A DNA stretch of 49,791 nucleotides from a virus. Positions 1 to 49,791 of this stretch are shown one piece after another. The notes under the pieces are model-generated. The model saw only the letters and a list, made by a program, of their open reading frames with translations. It was not told the DNA's origin and ran no database searches. The translations under genes were made by a program, and so were the position numbers. The DNA lies in IMG/VR virus record IMGVR_UViG_3300050821_015283, positions 1 to 49,791 of that record; one strand, given 5' to 3'. Every line of letters starts with the position of its first letter. The first letter of the stretch is position 1.

Positions 1-97
1 GGCAAATTAACTTTAAACCAACGCTTGGATGATTTTAAGTGTTCTATCTGAGACATGGCCATCTCAATGGTTGGATATGTATTGATATTAATTGGCA
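1..97. repeat. Left copy of 97-bp terminal direct repeat
   Basis: These bases are identical to the last 97 bases of the window. The repeat lies inside a minus-strand gene whose frame continues across the join, which shows that the two ends are contiguous in the real molecule. It is either the overlap left by assembling a circular (or circularly permuted) genome, or a true short terminal repeat. The sequence alone cannot separate these. Confidence 0.97.
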
Positions 98-230
98 ATC
101 TTCCATATTTGTCTTCATTTTTAGAATATCCCTTACGCTTAGAATATCCATCAAAATCACAATATGAATTTTTAGGAGAAAAACCAATTATATGTGAACC
201 ATATATATCTTCATATTCTATACAATACAT
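1..230 (-). CDS. Hypothetical protein, N-terminal part (split by window edge)
   Basis: The ATG at 230 has a perfect Shine-Dalgarno, and the start region GGAGGACAAATAAATG is shared exactly with the gene starting at 49348. The frame is open to position 1 and resumes at the right end (49694 down to a TGA at 49580-49582). Together they give a 114-residue protein starting MYCIEYEDIYG and ending EIVENDK. The product is soluble, rich in charged and aromatic residues, with no signal peptide or membrane segment. I do not recognise the family. It sits near the end of the long minus operon. Confidence 0.85.
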   Translation of the reverse strand, partial: MYCIEYEDIYGSHIIGFSPKNSYCDFDGYSKRKGYSKNEDKYGRLPININTYPTIEMAMSQIEHLKSSKRWFKVNL

Positions 231-268
231 TTATTTGTCCTCCTTTAATCATAATCAATCTGTAACTG

Positions 269-379
269 TCATTTCCTAATCCTATCTATAAGGCAAAGTA
301 ATCCCAAAAATAAAAATATCAGAGCAAAAATTCCTATTACTATCCATTCTAAGATATCTTTATAATTATAAATAAACAT
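269..379 (-). CDS. 36-residue single-span membrane peptide
   Basis: A short open frame reads MFIYNYKDILEW, then a strongly hydrophobic stretch of about 20 residues (VIGIFALIFLFLGLLCLI), then basic DRIRK. GGAG sits seven bases before the ATG and is part of the stop region of the upstream gene (ATG GAG TGA), so translation is probably coupled. The topology is one transmembrane helix with a positive C-terminus. No family is recognised. Possible roles include a holin-like or exclusion peptide, but nothing in the sequence decides between them. It fills an otherwise empty gap between two minus-strand genes. Confidence 0.6.
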   Translation of the reverse strand: MFIYNYKDILEWIVIGIFALIFLFLGLLCLIDRIRK

Positions 380-382
380 TTC

Positions 383-811
383 TCACTCCATGCAAGATAT
401 TATGATGAAGCCTGCGTCTTTAACGTTTTTTATGGAAGACATATCGGGAAACCTATTATCCTTTAAGATCTCTCCATCGTCATCATTTTCATTTATTAAT
501 CTACCCCACTCGTAACAATCTACTTTTCCATTTCTAAAAACATAAGAACAATCTGTATTATGGCTGTTATCCCACGGCCAAGGCCATCCCTCCGAGGGAG
601 AAATCCAATCCGAACTCATCTCTATTCTTTCTTTTGAATAGTTTGAAATGGCTTCCAAATAATCCTCTTCAGTCGTTGCATATTTTACAAAAGAAGGATT
701 GTTTTTATCCTCAATAGAGGAGTGAACTACATCATAACCATCCCAACAAACACTCCCACACCATTCAAGTGTTTTATCTCTTTCAATATAAAAATCTGCA
801 CGTGTACCCAT
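383..811 (-). CDS. MGTRADFY-type conserved phage hypothetical protein
   Basis: The start at 811 is preferred over an ATG 17 codons upstream because AAGGAG lies at the right distance before it and because the protein then begins MGTRADFYIERD. I recognise that opening from small conserved phage and bacterial proteins of unknown function, in which it is followed by a W-GS-WDGY segment; here this is EWCGSVCWDGYDV. The product is about 142 residues, rich in Trp, Asp and Ser, with no membrane segment. It follows the 866-1240 gene and precedes the 36-residue membrane peptide. Family recognition is from memory of the signature. Confidence 0.75.
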   Translation of the reverse strand: MGTRADFYIERDKTLEWCGSVCWDGYDVVHSSIEDKNNPSFVKYATTEEDYLEAISNYSKERIEMSSDWISPSEGWPWPWDNSHNTDCSYVFRNGKVDCYEWGRLINENDDDGEILKDNRFPDMSSIKNVKDAGFIIISCME

Positions 812-865
812 TTCATTCTCCTTTCTGGCGGGGAAGGTAAGGGAGTCAAACCCTTTCCTCACGGA

Positions 866-1240
866 CTATACACACCGATCACTCGCCATACGTATAATTG
901 AAGCTTTATGGCAACCTTCCCCAAAGTCATTTTCCTTAGCTTCTTTTAGCAAATCAATAACATTAATTTCTGTATATAAATCATGTATTTGATTCAACGG
1001 GTTATTTTCGATATTTAATGATGGTGGATTAGGGATTTTTATAACATCAGATTTATAAGAACCACTAAGAAAACCTGGGAAGAATTCTTCTATTATATTT
1101 CGCAATCTTAATTGCGCTTCGAAAAGCTTATGATGCAAGATTGGCTTTTCATCATCATAGATATGAGTTCTTTTTATTAGATCTTTTAAGGACTCTATAG
1201 TTTTTATTAGTTTTTTAAGTTCATCCATCTCATTTTCCAT
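866..1240 (-). CDS. Hypothetical protein with N-terminal coiled coil
   Basis: A 124-residue protein. Residues 1-55 are a charged heptad-like helix (DELKKLIKTIESLKDLIKR), followed by a Pro/Asn-rich linker and a shorter helical end. It starts eight bases after the TAA of the upstream gene with no strong ribosome site, so it probably depends on re-initiation. The family is not recognised. Confidence 0.6.
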   Translation of the reverse strand: MENEMDELKKLIKTIESLKDLIKRTHIYDDEKPILHHKLFEAQLRLRNIIEEFFPGFLSGSYKSDVIKIPNPPSLNIENNPLNQIHDLYTEINVIDLLKEAKENDFGEGCHKASIIRMASDRCV

Positions 1241-1248
1241 AATGCAAA

Positions 1249-1500
1249 TTATACGATTATATCAATCAAAGTATAAGGAGGAGCAGTTTTTTCTATAAGT
1301 TCATTGAGTTGCTTATGAACTTCCTCTCTATGCTCTTTACCAAATATTGATGGATCAGCAATAGTCCCACTAGCGGCGCGAAGGATACTAAGTACTATTT
1401 CATAAGGCATAGCAATCAGGGAAATATGCTCATTAACAACTTTCACATATGTTTGTTTTTTGATCACTTCACTATTTGTCATAGGGTTTGTTTCAGTCAT
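1249..1500 (-). CDS. Small paralogue, SLIAMP family copy A
   Basis: The start at 1500 is chosen over the adjacent ATG at 1503 because AAGGAG is seven bases upstream and the N-terminus then reads MTETNPMTN, matching the gene at 1762-1974. The body (KVVNEHISLIAMPYEIVLSI..ADPSIF..HKQLNELI) is a clear paralogue of the next gene downstream, 1522-1755. About 83 residues, probably a small helical protein. Function unknown. The LSIL-A segment recalls the LSILHAIG family at 10861-12115 and 15595-15741, but this link is weak. Confidence 0.65.
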   Translation of the reverse strand: MTETNPMTNSEVIKKQTYVKVVNEHISLIAMPYEIVLSILRAASGTIADPSIFGKEHREEVHKQLNELIEKTAPPYTLIDIIV

Positions 1501-1521
1501 CATTCTTCTCCTTAATGCGTA

Positions 1522-1755
1522 TTACACGATTCTATTAACAAAAGGATTTATTCTCGCTATGACCTCATTGAGTCGCTCATGAATGTGCTGTCTCTGCAAG
1601 TCACAAAACATTGAAGGATCGGCAACAACGTTACTAGAGGCGCAAAGGATGACACGTACTGCTTCTTGAGGCATAGCGATCAAGCAAACATCTTCATTAA
1701 CAACTTTCCCATGTCTCGGCTTCTCAATTAACTCCACAGTCTTCTCTTCATTCAT
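1522..1755 (-). CDS. Small paralogue, SLIAMP family copy B
   Basis: A 77-residue protein aligned along its length with 1249-1500: KVVNEDVCLIAMPQEAVRVI, then VADPSMF, then HERLNEVIARI. The start has AAAGGTGA upstream. The N-terminal dozen residues differ from copy A, so the two genes share a body but not a start region. Function unknown. Confidence 0.65.
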   Translation of the reverse strand: MNEEKTVELIEKPRHGKVVNEDVCLIAMPQEAVRVILCASSNVVADPSMFCDLQRQHIHERLNEVIARINPFVNRIV

Positions 1756-1761
1756 TGTATT

Positions 1762-1974
1762 TCACCTTTTAGCTGATAATCTTATCTTTATCTCTATTTC
1801 AACATCACCTGAACTTGCTTTAAACATTTCAAGACCAACAACTAAATTATCATCAATATCCTGAATTAATTTCTTTACACATAACATGGTAGTATTTCTG
1901 TTAATTAAAGAACTGCTAAGTTTCACATAATTTTCAATTCTTTCATCATTGGTCATAGGCTTTGTTTCAGTCAT
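1762..1974 (-). CDS. Hypothetical protein with shared MTETxPMTN start
   Basis: A 70-residue protein starting MTETKPMTNDERIE. Its first nine codons nearly match those of the otherwise unrelated gene at 1249-1500. The next codons (GATGAAAGAATTGAA) are identical to the start of 13936-14190. The ATG overlaps the TGA of the upstream gene (ATGA), and GGAGA inside that gene's last codons is its ribosome site. The C-terminal half is a beta/charged stretch (VEIEIKIRLSAKR). Function unknown. Confidence 0.6.
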   Translation of the reverse strand: MTETKPMTNDERIENYVKLSSSLINRNTTMLCVKKLIQDIDDNLVVGLEMFKASSGDVEIEIKIRLSAKR

Positions 1975-2222
1975 AGTAGTGTCTCCAAAAATTCTATTTC
2001 ATCCTTATATGCTTCTATTCTTGATTCTTCATGTGCATGGGCATAACAAGGATGATCTATTAATCCTAAATCCCTTATTTTTTTCAGATGATCTTGAGAT
2101 CTCTTAATCTTTTCATTAAGTTCCTTTGCTCTGGATATAATTTTCTTCAATGTATAATTATAATCCATTAAGATATCTTTAAGCTTTTCTATTTGATCTG
2201 TTGTTTCATTGGTTTCATTCAT
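1971..2222 (-). CDS. Small coiled-coil paralogue ending EIEFLETLL (copy 1)
   Basis: An 83-residue, highly charged helical protein. The C-terminal AYKDEIEFLETLL is identical to that of the next gene upstream (2219-2416), and both overlap the following ATG as ATGA. The last codons (TTGGAGACACT) also supply the Shine-Dalgarno of the next gene. This looks like a duplicated gene-plus-junction unit. Function unknown. Confidence 0.6.
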   Translation of the reverse strand: MNETNETTDQIEKLKDILMDYNYTLKKIISRAKELNEKIKRSQDHLKKIRDLGLIDHPCYAHAHEESRIEAYKDEIEFLETLL

Positions 2223-2416
2223 AAGAGTGTCTCCAAGAATTCTATTTCATCCTTATATGCCCTCAGTAGATATTCTTCGTAAGGGTTATAAACGGAAAAA
2301 AGAGATGAATTCTCCATCTTTTTAATTAGCTCATTACGACCAATCATAATCTTTTCCTGAAGCTCATCCTGACGAGAGGTAATTTTGTTAAATGTATCAT
2401 TATGAGTAACAGTCAT
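2219..2416 (-). CDS. Small coiled-coil paralogue ending EIEFLETLL (copy 2)
   Basis: A 65-residue protein with the same plan as 1971-2222: a short Thr/Asn-rich start, then a helix with RDELQEKI-like charge pattern, then Y..Y..RAYKDEIEFLETLL. It overlaps its downstream neighbour by four bases and follows the HTH gene. Probably a small coiled-coil dimer; function unknown. Confidence 0.6.
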   Translation of the reverse strand: MTVTHNDTFNKITSRQDELQEKIMIGRNELIKKMENSSLFSVYNPYEEYLLRAYKDEIEFLETLL

Positions 2417-2751
2417 TATTTATTCTTCTTTTTATTCAGTATATCGAATATATCTATCAAAAAATTCTGTACCTCTTTGTTTTTTATGATCATTTCATGA
2501 ATACTCTTGGGTATTTTACCTGCCAAAAAGGTTAATACGATAGGATCATCTTTCAAAAAAGTAGCGATCTTCCCTATTTTTTTCTCTGACAATTTGCTCT
2601 CATCAAATCTGATTGAAGCAATTAAAGATCCGGAGCTTCCGGGAATAATCAATTTACTCAATTGGTTTTCCGATAGTTTCAGTTCCTCAGATTTCAATCT
2701 CAAATATTGAGAAAGTGAGCTGGGAATATTATTTTTTGTTTTCTTTGCCAT
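2416..2751 (-). CDS. XRE-type helix-turn-helix regulator, putative
   Basis: A 111-residue protein. Residues 10-75 follow the Cro/C1 pattern: LSQYLRLKSEELKLSENQLSKL, then a Gly/Ser turn, then LIASIRFDESKLSEKKIGKIATFL. The later FLAGKIPKSIHEMI resembles the LAG-IP segment common after XRE domains. The C-terminus is Lys-rich. The ATG overlaps the TAA of the ERF gene upstream (TAATG). A DNA-binding regulator of early or lysis/replication timing is the natural inference. No operator can be assigned with certainty; palindromes at 4648 and 7581 are candidates. Confidence 0.6.
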   Translation of the reverse strand: MAKKTKNNIPSSLSQYLRLKSEELKLSENQLSKLIIPGSSGSLIASIRFDESKLSEKKIGKIATFLKDDPIVLTFLAGKIPKSIHEMIIKNKEVQNFLIDIFDILNKKKNK

Positions 2752-3416
2752 TAAATCCTCTTAGAATTCTTAAAATTAATCAATAAGTTGTCAAAGTTAT
2801 CAATTGACCGTTTGATGGTCAACAAATCTTTACTGGATATATTGTGATATTTAGTGAACTCAGCTACATCACTACCCGATTGCTTGATAAGATCAATGAG
2901 TTGGGTTGTTAGTCCATCTGTTTGGTTGGTATCAGGATGCTTCTGGATTTGTTTACCATTATTGATTGATTTTACTTCTATTTGGTGATCCTCAATATCT
3001 TCACCAGTTTCTAAACAAAATGCTTTCAGCATCCCATTTTTTAAAGCATATGAAGTAGCCTTACCAATTCCTTTGTCTTGGTTATCAATTGCTTCCCCAG
3101 CACATACAATAAATTCTTCTTCAGATGGATTATCTACGTTTTTGAATTTAACGTCCATCATTATACATATTTTAGTGGTTTGTTTATCGTAACTATCTAC
3201 TACGCTTTGTCGTTCTATCGATTTTATTGTAGGAAGCATTAATATACCATACTTAGCCATAAGAGGTCTCAAGGCAGAAGTAACATCGTCATGTTTTGTA
3301 TATTCGTAAAGAATACGTCCAGTCTTATCCTTTACTTTTCCATTTTTTGGGATCGGACCACACTCTCCCATGATTTTGTTCATTCTTTGATACAAATTAA
3401 GATTATTTTCTGTCAT
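2751..3416 (-). CDS. erf: ERF-family single-strand annealing protein
   Basis: About 221 residues. Residues 35-65 (EYTKHDDVTSALRPLMAKYG) and the signature at about 114-143 (DKGIGKATSYALKNGMLKAF then TGEDIED) are typical of the ERF superfamily of phage recombinases, which anneal complementary single strands during recombination-dependent replication or genome circularisation. The C-terminal third is a variable linker. The second of two adjacent ATGs (3416) is placed better relative to GAGG. SSB and a DUF1064-type nuclease are encoded in the same operon, making a coherent recombination set. Confidence 0.85.
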   Translation of the reverse strand: MTENNLNLYQRMNKIMGECGPIPKNGKVKDKTGRILYEYTKHDDVTSALRPLMAKYGILMLPTIKSIERQSVVDSYDKQTTKICIMMDVKFKNVDNPSEEEFIVCAGEAIDNQDKGIGKATSYALKNGMLKAFCLETGEDIEDHQIEVKSINNGKQIQKHPDTNQTDGLTTQLIDLIKQSGSDVAEFTKYHNISSKDLLTIKRSIDNFDNLLINFKNSKRI

Positions 3417-3768
3417 CATGATCCTCTAGTTTTCTTTCGCTCATATGTTTTAAGAAGTTTCTAGCTGTTGCAAGAGCGTAAGAAGTAATAAGTCTATGAT
3501 TGTAACTACAATCATGAGATTCTGTTATTTTTTTTGTTAAAGCCATCCAACAGTTAAATAAATCTTGTCCATTAAGCTCTTGTTTCTTATTTTCATCATC
3601 TCGCGGCAGGATCAAAATATTTGAACTCCCGTCTTCTTCATGAAGAATTGAAAAAAGAAGGAATGCATCAGAAAGACCACTTTGAGAAGTATCGACATCC
3701 TTTTGAAGCCAACCTTCACCATTATTGGTATCAAAAGACATTGTGTATTTACAGGCGTATCTTTTCAT
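3403..3768 (-). CDS. Conserved hypothetical protein in recombination operon
   Basis: A 121-residue protein. A beta-rich first half (YTMSFDTNNGEGWLQKDVD..) is followed by a helical half (ELNGQDLFNCWMALTKKIT...YALATARNFLKHM). It overlaps the ERF gene start by about 14 bases, so expression is coupled. The G-dLF-cWmaL-k pattern resembles small unnamed proteins next to phage recombinases, but I cannot name a family. Confidence 0.6.
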   Translation of the reverse strand: MKRYACKYTMSFDTNNGEGWLQKDVDTSQSGLSDAFLLFSILHEEDGSSNILILPRDDENKKQELNGQDLFNCWMALTKKITESHDCSYNHRLITSYALATARNFLKHMSERKLEDHDDRK

Positions 3769-3769
3769 A

Positions 3770-4063
3770 TTAATTATCCTTCTGATCTTGTTTGACTATT
3801 TCACGAAATTCTTGATATCCAGCAAATGATTTGAATGCAGTATCAATGCTGCCTTCTTTCAATTGATCATTGAGGAAAGAGCTATCTATAGATTGCCATC
3901 CGTAAATAAGGTGACCGAATTGAGTTTGCACACCAAGTGGACGATAGGCTCTTAAGACGAGGTGATCTTTTCTGTAATTAACAATAAAATGTGCTCCCCA
4001 TAAATCAAAGGGGACCCATTCCCCTTTTTCGCTATCCCACATTTGCTTTTTGTCTTTTTCCAT
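3770..4063 (-). CDS. Hypothetical protein
   Basis: A 97-residue protein with a Trp/aromatic-rich first half (MWDSEKGEWVPFDLWGAHFI) and a charged helical end. The stop is immediately before the ATG of the next gene downstream. The family is not recognised; probably a small soluble alpha/beta protein. Confidence 0.6.
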   Translation of the reverse strand: MEKDKKQMWDSEKGEWVPFDLWGAHFIVNYRKDHLVLRAYRPLGVQTQFGHLIYGWQSIDSSFLNDQLKEGSIDTAFKSFAGYQEFREIVKQDQKDN

Positions 4064-4088
4064 ATCAAATATTTTCTTTCAATGTTCT

Positions 4089-4364
4089 CTAGTAATATTT
4101 AACTTTCATTTCGCTATCATCAACTTCCTCTTCATCCGGTAATCCACTGGTATCTAATTCAATTATTTCATTAACAAAAGAACTTTGGAAAATTTGTATT
4201 TGTCCTACAAGAGCAGACCTATGTAATCTGTTAACAAATCCTTTTAAACAGTTAACCGTATGACATTCATCAATTGTAATTAAAAAAAAGCTTTTAAATC
4301 CTTTTGATCTTTCATCACATTGATCAATAAAACTTTTTATATCTTCCTTAGTATATACTCTCAT
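4089..4364 (-). CDS. Paralogue of the KGL-FIVTVD small-protein family
   Basis: A 91-residue protein. KGFKSFFLITIDECHT, then FVNRLHR.ALVGQIQI.QSSFVNEIIE, aligns with two plus-strand genes at 14936-15259 and 15731-16048 (KGLRGLFIVTVDSEG, then ALIAEMQVCQHMFIHEIID). This copy lacks their charged N-terminal extension and has an acidic tail (LPDEEEVDDSEM). Three copies in two oppositely oriented operons suggest a useful small alpha/beta fold. Function unknown. Confidence 0.65.
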   Translation of the reverse strand: MRVYTKEDIKSFIDQCDERSKGFKSFFLITIDECHTVNCLKGFVNRLHRSALVGQIQIFQSSFVNEIIELDTSGLPDEEEVDDSEMKVKYY

Positions 4365-4415
4365 TGTTATTATCCTTTCATTTTCTTTTGGCCTATTAAA
4401 TCTTTATTTACCAAT

Positions 4416-4490
4416 TTAATTATGTATAAAAATAGCTACTCCCGTAACTAATACCATTAACTGTAACAAGAAAAACAAGACTCTATCCAT
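4416..4490 (-). CDS. 24-residue membrane peptide, putative
   Basis: The open frame reads MDRVLFFLLQLMVLVTGVAI then FIHN: almost entirely one hydrophobic helix. AGAGGATC lies just upstream of the ATG and is formed by the last codons of the preceding micro-gene (4493-4603). Very short, so coding status is uncertain. The ribosome site, coupling and uniform hydrophobicity argue for it. Confidence 0.4.
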   Translation of the reverse strand: MDRVLFFLLQLMVLVTGVAIFIHN

Positions 4491-4492
4491 AA

Positions 4493-4603
4493 TCAGATCC
4501 TCTCGTATAAACCGAACAACATTCCAGTAATTATTATGCATCCTATAACCAGCAATATTATTGTTATGATTAAAAATATTATACTTGGCCATCCCTCCTT
4601 CAT
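4493..4603 (-). CDS. 36-residue single-span membrane peptide
   Basis: The frame reads MKEGWPS, then about 22 hydrophobic residues (IIFLIITIILLVIGCIIITG), then MLFGLYERI. GGGAGA is about eleven bases upstream. Together with 4416-4490 it fills most of a 500-base interval that otherwise lacks genes. It resembles the peptide at 269-379 in length and topology but not in sequence. Confidence 0.5.
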   Translation of the reverse strand: MKEGWPSIIFLIITIILLVIGCIIITGMLFGLYERI

Positions 4604-4647
4604 TATTTCTTATCTCCCTTTATCAATTACATATTAATAATAATAAA

Positions 4648-4682
4648 TTGACATGTCAACATCCTTTTGATAAAAATATAAT
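4648..4682 (+). promoter_or_regulatory. Plus-strand promoter with palindromic -35 region
   Basis: TTGACA at 4648-4653 is followed after 17 bases by TAAAAA (4671-4676), with a perfect TATAAT at 4677-4682. The -35 lies inside a perfect 12-base palindrome, TTGACATGTCAA (4648-4659), a likely operator. It drives the small gene at 4726, transcribed against the surrounding minus operon. Confidence 0.6.
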
Positions 4683-4725
4683 GTGATGGAAATTTTATTT
4701 AAATTTTAATAAAAGGAGCTCTTTC

Positions 4726-4863
4726 ATGATCGTCAAAGCAAAATTTAATGTATGGAAATATATCTGTATCTTGTTTATTGTTTTTATAATTATAGATTAT
4801 TCGTTAGATTATGCTTTTGATGAATATTTTGACGTATGGCATTATTACGAGATGAAGGATTGA
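4726..4863 (+). CDS. 45-residue membrane-anchored small protein
   Basis: The frame MIVKAKFNVWKY is followed by a hydrophobic helix (ICILFIVFIIIDYSL) and a Tyr/Asp-rich acidic tail (FDVWHYYEMKD). AGGAG is well placed before the ATG and a good promoter lies 45-75 bases upstream. It is the only plus-strand gene in the leftmost 7.6 kb and abuts the stop of the minus-strand nuclease gene. Orientation, own promoter and membrane anchor suggest an independently controlled function such as exclusion or lysis timing; this is inference. Confidence 0.6.
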   Translation: MIVKAKFNVWKYICILFIVFIIIDYSLDYAFDEYFDVWHYYEMKD

Positions 4864-5166
4864 TTATATCTCTTTGATTTTAATAGGATATAAGCTCTCA
4901 ACTAATTTTTTCTTTGTAGTGTATAGTCTTGTCTTATATCCCTTCACATCTTCAATGGTAACATCTCCATTTTTCCAAAATACCATAAAGTCACATACAT
5001 ATTTGATATTGCCAGGAAGATGAAAGGGAACTTGTCTTAAGAAAAAAAGGATATCTCCATTTTTTTGGAGCAGTTTAAGATTACAGTAATGATTACCCTC
5101 TTTCTTGGAAGAAAATTTAATATCGTCTACGGTTGTGATAATTGCTTTGTATTTATGTTTAATCAA
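4864..5166 (-). CDS. DUF1064-type PD-(D/E)XK nuclease, putative
   Basis: 100 residues. KYKAIITTVDDIKFSSKKEG, then NLKLLQKNGDI, then the Q-PFHLP segment, then KYVCDFMVFW..GDVTIEDVKG and YTTKKKL match the DUF1064 pattern of small phage nucleases. Candidate catalytic residues are E23, D59, E72/D73 and K75. The likely role is resolving or trimming branched DNA alongside ERF and SSB. The start overlaps the upstream gene's end by eight bases. Confidence 0.75.
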   Translation of the reverse strand: MIKHKYKAIITTVDDIKFSSKKEGNHYCNLKLLQKNGDILFFLRQVPFHLPGNIKYVCDFMVFWKNGDVTIEDVKGYKTRLYTTKKKLVESLYPIKIKEI

Positions 5167-5545
5167 CCTCGCCCAACCTTTTTTGAGTTCTTCTTAAGAT
5201 ATCAGTTAAATTTACGAGGAATTTCAATCTTAACTGATAGGAATCTTTAATTATTGAGTAAAAATTATTCACTTGCATGTTTAAAATTTCCTCATACCAT
5301 GTTCTTAGTATAGAACCATCATTATCGTATGTAGTGAATATAATCGAAACAACAAAAGATCGGGAACAAATGTCAATCTTCATATGAAAACAAATATCTA
5401 TATTTTTATTATTTCTAATAAATCTATGATAATATCCGGATTCTTTCATAAAAAAAGATAGCAAGGATATTATTCTTGATGGATGATCACCAATATATTC
5501 TTCCATACTGGTGGGCGTAAAAAACCTAGAAAGGAATTTCATCAT
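5159..5545 (-). CDS. Hypothetical protein between SSB and nuclease
   Basis: 128 residues starting MMKFLSRFFTPTSMEEYIGD. It has a central beta-rich part with several Ile/Phe strands and a basic helical C-terminus (YQLRLKFLVNLTDILRRTQK). The ATG lies inside the last codons of ssb (20-base overlap in another frame). No family recognised. Placement between ssb and a nuclease suggests a replication or recombination accessory role. Confidence 0.6.
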   Translation of the reverse strand: MMKFLSRFFTPTSMEEYIGDHPSRIISLLSFFMKESGYYHRFIRNNKNIDICFHMKIDICSRSFVVSIIFTTYDNDGSILRTWYEEILNMQVNNFYSIIKDSYQLRLKFLVNLTDILRRTQKRLGEVD

Positions 5546-6011
5546 CTAAGTCGATTCCTGTTCCTGGTTTGATAGAACTAAAATCAAGTTTGAGAGAATC
5601 AAGTTCAGAATTGCTATAAGAAGGAAAGGCACTCTTCTGGGAAGGACTAGAAGTTTGATTATCTGTACTAAGCATAGTAAGTTCTCCTCGAAACTTCCCA
5701 AGAACAACTTCTGTAGTATATATTTCCTTTCCATCTTGATCAGTCCTTTTACGCGTCTGTAATTGGCCTTCAAGATAAACCTTTGATCCTTTTTTGAGAT
5801 ATCTTTCAGCAACTTCAGCTAGCTTATCATTAAAAATGACTACACGATGCCATTCCGTGCGCTCTCGGCGTTCACCAGAGGCTTTATCTTTCCAGGTTTC
5901 ATTTGTTGCAACAGAAAGGGTGACGATTTTTCCACCTTTAACTTGTATCATTACCTCAGGGTTTCGACCCAAATTCCCAATCAAAATAACCTTGTTTATT
6001 GAACCAGCCAT
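5526..6011 (-). CDS. ssb: Single-stranded DNA-binding protein
   Basis: 161 residues with the classical bacterial SSB layout. The OB-fold runs over residues 1-110 (INKVILIGNLGRNPEV, TEWHRVVIFNDKLAEVAERY, LKKGSKVYLEGQLQTRK). A Ser/Gln-rich linker follows, then an acidic tip DLDDEIPF that recruits replication and repair partners. It coats single-stranded DNA during replication and ERF-mediated annealing. Length and tip are intact. Confidence 0.95.
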   Translation of the reverse strand: MAGSINKVILIGNLGRNPEVMIQVKGGKIVTLSVATNETWKDKASGERRERTEWHRVVIFNDKLAEVAERYLKKGSKVYLEGQLQTRKRTDQDGKEIYTTEVVLGKFRGELTMLSTDNQTSSPSQKSAFPSYSNSELDSLKLDFSSIKPGTGIDLDDEIPF

Positions 6012-6242
6012 TTATTGTTTTACCCATTTCCATTCCTTATTTCCCACTTTCTCAACTTTACCCTGTCTTTTAAGAATATTTAAAATATTTGAAATATAAG
6101 CTTGTAATTTACTAATAGGCATATCTGTTTTAACCAGAGGATGAATCAGCAACGCTAAATGCATAGTTGATAAATTACTGAATTTCATAAAATAAAACTC
6201 AACATATTGTTTGAGTGGAATGCGTGGCTTATTTTTTTCCAT
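6012..6242 (-). CDS. Small winged-helix-like hypothetical protein
   Basis: The start at 6242 is preferred: the upstream ATG at 6257 reads ATGAGGAGAAAAATC, which is itself the ribosome site (GAGGAG) of this ATG. 76 residues (MEKNKPRIPLKQYVEFYF) with helices and a C-terminal wing-like ILKRQGKVEKVGNKEWKWV, suggesting a small winged-helix domain. It lies directly upstream of ssb. Function unknown; possibly DNA binding. Confidence 0.6.
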   Translation of the reverse strand: MEKNKPRIPLKQYVEFYFMKFSNLSTMHLALLIHPLVKTDMPISKLQAYISNILNILKRQGKVEKVGNKEWKWVKQ

Positions 6243-6253
6243 GATTTTTCTCC

Positions 6254-6544
6254 TCATCTATTTTTCCGAATAAAATATTCCAACCAATCATCGTAGCTCC
6301 CAAATCCAAAACAAGTTTCTAATTCATGTGAGCATGAAAATGTTGGAAAATAGTCGTTTCCCTTTCCGTTTCCGTACCCATATCCGTCTTCTTCATATCT
6401 TCCGTTACTGTAACCATAACAGGTTCCATATCCGAGTTTGTAATCATTGCCATTTATTTCATCAGCAATAGCTAAATAACTCCTAGCATAGTCACTATAT
6501 TCGTCACCACCTGTAGATGTAACTACATTGTCCATCCTCATCAT
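6254..6544 (-). CDS. Gly-x-Gly repeat protein, MDNV start (degenerate)
   Basis: The frame from 6544 (ATGA overlap with the upstream stop) reads MMRMDNVVTSTGGDEYSDY; MDNV begins at 6535. The Gly-rich core is short (YKLGYGTCYGYSNGRYEEDG, then YGYGNGKG), followed by a non-repetitive Cys/Phe tail (FSCSHELETCFGFGSYDDWL). It belongs to the same family as 6541-6774 and 6762-7097 but is the most diverged. Function unknown. A longer in-frame extension upstream is probably not translated. Confidence 0.6.
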   Translation of the reverse strand: MMRMDNVVTSTGGDEYSDYARSYLAIADEINGNDYKLGYGTCYGYSNGRYEEDGYGYGNGKGNDYFPTFSCSHELETCFGFGSYDDWLEYFIRKNR

Positions 6545-6774
6545 TTTCCGTATCCATGCCCGTATCCGTAACAAAAACTTCCAGCTAATATAAAAAAATT
6601 GCGAGTGTCTCCCCATCCTTCTTGATGTAATAAGCAATCACCGATTCCATATCCGGCTTTGTCTTTGTATCCACAACCAGAACCATATCCTTTTTCACGT
6701 AGACGTCCGTAACCAGGAGCATTTCCATTTTCACCATAAACATAAGAATCATATATCGAAATCACATTGTCCAT
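6541..6774 (-). CDS. Gly-x-Gly repeat protein, MDNVIS start
   Basis: 77 residues, MDNVISIYDSYVYGENGN and then GYG/GCGY motifs with interspersed non-repeat sequence, ending CYGYGHGYGK. The ATG is inside the previous gene's last codons: ATGGACAATGTGA gives this gene's MDNV and the neighbour's WTM-stop. A DNA-level cassette of the same type joins 6762-7097 to the DUF6948 gene. Cys residues may form disulfides or bind metal. No known family. Confidence 0.65.
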   Translation of the reverse strand: MDNVISIYDSYVYGENGNAPGYGRLREKGYGSGCGYKDKAGYGIGDCLLHQEGWGDTRNFFILAGSFCYGYGHGYGK

Positions 6775-7097
6775 AATTTACCGAAACCTTCTGCGTCTCC
6801 AAAACCGTTCTCATAACCAGCCCCATCACCGCTGCCGCCCCCCTTTGAGTATTCAACATCGTAACTTTCTCCATAGCCGTCTCCATCACCAGCATTGGAA
6901 AAAATCAAGTCTCCTCCATGACCATATCCATCAAATTCGATACCACATCCGGAGCTGAAACTATATTCGGATTGTAAACCATACTTGAATTTGTCTCCGC
7001 AACCAGAGCTATATCCGTACCCTGAACCATCTCCGCAACCGAAATCGATTTCATAATAAAATCCATTGGGCCGATAAGTGGAGATTACATTGTCCAT
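6762..7097 (-). CDS. Gly-x-Gly repeat protein, MDNVIS start
   Basis: 111 residues. MDNVISTYRPNGFYYEIDFG is followed by about 80 residues of G-x-G repeats with Y, D, S, C at the x positions (CGDGSGYGYSSGCGDKF). Probably disordered or a glycine-turn beta structure. Its start codons (ATGGACAATGTAA) supply the stop of the upstream DUF6948 gene. Family members also occur at 17925-18414 (plus) and 48206-49583 (minus). Confidence 0.65.
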   Translation of the reverse strand: MDNVISTYRPNGFYYEIDFGCGDGSGYGYSSGCGDKFKYGLQSEYSFSSGCGIEFDGYGHGGDLIFSNAGDGDGYGESYDVEYSKGGGSGDGAGYENGFGDAEGFGKLWTM

Positions 7098-7405
7098 GGC
7101 ACTATGCTGTCCAAAACTAATTTGGCCTGTTCAGTAATCGGAATGATCTCGATGACTTCCATAATTATTGCTTTATCAATAGCACATGAGAACTTACATT
7201 CTTCTGGAAGGGTAACACCTATTTGTGCAATTTCTGAGATAGACAAAGCTCCGGCCCACCGGCATAACCTGCGAGAAGAAGAAACTTCAACACTGATACC
7301 ATTTCCATTCAATTCACTTTCAATTTTTTCTAAAATACAAGCGTGTACACCAGCATTTTTTGTCCTAATAATGACATATTTACCAACATAATCTTGTCCA
7401 ATCAT
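7085..7405 (-). CDS. DUF6948-type conserved phage protein
   Basis: The start at 7405 has AAAGGA at good distance; an upstream in-frame ATG at 7438 overlaps the stop of a Gly-repeat fragment and is the alternative. Residues VGKYVIIRTKNAGVHACILE, SSSRRLCRWAGALSISEIAQ, TLPEECKFS and MEVIEIIPITEQAKLVLDSI follow the pattern I associate with DUF6948, a small beta-rich phage protein of unknown function. First complete gene of the leftward early operon. Confidence 0.75.
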   Translation of the reverse strand: MIGQDYVGKYVIIRTKNAGVHACILEKIESELNGNGISVEVSSSRRLCRWAGALSISEIAQIGVTLPEECKFSCAIDKAIIMEVIEIIPITEQAKLVLDSIVPWTM

Positions 7406-7434
7406 TTTGAATTCCTTTAATTTTAAATAAGATT

Positions 7435-7560
7435 TCATCTTACGATAAAAGTTTCAGATACAGAACCAGGTCCGAATAATTCACTTCCATCTCCCTCCCC
7501 ATAGCCGCACTTATTATCGTAAGACGAATTCTTTATATCATATAATATTTTTAAAACAAA
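7435..7560 (-). pseudogene. Fragment of a Gly-x-Gly repeat gene
   Basis: The frame closed by TGA at 7435-7437 encodes SSYDNKCGYGEGDGSELFGP and then GSVSETFIVR, clearly the Gly-x-Gly family, but it holds no ATG, GTG or TTG start back to a TAA at 7561-7563. Its TGA overlaps the ATG at 7438. It appears to be a truncated relic of a repeat gene that once headed the operon. Confidence 0.5.
7439..7523. repeat. Inverted repeat in the divergent early region
   Basis: CTTACGATAA at 7439-7448 and TTATCGTAAG at 7514-7523 are perfect 10-base inverted copies flanking the Gly-repeat fragment. They may be a regulator-binding pair, the scar of an insertion, or a stem in the leader transcript. Confidence 0.4.
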
Positions 7561-7580
7561 TTATTTTTTTAATAAAAATA

Positions 7581-7596
7581 CAAGATTTATATCTTG
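7581..7596. promoter_or_regulatory. Palindromic operator candidate in rep/early intergenic region
   Basis: CAAGAT-TTAT-ATCTTG is a perfect 6+6 palindrome in the AT-rich gap between the leftward operon and the rightward initiator gene. This is where a shared operator for divergent early promoters would be expected. No single promoter here is clearly better than the AT-rich background. Confidence 0.4.
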
Positions 7597-7693
7597 ATAC
7601 GAATTATCTTTCATTTTATCTTAAATTTTGGGGAATAAGCCTCCCAACAAAGCAAATTATCAGTCACAAATTCACTTTTCTGTGAAAGTATGT

Positions 7694-8653
7694 ATGAGTA
7701 AACTATCCAAAGGACGCCGTCAACAAAAAAAAACAATAAATAAAAAAATCATATTTGATTCAGAGATAGCTATAAAATACGGAGTTGAAGCTGCCATTAT
7801 CATTCAGCATTTTCAATACTCTATTGGTCATCATAAGAAAAACGGTACCCATTTCCATGATGGGAGATATTGGACATATGATTCTATCAAAAATCTGAGA
7901 AGAATTTATCCTTTTTGGACCAGGAAGATCATCTGGAAAATCATAAAACAATTAGAAGATAAAAAAGTTATCCTATCAGGAAATCACAACAAGAATAAGT
8001 CAGATCGTACAAAATGGTTCTCATTTAAGGATGAAGATAAATTCTTAAAACCCTTCGAAAGTGCCGATCTCGAGCAACCTGTGGATAACTGTGCAAATTA
8101 TGTGGATAACTCTGTTAATAACCCCTGTATAAATAACTTACCAAAATGCAAAAATAAAACACAAGGAAATGAGCCATATATTTTAAAAATATCCTATGAG
8201 ATCCGCAGTTTTGGTCATTTTCCCAAATGGGAAAATGGGATGTTAAAAAATAACTCTAGGGAAACAGCCATTTATTTCGAAAAAATACCCCAAGATCCGC
8301 AGTTTTGGTCATTTTCCCATTTGGGAAAATGTATTTCTTCTATATATTCCTATGGAAGAAATTCTTCCATGGATGAAAGCAAACAGCCCAACAATGGAAG
8401 AAGTTTAAAAAAAGGTTTTGGAAGAAAAAATACAAGCAGACCAGTGTTCGCAACTAAGATCACAGCAGATTATGCCATGCATAAGACGCTTAGAAATAAG
8501 CTGCACAAGCTTGGCTTCTCAGATCATGAGATCGATCTGGAGACTCAAAACATGATCAAATACCATGCGCAGAACCCTCAAATCGTCTACAATGAACACA
8601 AGTGCATTCTGGGTTGGTTTAAAAACTACATGACTAGGAAGAGACTGAGGTAG
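7694..8653 (+). CDS. Replication initiator / replisome organiser, winged-helix type
   Basis: 319 residues from the ATG at 7694; an upstream in-frame TTG at 7628 has no ribosome site. The N-terminal 120 residues follow a winged-helix pattern seen in phage replication proteins (FDSEIAIKYGVEAAIIIQHF, GTHFHDGRYWTYDSI, IYPFWTRKIIWKIIKQLEDK). The middle is low-complexity and contains two long palindromic DNA repeats. The C-terminal 60 residues (HKLGFSDHEIDLETQNMIKY, ILGWFKNYM) are basic and helical and may contact the host helicase or loader. Repeats inside the initiator gene recall the lambda O/ori arrangement. Confidence 0.7.
   Translation: MSKLSKGRRQQKKTINKKIIFDSEIAIKYGVEAAIIIQHFQYSIGHHKKNGTHFHDGRYWTYDSIKNLRRIYPFWTRKIIWKIIKQLEDKKVILSGNHNKNKSDRTKWFSFKDEDKFLKPFESADLEQPVDNCANYVDNSVNNPCINNLPKCKNKTQGNEPYILKISYEIRSFGHFPKWENGMLKNNSRETAIYFEKIPQDPQFWSFSHLGKCISSIYSYGRNSSMDESKQPNNGRSLKKGFGRKNTSRPVFATKITADYAMHKTLRNKLHKLGFSDHEIDLETQNMIKYHAQNPQIVYNEHKCILGWFKNYMTRKRLR
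8200..8237 (+). repeat. Origin-type repeat 1 (inside initiator gene)
   Basis: A 38-base unit: GATCCGCAG, then TTTTGGT, then an inverted repeat with arms CATTTTCCCA and TGGGAAAATG around AA. Identical to repeat 2 except for the two central bases, although the codons are under no visible protein constraint to match. Confidence 0.8.
8294..8331 (+). repeat. Origin-type repeat 2 (inside initiator gene)
   Basis: A 38-base unit matching repeat 1 at 36 positions, with centre TT instead of AA in the palindrome. It is offset 94 bases from repeat 1, and 94 is not a multiple of three. The two copies are therefore read in different frames (IRSFGHFPKWENG versus PQFWSFSHLGKC), so conservation acts on DNA and not protein. 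Confidence 0.8.
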
Positions 8654-8822
8654 ATTAAAATCGATTATATGCCACTTTTTTTCAGTTTCTAGACCACTCT
8701 AGATAATTTCTGGTACCATGACTACCAAAAACCATCAAAAGGTCTGTAGGGTACCTTAAAATTAATATTTGGATAAATCGACTCTAAAATCTTATCTATC
8801 AAGAATGAATATTGTGCGTGTC

Positions 8823-8848
8823 CATTTGGGCAAATGTTCAAAACTCCG
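8823..8848 (-). repeat. Origin-type repeat 3 (inverted, noncoding)
   Basis: On the minus strand this reads CGGAGTTTTG, AA, CATTTGCCCAAATG, matching the core of repeat 1 (CGCAGTTTTG, GT, CATTTTCCCAAATG) with a tight palindrome CATTTGCCCAAATG. It lies downstream of the initiator gene in the opposite orientation. Confidence 0.65.
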
Positions 8849-8926
8849 TCTTACGGGGTATTTATTTAAAAAAATTGGCTCATTACCTGTGATTTTGTTT
8901 TTGCAACAACTATCTGATTATTATCA

Positions 8927-9000
8927 TGGTTGGGGGACCTGGACTCGAACCAGAATTGCCCGGTCCAAAGCCGGAAGTTCTGCCATTAAACTATCCCCCA
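8927..9000 (-). tRNA. tRNA-Gln (anticodon TTG), CCA encoded
   Basis: On the minus strand the acceptor TGGGGGA (9000-8994) pairs with TCCCCCA. The anticodon stem CCGG/CCGG encloses the loop CTTTGGA, giving anticodon TTG. The T arm contains GGTTCGAGTCC, the discriminator is A, and CCA is encoded at 8929-8927. All arms look sound, so it should be functional. It probably supplements host glutamine decoding; several virion proteins here are Gln-rich. It lies between origin-type repeats 3 and 4. Confidence 0.95.
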
Positions 9001-9069
9001 ATTTCCTAGTACTTTCCCTATAAGATTTTAACAGAATGGAAAGAAATTGTATTGAATAAATTGAATGCT

Positions 9070-9099
9070 CAAATGGGCAAATGGAGATTTCTGCGGATC
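9070..9099 (-). repeat. Origin-type repeat 4 (inverted, noncoding)
   Basis: On the minus strand this reads GATCCGCAG, AAATCTC, CATTTGCCCATTTG: the same nine-base head as repeats 1 and 2 followed at the same distance by the CATTT-CCCA half palindrome. It marks the far side of the candidate origin region. Confidence 0.65.
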
Positions 9100-9237
9100 A
9101 CAAGGGATTTTTTGGAAAAAAATGGCTAAAAACCTGGGATTTATTTTTCACATTTTTTTATCAGAGTGTTTTAATTCAAGGAAACAATTTCGTATATACA
9201 TTATTTCTTCCTGGAAAGATTTTTTTGAAAAAAGTAG

Positions 9238-9267
9238 TTGACAATACGTAATTGGTCATCATAGATT
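9238..9267 (+). promoter_or_regulatory. Promoter for the structured leader and exported protein
   Basis: TTGACA at 9238-9243, then an 18-base spacer, then TAGATT at 9262-9267. The predicted start is about 9275, some 265 bases before the gene at 9540, which implies a long leader. Confidence 0.55.
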
Positions 9268-9284
9268 AAAGTTGTCTTTGGACA

Positions 9285-9414
9285 TCATGGAAAAGGAAGG
9301 TGGTTTCCCCTTTTCTTGTACTCATAAAGATTTTCATCATGTTAATGATCAAATGTGGATGAGTGATTGATGTAATATAAACTGCATCATTCTTACCTTG
9401 CTTATCACTCATCC
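9285..9414 (+). ncRNA. Strongly folded leader RNA or small RNA
   Basis: Two hairpins follow the 9238 promoter. The first pairs GAAAAGG with CCTTTTC near 9288-9316. The second is a perfect 11-base stem, GGATGAGTGAT (9357-9367) with ATCACTCATCC (9404-9414), enclosing a nested TGATG/CATCA stem. No credible reading frame occupies the region. It is either the 5' leader of the exported-protein gene or a separate small RNA. Confidence 0.5.
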
Positions 9415-9539
9415 AACATTCATTATTCATTTTCTTGTACAAAGTTCTTTTAATGAATTTTGAAAAGTGATAAGATAAAATAGAACACTGCAAAAAATAA
9501 GTATAATCTTTAAAAATCAAAAATAAAAAGGGAATAATC

Positions 9540-10166
9540 ATGTCAAAAAAAATCTTCGTAGCTTTATGCTTAGCAATCTCTTTATGCATACCTACCCAAG
9601 CAATGGATAGATCTGATGAGCAAACCTATTCTAAACATCAAATTACCCCCCGAGTATCTTTGTTAAAAACTGCTTTAGTTACATTAGGACTAATGTTATC
9701 TCCTCAAGCTGCTCAGCCATTGTCTGAGTTCGGCGGATGTTATTTAATGGGTGGAACATATACGCCTACAAATTGTTTAGATATTACACAAATAAGAACA
9801 TCAGGATGTGCCACAGAAGCAGTTGAGCCGTTGGAACCACTGGGTAAAATTACAAGTATTTCTATGTATCTCAAATTTTCTGCTGGCACTCCTTCTATAA
9901 TCAGCTCATATTTATGTTCAAGAAATTTCAATGTAAATTACCATTACATAATGGATTATGGATTTAATATGTCAGGGAATAATTGTTACTATCCTGATAG
10001 ACCTCCTATATCAACAGGAAGTTACCGTACGTTTCTTTTTACAATTGATAAAAGTGATGAAAATAGAAATAAAGATAATATCGTATTCGATAACACATTT
10101 GCAAAATTTATGAATTCTGGGATTTGTCCTTCGAGTAATACAATAGATATCAATACTTGTGTGTAA
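9540..10166 (+). CDS. Exported Cys-rich protein, unknown function
   Basis: 208 residues. A classical signal peptide (MSKKIFVALCLAISLCIPTQ then A-MD) predicts cleavage after residue 21. A second hydrophobic stretch lies near residues 43-62 (LKTALVTLGLMLSPQAAQP). The mature part contains about eight cysteines and Tyr/Ser/Asn-rich beta-like sequence, so a disulfide-stabilised periplasmic or surface protein is likely. A Shine-Dalgarno (AAGGGA) precedes the ATG. It is isolated between the origin region and a convergent operon with its own promoter, the usual layout of a moron gene. The role (exclusion, host modification) is inferred only. Confidence 0.7.
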   Translation: MSKKIFVALCLAISLCIPTQAMDRSDEQTYSKHQITPRVSLLKTALVTLGLMLSPQAAQPLSEFGGCYLMGGTYTPTNCLDITQIRTSGCATEAVEPLEPLGKITSISMYLKFSAGTPSIISSYLCSRNFNVNYHYIMDYGFNMSGNNCYYPDRPPISTGSYRTFLFTIDKSDENRNKDNIVFDNTFAKFMNSGICPSSNTIDINTCV

Positions 10167-10198
10167 TCGAGATAAACTTTAAATCACGCATACGTAAC

Positions 10199-10450
10199 TT
10201 ACAGGAATCGATCATAAGTCATATCAAATATATACTTCTTGCAAGGGTAAATTTCTCCTTTGATTCCCTTAATGATCATATCTCCATTATTGGCGCTTAT
10301 TAATCCTTTAAGTGTGTAAATTGAACAACCCCATGGTTCTTTCAAGATTATTTCATTTGTTGAAACTTTATCCATAAACCAGCCAGGGATATAATCTTTA
10401 CCAAGTTCAAACGCTTCAATAACAATTGGTTTTTTAATATATTTCATCAA
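10199..10450 (-). CDS. Conserved phage protein (GD-IIKG-KGE-YPCK type)
   Basis: 83 residues. The start MKYIKKPIVIEAFE and the block LISANNGDMIIKGIKGEIYP then CKKYIFDMTYD match a very widespread small phage protein whose function is unknown. Recognition is by the PGDWIIKGVKGE-YPCKPDIF-like signature. Start is 10450 or the adjacent ATG at 10447. Last gene of the second minus operon. Confidence 0.75.
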   Translation of the reverse strand: MMKYIKKPIVIEAFELGKDYIPGWFMDKVSTNEIILKEPWGCSIYTLKGLISANNGDMIIKGIKGEIYPCKKYIFDMTYDRFL

Positions 10451-10457
10451 TCTTCAA

Positions 10458-10811
10458 TCAATTAAAATCTTCTTCTCTTAATTCAGGATGATAAGACGTA
10501 TTGTCTTTTTTTCTTTTAAATAATCCTCTCCACAAAGTTCTTATCCAAGATGTTCTTTCGATATCAAAATCGACTTTTAATTTTTTATAATCTGTTTTTC
10601 CATAAAAATTTAACTCTTCAATAATAGTCTTTATTTTTTCTTGATTTGGATCGTCTGTATGAAAAATATAACCATTATCTAACTTATATTCAGTATTACC
10701 AAACTTATCTTTATATAATAATTTTTTTAAATTATGATTTTCTGTTTTTAAACTCTCGTTTTCTTTACGCAGTAATTCAATTTCAATTTCTTTGTCTCTC
10801 ATATCTGTCAT
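10458..10811 (-). CDS. Coiled-coil hypothetical protein
   Basis: 117 residues. Residues 5-34 form a strong leucine-heptad coil (IEIELLRKENESLKTENHNL), followed by a charged globular part and a basic patch (WRGLFKRKKDN). Probably a homodimer. No family recognised. Confidence 0.6.
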   Translation of the reverse strand: MTDMRDKEIEIELLRKENESLKTENHNLKKLLYKDKFGNTEYKLDNGYIFHTDDPNQEKIKTIIEELNFYGKTDYKKLKVDFDIERTSWIRTLWRGLFKRKKDNTSYHPELREEDFN

Positions 10812-10860
10812 ATAATTATTGTTCCTTTATTTATATAATTCATGTATCATTCCTTCCTCA

Positions 10861-11529
10861 CTAACAAGAACAAATAAAGAAATTTCGTGTTTTAGATTCA
10901 TCAACTTTTTTTCCAGTATAAATTTCGTAATGATGCCAAAAATCCCCATGTAAAGGGAAATCGTAATCCCAAACATCAAAACGCTCTCCATCATTAATCC
11001 ATTCTTCGGCAGCTTTAATAAGTAAATTAATCTCTTTAAATTCTTTACGAGGACAACTTTCATAAAGTTCATTCATATAATTTTCTAACCACTTTTTAGA
11101 TTTTTCTATTTCTGAATCTTCAGTAGAATCATTTATATCATCAGGAAATGATCGACTTTTAATTTTTCCCCTACATACAAGATTTAATGGCATATCATTT
11201 GGTATGCTTTTGAAAGTGTGTCGAACATCACCTACTGTTATGGATTCTTTCTTATCTTCTACCATTTCTATGAGATTAAGGGTTAATTCCCATACATTAA
11301 GTGATTCCTGTATGGGACGACTCACATAGTGCATTCGAATGTGTCTTTCAATGGCATAAAGATTACTTAACAATTGATCTTTAGAGATAGGAAAAGTAAT
11401 GCTTTGCCTATCAGTTTTAGTTTCATTGTCGATAGTAGAAAGATATACTGGATGATTTTCCCACATATCTAACTCTTTTTTTATTGAATTAATGCGCTCT
11501 TGTATCATTTGTATCGGTGGTTCACTCAT
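10861..11529 (-). CDS. Member 1 of the LSNL/LSILHAIG - MVED small-protein family
   Basis: 222 residues. The N-terminal half (MSEPPIQMIQERINSIKKEL, FPISKDQLLSNLYAIERHI, ELTLNLIEMVEDKKE) is paralogous to the two genes upstream. The C-terminal half (KEINLLIKAAEEWIN, FDVWDYDFPLHGDFWHHYEI) is unique, so this looks like a fusion of the family module with another domain. It overlaps the upstream gene by four bases (ATGA). Confidence 0.65.
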   Translation of the reverse strand: MSEPPIQMIQERINSIKKELDMWENHPVYLSTIDNETKTDRQSITFPISKDQLLSNLYAIERHIRMHYVSRPIQESLNVWELTLNLIEMVEDKKESITVGDVRHTFKSIPNDMPLNLVCRGKIKSRSFPDDINDSTEDSEIEKSKKWLENYMNELYESCPRKEFKEINLLIKAAEEWINDGERFDVWDYDFPLHGDFWHHYEIYTGKKVDESKTRNFFICSC

Positions 11530-11900
11530 TTGTTATTATCCTCTACCATTTGTATGATTTCTTTAAGAATATTAAATGCTTTTTTTTTATAATATTCACA
11601 TGATTCTCTTCCTTGTTTCTCTGCTCCAGCAATATTTAACATCTGGATTTCATGTCCAATTTTATAAAGATTACTTAACATCTGTTCTTGTTCTTTAGAG
11701 ATAGGTAAGATAATGGGCTTTTTATCTTTATCTATGCACTCAAGTAATGTCTCAAGAAAATTTAATTCAACCATCGTACACTGTTTTATTGTTTCATGAT
11801 AAATAGGGTGATGTGCTTTAGGATTATTATCTAGCCAATCTAATTCTCTTCTTATTGAATTAATGCGTGCTTGTATCAATTCTATCGGTGTTTCAGTCAT
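11526..11900 (-). CDS. Member 2 of the LSNL/LSILHAIG - MVED family
   Basis: 124 residues. MTETPIELIQARINSIRREL parallels member 1's start; LPISKEQEQMLSNLYKIGHE and ILKEIIQMVEDNNK are the family body. It also contains LNFLETLLE, echoing the C-terminus of the genes at 1971-2416. The ATG shares one base with the upstream stop (TAATG). Function unknown. Confidence 0.65.
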   Translation of the reverse strand: MTETPIELIQARINSIRRELDWLDNNPKAHHPIYHETIKQCTMVELNFLETLLECIDKDKKPIILPISKEQEQMLSNLYKIGHEIQMLNIAGAEKQGRESCEYYKKKAFNILKEIIQMVEDNNK

Positions 11901-12115
11901 TAGTTATTATCCTCAACCATCTTTATAAGCTCCTGGACCAAATTCCATGACTGATCCTTGTAATCAGCTCTAGATTTAATTGATCCGCCAATGGCGTGGA
12001 GAATGCTTAACAACCGTTCTTTTGTTAAAGGTAAAAGTAATAGCTTCTCAACCTTTTCTTTTAAAACTTGTTCTTCTAAGCGGTAAGTATTCTTGTCATT
12101 TTCAATTTCTTTCAT
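11900..12115 (-). CDS. Member 3 of the LSILHAIG - MVED family (minimal form)
   Basis: 71 residues: a charged leader helix, then LLPLTKERLLSILHAIGGSI and WNLVQELIKMVEDNN. It is close to the 48-residue plus-strand gene at 15595-15741, so the family is present in both the early minus and late plus operons. A two-helix protein is likely; function unknown. Confidence 0.6.
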   Translation of the reverse strand: MKEIENDKNTYRLEEQVLKEKVEKLLLLPLTKERLLSILHAIGGSIKSRADYKDQSWNLVQELIKMVEDNN

Positions 12116-12136
12116 AAAATCATGCCTCCTTCAAAC

Positions 12137-12412
12137 CTAATCAACATAATCGTCGTAAATTGTTAAAGTTTGTTCTCTTTCTTCAAAATCTAATATTAAA
12201 TCACCGCAGTGAAGATAATCATACTTAGAGCATGTATTTTTTATTTCTCTAGCAAGTTGTTGTAATTCTTGGAGAGTTCTAATTGAAATTGCATGTCTAA
12301 CGATTTCTTTATCTAACTCGTTCATATGATTCTCTTTTTCGTATTTGTAATTCTTAAGAATATCCTCGTATAAGTTTAATCTTTCATATGCCGATTCAAT
12401 ATAAAATTTCAT
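12137..12412 (-). CDS. Hypothetical helical protein heading the second minus operon
   Basis: The start at 12412 (MKFYIESAYERLNLYEDILK) is chosen because the 46 codons upstream look like noncoding hydrophobic shadow sequence and span the divergent promoter region. 91 residues, mostly helical and acidic, with CSKYDYLHCGD near the end. No family recognised. Confidence 0.6.
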   Translation of the reverse strand: MKFYIESAYERLNLYEDILKNYKYEKENHMNELDKEIVRHAISIRTLQELQQLAREIKNTCSKYDYLHCGDLILDFEEREQTLTIYDDYVD

Positions 12413-12532
12413 ATAATTATCTTCCCTTAGTGCAATATTATTATTAATATACATACTATAAATGCTAAAAAAACTAAAACTCCATTCTGCTCTTCCATTT
12501 GTAAATTTCAAATCCATTCCAATAAAATACCA

Positions 12533-12578
12533 TTGACACAACGCTATCAAACATATTAACTATTGTCAATAACAGATA
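12533..12578 (+). promoter_or_regulatory. Divergent control region of the terminase operon
   Basis: Between the minus gene start (12412) and the terminase small subunit (12588) lies ATTGACA (12533-12539), facing a TGTCAAT copy about 35 bases downstream, which forms an inverted repeat. The left arm includes a consensus TTGACA; a 17-base spacer leads to TTAACT, a weak -10. The arrangement looks like an operator-flanked promoter for the rightward operon. Confidence 0.45.
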
Positions 12579-12587
12579 GAGAGTAAT

Positions 12588-13178
12588 ATGAAGAAGGAAG
12601 ATTCAATCAATGTTCTTTTTGAGAAATTAAAAAGGACACTTTGTCCAAAGGACAGAAATGATCAGCATAAATCTAGTGAAAACAAAGATGAACAGAGGGA
12701 TTCAATGACTTTAGGAAGAATAAAGCATAAAGGATATTTTAAAAAAGGTCAATCTGGTAATCCCAGTGGAAGACCAGTCGGAGCAAGTGGATCTGATATT
12801 ACTAAAGTGTTAATGGCATATAAAACGAGAAGGAATGATTTTACATTGGCGTTATTTCAAAGGATAGAATCAATAGGAGATTCTTTGGTTACGAAAGCTG
12901 TTGATCTCGCTATGGCTGGTAATGAAAAAATGTTAGCATTTCTGTTAGACAAGGGTATCAATCCTAATCTCATCAATAAACTTGAAAAGCCAATCGTATC
13001 TAAGACAGTTGAGGATATAGATAACTCACAGCAGATGGTTATATCGAACATGGGTTCAGGTAACATCGATATGCAGCATGGCTTGAACTTGGTGAAGGCA
13101 TTAGCTCTCAAGAGAGATTCAATCAATGTGAGGCAACTTGAAGATCAGGTAAGGGAGATCGTAAATGTCAACAAATGA
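12588..13178 (+). CDS. terS: Terminase small subunit (DUF5681-type), putative
   Basis: 196 residues. GYFKKGQSGNPSGRPVGA at about 50-67 is the DUF5681 signature found in phage small terminase-like proteins; the following helical region (KVLMAYKTRRNDFTLALFQR) fits DNA recognition and oligomerisation. It should select the packaging start and feed DNA to the large subunit at 16064-17746. Its last codons contain the ATG of the next gene (14-base overlap, AATGTCAACAAATGA). Confidence 0.75.
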   Translation: MKKEDSINVLFEKLKRTLCPKDRNDQHKSSENKDEQRDSMTLGRIKHKGYFKKGQSGNPSGRPVGASGSDITKVLMAYKTRRNDFTLALFQRIESIGDSLVTKAVDLAMAGNEKMLAFLLDKGINPNLINKLEKPIVSKTVEDIDNSQQMVISNMGSGNIDMQHGLNLVKALALKRDSINVRQLEDQVREIVNVNK

Positions 13179-13416
13179 GGACAAAGAAAACGTTGATAGG
13201 ATATTAGATAAAATATTAGAGTGTCTTAATGGAGAAGCATTTGAATGTATTTGTTTATCTTTAAACTATGCTCTTGCTTTTCAGATGGATTATTTCGTTG
13301 ATAAGGATAAAGAAGAAAAATTCCTAAATCATTTTAAGAAATTAACTTTAGAGGCTTTACATGAGGTACGTGAGTGGAGAGATAGTAAAAAGGAAATAGA
13401 TAATGTCAACAAGTGA
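13165..13416 (+). CDS. Tandem small paralogue 1 (DGK-ALA-F family)
   Basis: 83 residues starting MSTNEDKENV. The core is ILDKILECLNGEAFECICLS, LNYALAFQMDYFVDKDKEEK, FLNHFKKLTLEALHEV. It is one of four consecutive paralogues; the shared pattern is L..LdG..f.t.c.vL..ALA.....F....... F...F...tL.al.ei. Start and stop use the repeated AATGTCAACAARTGA overlap. Small helical protein of unknown function placed between terminase subunits. Confidence 0.7.
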   Translation: MSTNEDKENVDRILDKILECLNGEAFECICLSLNYALAFQMDYFVDKDKEEKFLNHFKKLTLEALHEVREWRDSKKEIDNVNK

Positions 13417-13660
13417 AGAGCCATCTGATGAACAATTTAAAGAAACTATAGATTTATTTGATAATATTTCAAGTTGTTTATATGGAAAAAATTATTACAC
13501 GATTACTAATGCTTTAGTTTTTGCTACTTCCCAATTTGTACACCGAGCATATGAAGAAGATTATTATGAAGAGTTCTTTGATAATTTTAAGTCACAAGCG
13601 TTACGAATATTAGCCAAACATAAAGATAAAAATAAGGATAGCACAAATGTCAACAAGTAA
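13403..13660 (+). CDS. Tandem small paralogue 2
   Basis: 85 residues with an MSTSEEPSDE start and the body LFDNISSCLYGKNYYTITNA, LVFATSQFVHRAY, FFDNFKSQALRILAKH. The most diverged of the four. It overlaps both neighbours by 14 bases through the same junction sequence and ends in the same NVNK as paralogue 1 and the small terminase. Confidence 0.7.
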   Translation: MSTSEEPSDEQFKETIDLFDNISSCLYGKNYYTITNALVFATSQFVHRAYEEDYYEEFFDNFKSQALRILAKHKDKNKDSTNVNK

Positions 13661-13919
13661 TATTGACGAAGCTGATTTAAAAACTGATACTATTGAAGTT
13701 GACAAGGATGAAGATCGTAATGAGCGATTCCGCAATGTCTTAAAAACTCTCGATGGAGCTGGTTTTGAAACTGTTTGTCTCGTTTTATGTAATTCTCTTG
13801 CCGTTCAAATAGATTATTTTGTTAAAGATGATATAATCGAAAAATTCATGGATGACTTTAGATCTGCAACTTTAGAAGCATTGAGCAAGATTAGAAGTAG
13901 AGAAAATACAATTCACTAA
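13647..13919 (+). CDS. Tandem small paralogue 3
   Basis: 90 residues: MSTSNIDEADLKTDTIEVDK, then NVLKTLDGAGFETVCLVLCN, SLAVQIDYFVKDDIIEKFMD, FRSATLEALSKI. Close to paralogue 1. It starts with the shared junction but ends ENTIH and is not overlapped by the next gene. Confidence 0.7.
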   Translation: MSTSNIDEADLKTDTIEVDKDEDRNERFRNVLKTLDGAGFETVCLVLCNSLAVQIDYFVKDDIIEKFMDDFRSATLEALSKIRSRENTIH

Positions 13920-13935
13920 TGTAAGGGACTTGTAA

Positions 13936-14190
13936 ATGACTTCTGATGAAAGAATTGAATGCCGTACCGAGATGTTAACGAAGATCTTGGATGTTCTTGA
14001 TGGAAAAGAATATAAAACTTCATGTGTAGTTTTATGTTTTGCCCTTGCATCTATATTGCATCATTTCAAGATCAAAAAAAATGAAGTTAATGATTTCTTG
14101 GTTAATTTTAAACTCGGGACTTTGGCTGCAATAAATGAAATCGAAACAGCAGAAGCAGAAAAGGAAGCAACAGAAAGTACAGTTCATTAA
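13936..14190 (+). CDS. Tandem small paralogue 4
   Basis: 84 residues. The start MTSDERIECR shares 15 identical bases with the early minus gene 1762-1974 (MTNDERIE). The body is the tandem family: ILDVLDGKEYKTSCVVLCFA, LASILHHFKI, FLVNFKLGTLAAINEI. So a family body carries a start borrowed from another gene, or the reverse. Confidence 0.7.
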   Translation: MTSDERIECRTEMLTKILDVLDGKEYKTSCVVLCFALASILHHFKIKKNEVNDFLVNFKLGTLAAINEIETAEAEKEATESTVH

Positions 14191-14236
14191 GTTATGTGAA
14201 ATAGTGAAAGTGTACTTATATTGTAGGTAATGAATT

Positions 14237-14335
14237 ATGGGAAAAGCTGATCTGGTAGTTATATTAATGTGCGTGATGGTACTATCTATATCTGCTTTAT
14301 CTGCTTTTTTGATTTGGCCTGTCTTTTTTAATTGA
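14237..14335 (+). CDS. 32-residue single-span membrane peptide
   Basis: The frame MGKADLVVILMCVMVLSISA then LSAFLIWPVFFN is almost wholly hydrophobic. GTAGG lies ten bases upstream. It fills the gap between paralogue 4 and the next gene in a tightly packed operon. One of several micro-membrane proteins in this genome; function unknown. Confidence 0.5.
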   Translation: MGKADLVVILMCVMVLSISALSAFLIWPVFFN

Positions 14336-14350
14336 AGGGGATTTGATGGA

Positions 14351-14554
14351 ATGAGTACTATTAAAGATGGTGAGTGGTGCCCAACAACTGACAAATCTAC
14401 TTATTTTATGTCGGTACCAGGTGGTTATATTGTAAGATATATTTCTCTAACAGGTGATTGTTCGTTGGTGTTTATTCCTAATGTACTACCTCTTGATTGG
14501 TGTGATGGTGATGAAGGTTTGGACTTGTGGCTAAGTAAGTTGAAGGAGGTTTGA
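14351..14554 (+). CDS. Small hypothetical protein (GGYIVRY - FIPN type)
   Basis: 67 residues: MSTIKDGEWCPTTDKST, PGGYIVRYISL, LVFIPNVLPLDWCDGDEG. The PGG-hVR then hhFhP-W pattern is common in tiny phage proteins of unknown function. Ends five bases before the next ATG, with a strong AAGGAGGT as its ribosome site. Confidence 0.6.
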   Translation: MSTIKDGEWCPTTDKSTYFMSVPGGYIVRYISLTGDCSLVFIPNVLPLDWCDGDEGLDLWLSKLKEV

Positions 14555-14558
14555 GACA

Positions 14559-14921
14559 ATGAAAAAGATATCTAACAAATTATTTAATCATAAGAATGAC
14601 ACCAAAGAAACTGACATTGAGACTGTCTACATCGATTCTGTTGAGGAATTGGATCAGTGTCTTACTGATATGACACTACAGCAAATGGCGGCTGACCAAA
14701 GTGGCTCCAAGCCGCCTCCTAAAAAGAAAATAGTACTCAATAAAAAAATATGGGAGATGGGTGCTGATAATCTCTTTGAAATAATGATGATGAAAATGAT
14801 GGATAGAGTTATGAATGATAAGAGGATAAATAATATTAAGCCTAAATATATAGAAGGTGATATAGAGACTGGAAAAAGGATAATTTCATTATTTAAAGAT
14901 GAGAACGAAACTGTACATTAA
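14559..14921 (+). CDS. Hypothetical protein with Pro-Lys linker
   Basis: 120 residues: an acidic N-terminus, a basic PPPKKK linker near residue 50, then a Met-rich helix (LFEIMMMKMMDRVMNDKRIN). It ends ETVH, similar to ESTVH of paralogue 4. No family recognised. Confidence 0.6.
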   Translation: MKKISNKLFNHKNDTKETDIETVYIDSVEELDQCLTDMTLQQMAADQSGSKPPPKKKIVLNKKIWEMGADNLFEIMMMKMMDRVMNDKRINNIKPKYIEGDIETGKRIISLFKDENETVH

Positions 14922-14935
14922 GGATTATTTAATAA

Positions 14936-15259
14936 ATGACTATCATAGATTTAGATATCGAACGAAATAAAAAAAAAGAAAATGCAAAATTAGGCCCTTT
15001 TAATTGTGATTTATCTCTATTAGGCAAAGAAGAATTGGAATTATTTTTACTTGATCAACTAAAAAGTTACATAGAGGAGAATGCTAATAAGGGATTAAAA
15101 GCATTTTTTATAGCTACAGTTGATGGAGACGGTAATATTAATAGTGCAAGAGGTGTCAGTAACACCTTAAATAAATTAGGACTATTTTCTCTATTAGGCA
15201 TAATACAAACTGATCAATATAGCATTAATCGTGAAATATTAGATTCTTTAGAAGATTAA
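14936..15259 (+). CDS. KGL-FIVTVD family protein, copy 2
   Basis: 107 residues. MTIIDLDIERNKKKENAK is followed by a helix and the core ENANKGLKAFFIATVDGDGN, ARGVSNTLNKLGLFSLLG, INREILDSLED. Paralogue of 15731-16048 and, more distantly, of the minus-strand gene 4089-4364. The alternation of strand-like and helix-like segments suggests a small alpha/beta fold. Confidence 0.65.
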   Translation: MTIIDLDIERNKKKENAKLGPFNCDLSLLGKEELELFLLDQLKSYIEENANKGLKAFFIATVDGDGNINSARGVSNTLNKLGLFSLLGIIQTDQYSINREILDSLED

Positions 15260-15311
15260 ATATTGCTGACTATATATCCTATAACGTTCAGTAAATTAGA
15301 AGGGAAATTTT

Positions 15312-15614
15312 ATGAGTGATAAATTTGGTTCTAGTCCATGGGATCCACGGGATATGATAGCTAAAGGAGTATATAATAGTGATAAAAACGCAATAGAGAT
15401 AAAAGGTTTGCAATACTATGGTGCTCACCTAATTAATATGGATGAGGTCCTTTATATAAAAAGAACAAGTGAACTAATCGGGGATGTCAACCTACTTGGA
15501 TCATCTTACGAAATTCATCATGAGATAAAATTTAAAAATGGTGAGATGGTAGATTTTATAGAACATAGATTCATATCAGGTAGAAAAGAACAAAATGAAA
15601 CTGATAAGCCATAA
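15312..15614 (+). CDS. Hypothetical beta-rich protein
   Basis: 100 residues: MSDKFGSSPWDPRDMIAKGV, then alternating strands (AIEIKGLQYYGAHLI, YEIHHEIKFKNGEMVDFIEH). Its 3' end overlaps the 48-residue gene at 15595. AAGGGA precedes the ATG. No family recognised. Confidence 0.6.
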   Translation: MSDKFGSSPWDPRDMIAKGVYNSDKNAIEIKGLQYYGAHLINMDEVLYIKRTSELIGDVNLLGSSYEIHHEIKFKNGEMVDFIEHRFISGRKEQNETDKP

Positions 15615-15741
15615 AGATAAGATGTTACACTCTCTTCATGCCATTGGAAGCGTAATCGCATGGAGTGCTGATGACAAAAAGAAGCTATGCAACCTGACTC
15701 AAGAGCTTATACAAATGGTAGAGGATTATAATGGAAATTAA
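15595..15741 (+). CDS. 48-residue LSILHAIG - MVED family member
   Basis: The frame reads MKLISHKDKMLHSLHAIGSV then LCNLTQELIQMVEDYNGN. It aligns with the minus-strand gene 11900-12115 (LPLTKERLLSILHAIGGSI, NLVQELIKMVEDNN). The match over the whole length makes it a real gene in spite of its size. It overlaps the previous gene by 20 bases and the next by 11. Function unknown. Confidence 0.65.
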   Translation: MKLISHKDKMLHSLHAIGSVIAWSADDKKKLCNLTQELIQMVEDYNGN

Positions 15742-16048
15742 GAGTGTAACCGGTGCGTCTATTATAGACTTGCAAAAGGAACGAGATAAAAAAGAAAAAT
15801 CAAAAGAAGAAGAAGATTTGAAATTAGAATTATCTACTAATCTAAAAAAATACGTCGAAAAATATGCTAGCAAAGGATTAAGAGGACTTTTTATAGTTAC
15901 AGTTGATAGTGAGGGTATGGTTCATGCCACAAGAGGTTTCACTAGCGACTTAAATAAATATGCTCTCATAGCAGAAATGCAAGTTTGTCAACATATGTTT
16001 ATTCATGAAATAATAGATTCGGAAGATAGAATATCTGAGGATATTTGA
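15731..16048 (+). CDS. KGL-FIVTVD family protein, copy 3
   Basis: 105 residues. SIIDLQKERDKKEKS corresponds to IIDLDIERNKKKE in copy 2; the core is YASKGLRGLFIVTVDSEGMV, ATRGFTSDLNKYALIAEMQV, HEIIDSEDR. Ends just before the large terminase. Function unknown. Confidence 0.65.
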   Translation: MEIKSVTGASIIDLQKERDKKEKSKEEEDLKLELSTNLKKYVEKYASKGLRGLFIVTVDSEGMVHATRGFTSDLNKYALIAEMQVCQHMFIHEIIDSEDRISEDI

Positions 16049-16063
16049 CTAAATCCCTAAAAA

Positions 16064-17746
16064 ATGAAAAACATTGATTTTCTAAAACTTCTCCTGCAAA
16101 AAAAAGTTATCCACGACGAGTTAATCTCCGGAAAAAATCTTACTCCTGAAGAACTTGAAACTAAATCACTTTGTGAAAAATCTCTTCTTTTATTCGTAGA
16201 AAAGTCGTGGTCTATCATTGAAGGGAATGCTCCCTTCATATATGGATGGCACGTACAAGCTATATGCGAGCACCTTGAGTATCTTTACCATCTTTATATA
16301 AATAGGCTTATTATTAATTGTCCCCCACGCGTTGGCAAGAGTAATATATGTTCCGTTATATTTCCTGCTTGGGTCTGGATAAATGACCCAAGTCTAAGAT
16401 TCCTATATAGCTCCTATGCGCAATCCTTATCGGTTCGTGATAGTGCAAAATGTCGTCGATTAATTCAAAGCAATTGGTATCAAAGATTATGGGGAAGTAA
16501 GTTTACACTAACCGATGATATGAATAGCAAGCTTAGATTTGAGAATGATAAAACAGGATATAGAATTGCAAGCTCCGTGGGTGGCTCGAACACAGGTCAG
16601 GGTGCGCACTTCGAAATATGCGATGATCCTAATAACGTTGTGAATATAGATAGCGAAGTTATAAGAGAAGGCACCAATGAATGGCATGACTTTGTTATGT
16701 CGTCAAGGTATTCCGGGACTATGGATCAATTTAGACGACTTGTTGTGCAACAACGAACTCACGAAAAGGATGTTACTGGGAATATCCTTGCTAAAGACGA
16801 TGCACGGTGGATACACTTATGTCTTCCCATGGAATTCGAGAAAAACAGACAATGCGTTACGGTTCCTTTACGATCTACTGAGGGCAAACGATGGAAAGAT
16901 CCCCGTAAGAAGGAGGGAGAGTTATTGTGGCCGCAAGGGGTTGATAGAGAGAGCTTAGAGTTATTCAAGACCAAAGACTTCCACAACGATAGCTACCGTA
17001 TTGCAGGTCAGCTTCAACAAAGACCTTCTCCAGCAGGTGGGGGTATATTAAAGAAAGAATGGTTCAAACCTTGGAAGCAGAGAGAACTACCAGAATTTGA
17101 TTATATCCTGCAATCATGGGATACCGCTTTGACAGCAAGTATTACATCTTGTTATTCAGCATGTTCTACGTGGGGGGTATTCCAAGATAGAGGTGGAATC
17201 AATAATATCATGTTATTGAGCATTTTCCGGGAGCGAATTGAATATCCAGATTTAAGAAAAATGGCAACGAGGTTGTATAACAATTATGAGGATACTTACA
17301 TTGATGAACCATTATTAGGAGTTAATAAACCTGATTTGGTTCTCATTGAAGCTAAGGTTAGTGGGTATTCTCTCCTTGCTGACTTAATGAGCGCAAATAT
17401 CCCAGTTATGAGATTTAATCCTGGTAAAAATGGAGATAAAAACAGCAGCGGTAAACGCCGTCTCAACGGAGATAAGATTGGTAGATGTCGTATTATAAGT
17501 CATTTAATAGAAAATGGTCTTGTTTGGCTACCAACAGAACTACCTAATTATGAATTTTATACGGCTGATAGTGAAATATTTCTTGAAGCGGCGATTAATT
17601 TTCCAATGGGTGAATCACTCGATATCATTGATTCAATGAGTCAAGCATTCATATGGTTCATCTCTAGAGGTTGGGTATATAACAAAGAAGACCCACAACC
17701 AGAAAAAGCGCCGCCATGGGAGAAAGATCTAAGACCTTATACATAA
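16064..17746 (+). CDS. terL: Terminase large subunit
   Basis: 560 residues, normal length for a packaging motor. The ATPase half has a Walker A variant CPPRVGKS (86-93), a Walker B-like FEICDDPN (183-190) and the coupling stretch ASSVGGSNTGQG. The nuclease half carries ILQSWDTALTA (Asp 353) and LVLIEAKVSG (Glu 429), the expected metal-binding acidic residues. It cuts concatemers and pumps DNA through the portal (20324-22870). The ribosome site is weak, so coupling to the preceding genes is likely. Confidence 0.92.
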   Translation: MKNIDFLKLLLQKKVIHDELISGKNLTPEELETKSLCEKSLLLFVEKSWSIIEGNAPFIYGWHVQAICEHLEYLYHLYINRLIINCPPRVGKSNICSVIFPAWVWINDPSLRFLYSSYAQSLSVRDSAKCRRLIQSNWYQRLWGSKFTLTDDMNSKLRFENDKTGYRIASSVGGSNTGQGAHFEICDDPNNVVNIDSEVIREGTNEWHDFVMSSRYSGTMDQFRRLVVQQRTHEKDVTGNILAKDDARWIHLCLPMEFEKNRQCVTVPLRSTEGKRWKDPRKKEGELLWPQGVDRESLELFKTKDFHNDSYRIAGQLQQRPSPAGGGILKKEWFKPWKQRELPEFDYILQSWDTALTASITSCYSACSTWGVFQDRGGINNIMLLSIFRERIEYPDLRKMATRLYNNYEDTYIDEPLLGVNKPDLVLIEAKVSGYSLLADLMSANIPVMRFNPGKNGDKNSSGKRRLNGDKIGRCRIISHLIENGLVWLPTELPNYEFYTADSEIFLEAAINFPMGESLDIIDSMSQAFIWFISRGWVYNKEDPQPEKAPPWEKDLRPYT

Positions 17747-17749
17747 GTG

Positions 17750-17778
17750 TTGACATATATATTTACTATTGATAATAT
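17750..17778 (+). promoter_or_regulatory. Near-consensus promoter downstream of terL
   Basis: TTGACA (17750-17755), a 17-base spacer, and TAATAT (17773-17778): the best sigma70-type promoter in the window. It begins inside the gap after terL, and the predicted start is about 17785. Confidence 0.75.
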
Positions 17779-17784
17779 GTAATG

Positions 17785-17885
17785 GGGGTGGCATTGAATG
17801 AACGTTCGTGTGCAACATTACTGAGTGTCTATCTACTATCGGATGTTGCAGGGGTTAAATACCCTTCACCCTCTGCCCTTTTTTT
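17785..17885 (+). ncRNA. Putative ~100-nt structured small RNA
   Basis: The RNA from the 17750 promoter contains a perfect 8-base stem, TGCAACAT (17811-17818) with ATGTTGCA (17843-17850), then GCAGGGG pairing CCTCTGC and seven T residues. The two stems share GCA, so they may be alternatives (antiterminator/terminator). A 51-codon frame from the ATG at 17782 also crosses the region, but it would be leaderless and resembles nothing known. Confidence 0.5.
17848..17885 (+). terminator. Intrinsic terminator
   Basis: GCAGGGG (17848-17854) pairs with CCTCTGC (17870-17876, one G-T pair), followed by CC and TTTTTTT (17879-17885). A smaller alternative hairpin, AGGG/CCCT, lies in the same segment. Confidence 0.6.
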
Positions 17886-17924
17886 GGTTATGGATGATTA
17901 CGGTAAGAAGTTGGGAGTAGAAAT

Positions 17925-18185
17925 ATGGTTTTTCTGACACGGAAACAAATTTCTCTATATATCAAATATCAGAAGAATAAATACTTAAGTTACGGAATCG
18001 GATCTGGAGAAGGAGCAGAGATCAGTGCCGGATCCGGGGACAATTATGGTTGTGGTTACGGAGATGGGTTGGGTGATGGCCGTGGAAATGGAGAGGGATA
18101 TGGTGAAGGTATTGGTTACGGAGACGGAAATGGAAATGGAGAAGGATATGGATGCGGAATAAATAGCCTTATACATGAAAATTAA
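17925..18185 (+). CDS. Gly-x-Gly repeat protein (late operon copy 1)
   Basis: 86 residues. The N-terminus MVFLTRKQISLYIKYQKNK is basic. The rest is an almost perfect Gly-x-Gly run (YGDGLGDGRGNGEGYGEG, YGDGNGNGEGYGCG), with Asp, Asn, Glu and Tyr between the glycines, ending INSLIHEN. DNA is purine-rich GGA-type 6-base repeats, prone to slippage. It overlaps the next gene by 11 bases. Confidence 0.65.
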   Translation: MVFLTRKQISLYIKYQKNKYLSYGIGSGEGAEISAGSGDNYGCGYGDGLGDGRGNGEGYGEGIGYGDGNGNGEGYGCGINSLIHEN

Positions 18186-18414
18186 TAAACACATGCACTC
18201 ATTTCGAATTAAATTTGACGATGCAATCTCACTTTCATTTGATGGGATTACTTTCGGTTTTGGTGATGGATACGGAGACGGCCATGGAAACGGTTTAGGA
18301 TATGGGAGTGGAGATAGTCGTCGATTCAGTTCCGATCCAAACGGTTACAAATACAATTACGAATTTTCAGACTTTAATGGCTATGGGAACCCGGATATTT
18401 TACATGAGTGTTGA
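18175..18414 (+). CDS. Gly-x-Gly repeat protein (late operon copy 2)
   Basis: 79 residues: MKINKHMHSFRIKFDDAISL, then SFDGITFGFGDGYGDGHGNG, LGYGSGD, and a Tyr/Asn-rich non-repeat tail (YKYNYEFSDFNGYGN). The start overlaps the previous gene's end; a second ATG at 18193 is possible. Confidence 0.6.
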   Translation: MKINKHMHSFRIKFDDAISLSFDGITFGFGDGYGDGHGNGLGYGSGDSRRFSSDPNGYKYNYEFSDFNGYGNPDILHEC

Positions 18415-18637
18415 TTACTACTTTGTTTGTGATAAGTGCAAAGAAATTAGCGACAACGCGCTAACACTTAACTTAAGGGGTGGGTATGTTCTAGCCGATG
18501 TAATTGGAAATTTTTTAAACGATCATTTTCTTGAGAGAATATGTGCACCTGATGGAATCAGGATAGTTTGTGAACAAGGTGTTGAAGATAGAACTTACAT
18601 GAATATTAATGATGGTGGTACTAAAAATGATAAATGA
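18404..18637 (+). CDS. Hypothetical protein with CxxC motif
   Basis: The start at 18404 (MSVDYYFVCDKCKEISDNAL) overlaps the preceding stop; a longer frame from 18302 is out-of-frame shadow of the repeat gene. 77 residues with one CDKC pair and two further cysteines, possibly a small metal-binding fold. No family recognised. Confidence 0.6.
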   Translation: MSVDYYFVCDKCKEISDNALTLNLRGGYVLADVIGNFLNDHFLERICAPDGIRIVCEQGVEDRTYMNINDGGTKNDK

Positions 18638-19043
18638 TATACGCATATTTCTTGACGATGATGGATATCCCAAAGGATCTGTTGATTTTATAAATGCTTC
18701 CTTAGACAAGATAAAAGCAGTCTATGAAAACATAGTAAGTGAACAAATGATGGTTGGTGTTGTATTACCTGGAAGTGAAAAAGAAATTACTTTTGTTATT
18801 ACCAATGATACCATATTAACCCCTTCTGATTATGACTACGGATTCTTATCTTATAGTTATGATTTAACTAAAAAGGATGGTGAAGTGTTTTTTAACATTA
18901 AGGATCTTAAGAAAGGAAATCTTACCATTTCAGCTTCTAAAAGAAATGCTCCTCTTTGTGATTCCCTCACACATTACTTAATTTTTAGTGGGTCTTTGGA
19001 TAAGTTCGACGATTTCGCGATAAAAAACAGAATTGTATCTTAA
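18627..19043 (+). CDS. Hypothetical protein
   Basis: 138 residues from MINDIRIFLDDDGYPKGSVD; the ATG overlaps the upstream TGA region (AAAATGATAAATGA). Helical first third, beta-rich remainder (EKEITFVITNDTILTPSDYD). In-frame ATGs at 18609 and 18612 are possible. No family recognised. Confidence 0.6.
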   Translation: MINDIRIFLDDDGYPKGSVDFINASLDKIKAVYENIVSEQMMVGVVLPGSEKEITFVITNDTILTPSDYDYGFLSYSYDLTKKDGEVFFNIKDLKKGNLTISASKRNAPLCDSLTHYLIFSGSLDKFDDFAIKNRIVS

Positions 19044-19104
19044 TTCCTACCTTTTTAAGTTCAAAAGGTATATAATACCAATTATTTTTGATAAAGTAAT
19101 TGGA

Positions 19105-19383
19105 ATGAATTTTTTTTCAATTCTTTTTGGAATTGCATTTTTATTAACTGCATGTGAAACATTTAGTGAGAAGGAAATAGCTATGTCAATTTTAGCGATA
19201 GCGATTGCGCTATTGAGTACAAATTTAATGATTGATGGTCAAGATAAAACAATAGTTTTAAATCAAATTAATCAAACAATTCCTCGACCTGTAAATGTAC
19301 CACCCGTCATTGTTCCACCGGTAGTTGTTCCTCCAGTTAATATTCCGCCAGCTCCTCAACCAGGAAGTGGTCCACATCCTTAG
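19105..19383 (+). CDS. Lipoprotein-like membrane protein with proline-rich tail
   Basis: 92 residues from the ATG at 19105; a TTG at 19033 is unlikely. MNFFSILFGIAFLLTAC has a lipobox-like LTAC. A second hydrophobic segment is IAMSILAIAIALLSTNLMI, and the tail is RPVNVPPVIVPPVVVPPVNI and PPAPQPGSG. Proline-rich small lipoproteins include outer-membrane spanins such as Rz1; two hydrophobic segments also fit a holin. This is the best lysis candidate in the late plus operon, but evidence is only topological. Confidence 0.55.
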   Translation: MNFFSILFGIAFLLTACETFSEKEIAMSILAIAIALLSTNLMIDGQDKTIVLNQINQTIPRPVNVPPVIVPPVVVPPVNIPPAPQPGSGPHP

Positions 19384-19387
19384 AGCG

Positions 19388-19480
19388 CGGTCAACAACGG
19401 GACTTGAACCCGTATTCTATATAGGACTCACCAGCTGAAGAGAGTCCATCAATATAGTCTTAGTCTTAGATGATGTTGAC
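19388..19480 (-). ncRNA. tRNA-like structure at convergent gene boundary
   Basis: On the minus strand GTCAACA (19480-19474) pairs with TGTTGAC (19396-19390), and ACGGG-TTCAAGT-CCCGT forms a canonical T arm directly before it. Between lies a long hairpin (CTATAT..GGACTC with GAGTCC..ATATAG) in place of normal D and anticodon arms. No CCA is encoded. It may be a degenerate or unusual tRNA, or a tRNA-mimic that protects or processes the 3' ends of the converging transcripts. Confidence 0.45.
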
Positions 19481-19496
19481 ATAACTGAGGAATAAT

Positions 19497-20264
19497 TTAC
19501 CTCATATGGCCAGACTCAGTCATCATGCCTTTACGGACTTTTCCAGCTCCTCCTGCTGCATGATGCTTCCTATGTTTACGATGAGCACTCCCACCTTTAT
19601 GCAATAACGCAGGAAGAACACCTCCTAATGTTGATGCAACGTCAGCTACTTTCTTACCTGGAGTATTAGCAACATATTCTGAGCCACCGTATTTATTAGG
19701 GCTAAGTGTACCAACAGAATGAGCAATACCATTAGCAAGTTGACCAACTAAGGGCAAACGACCGATAAAATTTTGTCCCCAATAATGATGGGAGCGTTTT
19801 GTCCTTCCACCTCTCTTATGTTCTTCCCTTACTGAATTGTCTGCAACGGGGGCACCAGCAGCAGGGGCGCCTTTATCAGGCATAGGAGCAGATGGGCCTG
19901 CCATAGCTTCTCTCCTTCTCTGGCGACGAGCGGCAATACCCTTAGCGAATTGATTGACCAAAGGAAGTTGGCTGAGGACCTTTTCACCTAGGTAATGGTG
20001 TTGACGAGATCTTGCACGACCACCTTTGCGAAGTTGACCTGTTAAAGGCTTTTCCCCACCATATGTATTAGTGTCTTCTGTAGAACCACCATCGGAATAG
20101 CAATGACCACCTTTTGCGAATCTCTTATGTTTATGTGTCTTCCCACCTTTAGAAAAATGAGGAGGTGCATTTGAGATACCACCAGCAAAATGATGTTCAC
20201 GATGTTCGGAATTATGACCCCTCATTAGAATATTTACATGGGGAGAATTAGACGTATGCTTCAT
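19497..20264 (-). CDS. Basic His/Gly-rich virion-associated protein, putative
   Basis: 255 residues, strongly basic with repeated FAKGG/HHAAGG-like motifs (KRFAKGGHCYSDGG). Two copies of a 23-residue unit (HHYLGEKVLSQLPLVNQFAK, HHYWGQNFIGRLPLVGQLAN) are separated by a Pro/Ala linker. The same [YFH]AxGG motif recurs in other virion proteins here (30409, 40311, 41612, 43216), suggesting a common role in the particle, perhaps DNA or portal contact. Last gene of the minus head block. Confidence 0.55.
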   Translation of the reverse strand: MKHTSNSPHVNILMRGHNSEHREHHFAGGISNAPPHFSKGGKTHKHKRFAKGGHCYSDGGSTEDTNTYGGEKPLTGQLRKGGRARSRQHHYLGEKVLSQLPLVNQFAKGIAARRQRRREAMAGPSAPMPDKGAPAAGAPVADNSVREEHKRGGRTKRSHHYWGQNFIGRLPLVGQLANGIAHSVGTLSPNKYGGSEYVANTPGKKVADVASTLGGVLPALLHKGGSAHRKHRKHHAAGGAGKVRKGMMTESGHMR

Positions 20265-20323
20265 TTTTCGAATCCTTTCAATGGAATATATAAAAAGCTG
20301 AACTTATAACAACAATAGTATAT

Positions 20324-22870
20324 TTATACCATATTTTCAGTATTATCTATATGGGTTTGATGGTCGCTTGATCCCATTTGAACTTGCAAGAGTCTATCTT
20401 TCTCTTTTTGTAATTGATCTCGTTCCTTCAGATTTTGATCATGACTTATCTTCATCAATTCTATTTGGGATTTTTGTTCATCTAATGCTTGTTTTAGGCT
20501 TTGAATCTGTGATTTAAGGTTAAATTCTTGCTCTTTAATCGTAAAATCCATTTGAATCTTTTGATGCTCCAGCTCTAGCTTCTTAAGTTCAATTTGATTC
20601 TTCTCATGAGCCATCTGAGCCTTGAGAATAGAATCTTCTTGCATGACTTTTGCTGGATCAAGGGGAGGTTCAGGTGGAGGACCAGCTTGTGCTGCTTTTT
20701 CTTGTGCTTCTTGCATCTTAATTTGTGCAACTTCGATAGCGAGTTGATTTTGTTGAGCTGGCGTTATTTCAGCAGGATTTTCTGGAGGAGCCATTCCCAT
20801 TTTTGCATATACATCGACCATATACTTCATGGCTTCATGTTGTGCCTTCAATGCTTGTGCCGCTGGCAATTGTGGGCTCTGGGGATTTGATTCCATCCAT
20901 AGGTCAAGGATTGTGATATAAGCATCGTGATCTTGCCATACAGCGGCTACTGCTGGTTGTCCTTGAGTAATTGCCATAATAGTGGAAACAGGGTCCATAG
21001 GTTGAGGAGGAGGCTGTTCTTCTTTCTTAGGAGATAACAATTGATTGATCTCATCCTCAGATAATCCAACATTTTTATAAAAGTAACGATAGACGGCATC
21101 TCTGTTATGAATATCGGGAGCTTCTTGAGCTTTATTTAAAACAATTTCACTAACAAGGAATCGATGGGCAGAGTTTTGTTTTGCAGGGTCTGAAGCTGGT
21201 TTAACTTGGATATCTAAATTGAAGTCTTCCTTCATGATTACATTTTTTCCACCAGGAACCATAAATGGATATGGTTTTCCAGCAGGTAACCATTCTGCAA
21301 AACGATCATTGAATAATTCAAGCTCTCTCGTAAAAGACTCATGAAAGTTCTGCATGATAGCATTTGGAATCTTATGAAGGCTTTCAAGCATCAACAGGAC
21401 AGTTCCTTGAGGAGCTCTTGGAGCCAAATCAGAAATCTTTTGATTAATGATTGCACTGGGCTTTCTGATGTTATCTTCAATATCGTTCTTTAATGTTAAA
21501 AGAGATGGGCTTGGTTCCTTATAGGGCAAAGCCATAATCGCTTGGTCTATTGGTACGCCACCTGTTTGGATTGGTGAAAACTCACCTGGAGCTGGTCGAA
21601 GGTTGTTGTTTTCTAATCTTATTCCCGATTGATAAACGCCTCCTGGAAAGTTTGCATATGTTCCTGTGTTTATAAGCTGACGTGTCAAGCTTGTTGCAGC
21701 TTCAGTCAATCTACCTGCATAATTAACAAGACCATATCCTTCTCCATCTAATGATGGTAACAGGCTATAGTTAACAAAATATTCTCTCTTCTTCTTGAGG
21801 AAATCATTTTCTTGCCAATTGCGGCGAATGGATAAAACGTTAGCTGATTTTTCATCAATGGAAATTATATAGGGTAAAGGAATATCAAATTGTGAGGCCG
21901 CTGGATCGTTTTTAATCCGATAGTCCACATGACATTCATATATCTTGTAGCCATTGTCATTATAATTACTATTTGATGACTCATAACCAGATAATTGATC
22001 TAATTTCTCTTGAATCACATTTGTACTGTCTGTTCTATCATCTTGCTTCATTATATTTATGTCACGGTAATTTCCTGACATAATTCTAATGCGAAACTCT
22101 CTTTCATTGATTTTTAATATATGTGTTTTACGATTGGATGCTAGGTGAGAAGAATGCTCTCTATTAACAATAAAATCTTCTGTGGGAATAAAATTGGATA
22201 CAGGTCTTCCCATAACAGGACATATATATACTTTTTTATAGGCAGACCCTGATATTGAAGCCCAGAATATAGTTCTTATAGCTTCTTTTCTAAATTCTGT
22301 AGCAACAGTGTCGAAATAATAATTAAAAAAATCTTTCTTGCGATAAGCTATATCTTGTAATTGTTCATTAGCCTGCCCCAGAATAATAGTATCAACCATA
22401 TTATTGCTTGGAAAGATAGCGTTTCTCGCAGAACAAACTAAATCTAATGCAGATTCAAACATTGCAGAAGAATAAATGCTTGTAGCTCCTTTAAAGGGAA
22501 GATCTTCTTTATCTGATTCAGAAGTAAGTGTTAATCCAAGATATTCTATGATTTTTGCGACTGCTTCAAAATATTGTTCTTGGCTAGCTATATCTTCTTC
22601 GATGGAATGTTTTAAGGAATTTCCAATATCTCTTAGTTCATTTTCATCTAGTATGAGAGCTAAGTTCTCATCATGTTTATCTGGATTTCCCTTATTGGGG
22701 AATTGAGCTGATTCATCATCATTTGGTCCAACGACTGCTGTGCCATCTGGAAACCTCATTATCGAGGCTTGTTCCCCTTGCATGACACTTGAAGGATCAA
22801 CTGGAACATCATCTTGGGATGGTGCTGTAAATAAAGTTTCAGATGTCAGGTTTGGATCGTTGGTTATCAT
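20324..22870 (-). CDS. Portal protein
   Basis: 848 residues. The body (FKGATSIYSSAMFESALDLV, ISGSAYKKVYICPVMGRPVS, IPTEDFIVNREHSS, KPSAIINQKISDLAPRAPQG) has the pattern of P22/BPP-1-type portals, and the length fits. The C-terminal 150 residues are a Gln/Glu/Lys-rich coiled coil (IELKKLELEHQKIQMDFTIK), as in portals with a long barrel. A dodecameric portal would sit at the capsid vertex and bind TerL and adaptors. Encoded opposite to the capsid gene. Confidence 0.85.
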   Translation of the reverse strand: MITNDPNLTSETLFTAPSQDDVPVDPSSVMQGEQASIMRFPDGTAVVGPNDDESAQFPNKGNPDKHDENLALILDENELRDIGNSLKHSIEEDIASQEQYFEAVAKIIEYLGLTLTSESDKEDLPFKGATSIYSSAMFESALDLVCSARNAIFPSNNMVDTIILGQANEQLQDIAYRKKDFFNYYFDTVATEFRKEAIRTIFWASISGSAYKKVYICPVMGRPVSNFIPTEDFIVNREHSSHLASNRKTHILKINEREFRIRIMSGNYRDINIMKQDDRTDSTNVIQEKLDQLSGYESSNSNYNDNGYKIYECHVDYRIKNDPAASQFDIPLPYIISIDEKSANVLSIRRNWQENDFLKKKREYFVNYSLLPSLDGEGYGLVNYAGRLTEAATSLTRQLINTGTYANFPGGVYQSGIRLENNNLRPAPGEFSPIQTGGVPIDQAIMALPYKEPSPSLLTLKNDIEDNIRKPSAIINQKISDLAPRAPQGTVLLMLESLHKIPNAIMQNFHESFTRELELFNDRFAEWLPAGKPYPFMVPGGKNVIMKEDFNLDIQVKPASDPAKQNSAHRFLVSEIVLNKAQEAPDIHNRDAVYRYFYKNVGLSEDEINQLLSPKKEEQPPPQPMDPVSTIMAITQGQPAVAAVWQDHDAYITILDLWMESNPQSPQLPAAQALKAQHEAMKYMVDVYAKMGMAPPENPAEITPAQQNQLAIEVAQIKMQEAQEKAAQAGPPPEPPLDPAKVMQEDSILKAQMAHEKNQIELKKLELEHQKIQMDFTIKEQEFNLKSQIQSLKQALDEQKSQIELMKISHDQNLKERDQLQKEKDRLLQVQMGSSDHQTHIDNTENMV

Positions 22871-22903
22871 ATTTTATGGCATTCTTAAGAATCAGCTATA
22901 CAT

Positions 22904-23452
22904 TTATCGACCTCTTTGTCTTGTTCTTTCATCTAAGAAAGGTTTAGGCAAACGAGGATCTGTTTGCTTATACATGGAAGACATATATTCTTGGCGACTT
23001 TTTTCTGAGTCATAATAATCTCTTTCTGCATCATCTATGTCTTTGTCTCTAATCATAGCAATTTGACCACCTCTTCTTATGAGATGATCTTCTTCCTTAA
23101 CTCCAAATGGAGATAATTCATATTGTCTTAATAATTCAGGATATTGCCTTGCATCTAAGGGTTGCCATTCTCTCTCAACAGCATTAAAATAGTTTTCTTT
23201 TTGTTCAACATTTCCGCTGGAATAGACAACAAATCCTAATACTTTGCCATCGTCTTCAAGCTTTTTAAGGATTTTGGCAGGCAGATTGAAACGGCTTCCA
23301 CTACCAAATACGATAGGTGGTCTTTCATCTTCTGTTCTTGTCCGTCGAGCATTTGATGCTCTGGATAATCTTTTATCCTCTGATTCTTCCATAGTAAATG
23401 GCTTTATTTTTGTGATATTTTCTTCACTATTCAAAAGTTTATCTTTTTCCAT
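22904..23452 (-). CDS. Hypothetical protein of the portal-scaffold block
   Basis: About 182 residues; the ATG at 23452 is better spaced from AGGAA than that at 23458. Arg-rich N-terminus (RLSRASNARRTRTEDERPP), central LPAKILKKLEDDGKVLGFVV, then NYFNAVEREWQPLDARQYPE and an acidic/basic tail. It lies between portal and scaffold genes and is probably a minor head or assembly protein. No family named. Confidence 0.6.
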   Translation of the reverse strand: MEKDKLLNSEENITKIKPFTMEESEDKRLSRASNARRTRTEDERPPIVFGSGSRFNLPAKILKKLEDDGKVLGFVVYSSGNVEQKENYFNAVEREWQPLDARQYPELLRQYELSPFGVKEEDHLIRRGGQIAMIRDKDIDDAERDYYDSEKSRQEYMSSMYKQTDPRLPKPFLDERTRQRGR

Positions 23453-23461
23453 TACCATTTC

Positions 23462-24604
23462 CTATTCTATAACTAACTTTTGTGACCCATGTGGATTCTG
23501 TTCTCTTTTAGCTTCTGCATAGCGCCTAACTGCTTCATCGCCTGTTGCATATTTTCCATTGGGTAATTTGATTTGAAGATTGCGAGCTATCTTATATTCA
23601 TCTTCCGATAAGGACATAGCTCTGCGTGTATTGTTTGGATTTCTTGACATATACTGATCCGCCATGGAAGAACCATTTCTGCTTACAGGAGCCACATTAT
23701 AAGATTGAGATTGCCGTGGTTGGGGCTCATTATCATATTCTTGTCTTGATCTTGGTTCATTTCCTTGAACCGCATATCTTTCTGACATCAAATTATCGAT
23801 AGATTCAAAATAAGCTTGAGTACCAATATATTCAGATTTACCATTATATCTTAACATCTCATCAAATTCGTCGGCTAACTGATTAGCCTCTTGCCTCAAT
23901 CTTGGAGAAAAATTACGAGAGTCTGGATCTGCCCATGAATTTCTCTCAAGCCAACCATCATAAGCTTCATTGGATTCTTCATAATTATTATCGGGAGAAT
24001 CAAGGTTATTCCCAAATGTAGGTTGAGGATAAATCGCTTGTTGATCATAGTTATTGATGGGTTCGTTTTGGCGAGGCTGATTCTGTAATTGTGATTTATA
24101 GAGACCATAAGTAGATTGGTCAGCAGTAACCTTTGCTAATTCTTGTGAAAGAGAAATTTCTTTTTCAATATCTCCTTCTTCCTTAGCAACTTTAAGCTCA
24201 TTAATAATAGCCTTTTGTCTAGTTTGTAGATTATTTTCATAATAAGCATTTTTGTATTGCTCATTTTGCTCTAATAAGGATCTCTGTTCGGCTAACCTTT
24301 GTTCTTGCTCTTGAACTTTGGCTAACAATTCTTTGTTTTGTGCTTCTCTTACATTTCGCTCGAAAGTAACTTGATCTATTCGCTTCTTTAGACCATCTAC
24401 TGTTTTACGACTTGTTTTTTTGTGTTTTGGCTGTTCTTGGCCATCTTGTTGATGGAGTTCTTGTAAGGGATCACCTTGATCTGTATTATCTGTCATGTCT
24501 GAGCTGATTGTAGGGGAATCAGTTATACCCCCATCATCTGTCGTAAATCCTGCATCAACTATTGTTTGCTTATACTGTTCGACCTTATCTTTGAATTCAC
24601 TCAT
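23462..24604 (-). CDS. Scaffolding protein, putative
   Basis: 380 residues. Acidic N-terminus; residues 60-140 are a strong Gln/Glu coiled coil (QNKELLAKVQEQEQRLAEQR, SLLEQNEQYKNAYYENN); then a disordered Asn/Gln/Arg-rich middle and a C-terminal helix (LQIKLPNGKYATGDEAVRRY). Composition and placement between portal and GroES-like genes fit a capsid scaffold. The ATG overlaps the co-chaperonin stop by four bases. Confidence 0.65.
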   Translation of the reverse strand: MSEFKDKVEQYKQTIVDAGFTTDDGGITDSPTISSDMTDNTDQGDPLQELHQQDGQEQPKHKKTSRKTVDGLKKRIDQVTFERNVREAQNKELLAKVQEQEQRLAEQRSLLEQNEQYKNAYYENNLQTRQKAIINELKVAKEEGDIEKEISLSQELAKVTADQSTYGLYKSQLQNQPRQNEPINNYDQQAIYPQPTFGNNLDSPDNNYEESNEAYDGWLERNSWADPDSRNFSPRLRQEANQLADEFDEMLRYNGKSEYIGTQAYFESIDNLMSERYAVQGNEPRSRQEYDNEPQPRQSQSYNVAPVSRNGSSMADQYMSRNPNNTRRAMSLSEDEYKIARNLQIKLPNGKYATGDEAVRRYAEAKREQNPHGSQKLVIE

Positions 24605-25050
24605 TTATACCGCTCTAATTCTGGAATGATCTTACTTAAGTCCGCTTCTGATAATGTTGCATAAATGCGTTCGTCGTTTATGAAATAACATAAATGATTA
24701 TTTATGTTTACCTCATCTCTTTCATAGGAAGAATAATAAACCCAATCGCCAACTTTACAGTAGGGAGCACCACCGAATTTATCGAGGGGTTGGTAAGCTT
24801 GATTTCCCATTTTTAACACAAGACCTATATTATAGGCCCTTCTTTCCATGTTCCTCATAACTTCAGATAATATGAGACCACTTTTTGTTTTTTCTGGTAA
24901 TGTAATGGCTTTTAAAAGAACCCTATATCCGTGGACAATAAGGTCAACACCAATTTCTTGTTCAAGGAATGCTTTTTCTCCAACGGGAGTAAAAGGAGAA
25001 TCTTGAGAAGTAAGCTTGGGTGTAAAAGGGGTATTATGTAAATCAGACAT
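24601..25050 (-). CDS. GroES-like co-chaperonin
   Basis: 149 residues from the ATG at 25050; an upstream GTG (25083) is the alternative. VHGYRVLLKAITLPEKTKSG then LILS (40-62) is the Cpn10 first strand and mobile loop; VGDWVYYSSYERDEV, CYFINDERIYATLSEADLSK and II match the rest of Cpn10. An N-terminal extension of about 35 residues and an insertion near 85-97 (QPLDKFGGAPYCK) are phage additions. It probably teams with host GroEL to fold the capsid or portal, as T4 gp31 does. Confidence 0.8.
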   Translation of the reverse strand: MSDLHNTPFTPKLTSQDSPFTPVGEKAFLEQEIGVDLIVHGYRVLLKAITLPEKTKSGLILSEVMRNMERRAYNIGLVLKMGNQAYQPLDKFGGAPYCKVGDWVYYSSYERDEVNINNHLCYFINDERIYATLSEADLSKIIPELERYK

Positions 25051-25273
25051 CAGGAGTCGTCTCAATGACTGTATTGTTGCCACCTTGATTATAAAAATCG
25101 GTAATCACAGTATCTAATGAATTTGCGATACCGATTAATGTATCTCGAATACCACCTACTCGTTTTGCTTCAGCAAGTGTTTCGTAACTTGCAGAAAGTA
25201 GGTTTCCTTCGTATTTTTGTGCTTCTTTGATGAGAATTTCTTTAAGAAATGTGCTGAAAGATTTCGCGTCCAA
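25043..25273 (-). CDS. Small hypothetical protein, TTG start
   Basis: 76 residues with a TTG start supported by AGGAG eight bases upstream. MDAKSFSTFLKEILIKEAQK, then LSASYETLAEAKRVGGIRDT; a small helical protein. First gene of the minus head-assembly block; overlaps the co-chaperonin ATG by eight bases. Function unknown. Confidence 0.6.
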   Translation of the reverse strand: MDAKSFSTFLKEILIKEAQKYEGNLLSASYETLAEAKRVGGIRDTLIGIANSLDTVITDFYNQGGNNTVIETTPDV

Positions 25274-25302
25274 TTTTTGTTCTCCTTGTAATATTGTTTC
25301 TA

Positions 25303-25334
25303 TTGACTAGAAAATAAATCACATTTATTATAAT
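25303..25334 (+). promoter_or_regulatory. Capsid operon promoter
   Basis: TTGACT (25303-25308), a 17-base spacer, and TATTATAAT (25326-25334), which offers a -10 as TATTAT or TATAAT. It drives the rightward capsid operon. AT-rich sequence on the opposite strand probably carries the divergent head-block promoter. Confidence 0.6.
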
Positions 25335-25341
25335 TTGCAAG

Positions 25342-25473
25342 CGGTAATTGTAATAATATTACCGAAGAGTAGCTGAGAATCCTACTCATTCTTATCTGGG
25401 ATTAAATTCCTTGACTAGATTTCTCCGATGTATACTGCGGAAACGTATACATCCATCTGGGCCATACTTGCCC
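25342..25473 (+). promoter_or_regulatory. Structured 5' leader of the capsid operon
   Basis: About 190 untranslated bases contain four hairpins in series: CGGTAAT/ATTACCG (25342-25364), GAGTAG/CTACTC (25367-25387), a perfect 9-base GATGTATAC/GTATACATC (25427-25453), and GGGC/GCCC (25459-25473). An A-rich, unpaired stretch with AGGAGA then leads to the ATG at 25530. Likely stabilises or regulates the very abundant capsid mRNA. Confidence 0.55.
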
Positions 25474-25529
25474 TGAACAGATTTCCTTAAAAATAATTTA
25501 AAAAACTATTCTTACATAGGAGAAGTTCA

Positions 25530-26186
25530 ATGTCGTATGGCCAAAATCAGCCTTGGGGCTTACAGGCAATTAAAACCACGAATGGTAGTACATGGAATGG
25601 TCAGACCAGTTCATATCTCATTCAATCTGGTTATGCTTTTAATATTTTCAAAGGTGATCTCGTATTTATAGGTAATGATGGATATATTCATAATCTTGGA
25701 GAATTAGGAAATACAACTCTTCAAACGAGACAATCATTAGGTGTTTTTAATGGATGTTCTTTCCAAACATCAGTAGCAACCAATCCAATCGACCCCGCTA
25801 GCCCAGGTCGTTCTTATTGGCCTGCTGGTACCGTTACATTTAATAATATCGATGCAACATGCGATATTATTGATGATCCAAGCGTTATCTTCAATATTCA
25901 ATCTGATTCATTAGGTGTTCCATTTAATGCACAAGGAGCAACTGCGGCTGTTACGTATTCTTTCGTAACCGGAACAAATCCATCAGGTAATACAAATACA
26001 GGCGCTTCTAACGTTGTTTTGAATACAGGAACTATTGGAAACAATAACTTCAATTTGAAAATTCTTCGTTTTGTTCCCGTTTCAGGGAATCTTCCTGTTG
26101 GAAACGGTACCAACCGAGTTCCTTACAACAACGTTGAAGTAATTATTCAGAATCACACATTCGCTACACGACCAACACCATATTGA
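25530..26186 (+). CDS. Capsid decoration / head-associated protein
   Basis: 218 residues. MSYGQNQPWGLQAIKTTNGS, YLIQSGYAFNIFKGDLVFIG, TRQSLGVFNGCSFQ, ATNPIDPASPGRSYWPAGT and IDDPSVIFNIQSDS match a beta-rich protein usually encoded just before the major capsid protein in similar podoviruses. Its exact place on the particle is inferred. A strong AGGAGA precedes the ATG. Confidence 0.7.
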   Translation: MSYGQNQPWGLQAIKTTNGSTWNGQTSSYLIQSGYAFNIFKGDLVFIGNDGYIHNLGELGNTTLQTRQSLGVFNGCSFQTSVATNPIDPASPGRSYWPAGTVTFNNIDATCDIIDDPSVIFNIQSDSLGVPFNAQGATAAVTYSFVTGTNPSGNTNTGASNVVLNTGTIGNNNFNLKILRFVPVSGNLPVGNGTNRVPYNNVEVIIQNHTFATRPTPY

Positions 26187-26209
26187 GGTCGAAACAGAGG
26201 AGATAACCA

Positions 26210-27115
26210 ATGGCATTAATTAATCGCAGTAATATACCCACACTCTTGCGTCCGGGTTTAAAGGCAGTGTTTGGTGACTACAATATTTATCCAAATCTTT
26301 GGAAAGAAATTTATAGTCAACATCGGTCAGATAAGGCAGTTGAATATGAAATGGAAATGCAGGGCCTTCCCTTAGCTCAAATCAAAGCTGATGGATCACC
26401 AGTAGCTTCCGCTTCGATGCAACAAGCATATGAAACAAGTTATGTCAACCAGTACTATGGAATTTCGTTCCAGATTACTCGTGCTGCTATCATGGACAAC
26501 TTGTATCAATCTGAATTCCCACAACAAGCAATGGAGCTTCGTAATTCTTTAGATACTCTAAAGAACGTCAATGGCGCATTTATTTTCAACAATGCCTTCA
26601 CAGCTGCTTCTACAGTTAGTGATGGACAACCACTTTGCTCAACAGCTCACCCGATTTCAACAGGAACATTGGCAAATACTTTTGCTAACGGCGTTCAGTT
26701 CAACGAAGCGGCTGTCGAAGATGCAATTACATTGATCAAATCCTGGGCAAACGTTGCTGGTCTAAAGATCAACACGAATTCCATTAAGGCTCTTGTTCCA
26801 CAAAGCAGAGCATTTGATGCAGCTCGTATCTTTAAATCAGAGTTCCGTACAGGCACAGCAAACAACGATCTCAATGCTATCTTCCATGATAAGTATATGC
26901 CAGGTGGATATGTAGTCAATCAGTTCATCACGAACCCGAATTATTGGTTTATACTTACTGATCAAAGTAATGGCTTTAAGTATTTCCTCCGCGAAAACTT
27001 AGACATTGACTTTATAAGTGATGTTGTTACTGACAACGTTACTGTAAGAGCTATTGAGCGTTATTCATTTAACTGTTCAAACTGGCGTGCTGTCTTTGGT
27101 TCTACAGGTGCATAA
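26210..27115 (+). CDS. Major capsid protein (HK97 fold, Mu gpT-like)
   Basis: 301 residues. Recognisable blocks are YGISFQITRAAIMDN, DGQPLCSTAHPISTGTLAN, FNEAAVEDAITLIKSW, KALVPQSRAFDAARIFKSEF, and LIT-type FITNPNYWFILTD ending FNCSNWRAVFGS; this is the Mu gpT/HK97-fold head-protein pattern. No N-terminal scaffold domain is fused, in line with the separate scaffold gene. GAGGAGAT precedes the ATG. Confidence 0.88.
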   Translation: MALINRSNIPTLLRPGLKAVFGDYNIYPNLWKEIYSQHRSDKAVEYEMEMQGLPLAQIKADGSPVASASMQQAYETSYVNQYYGISFQITRAAIMDNLYQSEFPQQAMELRNSLDTLKNVNGAFIFNNAFTAASTVSDGQPLCSTAHPISTGTLANTFANGVQFNEAAVEDAITLIKSWANVAGLKINTNSIKALVPQSRAFDAARIFKSEFRTGTANNDLNAIFHDKYMPGGYVVNQFITNPNYWFILTDQSNGFKYFLRENLDIDFISDVVTDNVTVRAIERYSFNCSNWRAVFGSTGA

Positions 27116-27182
27116 ATAACTGTCCAGATATGATGGTTTAATATCTCTATCTGGACAGTTCATCAATTAAGGAGATTTTACG

Positions 27183-29063
27183 ATGGCTAGCAATATACCA
27201 TTAGGCACCTTTTTAGAAGATGGTGTAAGAACAGGTCCGTTATATTCTGGTCAAATACCAGCAAGCTTATTGCCTTTCAATCCAACATTAGATTTATCTT
27301 ATAGTTCTTATAGCGCTTATGGTCCTGCTGTTCTATTGAGTACGCAAAACACATGGAATATCACTCCAGCTCCAACTGGTATTGCTAACGTTGTTGCGCG
27401 TACCAACGCTATTGCTAATATTAATAGTATGATTCTAACGGGTGATAATTCCGCTACAAAACTTATTTCTCAAAGCAATACGCCAACTTATACTCAATTT
27501 GATTGGCCTAGAGTTCCAACCGTAACGATAAGCAATGCTAACTTAACTGCTCCTTTGAGAGTTACTATTTTTGGATTCGATTGGTACGGCAATCCTATGC
27601 AACATACATATGTTGTTCAAAATATAGGAACATATCCTTCCGGTACTACTCCAGCAAAGGCTTTTTATTCTGTTTCACAAGTATCTATTAGTGGAGCGCT
27701 TACAAATGGCGCATTTATATCTGTTGGAGCCTCTGATGTTTTTGGATTGCCCTTTGTGGTTAATAATGCTGGAGATATTACATCAATTGGGTGGGGACAA
27801 AGTTCTGATTTGCAAGATAATGCCGGATTACTTGCCTCTCCTGTTGCTGGAACTGCAACATTGGCCGCTGGAACTGTAACAGTTCCCGTAAATGCTGTTA
27901 CGGCTGCTAGTAATATACTGATTTCTCGAAATACCCCTGCAGGAACGTTGGGCAATCTTTCAGTGCCGTCTGCTTCCATAACTGCAAACACTAGTTTTGT
28001 CATTAACTCTAGCTCTAATGCTGAAACGTCCACCGTAAATTGGGAAATTGTTAATCCGTTATCACAATATAGCGCTTCAGGGTCTCCAAGTGCTGCAATG
28101 ATTACTGGAGCTGTCACAATTTTTACTTCTCAAGTTCAAGCCAATAGCAACATCCAATTGACGATGGGAACATTTGGTACTGCGCATGGTCAGTGGTATG
28201 TTTCCGCAATTGTGCCTGGCGTGAGTTTCACAGTAACATCTACGGCAAATACGGAAACATCCACTGTATCCTGGGCTATTATTCCTGCAAATTGGCCAAG
28301 TGGAACATCTAATAATTTAGGTAGTGGCGTAACTCCAGTTGCAGGTCAAATTTTCGTTCCTGCACCGAGCGTAACAGCAAGTAGCAATATTTTGTTAACA
28401 TATGCTACGAACCCAGCAGGAAGTGGAGGTGTTTTATCTGCGCCGACAGCTAGTATTCAACCTGGAGTTGGATTTACTATCATTTCATCTAATAATGCCG
28501 ATACAGCTCAAGTCAATTGGGCTATCACTAACTTAGTTGCAGGTTCAACATCTGGAACGTCAACCCTTGTTGCAGGCACAGTAACTGTTGCTACAACTGG
28601 CGTTGCAGCAAACTCAGTTATTTTGTTGTCAGATAATACTCTTAATACCCAATCCGCTTACGTGAGGGTATCAGGTAGAACAGCTGGCACAAGCTTCGTA
28701 ATTACAGCAGCAGCAAACACAGATATATCCTCCATCAATTGGGCTATATTACCTGCTAATTTCATATTGCCAAATACGGTTTCTCCATTGGGTGTATTTA
28801 CACCGGCTGATCAAACATTCCCCGTCACATCAACAACTGGAGATGTAAGGGGATTATATGCGCCTTCTACACCTTCTAATGGTGTAAATATTTTGAGATT
28901 TACGTCCTATGTACAAGGCGCGGATCAATGGATAAATCAGACAGCCAATAATCAGTTCGTTGAAGCATCACAAGGACAGCCTGTTGTTGGAACGCCAATT
29001 GATTCACTCAATCCTCAAGATTTGTATGGTAATCCTCAATTCTATACAGGAAGTAATAGCTAA
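27183..29063 (+). CDS. Virion protein with tandem beta-domain repeats (copy 1)
   Basis: 626 residues. The N-terminal 220 residues are unique (TFLEDGVRTGPLYSGQIPAS, IFGFDWYGNPMQHTYVVQN). Then about five units of 65-75 residues follow the pattern AGTVTV..V.A.S.ILL...G..SV..... GTSFVI.S....TS.VNWAI. That repeat is common in phage decoration and fibre proteins. The C-terminal part (QDLYGNPQFYTGSNS) ends directly on the next ATG. Likely head fibre or decoration. Confidence 0.65.
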   Translation: MASNIPLGTFLEDGVRTGPLYSGQIPASLLPFNPTLDLSYSSYSAYGPAVLLSTQNTWNITPAPTGIANVVARTNAIANINSMILTGDNSATKLISQSNTPTYTQFDWPRVPTVTISNANLTAPLRVTIFGFDWYGNPMQHTYVVQNIGTYPSGTTPAKAFYSVSQVSISGALTNGAFISVGASDVFGLPFVVNNAGDITSIGWGQSSDLQDNAGLLASPVAGTATLAAGTVTVPVNAVTAASNILISRNTPAGTLGNLSVPSASITANTSFVINSSSNAETSTVNWEIVNPLSQYSASGSPSAAMITGAVTIFTSQVQANSNIQLTMGTFGTAHGQWYVSAIVPGVSFTVTSTANTETSTVSWAIIPANWPSGTSNNLGSGVTPVAGQIFVPAPSVTASSNILLTYATNPAGSGGVLSAPTASIQPGVGFTIISSNNADTAQVNWAITNLVAGSTSGTSTLVAGTVTVATTGVAANSVILLSDNTLNTQSAYVRVSGRTAGTSFVITAAANTDISSINWAILPANFILPNTVSPLGVFTPADQTFPVTSTTGDVRGLYAPSTPSNGVNILRFTSYVQGADQWINQTANNQFVEASQGQPVVGTPIDSLNPQDLYGNPQFYTGSNS

Positions 29064-30412
29064 TGAGTGCCCCTAGGGTAATTACATGGTCGCCTATAAA
29101 TACTACACTTATTGCTCCTTCGCAGAGTTTAGATTCTGAAGGTATAAGTGGCGCTATGGTTGCGGGAGTCGTAACGATTCCAACAACCAAGGTGCAAGCT
29201 GGCAGTAACATCCAATTGACGATGGGCACGTTTGGTACTGCGCATGGTCAGTGGTATGTTTCCGCTATAGTTCCCGGTGTTAGTTTCACTGTAACATCCA
29301 CTAATGCTACAGAAACATCTACAGTGGTTTGGGGAATCATGCCAACAAGTTGGGCTAAGGGAACATCAAACCCTCTTGGCCCTGGTGCTGTTTTTGTCAG
29401 TGCACCAAGCGTTACATCGAACAGTAACATCTTATTAACCTATGCAACAAACCCTGGTACAACCGGTGGTGTTTTATCCGCACCTATTGCTAATATTCAG
29501 CCTGGCATTGGTTTTTTGATTGTTTCATCTAATGCTAATGATACAGCTCAGGTTAACTGGGCAATCACTAACTTAGTTGCAGGTTCAACATCAGGTACAG
29601 CAACCCTCGTTGCAGGTACGGTAACGGTTGCCACAGCAGCTGTTGCTTCAAACTCGGTAATACTTTTGTCAGATAATACTCTTAATACTCAATCGAGTTA
29701 TGTAAGAGTATCGGCAATAGTTAATGGTACGAGCTTTACAATCACGGCTCAAGCAAATACAGATATATCTTCGATCAATTGGGCTATATTGCCCGGCGGT
29801 AATTTGATCTTAAATTCAAAAGTCCCGGGACAACCTCAAGGTGCTTTTATTTTTGATAAAGTTATCCGTCAAGTTCAATTAACGTCCACAGCAGATACAT
29901 CAGCAGCAACATTTACTATTACGGGTATTGGTTCACCTGTTGATGGCAATGGCAACCCAACTCAAGTTCTAGGTTTGATTTCTGAAAATCTAGCAGGACC
30001 TACAAGTATCCTTCCCAATGAAAGCGCAAATATATATCAGCAAGTTATTTCTATTTCGGCAAACGGACCTGTTTCTAATATTTCTGCTGGATCTGGACCT
30101 GCTGGGATAACTGATTTTGTTTTTTTAAATAGTAATAGTGTTTTAGGTTCAGCAAATTGCTCTCTTCAATTTGTAAATTTTAATGCTATAAGCGCTTCCG
30201 TTTATTATTCTTTAAATAAACCTCAAATTCCAGATCCAAATGCTGGTAATCTTATTAGCTCGCCATTTGCAGAGTTTGAATTACAGGCTCCTATACAGGC
30301 TAATACATTTAAGTCCATTCCGGTTCCAGTAGCAGTTGTTTGGGCAAACATTACAGGTACAACGACAGATTCAATTAACTTCACCGTATTGCAACAAGGA
30401 GTATACCCATGA
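29063..30412 (+). CDS. Virion protein with tandem beta-domain repeats (copy 2)
   Basis: 449 residues. The first 260 residues contain three or more of the same units as the upstream protein; the stretch IQLTMGTFGTAHGQWYVSAI is identical in both and the DNA is nearly so, which points to recent duplication or gene conversion. The C-terminal 190 residues are different (TFTITGIGSPVDGNGNP, FVNFNAISASVYYSL). TAATG and ATGA overlaps join it to both neighbours. Confidence 0.65.
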   Translation: MSAPRVITWSPINTTLIAPSQSLDSEGISGAMVAGVVTIPTTKVQAGSNIQLTMGTFGTAHGQWYVSAIVPGVSFTVTSTNATETSTVVWGIMPTSWAKGTSNPLGPGAVFVSAPSVTSNSNILLTYATNPGTTGGVLSAPIANIQPGIGFLIVSSNANDTAQVNWAITNLVAGSTSGTATLVAGTVTVATAAVASNSVILLSDNTLNTQSSYVRVSAIVNGTSFTITAQANTDISSINWAILPGGNLILNSKVPGQPQGAFIFDKVIRQVQLTSTADTSAATFTITGIGSPVDGNGNPTQVLGLISENLAGPTSILPNESANIYQQVISISANGPVSNISAGSGPAGITDFVFLNSNSVLGSANCSLQFVNFNAISASVYYSLNKPQIPDPNAGNLISSPFAEFELQAPIQANTFKSIPVPVAVVWANITGTTTDSINFTVLQQGVYP

Positions 30413-31068
30413 AGAAATCTCGTAAGCACAGAGCTGGTGGTGGAGATATTGCTGCATTTCACAGGGAAACCATGAATCCATCACGAGGAATTTCTGTAGG
30501 TGTTCCTACAGGAGTTCGAGCAAGAAATTTGCGCAGTACGCCAGCTTATCAACTTAATGAAGGGATGGATGAAGGTCAAAGACGAGGTCCGGGTGCAAGA
30601 GCATTAGCTATGGGAATGCCTGGTGGAAGAAGAAGATTTGCAACTGGCGGTCATGCATCTGAGATGGATGAACCAAAGGGCGAAAGATTACGCAAAACTC
30701 GTGAAAGAAATGATGTTCTTGGAAGTCCTCACTATGCAAAAGGCGGAAAAGTTCATCAAACTATGAAAGCTCTTTATCATGCTCTTCATAGCCATTTTGA
30801 AAATGAGCCACAAATGAAAAAACTGGGTGCCACAAGTGGGGATGTTTATCAAGGTGAACCTCATAGATATAGCCGATCTAAAGGTGGAAAATTATGGATT
30901 CAAGGTGCCATTAATCCTGCTCATAAAGGTGCTTTACATGAATCTTTGCATGTTCCAAAGGGAAAGAAAATTCCTATGGCTAAAATTCAAAAAGCTGAAC
31001 ATAGCAAGTCGCCTATACTTCGTAAAAGAGCGCATTTGGCTGCAACGTTGCGAAAGTTTCACCCTTAA
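30409..31068 (+). CDS. Basic virion protein with KLWIQGAI - LH-SL-VP-GKKIP motif
   Basis: 219 residues, highly basic. YAKGGKVHQ and FATGGHASEM are the shared [YFH]AxGG motifs. The C-terminal 65 residues (GGKLWIQGAINPAHKGALHE, SLHVPKGKKIPMAKI, LRKRAHLAATLRKFHP) form a conserved module seen in many phage virion proteins, usually written KWIQ-AI-PGALH..LGVP-G-KIP. Probably internal, DNA-contacting. Function not established. Confidence 0.65.
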   Translation: MKKSRKHRAGGGDIAAFHRETMNPSRGISVGVPTGVRARNLRSTPAYQLNEGMDEGQRRGPGARALAMGMPGGRRRFATGGHASEMDEPKGERLRKTRERNDVLGSPHYAKGGKVHQTMKALYHALHSHFENEPQMKKLGATSGDVYQGEPHRYSRSKGGKLWIQGAINPAHKGALHESLHVPKGKKIPMAKIQKAEHSKSPILRKRAHLAATLRKFHP

Positions 31069-31111
31069 AGGTTTAAATTATGTGGTCATTTAAAGCCATG
31101 GTAGGACAAAA

Positions 31112-32188
31112 ATGGCAACGACAAGTAACAGCTATTTATTTGGAACGAATACGCAACTCGATGATCTATTCCGAGAGGCTTATGAGCGTATTGGTATAAT
31201 TGGAAATGACCAAACCCCTTTAAATATTCAATCTGCGATAATGTCAGGTAATCTCGAATTATCGTCATGGCCGGGGCGTGGATTGAATCTTTGGCTGATT
31301 CAACAAAATATGTTCTCCATTTATGTTGGTCAGCCAACCTACACTCTCCCTTTAAATACTGTAAGAGCATTAGAAGTCGTAGCAACTCAACCTGTACGTT
31401 TAAATTCGGGAGGAACGCCGGCATCGAGCGCTGGCGGAAATCCTGGAAACTGTTTTGATCCGCAACAAACTGCGGGATGTATCCAAACTGCACCCAATGG
31501 AAATATCTCTTATGATTATGGCGCAGGGAATGCCTATTCCATTTTATATGTAGGATTAACACCTCTTGCTAATTCAAGTTATACGCTAGCTGTTGATTAT
31601 TCTTTCGATAATATTGTTTGGACCACAGTTTACCAAGCACCTCAACAAACTTATCAAGCTTATCAAATTACATGGTTTGTAATTCAACAATCATTAAATG
31701 CAAGGGCTTGGAGAATAAGAGAAACTGGTGGCGCAACACTCTCAATTCAACAAATTTATTTTACGCAACCAACAACGTATGGGACTGGCGATAGATTATT
31801 AAATCCTTTATCTCGTTCTGAATATGTAGCTATTCCTACAAAATTAACTCAAGGATTCCCATCAGGGTATTATTTTAATCAAATCATTCCACCAACTATA
31901 ACCCTATGGCCGACCCCCCCAGTAAATAATACGCAGACGAATATCCTCTACACAAATTACAGTTATGCGCAAGATATTACGCAAATGTTCCAAACAGTAC
32001 AGATTCCCCAAAGATTCTATGAGGCTCTTGTTGCAGGATTATCTGCGCGACTTGCTATGAAGTTCGCCCCAGAAAAATTGAACATTATGGAAGTTAAAGC
32101 CAATGAAGCTTATGGAATAGCTGCTAAGACAGATTTTGAAAATGTAACTTTAAGATTTCAACCAGATTTCCAAGCTTATAACGGATAG
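31112..32188 (+). CDS. Head-tail adaptor with inserted discoidin-like domain
   Basis: 358 residues. The N-terminus (LDDLFREAYERIGIIGNDQT, SSWPGRGLNLWLIQQNMFSI) and C-terminus (IPQRFYEALVAGLSARLAMK) have the pattern of podovirus adaptor proteins. Residues about 105-225 (GNISYDYGAGNAYSILYVGL, YSFDNIVWTTVYQAP, NARAWRIRETGGATLSIQQI) look like an inserted F5/8-type carbohydrate-binding fold, which could project from the particle neck. Confidence 0.7.
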   Translation: MATTSNSYLFGTNTQLDDLFREAYERIGIIGNDQTPLNIQSAIMSGNLELSSWPGRGLNLWLIQQNMFSIYVGQPTYTLPLNTVRALEVVATQPVRLNSGGTPASSAGGNPGNCFDPQQTAGCIQTAPNGNISYDYGAGNAYSILYVGLTPLANSSYTLAVDYSFDNIVWTTVYQAPQQTYQAYQITWFVIQQSLNARAWRIRETGGATLSIQQIYFTQPTTYGTGDRLLNPLSRSEYVAIPTKLTQGFPSGYYFNQIIPPTITLWPTPPVNNTQTNILYTNYSYAQDITQMFQTVQIPQRFYEALVAGLSARLAMKFAPEKLNIMEVKANEAYGIAAKTDFENVTLRFQPDFQAYNG

Positions 32189-32191
32189 AAG

Positions 32192-32773
32192 ATGCAAGTA
32201 AGAAATCACGGTAAATACACAAAGATGAGAATGAAAGATCCACGCGGAATCGCTCGTTGCGATTATAGCGGGTTAATGGTTCGTCATTCTGATTTGGTAA
32301 AACAAATGCAATATCGGGGAACAGGTCTTGTCTGGACAGGATTAATGGTAGCACCCCAATTTGCGGATAAACCAAACCCTCAAGAATTGATCCCTCTCAT
32401 TAGATTAGACCCTGTTCCTTTGGAAAATCCAAGACCAGATTCCCAGATTGATGCGCAACCCACTATAGCATCTTCTACTGGTGAGATATCTATAGATGTA
32501 AGTAATCCTGCAAATAGAAATTTGACTTTAGAACAGTTCGACAATGGAATAATTAATTTTACAGGACAATTATTGGACAATATAATCGTCACTTTGCCAG
32601 CTTCCTATAATCAATTTTTTGCAAACAATCTCACAACTGGTGGATTCTCAATGGGTTTACAAATATTAAATGCCACCAACTTTACCTTAAATATTCCTGT
32701 GGCAAATCCTGTGACGAAACAAGGTCCAATGGTGGTGAATACATCATTAAATTTACAAATTGTCTACTTTTAG
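32192..32773 (+). CDS. Structural protein with CDYSGL - DLV - W-GL-V motif
   Basis: 193 residues. The N-terminal 60 residues (ARCDYSGLMVRHSDLVKQMQ, TGLVWTGLMVAPQFADKPNP) resemble a small podovirus protein with zinc-ribbon-like spacing in relatives, but here only one Cys remains, so the metal site is lost. The C-terminal half is beta-rich (NGIINFTGQLLDNIIVTLPA) and may join the fibre complex. Next to adaptor and fibre genes. Confidence 0.6.
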   Translation: MQVRNHGKYTKMRMKDPRGIARCDYSGLMVRHSDLVKQMQYRGTGLVWTGLMVAPQFADKPNPQELIPLIRLDPVPLENPRPDSQIDAQPTIASSTGEISIDVSNPANRNLTLEQFDNGIINFTGQLLDNIIVTLPASYNQFFANNLTTGGFSMGLQILNATNFTLNIPVANPVTKQGPMVVNTSLNLQIVYF

Positions 32774-32783
32774 GAGATAAAAT

Positions 32784-35700
32784 ATGGCAGACGCTCCAAA
32801 TACCTCAACATATACATTAGTAACCCCTGATACAGCAGATTTACCAAACTCTAGAACATTAACTGGCGGAACTGGAATTACACTCCAAGATAGCGGAGCT
32901 GGAAATGATCTGACTATTCAGCCACTTGGAAACATTCAAAGTTTATATAATTTTGATGAAAGTGGATTTATGATTTACAACTCCGAGAGCAACACTTTTT
33001 CTGGTGTTTCCTTTACTGGTGGAACAACTATCAACATTACAAATCCTGATGGAACGGGTGGTAATCCTATATTGGGAGTGATTTCAGACAGTTCAACTCA
33101 GAGAATAATAAGTCAAGTAGGTGGTGTTCCTATTTCTACAAGAAGTAATCTCAATTTTATTGAAGGGGCGAATATATCAATTTCTGTCGTTGATGATTTT
33201 GCCAATAATAGAGCAAATGTAACAATTACTGGTTCTGGAATTCCAGGAGAAGGAACTGTTACCAGCATTACAGCAGGAACAGGTCTATCAGGAGGTACAA
33301 TAACATCGGTTGGAACAATAGCTTTAGCAAATACGACTGTAGCTGCCGGTTCTTATACAAACTCAGATATTACTATAAACGCGCAAGGGCAAATTACAGC
33401 TGCTTCTAATGGTACGGCTGGGACTGTATCCAGTATTACTGCCGGAACAGGTCTGACGGGAGGTACGATAACATCGAGCGGAACAATAGCTTTAGGGAAT
33501 ACGGCTGTATCTCCTGGTTCTTACACAAATACAAATATCACAGTGAATGCACAAGGACAAATTACAGCTGCTTCTAATGGATCTAGTGATACTGGTACTG
33601 TCACGAGCATTACAGCAGGCACAAATTTGACAGGTGGGACAATTACCACAAGTGGGACAATAGCTTTATCGTCTACGCCATCAGGTTTAACATCTTTAGG
33701 TGTTGGTAATTTATCCTTATCTGGGAACGCTATAAGTTCAAGTACGAACACATTAAGTCTTGCTGCAACGAGTGGAGCAATTGAATTCAACACTAGCGGA
33801 TTTATTGATAACGTAACAAATCTGCCCGCATCTTTATCTCCAAAATTATATAATGCTCTTATTAGCGATAGCATAATTGTTGCTAATACTAATTCTGCAA
33901 ATACGACGATCAATATGCCTGCATCACCCAATACGGGGCAAACCTATAAAATAATTGATGGTTCAGGAAATGCAGTTCAATATCCTATTTTCATTAATGG
34001 AAATGGAAATCTTGTTAATGGAACTCCAAATACTTTAACTTATATTCCTCCTATAGCTGTCGATAATTTCCCTACTTATGTAGCCATAACCCCTGACGGC
34101 AATTATGCGTATGTGGCAAACAGTGAATCGACAACGGTAACCGTGATTCAGAATGCATCAACGAACACACCTACCTTCCTAACAACAATTACTGTCGATA
34201 ATAATCCTTCTTCTGTAGCAATAACGCCTAATGGTAAGTATGCCTATGTTACAAACAGTGGATCGACAACGGTAACGGTAATTCAGAATGTATCGACGAA
34301 CACGCCAACAGTCCTAACAACCCTCACCGTTGGTACTTATCCTTCTTATGTAGCTATCACGCCTGATGGCAATTATGCTTATGTTACAAACAATGGAGCG
34401 ACCACGGTAAGTGTGATTCAGAATGCGTCCACGAACACACCAACAGTCCTAACAACGATTTCCGCTGATACTAGTCCTTCAACTCTAGCCATAACTCCAG
34501 ATGGCAATTATGTCTATGTGCTGAATTCTGGAACGGATACGGTAACAGTGATTGAGAATGCATCGACGAACACACCGGACTTTTTAACAAATCTCACCGT
34601 TGGTACTGCTCCTGTTGGTATAGCCATTACTCCTGATGGCAATTATGCGTATGTTACAAACAATGGATCGAATACAGTAAGTGTGATTCAAAATGTATTG
34701 ACGGATACCCCTTCAGTCCTAACAACTCTCACCGTTGATGCTAATCCTGATAATATAGCTATCACGCCTGACGGAAATTACGCTTATGTTACAAACAATG
34801 GAGCGACCACGGTAAGTGTGATTCAGAATGCGTCTATGATCAATTCCATCGTCCTACCAACAGTCCTAACAACTCTCACCGTTGGTACAAATGATACAAA
34901 TCCTTATAATATAGCCATAAGCCAAGATGGCAATTATGCTTATGTTACAATAGCTCCAGTATCTACGGGAATAGGTTACGTATCTGTAATTCAGAATGTT
35001 TCTACAAATAATCCTACAGTCTTCACAACTATCTCCTTCAATGTTGAAAGTACACCTTTTTATATATCCCTCACCCCTGATGGCAATTATGCTTATGTTA
35101 CAGACACGCAACTAAATATAGTATCAATATTGCCTATTCCATATTTGTTACCAAATATTTTAGCAACTCTCACCGTTGGTACTAATCCTTATAGTATAGC
35201 TCTCACCCCAAATAGCAATTACGCCTATGTAGCTAACCAGCTATCTGGCAATGTATCTGTAATTCAGAATGCTTCCACGAGCAACCCCACTCTCCTCACA
35301 ACTCTCACCACTGGTACTAATCCTTTTGATATAGCCATAACCCCGAATGGTAATTACGCCTATGTTGCAAACCAGGGAACGACAACGGTAAGTGTGATTC
35401 AAAATGCTTCAACGAACACTCCTACAGTTCTTACACCCATAACTGTTGGTACTAATCCAGTTTATGTAGCTATCACTCCAGATGGCAATTATGCCTATGT
35501 AGCTAACTATGGATCTGGTAATATAAAGGTGATTCAGAATGCGTCCACGAACAACCCCACCGTCCTCACAACTCTCACCACTGGTACTAATCCTTTTGAT
35601 ATAGCCATAACCCCGAATGGTAATTACGCCTATGTTGCAAATTATGGATCTGGTAATGTAACGGTGATTCAAAATGCCTCGACGAATACTCCCACCTTCC

Positions 35701-36308
35701 TAACAACACTCACCGTTGATACGAATCCAGTTGATATAGCTATCACGCCCGATGGTAATTATGCGTATGTTACAAACAATGGATCAATAACGGTAACGGT
35801 AATTCAGAATGTATCGACGAACACGCCGACCGTCCTTACAACCCTTACCGTTGGTACTACCCCTTATGGTATAGCGATAACTCCTGATGGCAATTACGCT
35901 TATGTTGCTAACAAGGGAACGACTACGGTAAGTGTAATCCAGAATGCATCCTCGAACACACCAACAGTCTTAACAACTCTCACCGTTGGTACTTTTCCTT
36001 ATAGTATAGCTATATCTCCTGACGGCAATTATGCTTATGTATCGAACAACGGAACGACTACGGTAAGTATAATCCAGAATGCTTCAACGAACACGCCAAC
36101 AGTCCTTACAACATTCACCACTGGTACTAATCCTTTTGCTGTAGCGATAACGCCTGATGGCAATTACGCATATATAGCTAACAAGGGCTCTGGAAATGTA
36201 TCTGTGATTCAAAATGCGACAAATCCAAATAATTCTATATCAATAATGAAAGATTATGGATCTAAGTTTTTAACTTACTCTGGAACGCAATGGCTTTCCT
36301 ATGCGTAA
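32784..36308 (+). CDS. Tail fibre with YVTN beta-propeller repeats
   Basis: 1174 residues. N-terminus: attachment-like region. Residues 155-290: three copies of GTVTSITAGTGLSGGTITS-type fibre linkers. Residues about 420-1150: sixteen units of about 45 residues (VAITPDGNYAYVTNNGSTTV, SVIQNASTNTPTVLTTLTVG), the YVTN propeller repeat. C-terminus: LTYSGTQWLSYA. Units 7 and 8 are the most diverged, consistent with two tandem propellers. Likely receptor-binding protein. AGGAGA precedes the ATG. Confidence 0.8.
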   Translation: MADAPNTSTYTLVTPDTADLPNSRTLTGGTGITLQDSGAGNDLTIQPLGNIQSLYNFDESGFMIYNSESNTFSGVSFTGGTTINITNPDGTGGNPILGVISDSSTQRIISQVGGVPISTRSNLNFIEGANISISVVDDFANNRANVTITGSGIPGEGTVTSITAGTGLSGGTITSVGTIALANTTVAAGSYTNSDITINAQGQITAASNGTAGTVSSITAGTGLTGGTITSSGTIALGNTAVSPGSYTNTNITVNAQGQITAASNGSSDTGTVTSITAGTNLTGGTITTSGTIALSSTPSGLTSLGVGNLSLSGNAISSSTNTLSLAATSGAIEFNTSGFIDNVTNLPASLSPKLYNALISDSIIVANTNSANTTINMPASPNTGQTYKIIDGSGNAVQYPIFINGNGNLVNGTPNTLTYIPPIAVDNFPTYVAITPDGNYAYVANSESTTVTVIQNASTNTPTFLTTITVDNNPSSVAITPNGKYAYVTNSGSTTVTVIQNVSTNTPTVLTTLTVGTYPSYVAITPDGNYAYVTNNGATTVSVIQNASTNTPTVLTTISADTSPSTLAITPDGNYVYVLNSGTDTVTVIENASTNTPDFLTNLTVGTAPVGIAITPDGNYAYVTNNGSNTVSVIQNVLTDTPSVLTTLTVDANPDNIAITPDGNYAYVTNNGATTVSVIQNASMINSIVLPTVLTTLTVGTNDTNPYNIAISQDGNYAYVTIAPVSTGIGYVSVIQNVSTNNPTVFTTISFNVESTPFYISLTPDGNYAYVTDTQLNIVSILPIPYLLPNILATLTVGTNPYSIALTPNSNYAYVANQLSGNVSVIQNASTSNPTLLTTLTTGTNPFDIAITPNGNYAYVANQGTTTVSVIQNASTNTPTVLTPITVGTNPVYVAITPDGNYAYVANYGSGNIKVIQNASTNNPTVLTTLTTGTNPFDIAITPNGNYAYVANYGSGNVTVIQNASTNTPTFLTTLTVDTNPVDIAITPDGNYAYVTNNGSITVTVIQNVSTNTPTVLTTLTVGTTPYGIAITPDGNYAYVANKGTTTVSVIQNASSNTPTVLTTLTVGTFPYSIAISPDGNYAYVSNNGTTTVSIIQNASTNTPTVLTTFTTGTNPFAVAITPDGNYAYIANKGSGNVSVIQNATNPNNSISIMKDYGSKFLTYSGTQWLSYA
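34045..36235 (+). repeat. Sixteen tandem ~135-bp YVTN-coding repeats
   Basis: The DNA repeats the core for AITPDGNYAYV and VIQNASTNTPTVLTTLTVG every 130-150 bases. Several neighbouring units are almost identical (for example those starting near 35305 and 35575), so unit number can change by recombination, which would alter fibre length or specificity. Confidence 0.85.
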
Positions 36309-36327
36309 AAAAGGAATCTTTATATAA

Positions 36328-36978
36328 ATGGCATTTGTTTTAACATATGACAGTTTAACAGCAGCTGTTCAAACATATCTTGAACGAAATGATGCCTCTT
36401 TGGTTGCCAATATCCCAATATTCATAATGTTGGGAGAAAGAAGAGCAGCAAGAGATTTAAAAATATTAGGGTTAAAAGTTGCTATTACTGGAGATCTTAT
36501 TATAGATGCAAGTGTTGTTCAAAAACCTACAAGATGGCTAAATGATTCATCTTTTAATATCGGAACGAACGTTGGCGTAGCTACAGGATTTAATACAAGG
36601 TTATTCCTTATCCAAAGATCATATGAGTGGTGTCGAACATATTGGCCTGATCCAACGCAAACTGGAACACCAAAATACTATGCATCAGATTATAACTATA
36701 ATTTCTGGTTTCTTGTTCCAACACCAGATACCACTTACCCTTATGAGATATTATATTATGAAACTCCCCAATTAATTGATGATGTAGTCTCGACAAACTT
36801 TTTAACCGGAAATGTTCCTGAAGTTCTTTTATATGCAACCCTTTTAGAAACAGCTTCTTATCTAAAGGATGATGAAAGAGTTCCTGTTTGGACAGATTAT
36901 TATGAAAGAGCCAAGAAAAACGTTGGCGAAGAAGATATGCGTCGAATTTACGATGCTTACAGCAAGAGAGGTGGATAA
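36328..36978 (+). CDS. Tail adaptor / tubular protein A-like
   Basis: 216 residues. LTAAVQTYLERNDASLVANI, PIFIMLGERRAARDLKILGL, RSYEWCRTYWPDPTQTGTPK, PYEILYYETPQLIDD and LLETASYLKDDERVPVWTDY fit the T7 gp11-type adaptor that joins portal and nozzle. It overlaps the next gene by one base. Confidence 0.75.
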   Translation: MAFVLTYDSLTAAVQTYLERNDASLVANIPIFIMLGERRAARDLKILGLKVAITGDLIIDASVVQKPTRWLNDSSFNIGTNVGVATGFNTRLFLIQRSYEWCRTYWPDPTQTGTPKYYASDYNYNFWFLVPTPDTTYPYEILYYETPQLIDDVVSTNFLTGNVPEVLLYATLLETASYLKDDERVPVWTDYYERAKKNVGEEDMRRIYDAYSKRGG

Positions 36979-38474
36979 TGCCAGTCACAGTATTTGGCGG
37001 TGGCGCAGTACAAACAGCCTATGTGAGTTTTACTGCATTAGATATTACCGCAAATAGTATCACTTTAGTATGGCCAACAAGTTATTTCGATGTACCTTCT
37101 ATCGTTGATGGCATACATTACAATGTTCTTGCAGCATCCATGACCGTTAATGATGGTACGGGAAATACAAATACTGTCACATTACCAGATGCAACAGAAT
37201 CATCCGTGGGATCTAATTTTATTATTACCAATATTGGCGCATCTGCATTTCAACTCTTAAAGTCAGATAGTACAGAACTTCTTTCTATTCCAAACACAAA
37301 TACATCCAATTCTTTTTGGGTTCAATTGATAGATAATTCAACAAGCGCTGGCACATGGCAATTTGTTCAATTTGGAGCTGGAACATCCCAAGCCCAAGCT
37401 TCAGCTTTAGCAGGCAATGGATTGGTCCCTCTGCTTGGTCTTCTTAATACAAATATCGCAGTAAAATCAATTGCTGGTTCTCCTTATAATGTTATCATAT
37501 CCGATAGAGCCAAATTACTCTTATGGCAAACAGGGATAGGAGTAGTGACTTTACTACCTATTGCTACCCCTGTACCTGCCGGATTTTATATTTCATTTAA
37601 TAATGAAGGAACTGGCGTAGCAACAATTAGTGGGGATGCCACTATTGATAACAATGCATCTGTGCCGGTTGCTCCTGGACAATCATTGACAATTATAAGT
37701 GATGGCACAAAATGGTGGACACTTGGTTTTGGACAAAATCTGTCTTCCTCAAATTTTGCAGCAGGAAGTGCGATCGCTCCATCAATAACTTTTACTCCAG
37801 ATACCACTACTGGATTGTATTATTACCAAACTAATTTTCCACCGGTCAATCCTCCGGGAATTGGATTTTCCGTTAATTCATCACAAATAGCTAACATTAC
37901 TCCATCAGGTCTTTATATGACTGCTGGAAAGACTATAATCGTACAAGATCCAACAACTGTTTCTCAAACAGTTTTATCCACGAATGCCAATTTTGCTCAA
38001 ATAGCATGGCAAGGAACCATCACCAATCCTGCCACAATATCACTTACTGGAACCAATACAGATACAACATTTTCTATAGGTCCTTTTGCTGGTATTAGCA
38101 TTGTTGAAAGTAATACACTTGCAACTCTAGCTTATAATTCAAATATAATTTTATCTATTAGTAGTACAGGAGTTACAACTTTCCCACTTCCTGTTATATT
38201 TTCTAATACTATAGTTTCCAATAATACAGCAACTTTTAATAATGAGGTTACTTTAAGTGGAGGTTTGTCAACCCCATTAAACATTGCAAATGGAGGGACA
38301 GGCCAAAATACTCAACAGGCTGCTCTTAAAGCTTTAATGCCATCAGGAGCTGTTATAGGTGATATTGTTTATTACGATGCCACTAATAATTGGGTGAGAT
38401 TACCTATTGGAACAATTAATCAAGTTTTGACGGTTCAAAATATAAGTGGCAATTTAGTGCCACGGTGGGTGTAA
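36978..38474 (+). CDS. Tail fibre / spike-type protein with NGGTGQ motif
   Basis: 498 residues. The N-terminal 150 residues are beta-rich (VTLPDATESSVGSNFIITNI); the middle has jelly-roll-like segments; the C-terminus carries LNIANGGTGQNTQQAALKAL, a linker motif typical of phage fibres, then GTINQVLTVQNISG and PRWV. Probably a second, shorter fibre or fibre-tip adaptor. Confidence 0.65.
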   Translation: MPVTVFGGGAVQTAYVSFTALDITANSITLVWPTSYFDVPSIVDGIHYNVLAASMTVNDGTGNTNTVTLPDATESSVGSNFIITNIGASAFQLLKSDSTELLSIPNTNTSNSFWVQLIDNSTSAGTWQFVQFGAGTSQAQASALAGNGLVPLLGLLNTNIAVKSIAGSPYNVIISDRAKLLLWQTGIGVVTLLPIATPVPAGFYISFNNEGTGVATISGDATIDNNASVPVAPGQSLTIISDGTKWWTLGFGQNLSSSNFAAGSAIAPSITFTPDTTTGLYYYQTNFPPVNPPGIGFSVNSSQIANITPSGLYMTAGKTIIVQDPTTVSQTVLSTNANFAQIAWQGTITNPATISLTGTNTDTTFSIGPFAGISIVESNTLATLAYNSNIILSISSTGVTTFPLPVIFSNTIVSNNTATFNNEVTLSGGLSTPLNIANGGTGQNTQQAALKALMPSGAVIGDIVYYDATNNWVRLPIGTINQVLTVQNISGNLVPRWV

Positions 38475-38480
38475 TAAATT

Positions 38481-40040
38481 ATGAAGAATTATATCACCAG
38501 ACCTTTACTTTCAAAGCCAGGAATTCAAAGAGATGGCACCAATTTTGCCAGTGATAGCTATATAGATGGTCAATGGTGTCGATTTTATATGGGAAGACCA
38601 AGGAAAATTGGTGGGTATAAGTTAATTGATATTGGCAATAAAGAAATTATTCGTTCTCTTTTTGGTGTGCCAAAACCTAATAGTATCGATACTTATTTAG
38701 GTCGTGAAAGTTCTATAAGTTATAACAATTTTGATTTTAATGGAGATGCTGGAGGAGAAGTTGATCGTACACCTCTTTCATATGAAGCAGTTCCTAATAA
38801 TGTATGGGATATGGATCTGTTTACAACAGCAGAACCAGAGTTAGTATCATATATTGTTGCATCAGCTATTCCTAATGGAGATGATATCAGCAATCGGGAT
38901 AATGGAAATATATATTACGGAGATACTCAAAATAATTTACCTTTAGTCCAAATAAATGATACCGACGAAAATCCTGTACAGGTAAGTGGAGGTATTGTTT
39001 TTTCATCTCCCGTTATGATCGCTTATGGAAATGATGGATTTATGCAGTGGTCCAATTTAGGTGACATCGAAACATGGGATCCTGGTAATAATCTTATTAT
39101 CGATAACACAAAAGTTGTTCAAATGTATAGAACCAGAGGAGGGTCAACTCCTCAACTTCTTGCCTGGACATTAGGAAGCCTTATAAGTCTTACATTTGTT
39201 CCTGGAGGTGAGGCCGGTACATTTTCCAAATCAACCATAGAAGATAGTATTACTGTGATGTCTGTTAATTCAATCATTCAGTATAATCAGCAATTTTTCT
39301 GGATTGGTATTGATCAATTCTATTTCTTTAATGGAATTGTCCAAAAATTAGATAATTCTATGTCAACTGATTGGTTCTTTCAACACGTTAACCTCAATCA
39401 ACGGTCTAAAGTTTGGGGGATGGCTATCCCAAGATTTAAAGAACTATGGTGGTTTTATCCAAGAGACGGCGCAATTGAATGTAATGCCTGTATTATTTAT
39501 AATACAGAACTCAATGTTTGGTATGATTCCTTAAAAAATAGAGCTGCTGGACTTTCTCCTGGTATATTCCCACTCCCTTTAATGTCTGATTCCAGCCTAG
39601 AGTCTATTCCTTCTGGTAGAGGATTCGTAAATAATTATGGACTTTGGATGCATGAATATGGATTCGATAAAATAGTTTCGAATGTAGCCTATGCTGTAGA
39701 TTCTTTTTTTGAAACTCATATCATGACTTTGTTTTCAGATAATCCAGAAAATAATAGGCTGATACGAACACGCCGTATAGAGCCTGATTTTAATCAAATT
39801 GGTAATATGACAGTGACCGTAAATAATAGAATGTTTGCTAGCGATACACTAGCAAATGGTCAAACAATTCAAACAGGTCCCATTTCTTTTAATGGTAATA
39901 CGCAAAAAATAGATGATGTCGATTCTCAAGGTAGACTTGTTAGCTATGTATTCCGTAGCAATGAAGTTGGTGGCGTCTATCAAGCTGGTCAAACATTATT
40001 AGATTATGAAATTGGTGATGTGAAACCGGGGAGTAATTGA
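38481..40040 (+). CDS. Phage stabilisation protein (P22 gp10-like / nozzle)
   Basis: 519 residues. The start RPLLSKPGIQRDGTNFASDS, QWCRFYMGRPRKIGGYKLI and the body (NLGDIETWDPGNN, IQYNQQFFWIGIDQFYFFNG, RFKELWWFYPRDGAIECNAC) match the family annotated as packaged-DNA stabilisation protein. It should close the portal channel or form the tail nozzle with the 36328 adaptor. Confidence 0.82.
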   Translation: MKNYITRPLLSKPGIQRDGTNFASDSYIDGQWCRFYMGRPRKIGGYKLIDIGNKEIIRSLFGVPKPNSIDTYLGRESSISYNNFDFNGDAGGEVDRTPLSYEAVPNNVWDMDLFTTAEPELVSYIVASAIPNGDDISNRDNGNIYYGDTQNNLPLVQINDTDENPVQVSGGIVFSSPVMIAYGNDGFMQWSNLGDIETWDPGNNLIIDNTKVVQMYRTRGGSTPQLLAWTLGSLISLTFVPGGEAGTFSKSTIEDSITVMSVNSIIQYNQQFFWIGIDQFYFFNGIVQKLDNSMSTDWFFQHVNLNQRSKVWGMAIPRFKELWWFYPRDGAIECNACIIYNTELNVWYDSLKNRAAGLSPGIFPLPLMSDSSLESIPSGRGFVNNYGLWMHEYGFDKIVSNVAYAVDSFFETHIMTLFSDNPENNRLIRTRRIEPDFNQIGNMTVTVNNRMFASDTLANGQTIQTGPISFNGNTQKIDDVDSQGRLVSYVFRSNEVGGVYQAGQTLLDYEIGDVKPGSN

Positions 40041-40294
40041 TGGTAAATGTCGTTATACCTTTGAATATTGAATTTAAGGAATGGTGTTCTCAAATAAGAA
40101 TTGATTTACCTACTTTAAATATTCCATTGCCTTATCCGATTAAGGAATGGAGAGAATGGGCTAGTCAAGTAGTTAATAGCAACCAATTATTCAATGTTCC
40201 TTTACCTACAAATATTGGTTATCCCAATAATGAAGACTGGCGCAAATGGGGCTGTTATTTTATAAATAATGTATATAGTCAACTTAATTTTTAA
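40040..40294 (+). CDS. Small Trp-rich virion-associated protein
   Basis: The ATG at 40040 shares a base with the upstream TGA and has GGGGAG six bases before; the TTG three bases earlier is not needed. 84 residues with three repeats of an IPLP..I-EW--W pattern (LNIPLPYPIKEWREWASQVV, FNVPLPTNIGYPNNEDWRKW). Short Trp/Pro repeats may bind the virion surface. Function unknown. Confidence 0.6.
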   Translation: MVNVVIPLNIEFKEWCSQIRIDLPTLNIPLPYPIKEWREWASQVVNSNQLFNVPLPTNIGYPNNEDWRKWGCYFINNVYSQLNF

Positions 40295-40310
40295 TAGAGG
40301 GAAATAGAAA

Positions 40311-41591
40311 ATGTACCATTTAAATTCGTCATTACCAGCGCCATATGAACTAAATAGTTCTATGAGTACTCCTCCTACGCCAATGATGGCAAAAGGAGGC
40401 AGAGCAAAACATCAAAAGATTCTTGCTCATTTTAACCCCAAAGAACTTCATGTTATGGATCATCTTCAAGGTCATACAGAAAGGTGTCCTAAAACAGGAT
40501 TGAGATCTTATTCTCATTTGGAAGAACTTCTCAAGAACCCTCACATTGTAGGAACGGTTCACAGACACGCTCGACAGCACCATGCTATGGGAGGAAATAT
40601 CGCACGTTTAGAAGCTGGTGGTCGTCACGGCGATACCGAAATGGCGTTAATTGGTCCTCATACAAATCATTTGTTCCATCAATTAGCAGGCAGATCAACT
40701 ATAAATCCAAATACAGGTCATCCTGAATTTTGGAGTATGAACTCTGTATTAAGTGGACTGGGTGGGGCTTTAAAAGGCGCAGGTTCAGCTGCCGCTAGAG
40801 GTCTATCAAGTGTAGCTAGTGCTGCTGCTCCTCTTGCTCGACAGGCAGCATCTGCAATTGGTCAAGGTGCAAGGTCTCTTGGAACAAACGCCCTTGCAGC
40901 TGCCAAAGCTGCTGCTCCTCATGTTGGGAGCGCATTAAAAACATTAGCGCCTATGGCTGCAGACCTTGGAACTCAATATTTAACCAATAGAATACAAAAT
41001 ATGAATAGACCTCCAGAAGAACAGCAAGACTTTAATTTTAATCCAGAATCTATGATAGATAAACTTCCAGAATCTATGCAAGGGATTGGTCGAGCTGGAT
41101 TAAGCGCCTATGATGCTTACCGTGGTGGCGCTAATCCGCAGCAAGCCTTTGGTCAAGGATTATCGCAATTTGGTCAAGATTATGGAGGAAACCTCGGAAA
41201 TGCTATGCAAGGATTTGGAGGAGCTTTAGGACAGGGGCAAAATGTTCGTTCTGCTATTGGATCAGCTGCTAGCCGAGTGGGTCAAGGATATGGTGGCTTG
41301 TTAGGACAAGGATTACAAGGAGCTGGTCAAGCCTTTTCCGGTGGTCAAGATGTAGGTCAATCGCTGCGCCAAGGATTAGATCAAGGATTTAACTACATGG
41401 GTGGCAGACAAGGTATGGCTAATGCAGGAGCAGATATCTTGAGAGGATATGGTAGTCAGGGTGGTATGCAAGGAGCAGCGGAAAGAGTTGGTCAAAATTA
41501 TTTGAGCCGTGCAATGCCTCAATACTATCCTCAAAGACAAGAAACAGATCAAGACTTTTATCCTCAAGAAGATATGGGATATGGATATTAA
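40311..41591 (+). CDS. Internal virion / ejection protein candidate
   Basis: 426 residues. N-terminal 140: MAKGGRAKHQKILAHFNPKE, HHAMGGNIARLEAGGRHGDT, EMALIGPHTNHLFHQLAG. Middle and end: low-complexity Gly/Ala/Gln segments (GLGGALKGAGSAAARGLSSV, FGGALGQGQNVRSAIGSAAS) able to form membrane-active helices. Paralogous to the next gene by the RxGDT-ALI-P...H..TINP-TG segment. Confidence 0.65.
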   Translation: MYHLNSSLPAPYELNSSMSTPPTPMMAKGGRAKHQKILAHFNPKELHVMDHLQGHTERCPKTGLRSYSHLEELLKNPHIVGTVHRHARQHHAMGGNIARLEAGGRHGDTEMALIGPHTNHLFHQLAGRSTINPNTGHPEFWSMNSVLSGLGGALKGAGSAAARGLSSVASAAAPLARQAASAIGQGARSLGTNALAAAKAAAPHVGSALKTLAPMAADLGTQYLTNRIQNMNRPPEEQQDFNFNPESMIDKLPESMQGIGRAGLSAYDAYRGGANPQQAFGQGLSQFGQDYGGNLGNAMQGFGGALGQGQNVRSAIGSAASRVGQGYGGLLGQGLQGAGQAFSGGQDVGQSLRQGLDQGFNYMGGRQGMANAGADILRGYGSQGGMQGAAERVGQNYLSRAMPQYYPQRQETDQDFYPQEDMGYGY

Positions 41592-41611
41592 TTTAAATAG
41601 GGCATCAATAA

Positions 41612-43219
41612 ATGGATAATCTACCTCAAGAGATAAATCCTCCTTGGATGCAAGGTGCAAAGGATATATCTGGTCATGAAATGCTTGTAGTTCACATGTC
41701 ACCAGGAGAATTAGAGGGTCTCGATAATTTGCAACAAGGACCTTCTATCGATCCTGATACAGGTATTCGTGAATACAGTAAATTGGCAGATATAATTGAA
41801 CTTCCTGAAGTAAAGGAAATTTTTAAGCATATATCTGATGAATTATTAGAACATGGGAAATTATCCCCTGATCTTCATAAAATATATGAATCAGCTCATG
41901 ATCATTCCTTACCTTATGAACCAACACCAGAAGAAAGCCATGATCCTTTAAAATCTGCTGAACATACAGGGAGAAAAGGTGATACGAAGCTAGCCTTAAT
42001 TCCCTTAAATCTTGCTTTATTTCTTATTGAGTTACATCATGAACCTACCATCAATCCAAAAACTGGTTTATTAGAATTTGGATTTTTTAGTGAGCTTATA
42101 AGAGCTGCTGGTACTATTGCAGGAGCTATATTCGGTGGGCCAGTAGGAGCAGGTGTTGGCAATGTAGTTGGGCGTATGGTTACAGGGAATAAAGTAAAAG
42201 ACGCTTTATGGGGCGGAGCAAAAATTGGTGGTGCAGCTTATATAGGACAAGGATTAGGTCAAGCAGCTGGATTCCTTAGAGGAGCACCTAATTATTTAGC
42301 TCAAGGATTAGGATCACTTGGTATTGGTGGCGCAGCTCCATTGGGTCAAGCAGCAGCAAGTGGTGTTCCTTTGGGAATGATGGGTCATGGGGGAGCTAAT
42401 AGTATGCCAGCAGGAGTGATGCAAGCTGCTGGAAGTTCCGTTCCTTCTGGTATGCAATCAGCTGCTAGCCAGGTCGGATCACCTGGATTTATGGATACAG
42501 TTGGTAATTTCATGTCGAAAGCTGCTCCTTTTGCTCCCTTGGGTGTAGCAGGTTTAGCTTATATGGGATCACAGCAACATAGAAAACATAAAAATAAAGA
42601 ACATCAAGCAAATAGAGATTATTTAGAAAGAGAAAGAGAACGATCTGGATTTTATCACTCTCTTCCTCCTATACCACATAGTACACGTGCATTTAATCCT
42701 CGATTTAATCAGCGTAGTGAATTAGATAGAATGTATGGCGTATTCCCTGAACCAGCTTATTATGCAAAAGGTGGATTAGTTAAATCTTATAATAAAGGTA
42801 CGTTGGTAACGGGTCCTGGAAAAGGTCAAGATGATAAAATTAAGACCTCTGTTCCAGATGGATCATATATTATTGATGCTTCAAGTACTTCTATGTTTGG
42901 AGATGGGTCAACAAAAGCTGGTTCTGAGGTATTGAAAGAATTTGAACACAGAATAAAATCTAAATTTCCAAAGAAATTTTTAAAACATATAGAAAAACAT
43001 GTTTCTAAAGCACCGCAAGTTCCTGTTTGGTTATCAGACGGTGAACACAAAATTGATCCTGTTTCCGTAACTTTATTGGGATATGGATCTAATGTTGAGG
43101 GGGCTGATTTGTTAAAGCAAATGGTCACAAATTTAAGAAAACATATAAGAAGCAAAGGTCATGGTTTGCCACCAAAAGCCAAAAATCCTATGCAATATAT
43201 TACACATAGGAGTTTATGA
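41612..43219 (+). CDS. Internal virion protein with GPGKGQDD / DG-Y-I domain
   Basis: 535 residues. N-terminal part is paralogous to 40311-41591 (KGDTKLALIPLN, HEPTINPKTGLLEFGF). Then a Gly-zipper stretch (AGTIAGAIFGGPVGAGVGNV), YYAKGGLVKSYNKGTLVTGP, and two copies of a dG-yhI-a-vs-lG-Gs--aG--L unit (VPDGSYIIDASSTSMFGDGS; LSDGEHKIDPVSVTLLGYGS) seen in many phage tail and internal proteins. Probably ejected with DNA or in the internal core. Confidence 0.65.
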   Translation: MDNLPQEINPPWMQGAKDISGHEMLVVHMSPGELEGLDNLQQGPSIDPDTGIREYSKLADIIELPEVKEIFKHISDELLEHGKLSPDLHKIYESAHDHSLPYEPTPEESHDPLKSAEHTGRKGDTKLALIPLNLALFLIELHHEPTINPKTGLLEFGFFSELIRAAGTIAGAIFGGPVGAGVGNVVGRMVTGNKVKDALWGGAKIGGAAYIGQGLGQAAGFLRGAPNYLAQGLGSLGIGGAAPLGQAAASGVPLGMMGHGGANSMPAGVMQAAGSSVPSGMQSAASQVGSPGFMDTVGNFMSKAAPFAPLGVAGLAYMGSQQHRKHKNKEHQANRDYLERERERSGFYHSLPPIPHSTRAFNPRFNQRSELDRMYGVFPEPAYYAKGGLVKSYNKGTLVTGPGKGQDDKIKTSVPDGSYIIDASSTSMFGDGSTKAGSEVLKEFEHRIKSKFPKKFLKHIEKHVSKAPQVPVWLSDGEHKIDPVSVTLLGYGSNVEGADLLKQMVTNLRKHIRSKGHGLPPKAKNPMQYITHRSL

Positions 43220-46041
43220 TGCCCGGCTCATTAGGATTTGAATTACAAAGTGCTCCCACGTGGCTTCAAGAATACACAAAAGAGCTTTTACAAAAATCAC
43301 GAGCTTTATCTGCTGAAAAATATCAACCTCTAGGTCAATCTACTCCAGAACATGTTGAAGCCATTAAAAAAGAAATGGATAGGTTGATCGATGAAAGTAG
43401 AAAAGTAGATAAGTCTGATTTCATTCCGTTTTCTGTAACTGGAAAATCAAAACCTATTCATATCAATCCTAATGATTTAGAAAAAATTATACGAAATGAA
43501 GATTTCGCAAGGAAAGTTTATGAATCAACTACGGGTCGTCATAATATTTCCAAAAGAGAATTAGAAGATTTAAGGCAAAGAGCTGTACAAGAATATCAAT
43601 TCCGATTACCTGAAATTCAAAAATTAGAAAAAGAAGGTTTAAAACCAGAGGAAGGAGTCAGGTCTGGAAGATTAGAAACATTACCAACAAAACCTAGTGG
43701 ATTAGATTTTCGACAGTTACAAGAGAAAAGAATACCTCTAGAAGAAAGAAGATTAAAATTATCTTCTGAGGAAGAAGATATTCGGAAAAAAATAAGAGAT
43801 GTGAGAGATCAAATTCACAAAACTGTTTCATCTCATGCACAATCATTTGGTCATCAGGGTCAAATTACTCATAATCCCGCGCAACTTCATAAAGCTAATC
43901 AAAACTTAAGTAATGAATTTGGTAAATTAAGTCAACAAGAAAAAGAACTTGAAGATGTTCTAAAACGAACTATAGATGGTAGAAAAGGTATTGAATCGGA
44001 AATTCAAGTACTTTCATCCAAAGAAAAAGAACTTCCAACTATTCCTGGATTTACTTCTCCAACATCTGGTGGTTCCTCCTCAGATTTATTTAGGAGAGCA
44101 TCAATTGAAAGAGAAATAAGGAATTTACAAAAACAAAGAGGCCTTATAGCTCCCATGAATGAGATTCATGATAGAGCTATCTCTATGCTAGAGAGAGGTT
44201 TTGATGATGATACTATGAAGCTTGCTGCTGATGAGCTTAGAGAATCAAGAAAACATGATGAATTACGATCTGTAGAACCACTTGTTAAAAGTTCTATATC
44301 TGGACCATCAGAAGAATATATGAACAAATATGTTAATGATTATACAAAAGACATTCGAAAAGCTTTAGAAGATGAATCAGAAGAACAATATCTTAAAGAT
44401 ATTGCGCCAAAAATAAATATGAGTTTTGCGCAAATGGGAGGGTTTCATAGTGGCGCGAGGGCTAAAGCATTAAGGGATAGCTTAGCGCAGCAAAGAACCA
44501 AACTTCATCGGGAACTTGCGCATTTAACTGGACATGCGCGTGATAAAGCAATGGAACATCATGAATTGCAAAAAAGAAGAGAGCAATCAGCTGCAGATAT
44601 TATGGGTCGTTCAGTAAAATCTGAGAAAGAGGGCGCTAGGAATCAAGCAGAAGCTTTAAGACATCAAGCAGTTACCAAACATGGAATGACTCAATTAGAT
44701 GTGGCGGCCTTGGGACAAGTCGCAAGGGCTAAGCAAGAACAAGAGCAACATGAAATTGATGTTGCAAGGCACGAGCATCAAAGGCAGTTATTATATCCTC
44801 AAGAACAGTTAGCCAGAGAAGCTGCATTACTGAGTGGATTACCCCCTGCTCCAAGCCAAGCATTTACGGGAACCCTATCTGCTGGTCCTCAACCTCCCAA
44901 TTTATATACGATTGGCGCTGGTGCACTATCATCATTAGCTTCAAATTTTCCTCAAAATCAACAAAGAGGACTTTATAAAGATGGTGGAAGTGTTCGAAAA
45001 TATGCAAATGGTGGTGCTGTAGGTTCAGAAGATATAGGACATGAAATCAGAAAATTAATTCAAGAACAAAGACATGCTGATAAAGAACAACTGGAACATA
45101 CGTCACATTATAATCCATTTGAGAGTATGTTACGTCATGTTGGAAATGAAATGCTTTCCAATCCTGGAGAAGATCCGCTTTTAAGCGTAGGAAGAGGCCT
45201 TTCAGCTTCTATAGATCATAAAGATATTGTCAAGCAAAGAGCAGCAAATCTATATGACAAGATTCAAAATACAAGATTAAATCAGTATCAGGTTTTAGCT
45301 GCTTTTGAAAATATGAAACACGGACAGTCTATGCGCCAACAGCAATTAGGACTTCAAAGAGATCAACTTGGATTTCAACGAGAAAATAGCCGAGCAAGAC
45401 AGCAAGCAGTCAATCAATTATCTCAAATAAAAGCCTCTAAGTTTTCAGGCGCTAATAAAAAACCAATGAGCGCTACCGATAGAAAAACAGAGATTGAAGC
45501 TAAAAAAGATCTTATGCGCTCCCTTAGAATGAAAAACGAGGTAGATGACTTAGGTAAATTGGTGGAAAAAACATCTACTGGTCCAATTATTGGAGGCATT
45601 AAATCAATTTTGCCAAAGACTAAAGTCGATAATCAAATTGAGGTGGCAACAAACAAACTTATTCTAGATATGCATCAAGGAATGAAGAATATTCCAAGAT
45701 CAGAAGAGTTTATGAAGCGGATTGAGACTACAAAACCGAATCGATCAAATTATAGGGAAGCAAATGAAGAAGCCCTCAATCTTATGAGGGAAGGAGCTAA
45801 TGATGTTGAAGAAAATAGTATTTCAACTCTTCTTTCTATGGGATGGACGCCAGAAAAAATTGAAAAACAATTTAAGATTAAGGTTCCAGAGCATTTATTA
45901 GGAGATAGTTCACAAGAATTAGAGGATTTAGAAGATGAAGGTGGAGATATTATCAATATGATTGATCCATATGGTAATCCGTTACAAGTCCCAGCAAGTG
46001 AAGTTCAAGAAGCTTTAAGTTCGGGGGCTACAATTGGCTAA
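43216..46041 (+). CDS. Large coiled-coil internal virion protein
   Basis: 941 residues, highly charged with long coiled coils (LEERRLKLSSEEEDIRKKIR, LNQYQVLAAFENMKHGQSMR, REQSAADIMGRSVKSEKEGA) and a central YKDGGSVRKYANGGAVGSED with the shared AxGG motif. Size and order (before another large Ala/Gly protein) match the internal core proteins of podoviruses. No lytic transglycosylase motif was seen. Overlaps both neighbours. Confidence 0.65.
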   Translation: MMPGSLGFELQSAPTWLQEYTKELLQKSRALSAEKYQPLGQSTPEHVEAIKKEMDRLIDESRKVDKSDFIPFSVTGKSKPIHINPNDLEKIIRNEDFARKVYESTTGRHNISKRELEDLRQRAVQEYQFRLPEIQKLEKEGLKPEEGVRSGRLETLPTKPSGLDFRQLQEKRIPLEERRLKLSSEEEDIRKKIRDVRDQIHKTVSSHAQSFGHQGQITHNPAQLHKANQNLSNEFGKLSQQEKELEDVLKRTIDGRKGIESEIQVLSSKEKELPTIPGFTSPTSGGSSSDLFRRASIEREIRNLQKQRGLIAPMNEIHDRAISMLERGFDDDTMKLAADELRESRKHDELRSVEPLVKSSISGPSEEYMNKYVNDYTKDIRKALEDESEEQYLKDIAPKINMSFAQMGGFHSGARAKALRDSLAQQRTKLHRELAHLTGHARDKAMEHHELQKRREQSAADIMGRSVKSEKEGARNQAEALRHQAVTKHGMTQLDVAALGQVARAKQEQEQHEIDVARHEHQRQLLYPQEQLAREAALLSGLPPAPSQAFTGTLSAGPQPPNLYTIGAGALSSLASNFPQNQQRGLYKDGGSVRKYANGGAVGSEDIGHEIRKLIQEQRHADKEQLEHTSHYNPFESMLRHVGNEMLSNPGEDPLLSVGRGLSASIDHKDIVKQRAANLYDKIQNTRLNQYQVLAAFENMKHGQSMRQQQLGLQRDQLGFQRENSRARQQAVNQLSQIKASKFSGANKKPMSATDRKTEIEAKKDLMRSLRMKNEVDDLGKLVEKTSTGPIIGGIKSILPKTKVDNQIEVATNKLILDMHQGMKNIPRSEEFMKRIETTKPNRSNYREANEEALNLMREGANDVEENSISTLLSMGWTPEKIEKQFKIKVPEHLLGDSSQELEDLEDEGGDIINMIDPYGNPLQVPASEVQEALSSGATIG

Positions 46042-48202
46042 TGATCCGTTTAAAAAATGGCGTGTTGATTCTCCTATTCCTAAGGAATCTCCGGAATCTT
46101 CTGATCCGTTTAAGAAATGGCGTGTTAATGCTCCAGCACCGGTTCCTGCTCCTCTTCCTTCAGAACATTCAAGAAGCTTTGGAAAAGCAGCATTGCGACA
46201 AGTTGGTCGTTTAGGGAGAGCAGGTGCCACTGGTATTGCTGGGATAGCAGATATCCCAAATCTTGCTGCTATGGGGCTTCATGCTGCTGGATTAAAAGAA
46301 AAGCCAACATTTTATGAGCCTGTTGCAGGGAGAGTGCAAAAAGCCGTTACACCACATCTTGAAAGCATGATTGGTGAAAATCTAGCTCCTGAAAACAAGG
46401 CAGAAGAATATGCAGATGTGATTACAGAAGGATTAGCTCCTCTGGCTCTTGGTCCATTAACAGGAGGCGCATCTTTAACGGGTGTCGCGGCAAGAGGATT
46501 AGCTGCGAGAGGAAGTAATGTAGCTTCAAAAATAGCAAAAGTGGGGAGTAAACCTTATGCACTTACAGGATCAAATGTTGCAGGAAATATTGGCGCTTCT
46601 ACTGCTATTAAAACTTATTTAGATGAAGGTGGTGATCCTAATCTTCTTGGACCACTTCTTGCTGGATTAGTTGGAGGAACCGGAGCTAGAGCCGCTCTTA
46701 AATTAAAGAACCCTATGAATGCTGCTGCTGAAGGTGTGGGAAGAATAACAGGATTTAGTCCTGAAAAATATGCAAGAAATGTAGAACTTGGATTACCTGT
46801 TACACCTGCTACCGTTTCAAAAAGTATTCTGCCTGTGGCTAAATATATAGAGATGGCAGCTGCTAAAATGCCCGGTAGTATGGGTCCATTAGAAGATTTT
46901 TACAAAAATAGAGAATCTTCTATAGCTCGAACTTTGGGTGTTTCAATGCCTGAAGACCTGGAACAAACTTTGAAACATATTCCAAAGAATCTAGCTAAGG
47001 AAGGAGCATCAGCATATCATGAAAGAGCACAAAACATTTATAAAAATAGAGAAAAGAAATTTAAGCCGCGTGAAGAGCAAGCTATTAAAAACAAAGAAAT
47101 GGTCGATGTATCTGATATCATTACTAATTTGGAAAATAAAAGGTTACTTTCTTTAACCCCTTCTGCTCAAAAGAGATTTGATAAAAGTAAAGAAGGCATA
47201 CTTTTAAAAGAATTAAAAGAATCTATTCCTCAGGCTGCTGATACAACAATTATAGATTCTTTGCGCAAGCAAGGATTTTCAGATAACGTAATTGAAAAGA
47301 TTCTGAAATCTGAAAAAGGAATTTCTTCTTCTCCTAAGAATGGGTTAGGACTTCATGACTTAAATGAATTGAGAGAAAAAGCCCTACATGAATCATTGGC
47401 TTCACAAACTCCTATGGGAGGAGGTACTCCTGAATCAAGGAAAGCTGCAATGAGGAGTCAAGCTCTTGCTGAAAAAAGACATCAATTTATGGAAGAAATT
47501 GGATCACCAGTTGAGATTCATAATGCTCGTCAAGCTCGTAAGTTCTGGTCTCAATATAAAAATGAAGATAAAGGAATGTCTTATTATGTTGAAAAAATAA
47601 CTGGATCAAAAGATGATTCCCAAGCCTTTCAGAAATTGACCAGTTCTAATCCAAAATATCTGAATGTCGCACGTCAAGGTTTATCGAAAAAAGATCGTCC
47701 AAAGTTAGCTCAAGCCATAATAACTGATTTAGGGGAAAGACAAGGTAAATTTAACATAAACACTGCATATACAGGATTTACAAGACTGGAAGAACCTGTT
47801 AAAAGAGAGTTTTTGAAAACATTACCAAATAAAGCAACAGCCAAGAATTTTGAACAAATGATGAAATTTATTGGCGAAAATAAAAGGATGATGGACAAAT
47901 TAGCCAATACATCAAATACAGCTCATACAAATCAGGTAATAGAGTTATTCAAAAAATATGGTATTGCTGTTGGGGCTGCTGCTACTGGTTATGAATTCAT
48001 GCCTTTAACAGCATTACTTGCGGCTTATGGAGGATTGAATGTAGGGGCTAATCTATGGACAAATCAGAATTTCCTTAAGAGGATGAATGATACGATAACG
48101 GCAAGCAATCTTAAGTCCCAATCAAATAAGCTTGATTTATTGTTCAAATCTATCAACCAAGCTGGTCGTCATTCTGAGCTTTCTAAAGATAAAACTCGTT
48201 AA
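46034..48202 (+). CDS. Internal virion / DNA ejection protein, TTG start
   Basis: 722 residues. TTG start inside the previous gene's end; no in-frame ATG exists near, and the protein opens with a twofold repeat DPFKKWRV, so the TTG is supported. Residues 55-230 contain several Ala/Gly-rich membrane-like segments (GRAGATGIAGIADIPNLAAM, APLALGPLTGGASLTGVAAR, LLGPLLAGLVGGTGARAAL); the rest is helical and charged, with a further hydrophobic patch near 640-680. Fits an ejected channel-forming protein. Last gene of the plus structural operon. Confidence 0.65.
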   Translation: MANDPFKKWRVDSPIPKESPESSDPFKKWRVNAPAPVPAPLPSEHSRSFGKAALRQVGRLGRAGATGIAGIADIPNLAAMGLHAAGLKEKPTFYEPVAGRVQKAVTPHLESMIGENLAPENKAEEYADVITEGLAPLALGPLTGGASLTGVAARGLAARGSNVASKIAKVGSKPYALTGSNVAGNIGASTAIKTYLDEGGDPNLLGPLLAGLVGGTGARAALKLKNPMNAAAEGVGRITGFSPEKYARNVELGLPVTPATVSKSILPVAKYIEMAAAKMPGSMGPLEDFYKNRESSIARTLGVSMPEDLEQTLKHIPKNLAKEGASAYHERAQNIYKNREKKFKPREEQAIKNKEMVDVSDIITNLENKRLLSLTPSAQKRFDKSKEGILLKELKESIPQAADTTIIDSLRKQGFSDNVIEKILKSEKGISSSPKNGLGLHDLNELREKALHESLASQTPMGGGTPESRKAAMRSQALAEKRHQFMEEIGSPVEIHNARQARKFWSQYKNEDKGMSYYVEKITGSKDDSQAFQKLTSSNPKYLNVARQGLSKKDRPKLAQAIITDLGERQGKFNINTAYTGFTRLEEPVKREFLKTLPNKATAKNFEQMMKFIGENKRMMDKLANTSNTAHTNQVIELFKKYGIAVGAAATGYEFMPLTALLAAYGGLNVGANLWTNQNFLKRMNDTITASNLKSQSNKLDLLFKSINQAGRHSELSKDKTR

Positions 48203-48205
48203 TCA

Positions 48206-48496
48206 TTAAAGGATACTTTGAAACTTATTTTTTAAACTGTAACCGTAACCATTTCCTCCTTTTCCAAAATCGTTTCCTAAACCGGAACCATCTCCTGAAC
48301 CACAACCATAACCATCCCCGAATTTTAATCCCATGAAAGGATAGCCGTTTTCGTAACTATCTCCATAACCATATCCATCAGCGTACCCCTCTGAGGATCC
48401 GGTACCATCTCCAAATCTATTTATTGATACAGAACCATCTATATCCCCATAACCATATCCGGGACCGATCATCTCACCGAAATATAGAATTCCCAT
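48206..48496 (-). CDS. Gly-x-Gly repeat protein (early operon end copy 1)
   Basis: 96 residues: MGILYFGEMIGPGYGYGDID, SVSINRFGDGTGSSEGYADG, YGYGDSYENGYPF, FGDGYGCGSGDGSGLGNDFG and a YGYSLKNKF end. Last gene of the long minus operon; its stop lies four bases from the stop of the converging structural operon. Same family as 6254-7097 and 17925-18414, with a different N-terminus. Confidence 0.6.
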   Translation of the reverse strand: MGILYFGEMIGPGYGYGDIDGSVSINRFGDGTGSSEGYADGYGYGDSYENGYPFMGLKFGDGYGCGSGDGSGLGNDFGKGGNGYGYSLKNKFQSIL

Positions 48497-48507
48497 GGTT
48501 TTATTTC

Positions 48508-48717
48508 CTAACCTTGTCCAAATCCATTTGCATATCCAAAACCTGTTCCTATATCGTTACCACTGCCAATTCCAATTTCATCGTATGTGCTTCCGTAAAT
48601 ATGACCGATCCCATACAAATTTCCACATTTTCCATATCCACGTCCATCACCATAGCCCCATTCAAATTCATCTCCATAACCGTATTCATCACCAAAAGGT
48701 ATAACTGCATTGTCCAT
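48508..48717 (-). CDS. Gly-x-Gly repeat protein, MDNAV start
   Basis: 69 residues: MDNAVIPFGDEYGYGDEFEW, GYGDGRGYGKCGNLYGIGHI, IGIGSGNDIGTGFGYANGF. The MDN start matches the cluster at 6541-7097 (MDNVIS), tying the two loci together although they lie about 8 kb apart on the circle. Confidence 0.6.
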   Translation of the reverse strand: MDNAVIPFGDEYGYGDEFEWGYGDGRGYGKCGNLYGIGHIYGSTYDEIGIGSGNDIGTGFGYANGFGQG

Positions 48718-48725
48718 GATTTTAT

Positions 48726-49142
48726 TTATTCCTGTTCTTTTTTCAGTTTGATAAATAATTCTTTAGCAGATTTCGCCCATATTCTCCTGAAAGTGTTTGG
48801 TGTACCATTATAAGGAATATTGTGTTCATCCTGATCTGATATGTATACCTCCCTTACGATTTGATAAGTACTCTCAACTGTCCTTTTGTATTCAGCGAAA
48901 GGATTCCCATTTAATCTTATTTCTTTATTTATTACGTCGGTGTAAATAACAAGAAAATCACCATTTATTTGATCGAAGTAGGATATTGCATCGTCCCAAT
49001 GGGGACAACGATCTATCCTAAAAAATCTCCATTCTGGACATTTTTCATCTTTGTTAATTAAAATTTCATCTATAATTTCGTTTTTATCGAATTCTTTATC
49101 CAATAATAACTTTTTCTTGGTCATTTCTCCAAATAAGCTCAT
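48726..49142 (-). CDS. Hypothetical protein
   Basis: 138 residues starting MSLFGEMTKKKLLLDKEFDK. Alternating acidic helices and strands with two Cys (KDEKCPEWRFFRIDRCPHWD) in a C-x15-C arrangement, ending in a basic amphipathic helix (IWAKSAKELFIKLKKEQE). ATGA overlap with the upstream gene. No family recognised. Confidence 0.6.
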   Translation of the reverse strand: MSLFGEMTKKKLLLDKEFDKNEIIDEILINKDEKCPEWRFFRIDRCPHWDDAISYFDQINGDFLVIYTDVINKEIRLNGNPFAEYKRTVESTYQIVREVYISDQDEHNIPYNGTPNTFRRIWAKSAKELFIKLKKEQE

Positions 49143-49348
49143 GTAATTAATCTTTCTTTGGAAGGAAGAGCTCCTTCACTAATAAAATCAAAATTCATAT
49201 CGGCCAATAGAAAAACATCTTGTAATTCTTTGGTTAACGTCTGATCTTCTGTATATTCCTGTTTAATGTTTCCTACCTTGAAATTAAATTCATAGGCCAT
49301 TTTCAAGCATTCTAGTCTATATTTTATCTCTTCTTCATGATTTATCAT
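49139..49348 (-). CDS. Hypothetical helical protein
   Basis: 69 residues, MINHEEEIKYRLECLKMAYE; amphipathic helix followed by an acidic region. The start region GGAGGACAAATAAATG is identical to that of the junction-spanning gene (start 230). Overlaps the Gly-repeat gene's end by 14 bases. Function unknown. Confidence 0.6.
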   Translation of the reverse strand: MINHEEEIKYRLECLKMAYEFNFKVGNIKQEYTEDQTLTKELQDVFLLADMNFDFISEGALPSKERLIT

Positions 49349-49583
49349 TTATTTGTCCTCCCTCACCATATCCATCTTTATTTCCGGAAGTAGATGCGAG
49401 TCCGCCACCATCTCCTTTGCCGTTCCCAAAACCACCGTTCCCACGTCCCAAAAAGGTTCCTGATTTTAAAAATTCTCCGTAACCACACGCAGAGTTAATA
49501 CCGAAACCTTCTCCATTACCATATCCATCTTCATCACCTTTTCCAGATCCGAAACCTGTTCCTTCGAAATAGTCCATTGTCAT
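49335..49583 (-). CDS. Gly-x-Gly repeat protein, MTMDYFEG start
   Basis: 82 residues: MTMDYFEGTGFGSGKGDEDG, YGNGEGFGINSACGYG, FLGRGNGGFGNGKGDGGGLA. Lysine and phenylalanine replace many tyrosines, a different flavour of the family. ATGA overlap couples it to the junction-spanning gene. Confidence 0.6.
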   Translation of the reverse strand: MTMDYFEGTGFGSGKGDEDGYGNGEGFGINSACGYGEFLKSGTFLGRGNGGFGNGKGDGGGLASTSGNKDGYGEGGQINDKS

Positions 49584-49791
49584 TTATCATTTTCCACTAT
49601 CTCATATCGTACAACTACAGGTTCAATTATCTCCCGAATTTCAATAACATTAAATTTAGTATCTCTATTAAGATAAGAAACTACGTCTCTGTGAGGCAAA
49701 TTAACTTTAAACCAACGCTTGGATGATTTTAAGTGTTCTATCTGAGACATGGCCATCTCAATGGTTGGATATGTATTGATATTAATTGGCA
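49580..49791 (-). CDS. Hypothetical protein, C-terminal part (same gene as 1-230)
   Basis: The frame ends with TGA at 49580-49582 and is open to the right edge. The right-edge bases repeat the left end, so this is the 3' part of the gene starting at 230. The unique extension beyond the repeat encodes HRDVVSYLNRDTKFNVIEIR and EIIEPVVVRYEIVENDK, a beta-rich end. Function unknown. Confidence 0.8.
   Translation of the reverse strand, partial: PININTYPTIEMAMSQIEHLKSSKRWFKVNLPHRDVVSYLNRDTKFNVIEIREIIEPVVVRYEIVENDK
49695..49791. repeat. Right copy of 97-bp terminal direct repeat
   Basis: Exact copy of positions 1-97. See the left copy for what it implies; closing the circle removes it and leaves 49,694 unique bases. 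Confidence 0.97.

Follow-up and report, generated by a model that had tools for sequence, protein, structure and literature searches.

A candidate lambda-O-type replication origin inside the initiator gene of an uncultured phage

The phage genome and its initiator locus

The window analyzed here is the whole 49,791-nucleotide stretch of the IMG/VR virus record IMGVR_UViG_3300050821_015283. Positions 1 to 97 are identical to positions 49695 to 49791, and these 97-bp ends make it probable that the record covers an entire phage genome of ~49.7 kb, whether circular or circularly permuted. An earlier note on this DNA, made from the sequence alone, had pointed to the repeats at 8200 to 9099, which are present, and had missed the terminal repeat.

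The repeats lie in and beside a gene (Table 1) whose translation matches the PHROG families phrog_11233 (E value of 2.3e-26), phrog_428, and phrog_678, "replication initiation O-like." The encoded protein is laid out as an N-terminal winged-helix domain, a linker coded by the repeats, and a C-terminal domain. Judged from its sequence, the product of this gene is a winged-helix "O-like" phage replication initiator, and the gene falls within the O-like group of winged-helix phage initiators. A search of the initiator against solved structures gave no match, and the structure predicted without an alignment had a mean pLDDT of 36. Two weak viral contig loci from a scan with the initiator matched a different, amidase-like protein and were rejected, leaving no close relative. 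Other replication and recombination genes are found to the left of the initiator gene. Among the ORFs searched in the window, neither a helicase nor a helicase loader was identified.

The nearest match to the terminase in the plasmid collection was in plasmid-borne phages of "Candidatus Megaera polyxenophila" (45.7%), and the nearest match to the tRNA-Gln was in a "Candidatus Bealeia" plasmid (82.7%). The host is likely to be a Rickettsiales- or Holosporales-like alphaproteobacterium. Elsewhere, the genome encodes a Chaperonin-10 (GroES-like) domain protein (24601-25083, minus strand; Pfam E value of 1.5e-7) and a 1,174-amino-acid protein (32784-36308, plus strand) with a C-terminal lactonase-like beta-propeller made up of ~15 repeats of 135 nt; two proteins upstream of the latter carry a repeated K1-lyase C-terminal domain. 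Glycine-rich repetitive coding sequence (Gly-Asp/Tyr-Gly type) with the diverged direct repeats D4, D9, and D11 occurs at 6254-7500, 18048-18312, and 48206-49583.

Table 1. Features in and around the initiator gene (positions in the window)
Feature	Position	Strand	Description
SSB and ERF genes		opposite to initiator gene	left of initiator gene; replication/recombination
Holliday junction resolvase-like ORF		opposite to initiator gene	left of initiator gene; replication/recombination
Replication initiator gene	7694..8653	+	319 aa; PHROG matches and translation
Putative DnaA box 1 of 2	8080..8088	-	exact copy of TTATCCACA
Putative DnaA box 2 of 2	8101..8109	-	exact copy of TTATCCACA; start-to-start distance 21 bp, two helical turns
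Unit A	8146..8237	+	~92 nt; AT-rich upstream part; head GATCCGCAG at 8200-8208; palindrome CATTTTCCCAAATGGGAAAATG at 8216-8237
Unit B	8240..8331	+	same orientation as A, offset by 94 nt; head at 8294-8302; palindrome CATTTTCCCATTTGGGAAAATG at 8310-8331
Unit C	8822..8905	-	beyond the gene end, directly downstream of tRNA-Gln; variant palindrome TGCCCAAATGGACA at 8819-8832
tRNA-Gln (anticodon TTG)	8927..9000	-	between C and D; ARAGORN; Rfam RF00005, 58.9 bits
Unit D	9070..9153	-	upstream of tRNA-Gln; head GATCCGCAG at 9091-9099; palindrome variant TGCTCAAATGGGCA at 9066-9079

Repeat units and DnaA boxes

Repeat searches and alignment recovered four related units of ~85 to 92 nt each, confined to positions 8146 to 9153 of the genome. 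The two units within the gene share a near-identical core (8199-8237 and 8293-8331) that ends in a 22-nt palindrome, CATTTTCCCA(AA/TT)TGGGAAAATG. Both differences among the 39 nt fall in the palindrome center; the reverse complement of the A palindrome is exactly that of B, and only the polarity of the AA/TT center sets the two apart. The cores are read at codon offsets 1 and 2, giving EIRSFGHFPKWENG and QDPQFWSFSHLGK, and the earlier description of two near-identical in-gene units translated in different frames was therefore correct. The core is identical at 37 of 39 positions, compared with 34 of 52 in the upstream flank (Fisher P = 7e-4). Because it is kept to this degree while being read in two frames, there is good evidence that constraint acts on the DNA rather than on the protein. 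The proposal of selection on DNA gains from this conservation across frames but must share the ground with gene conversion, an alternative way in which the two cores could have been kept alike. These palindromes are the strongest in the gene, with 10-bp arms against a codon-shuffled 95% level of 8, and they occupy gene positions 523 to 544 and 617 to 638, so that repeated inverted-repeat sites follow the DNA-binding domain inside the initiator gene.

Outside the gene, the inverted matches are more diverged: 84 nt at 73% for unit C (I1) and 84 nt at 70% for unit D (I2). Local alignment scores were 73 for A against C and 48 for B against the downstream inverted region, while the maximum of 100 shuffles was 36; elsewhere in the window neither A nor B had a local match above 32. 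The palindromes of C and D are the variant TGCCCAAATGGGCA with one mismatch in each. Allowing two mismatches, this variant occurs at four places in the genome, which are the four units, and none of 100 shuffles reached four. The inverted units had been placed at 8823 and 9070, and these positions hold, but the units are longer than the 26 to 38 nt then described. The arrangement of head and palindrome at a fixed distance was likewise borne out as a 7-nt gap in all four units, though not as a uniform pair of motifs, since the C head is a weak version (AAGACGGAG), altered into a terminator-like hairpin at 8843-8859, and the C and D palindromes are mismatched.

The origin parts named in the earlier note were the repeats, which stand; perfect DnaA boxes had escaped it. 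Exact copies of TTATCCACA (or TTATNCACA) occur in the genome only at 8080-8088 and 8101-8109, within the initiator gene just upstream of the repeats. A close same-strand pair was obtained in 0 of 400 shufflings with the exact site and in 1 of 400 with a relaxed site. Perfect boxes at the origin are what a DnaA-assisted phage origin would have, and this pair, whose use by DnaA is putative, gives independent support to reading the region as an origin.

The 60-nt stretches upstream of the heads have an AT content of 68 to 75%, corresponding to the 69th to 92nd percentile of the genome. GC skew, a check that the earlier note had named, is lowest at 12,573, at a switch in gene direction, rather than at 8 to 9 kb, and does not pinpoint the site. 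The density of GATC is highest in the genome at 8190-8560 (7 in 371 nt), which is reminiscent of oriC, with an excess over chance that is not established; a search for GANTC found nothing.

Palindromes in related initiator genes

Related initiators were identified by tblastn in 129 phage records and in 7 of 385 alphaproteobacterial genomes, and ~20 relatives drawn from phages, alphaproteobacterial genomes, and lambda were compared. Many of them contain direct repeats and palindromes just after the part of the gene that codes for the winged helix. At this place Burkholderia phage BcepMigl has CATTCGCCGAATTCGGCGAATG, a Bacillus phage has two copies of TGGTCAAAATGACCA, a Vibrio phage has TCAGCCAAACGGCTGA, and alphaproteobacterial loci have TCGATCTACCCAAAATGGGTAGATCGA and TCGATCGGGCCAATTTGGCCCGATCGA. 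The center motif C-AAAN-G is kept among the relatives while the arms vary.

To count as a strict palindrome, a site needed perfect arms, 4 or longer, with C and G as the closing bases on either side of a center AAAN or AAANN; such sites were counted at 22 loci, including lambda and the window. The linker DNA, 7.7 kb in all, contained 17 of them, compared with 12 in the other 124 kb (2.2 versus 0.10 per kb, ~23-fold), and 2 of these 12 belonged to the same initiator genes, immediately beyond the boundary applied. Since the definition was framed after the relatives had been viewed, the enrichment is partly circular in motif but not in position, and it is the positional contrast that serves as evidence. 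Six sites in the window fit the definition, the two longest being those of A and B. A strict site is not present in every relative, and G002, a distant relative and the closest near-complete one found, had no such repeats; it has a perfect DnaA box inside its initiator gene. Two adjacent winged-helix initiator-like genes are present in G002 (L040, 4716-6213), the second of which ends in a stretch that we take to resemble the DnaA N-terminal domain. Carriage of palindromic initiator sites in the linker-coding part thus appears to be common across this winged-helix family, alphaproteobacterial genomes included, and phage origins may be findable from sequence by searching just downstream of the winged-helix coding region.

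Origin model, alternatives, and known systems

We consider it probable that the 8.1- to 9.2-kb region contains an in-gene origin of the lambda O type, bound by its own initiator. In this model, an initiator dimer would bind, via its N-terminal winged helix, to palindromes in that stretch of its own gene which encodes the linker. The strong sites would be the 22-nt palindromes of A and B, whose separation of ~9 helical turns puts them on one face of the DNA. Opening may be assisted by host DnaA bound to the two adjacent boxes and by the AT-rich stretches within the units, and would be followed by helicase recruitment. Units C and D would be weaker copies beyond the gene end that most likely arose by unit duplication and, if active at all, may act as auxiliary binding sites through local concentration, looping, or initiator titration. 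The candidate origin proposed in the earlier note is retained for A and B, on the basis of the PHROG family, the palindromes at the same place in relatives, and the DnaA boxes, and not for C and D, whose role is not established. Points against an origin here are that there are only two strong sites, 94 nt apart, that the GC skew minimum lies elsewhere, that the ORFs searched included no helicase or loader, and that G002, the closest near-complete relative, lacks such repeats.

It is possible, if improbable, that a small repeat of a dispersed or mobile type, like the palindromic elements of Rickettsia genes, gave rise to the units by landing by chance in and near the initiator gene and tRNA-Gln. 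Homology over ~85 nt is far beyond the needs of a protein-binding site, and copies are found both in the gene and around the tRNA, as such an element would predict. However, all four copies lie within 1 kb and none elsewhere in the genome, and at the equivalent position the relatives share the palindromic design but not the sequence. When 84,980 genomes, together with 2.9 million viral contigs, were scanned with a pattern of 19 specified bases, there were only six matches, all of them chance matches with unrelated flanks. Compared at the DNA level with phages and plasmids, the region gave matches to the tRNA-Gln but not to the repeats; the rest were weak (E value of 0.007 or worse), AT-rich, unannotated matches.

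Palindromes also suit dimeric repressors, and the location of D upstream of the tRNA gene and of C at its 3' end would fit operators through which the initiator or a repressor controls transcription of the initiator gene and tRNA without origin function. We regard this as very unlikely, as A and B lie 500 to 640 nt inside the gene, away from the promoter, and lambda has the sites that form its origin at this same position. Least credible is that the palindromes serve not as protein sites but as hairpins of RNA or DNA, acting as terminators or cruciforms. There are two terminator-like matches, at 8310-8331 and 8843-8859, and pairing between the palindromes of A and B is possible (I4), but Rfam gave nothing at meaningful scores besides the tRNA, and retention of the C-AAAN-G center in relatives with varying arms points instead to a bound site.

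The inverted pair around tRNA-Gln, called unusual in the earlier note, is real, with at most a putative part in the origin. No counterpart was present among the ~20 relatives examined, and the tRNA neighborhood in the Bealeia plasmid is without such repeats. With its head turned into a hairpin where the tRNA gene ends (3'), unit C seems to have been reused as a terminator. Because extra copies of the lambda origin in trans block lambda replication, probably via titration of O (PMC4488673), a titration role for C and D is conceivable. More elaborately, C and D could be functional initiator sites flanking an actively transcribed tRNA-Gln; the initiator would then bridge A/B to C/D over the end of the gene, and origin firing would be gated by transcription of the tRNA or by demand for it. 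We think this unlikely. These inverted outside copies are a testable oddity of an uncultured phage whose probable origin can now be placed.

Four inverted-repeat iterons midway along gene O are the binding sites at which the lambda O protein assembles the O-some (PMC7466680; PMC3985674; PMC4488673), and lambdoid iterons are each an inverted repeat (PMC7466680). The annotated lambda iterons are at gene positions 349 to 433, just after the binding domain. The parallel to iterons in gene O drawn in the earlier note is well founded, as lambda, relatives from very different phages, and relatives in alphaproteobacterial genomes all have palindromes of matching build at an equivalent point of the gene. 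The locus resembles the lambda origin in having an initiator with an N-terminal DNA-binding domain, inverted-repeat iterons in the gene just after that domain, and an A-tract in the middle of the site. It differs in having two strong 22-nt sites at 94 nt rather than four 18- to 19-nt sites ~20 to 24 nt apart, two further inverted units outside the gene, perfect DnaA boxes adjoining the sites, and no adjacent P-like gene seen. It does not show the approximately four closely spaced iterons of lambda (two units are in the gene and two diverged ones outside), although iteron number varies between phages and four or so is lambda's own count. With only two in-gene units at this spacing, it is best termed a variant that would work like the lambda origin, not a copy of it.

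In BcepMigl, the winged-helix part of gp22 is 35% identical, and the 22-nt palindrome and further copies come right after it. Its copies are 45 to 67 nt apart, its initiator gene is followed by a DnaC-like loader gene, and no outside copies were seen in its 1.8-kb flanks. The alphaproteobacterial loci L058 to L067, for which no outside copies were seen in the flanks read, encode longer proteins (368 to 518 amino acids) with 2 to 5 closely spaced sites; their likeness to the locus described here is that they are winged-helix relatives and have several linker palindromes, theirs with a CAAAAT/CAAATT center, such as ACCCAAAATGGGT. The candidate origin is of a design already known from lambda, to which the two extra worn copies around the tRNA are a modest variation.
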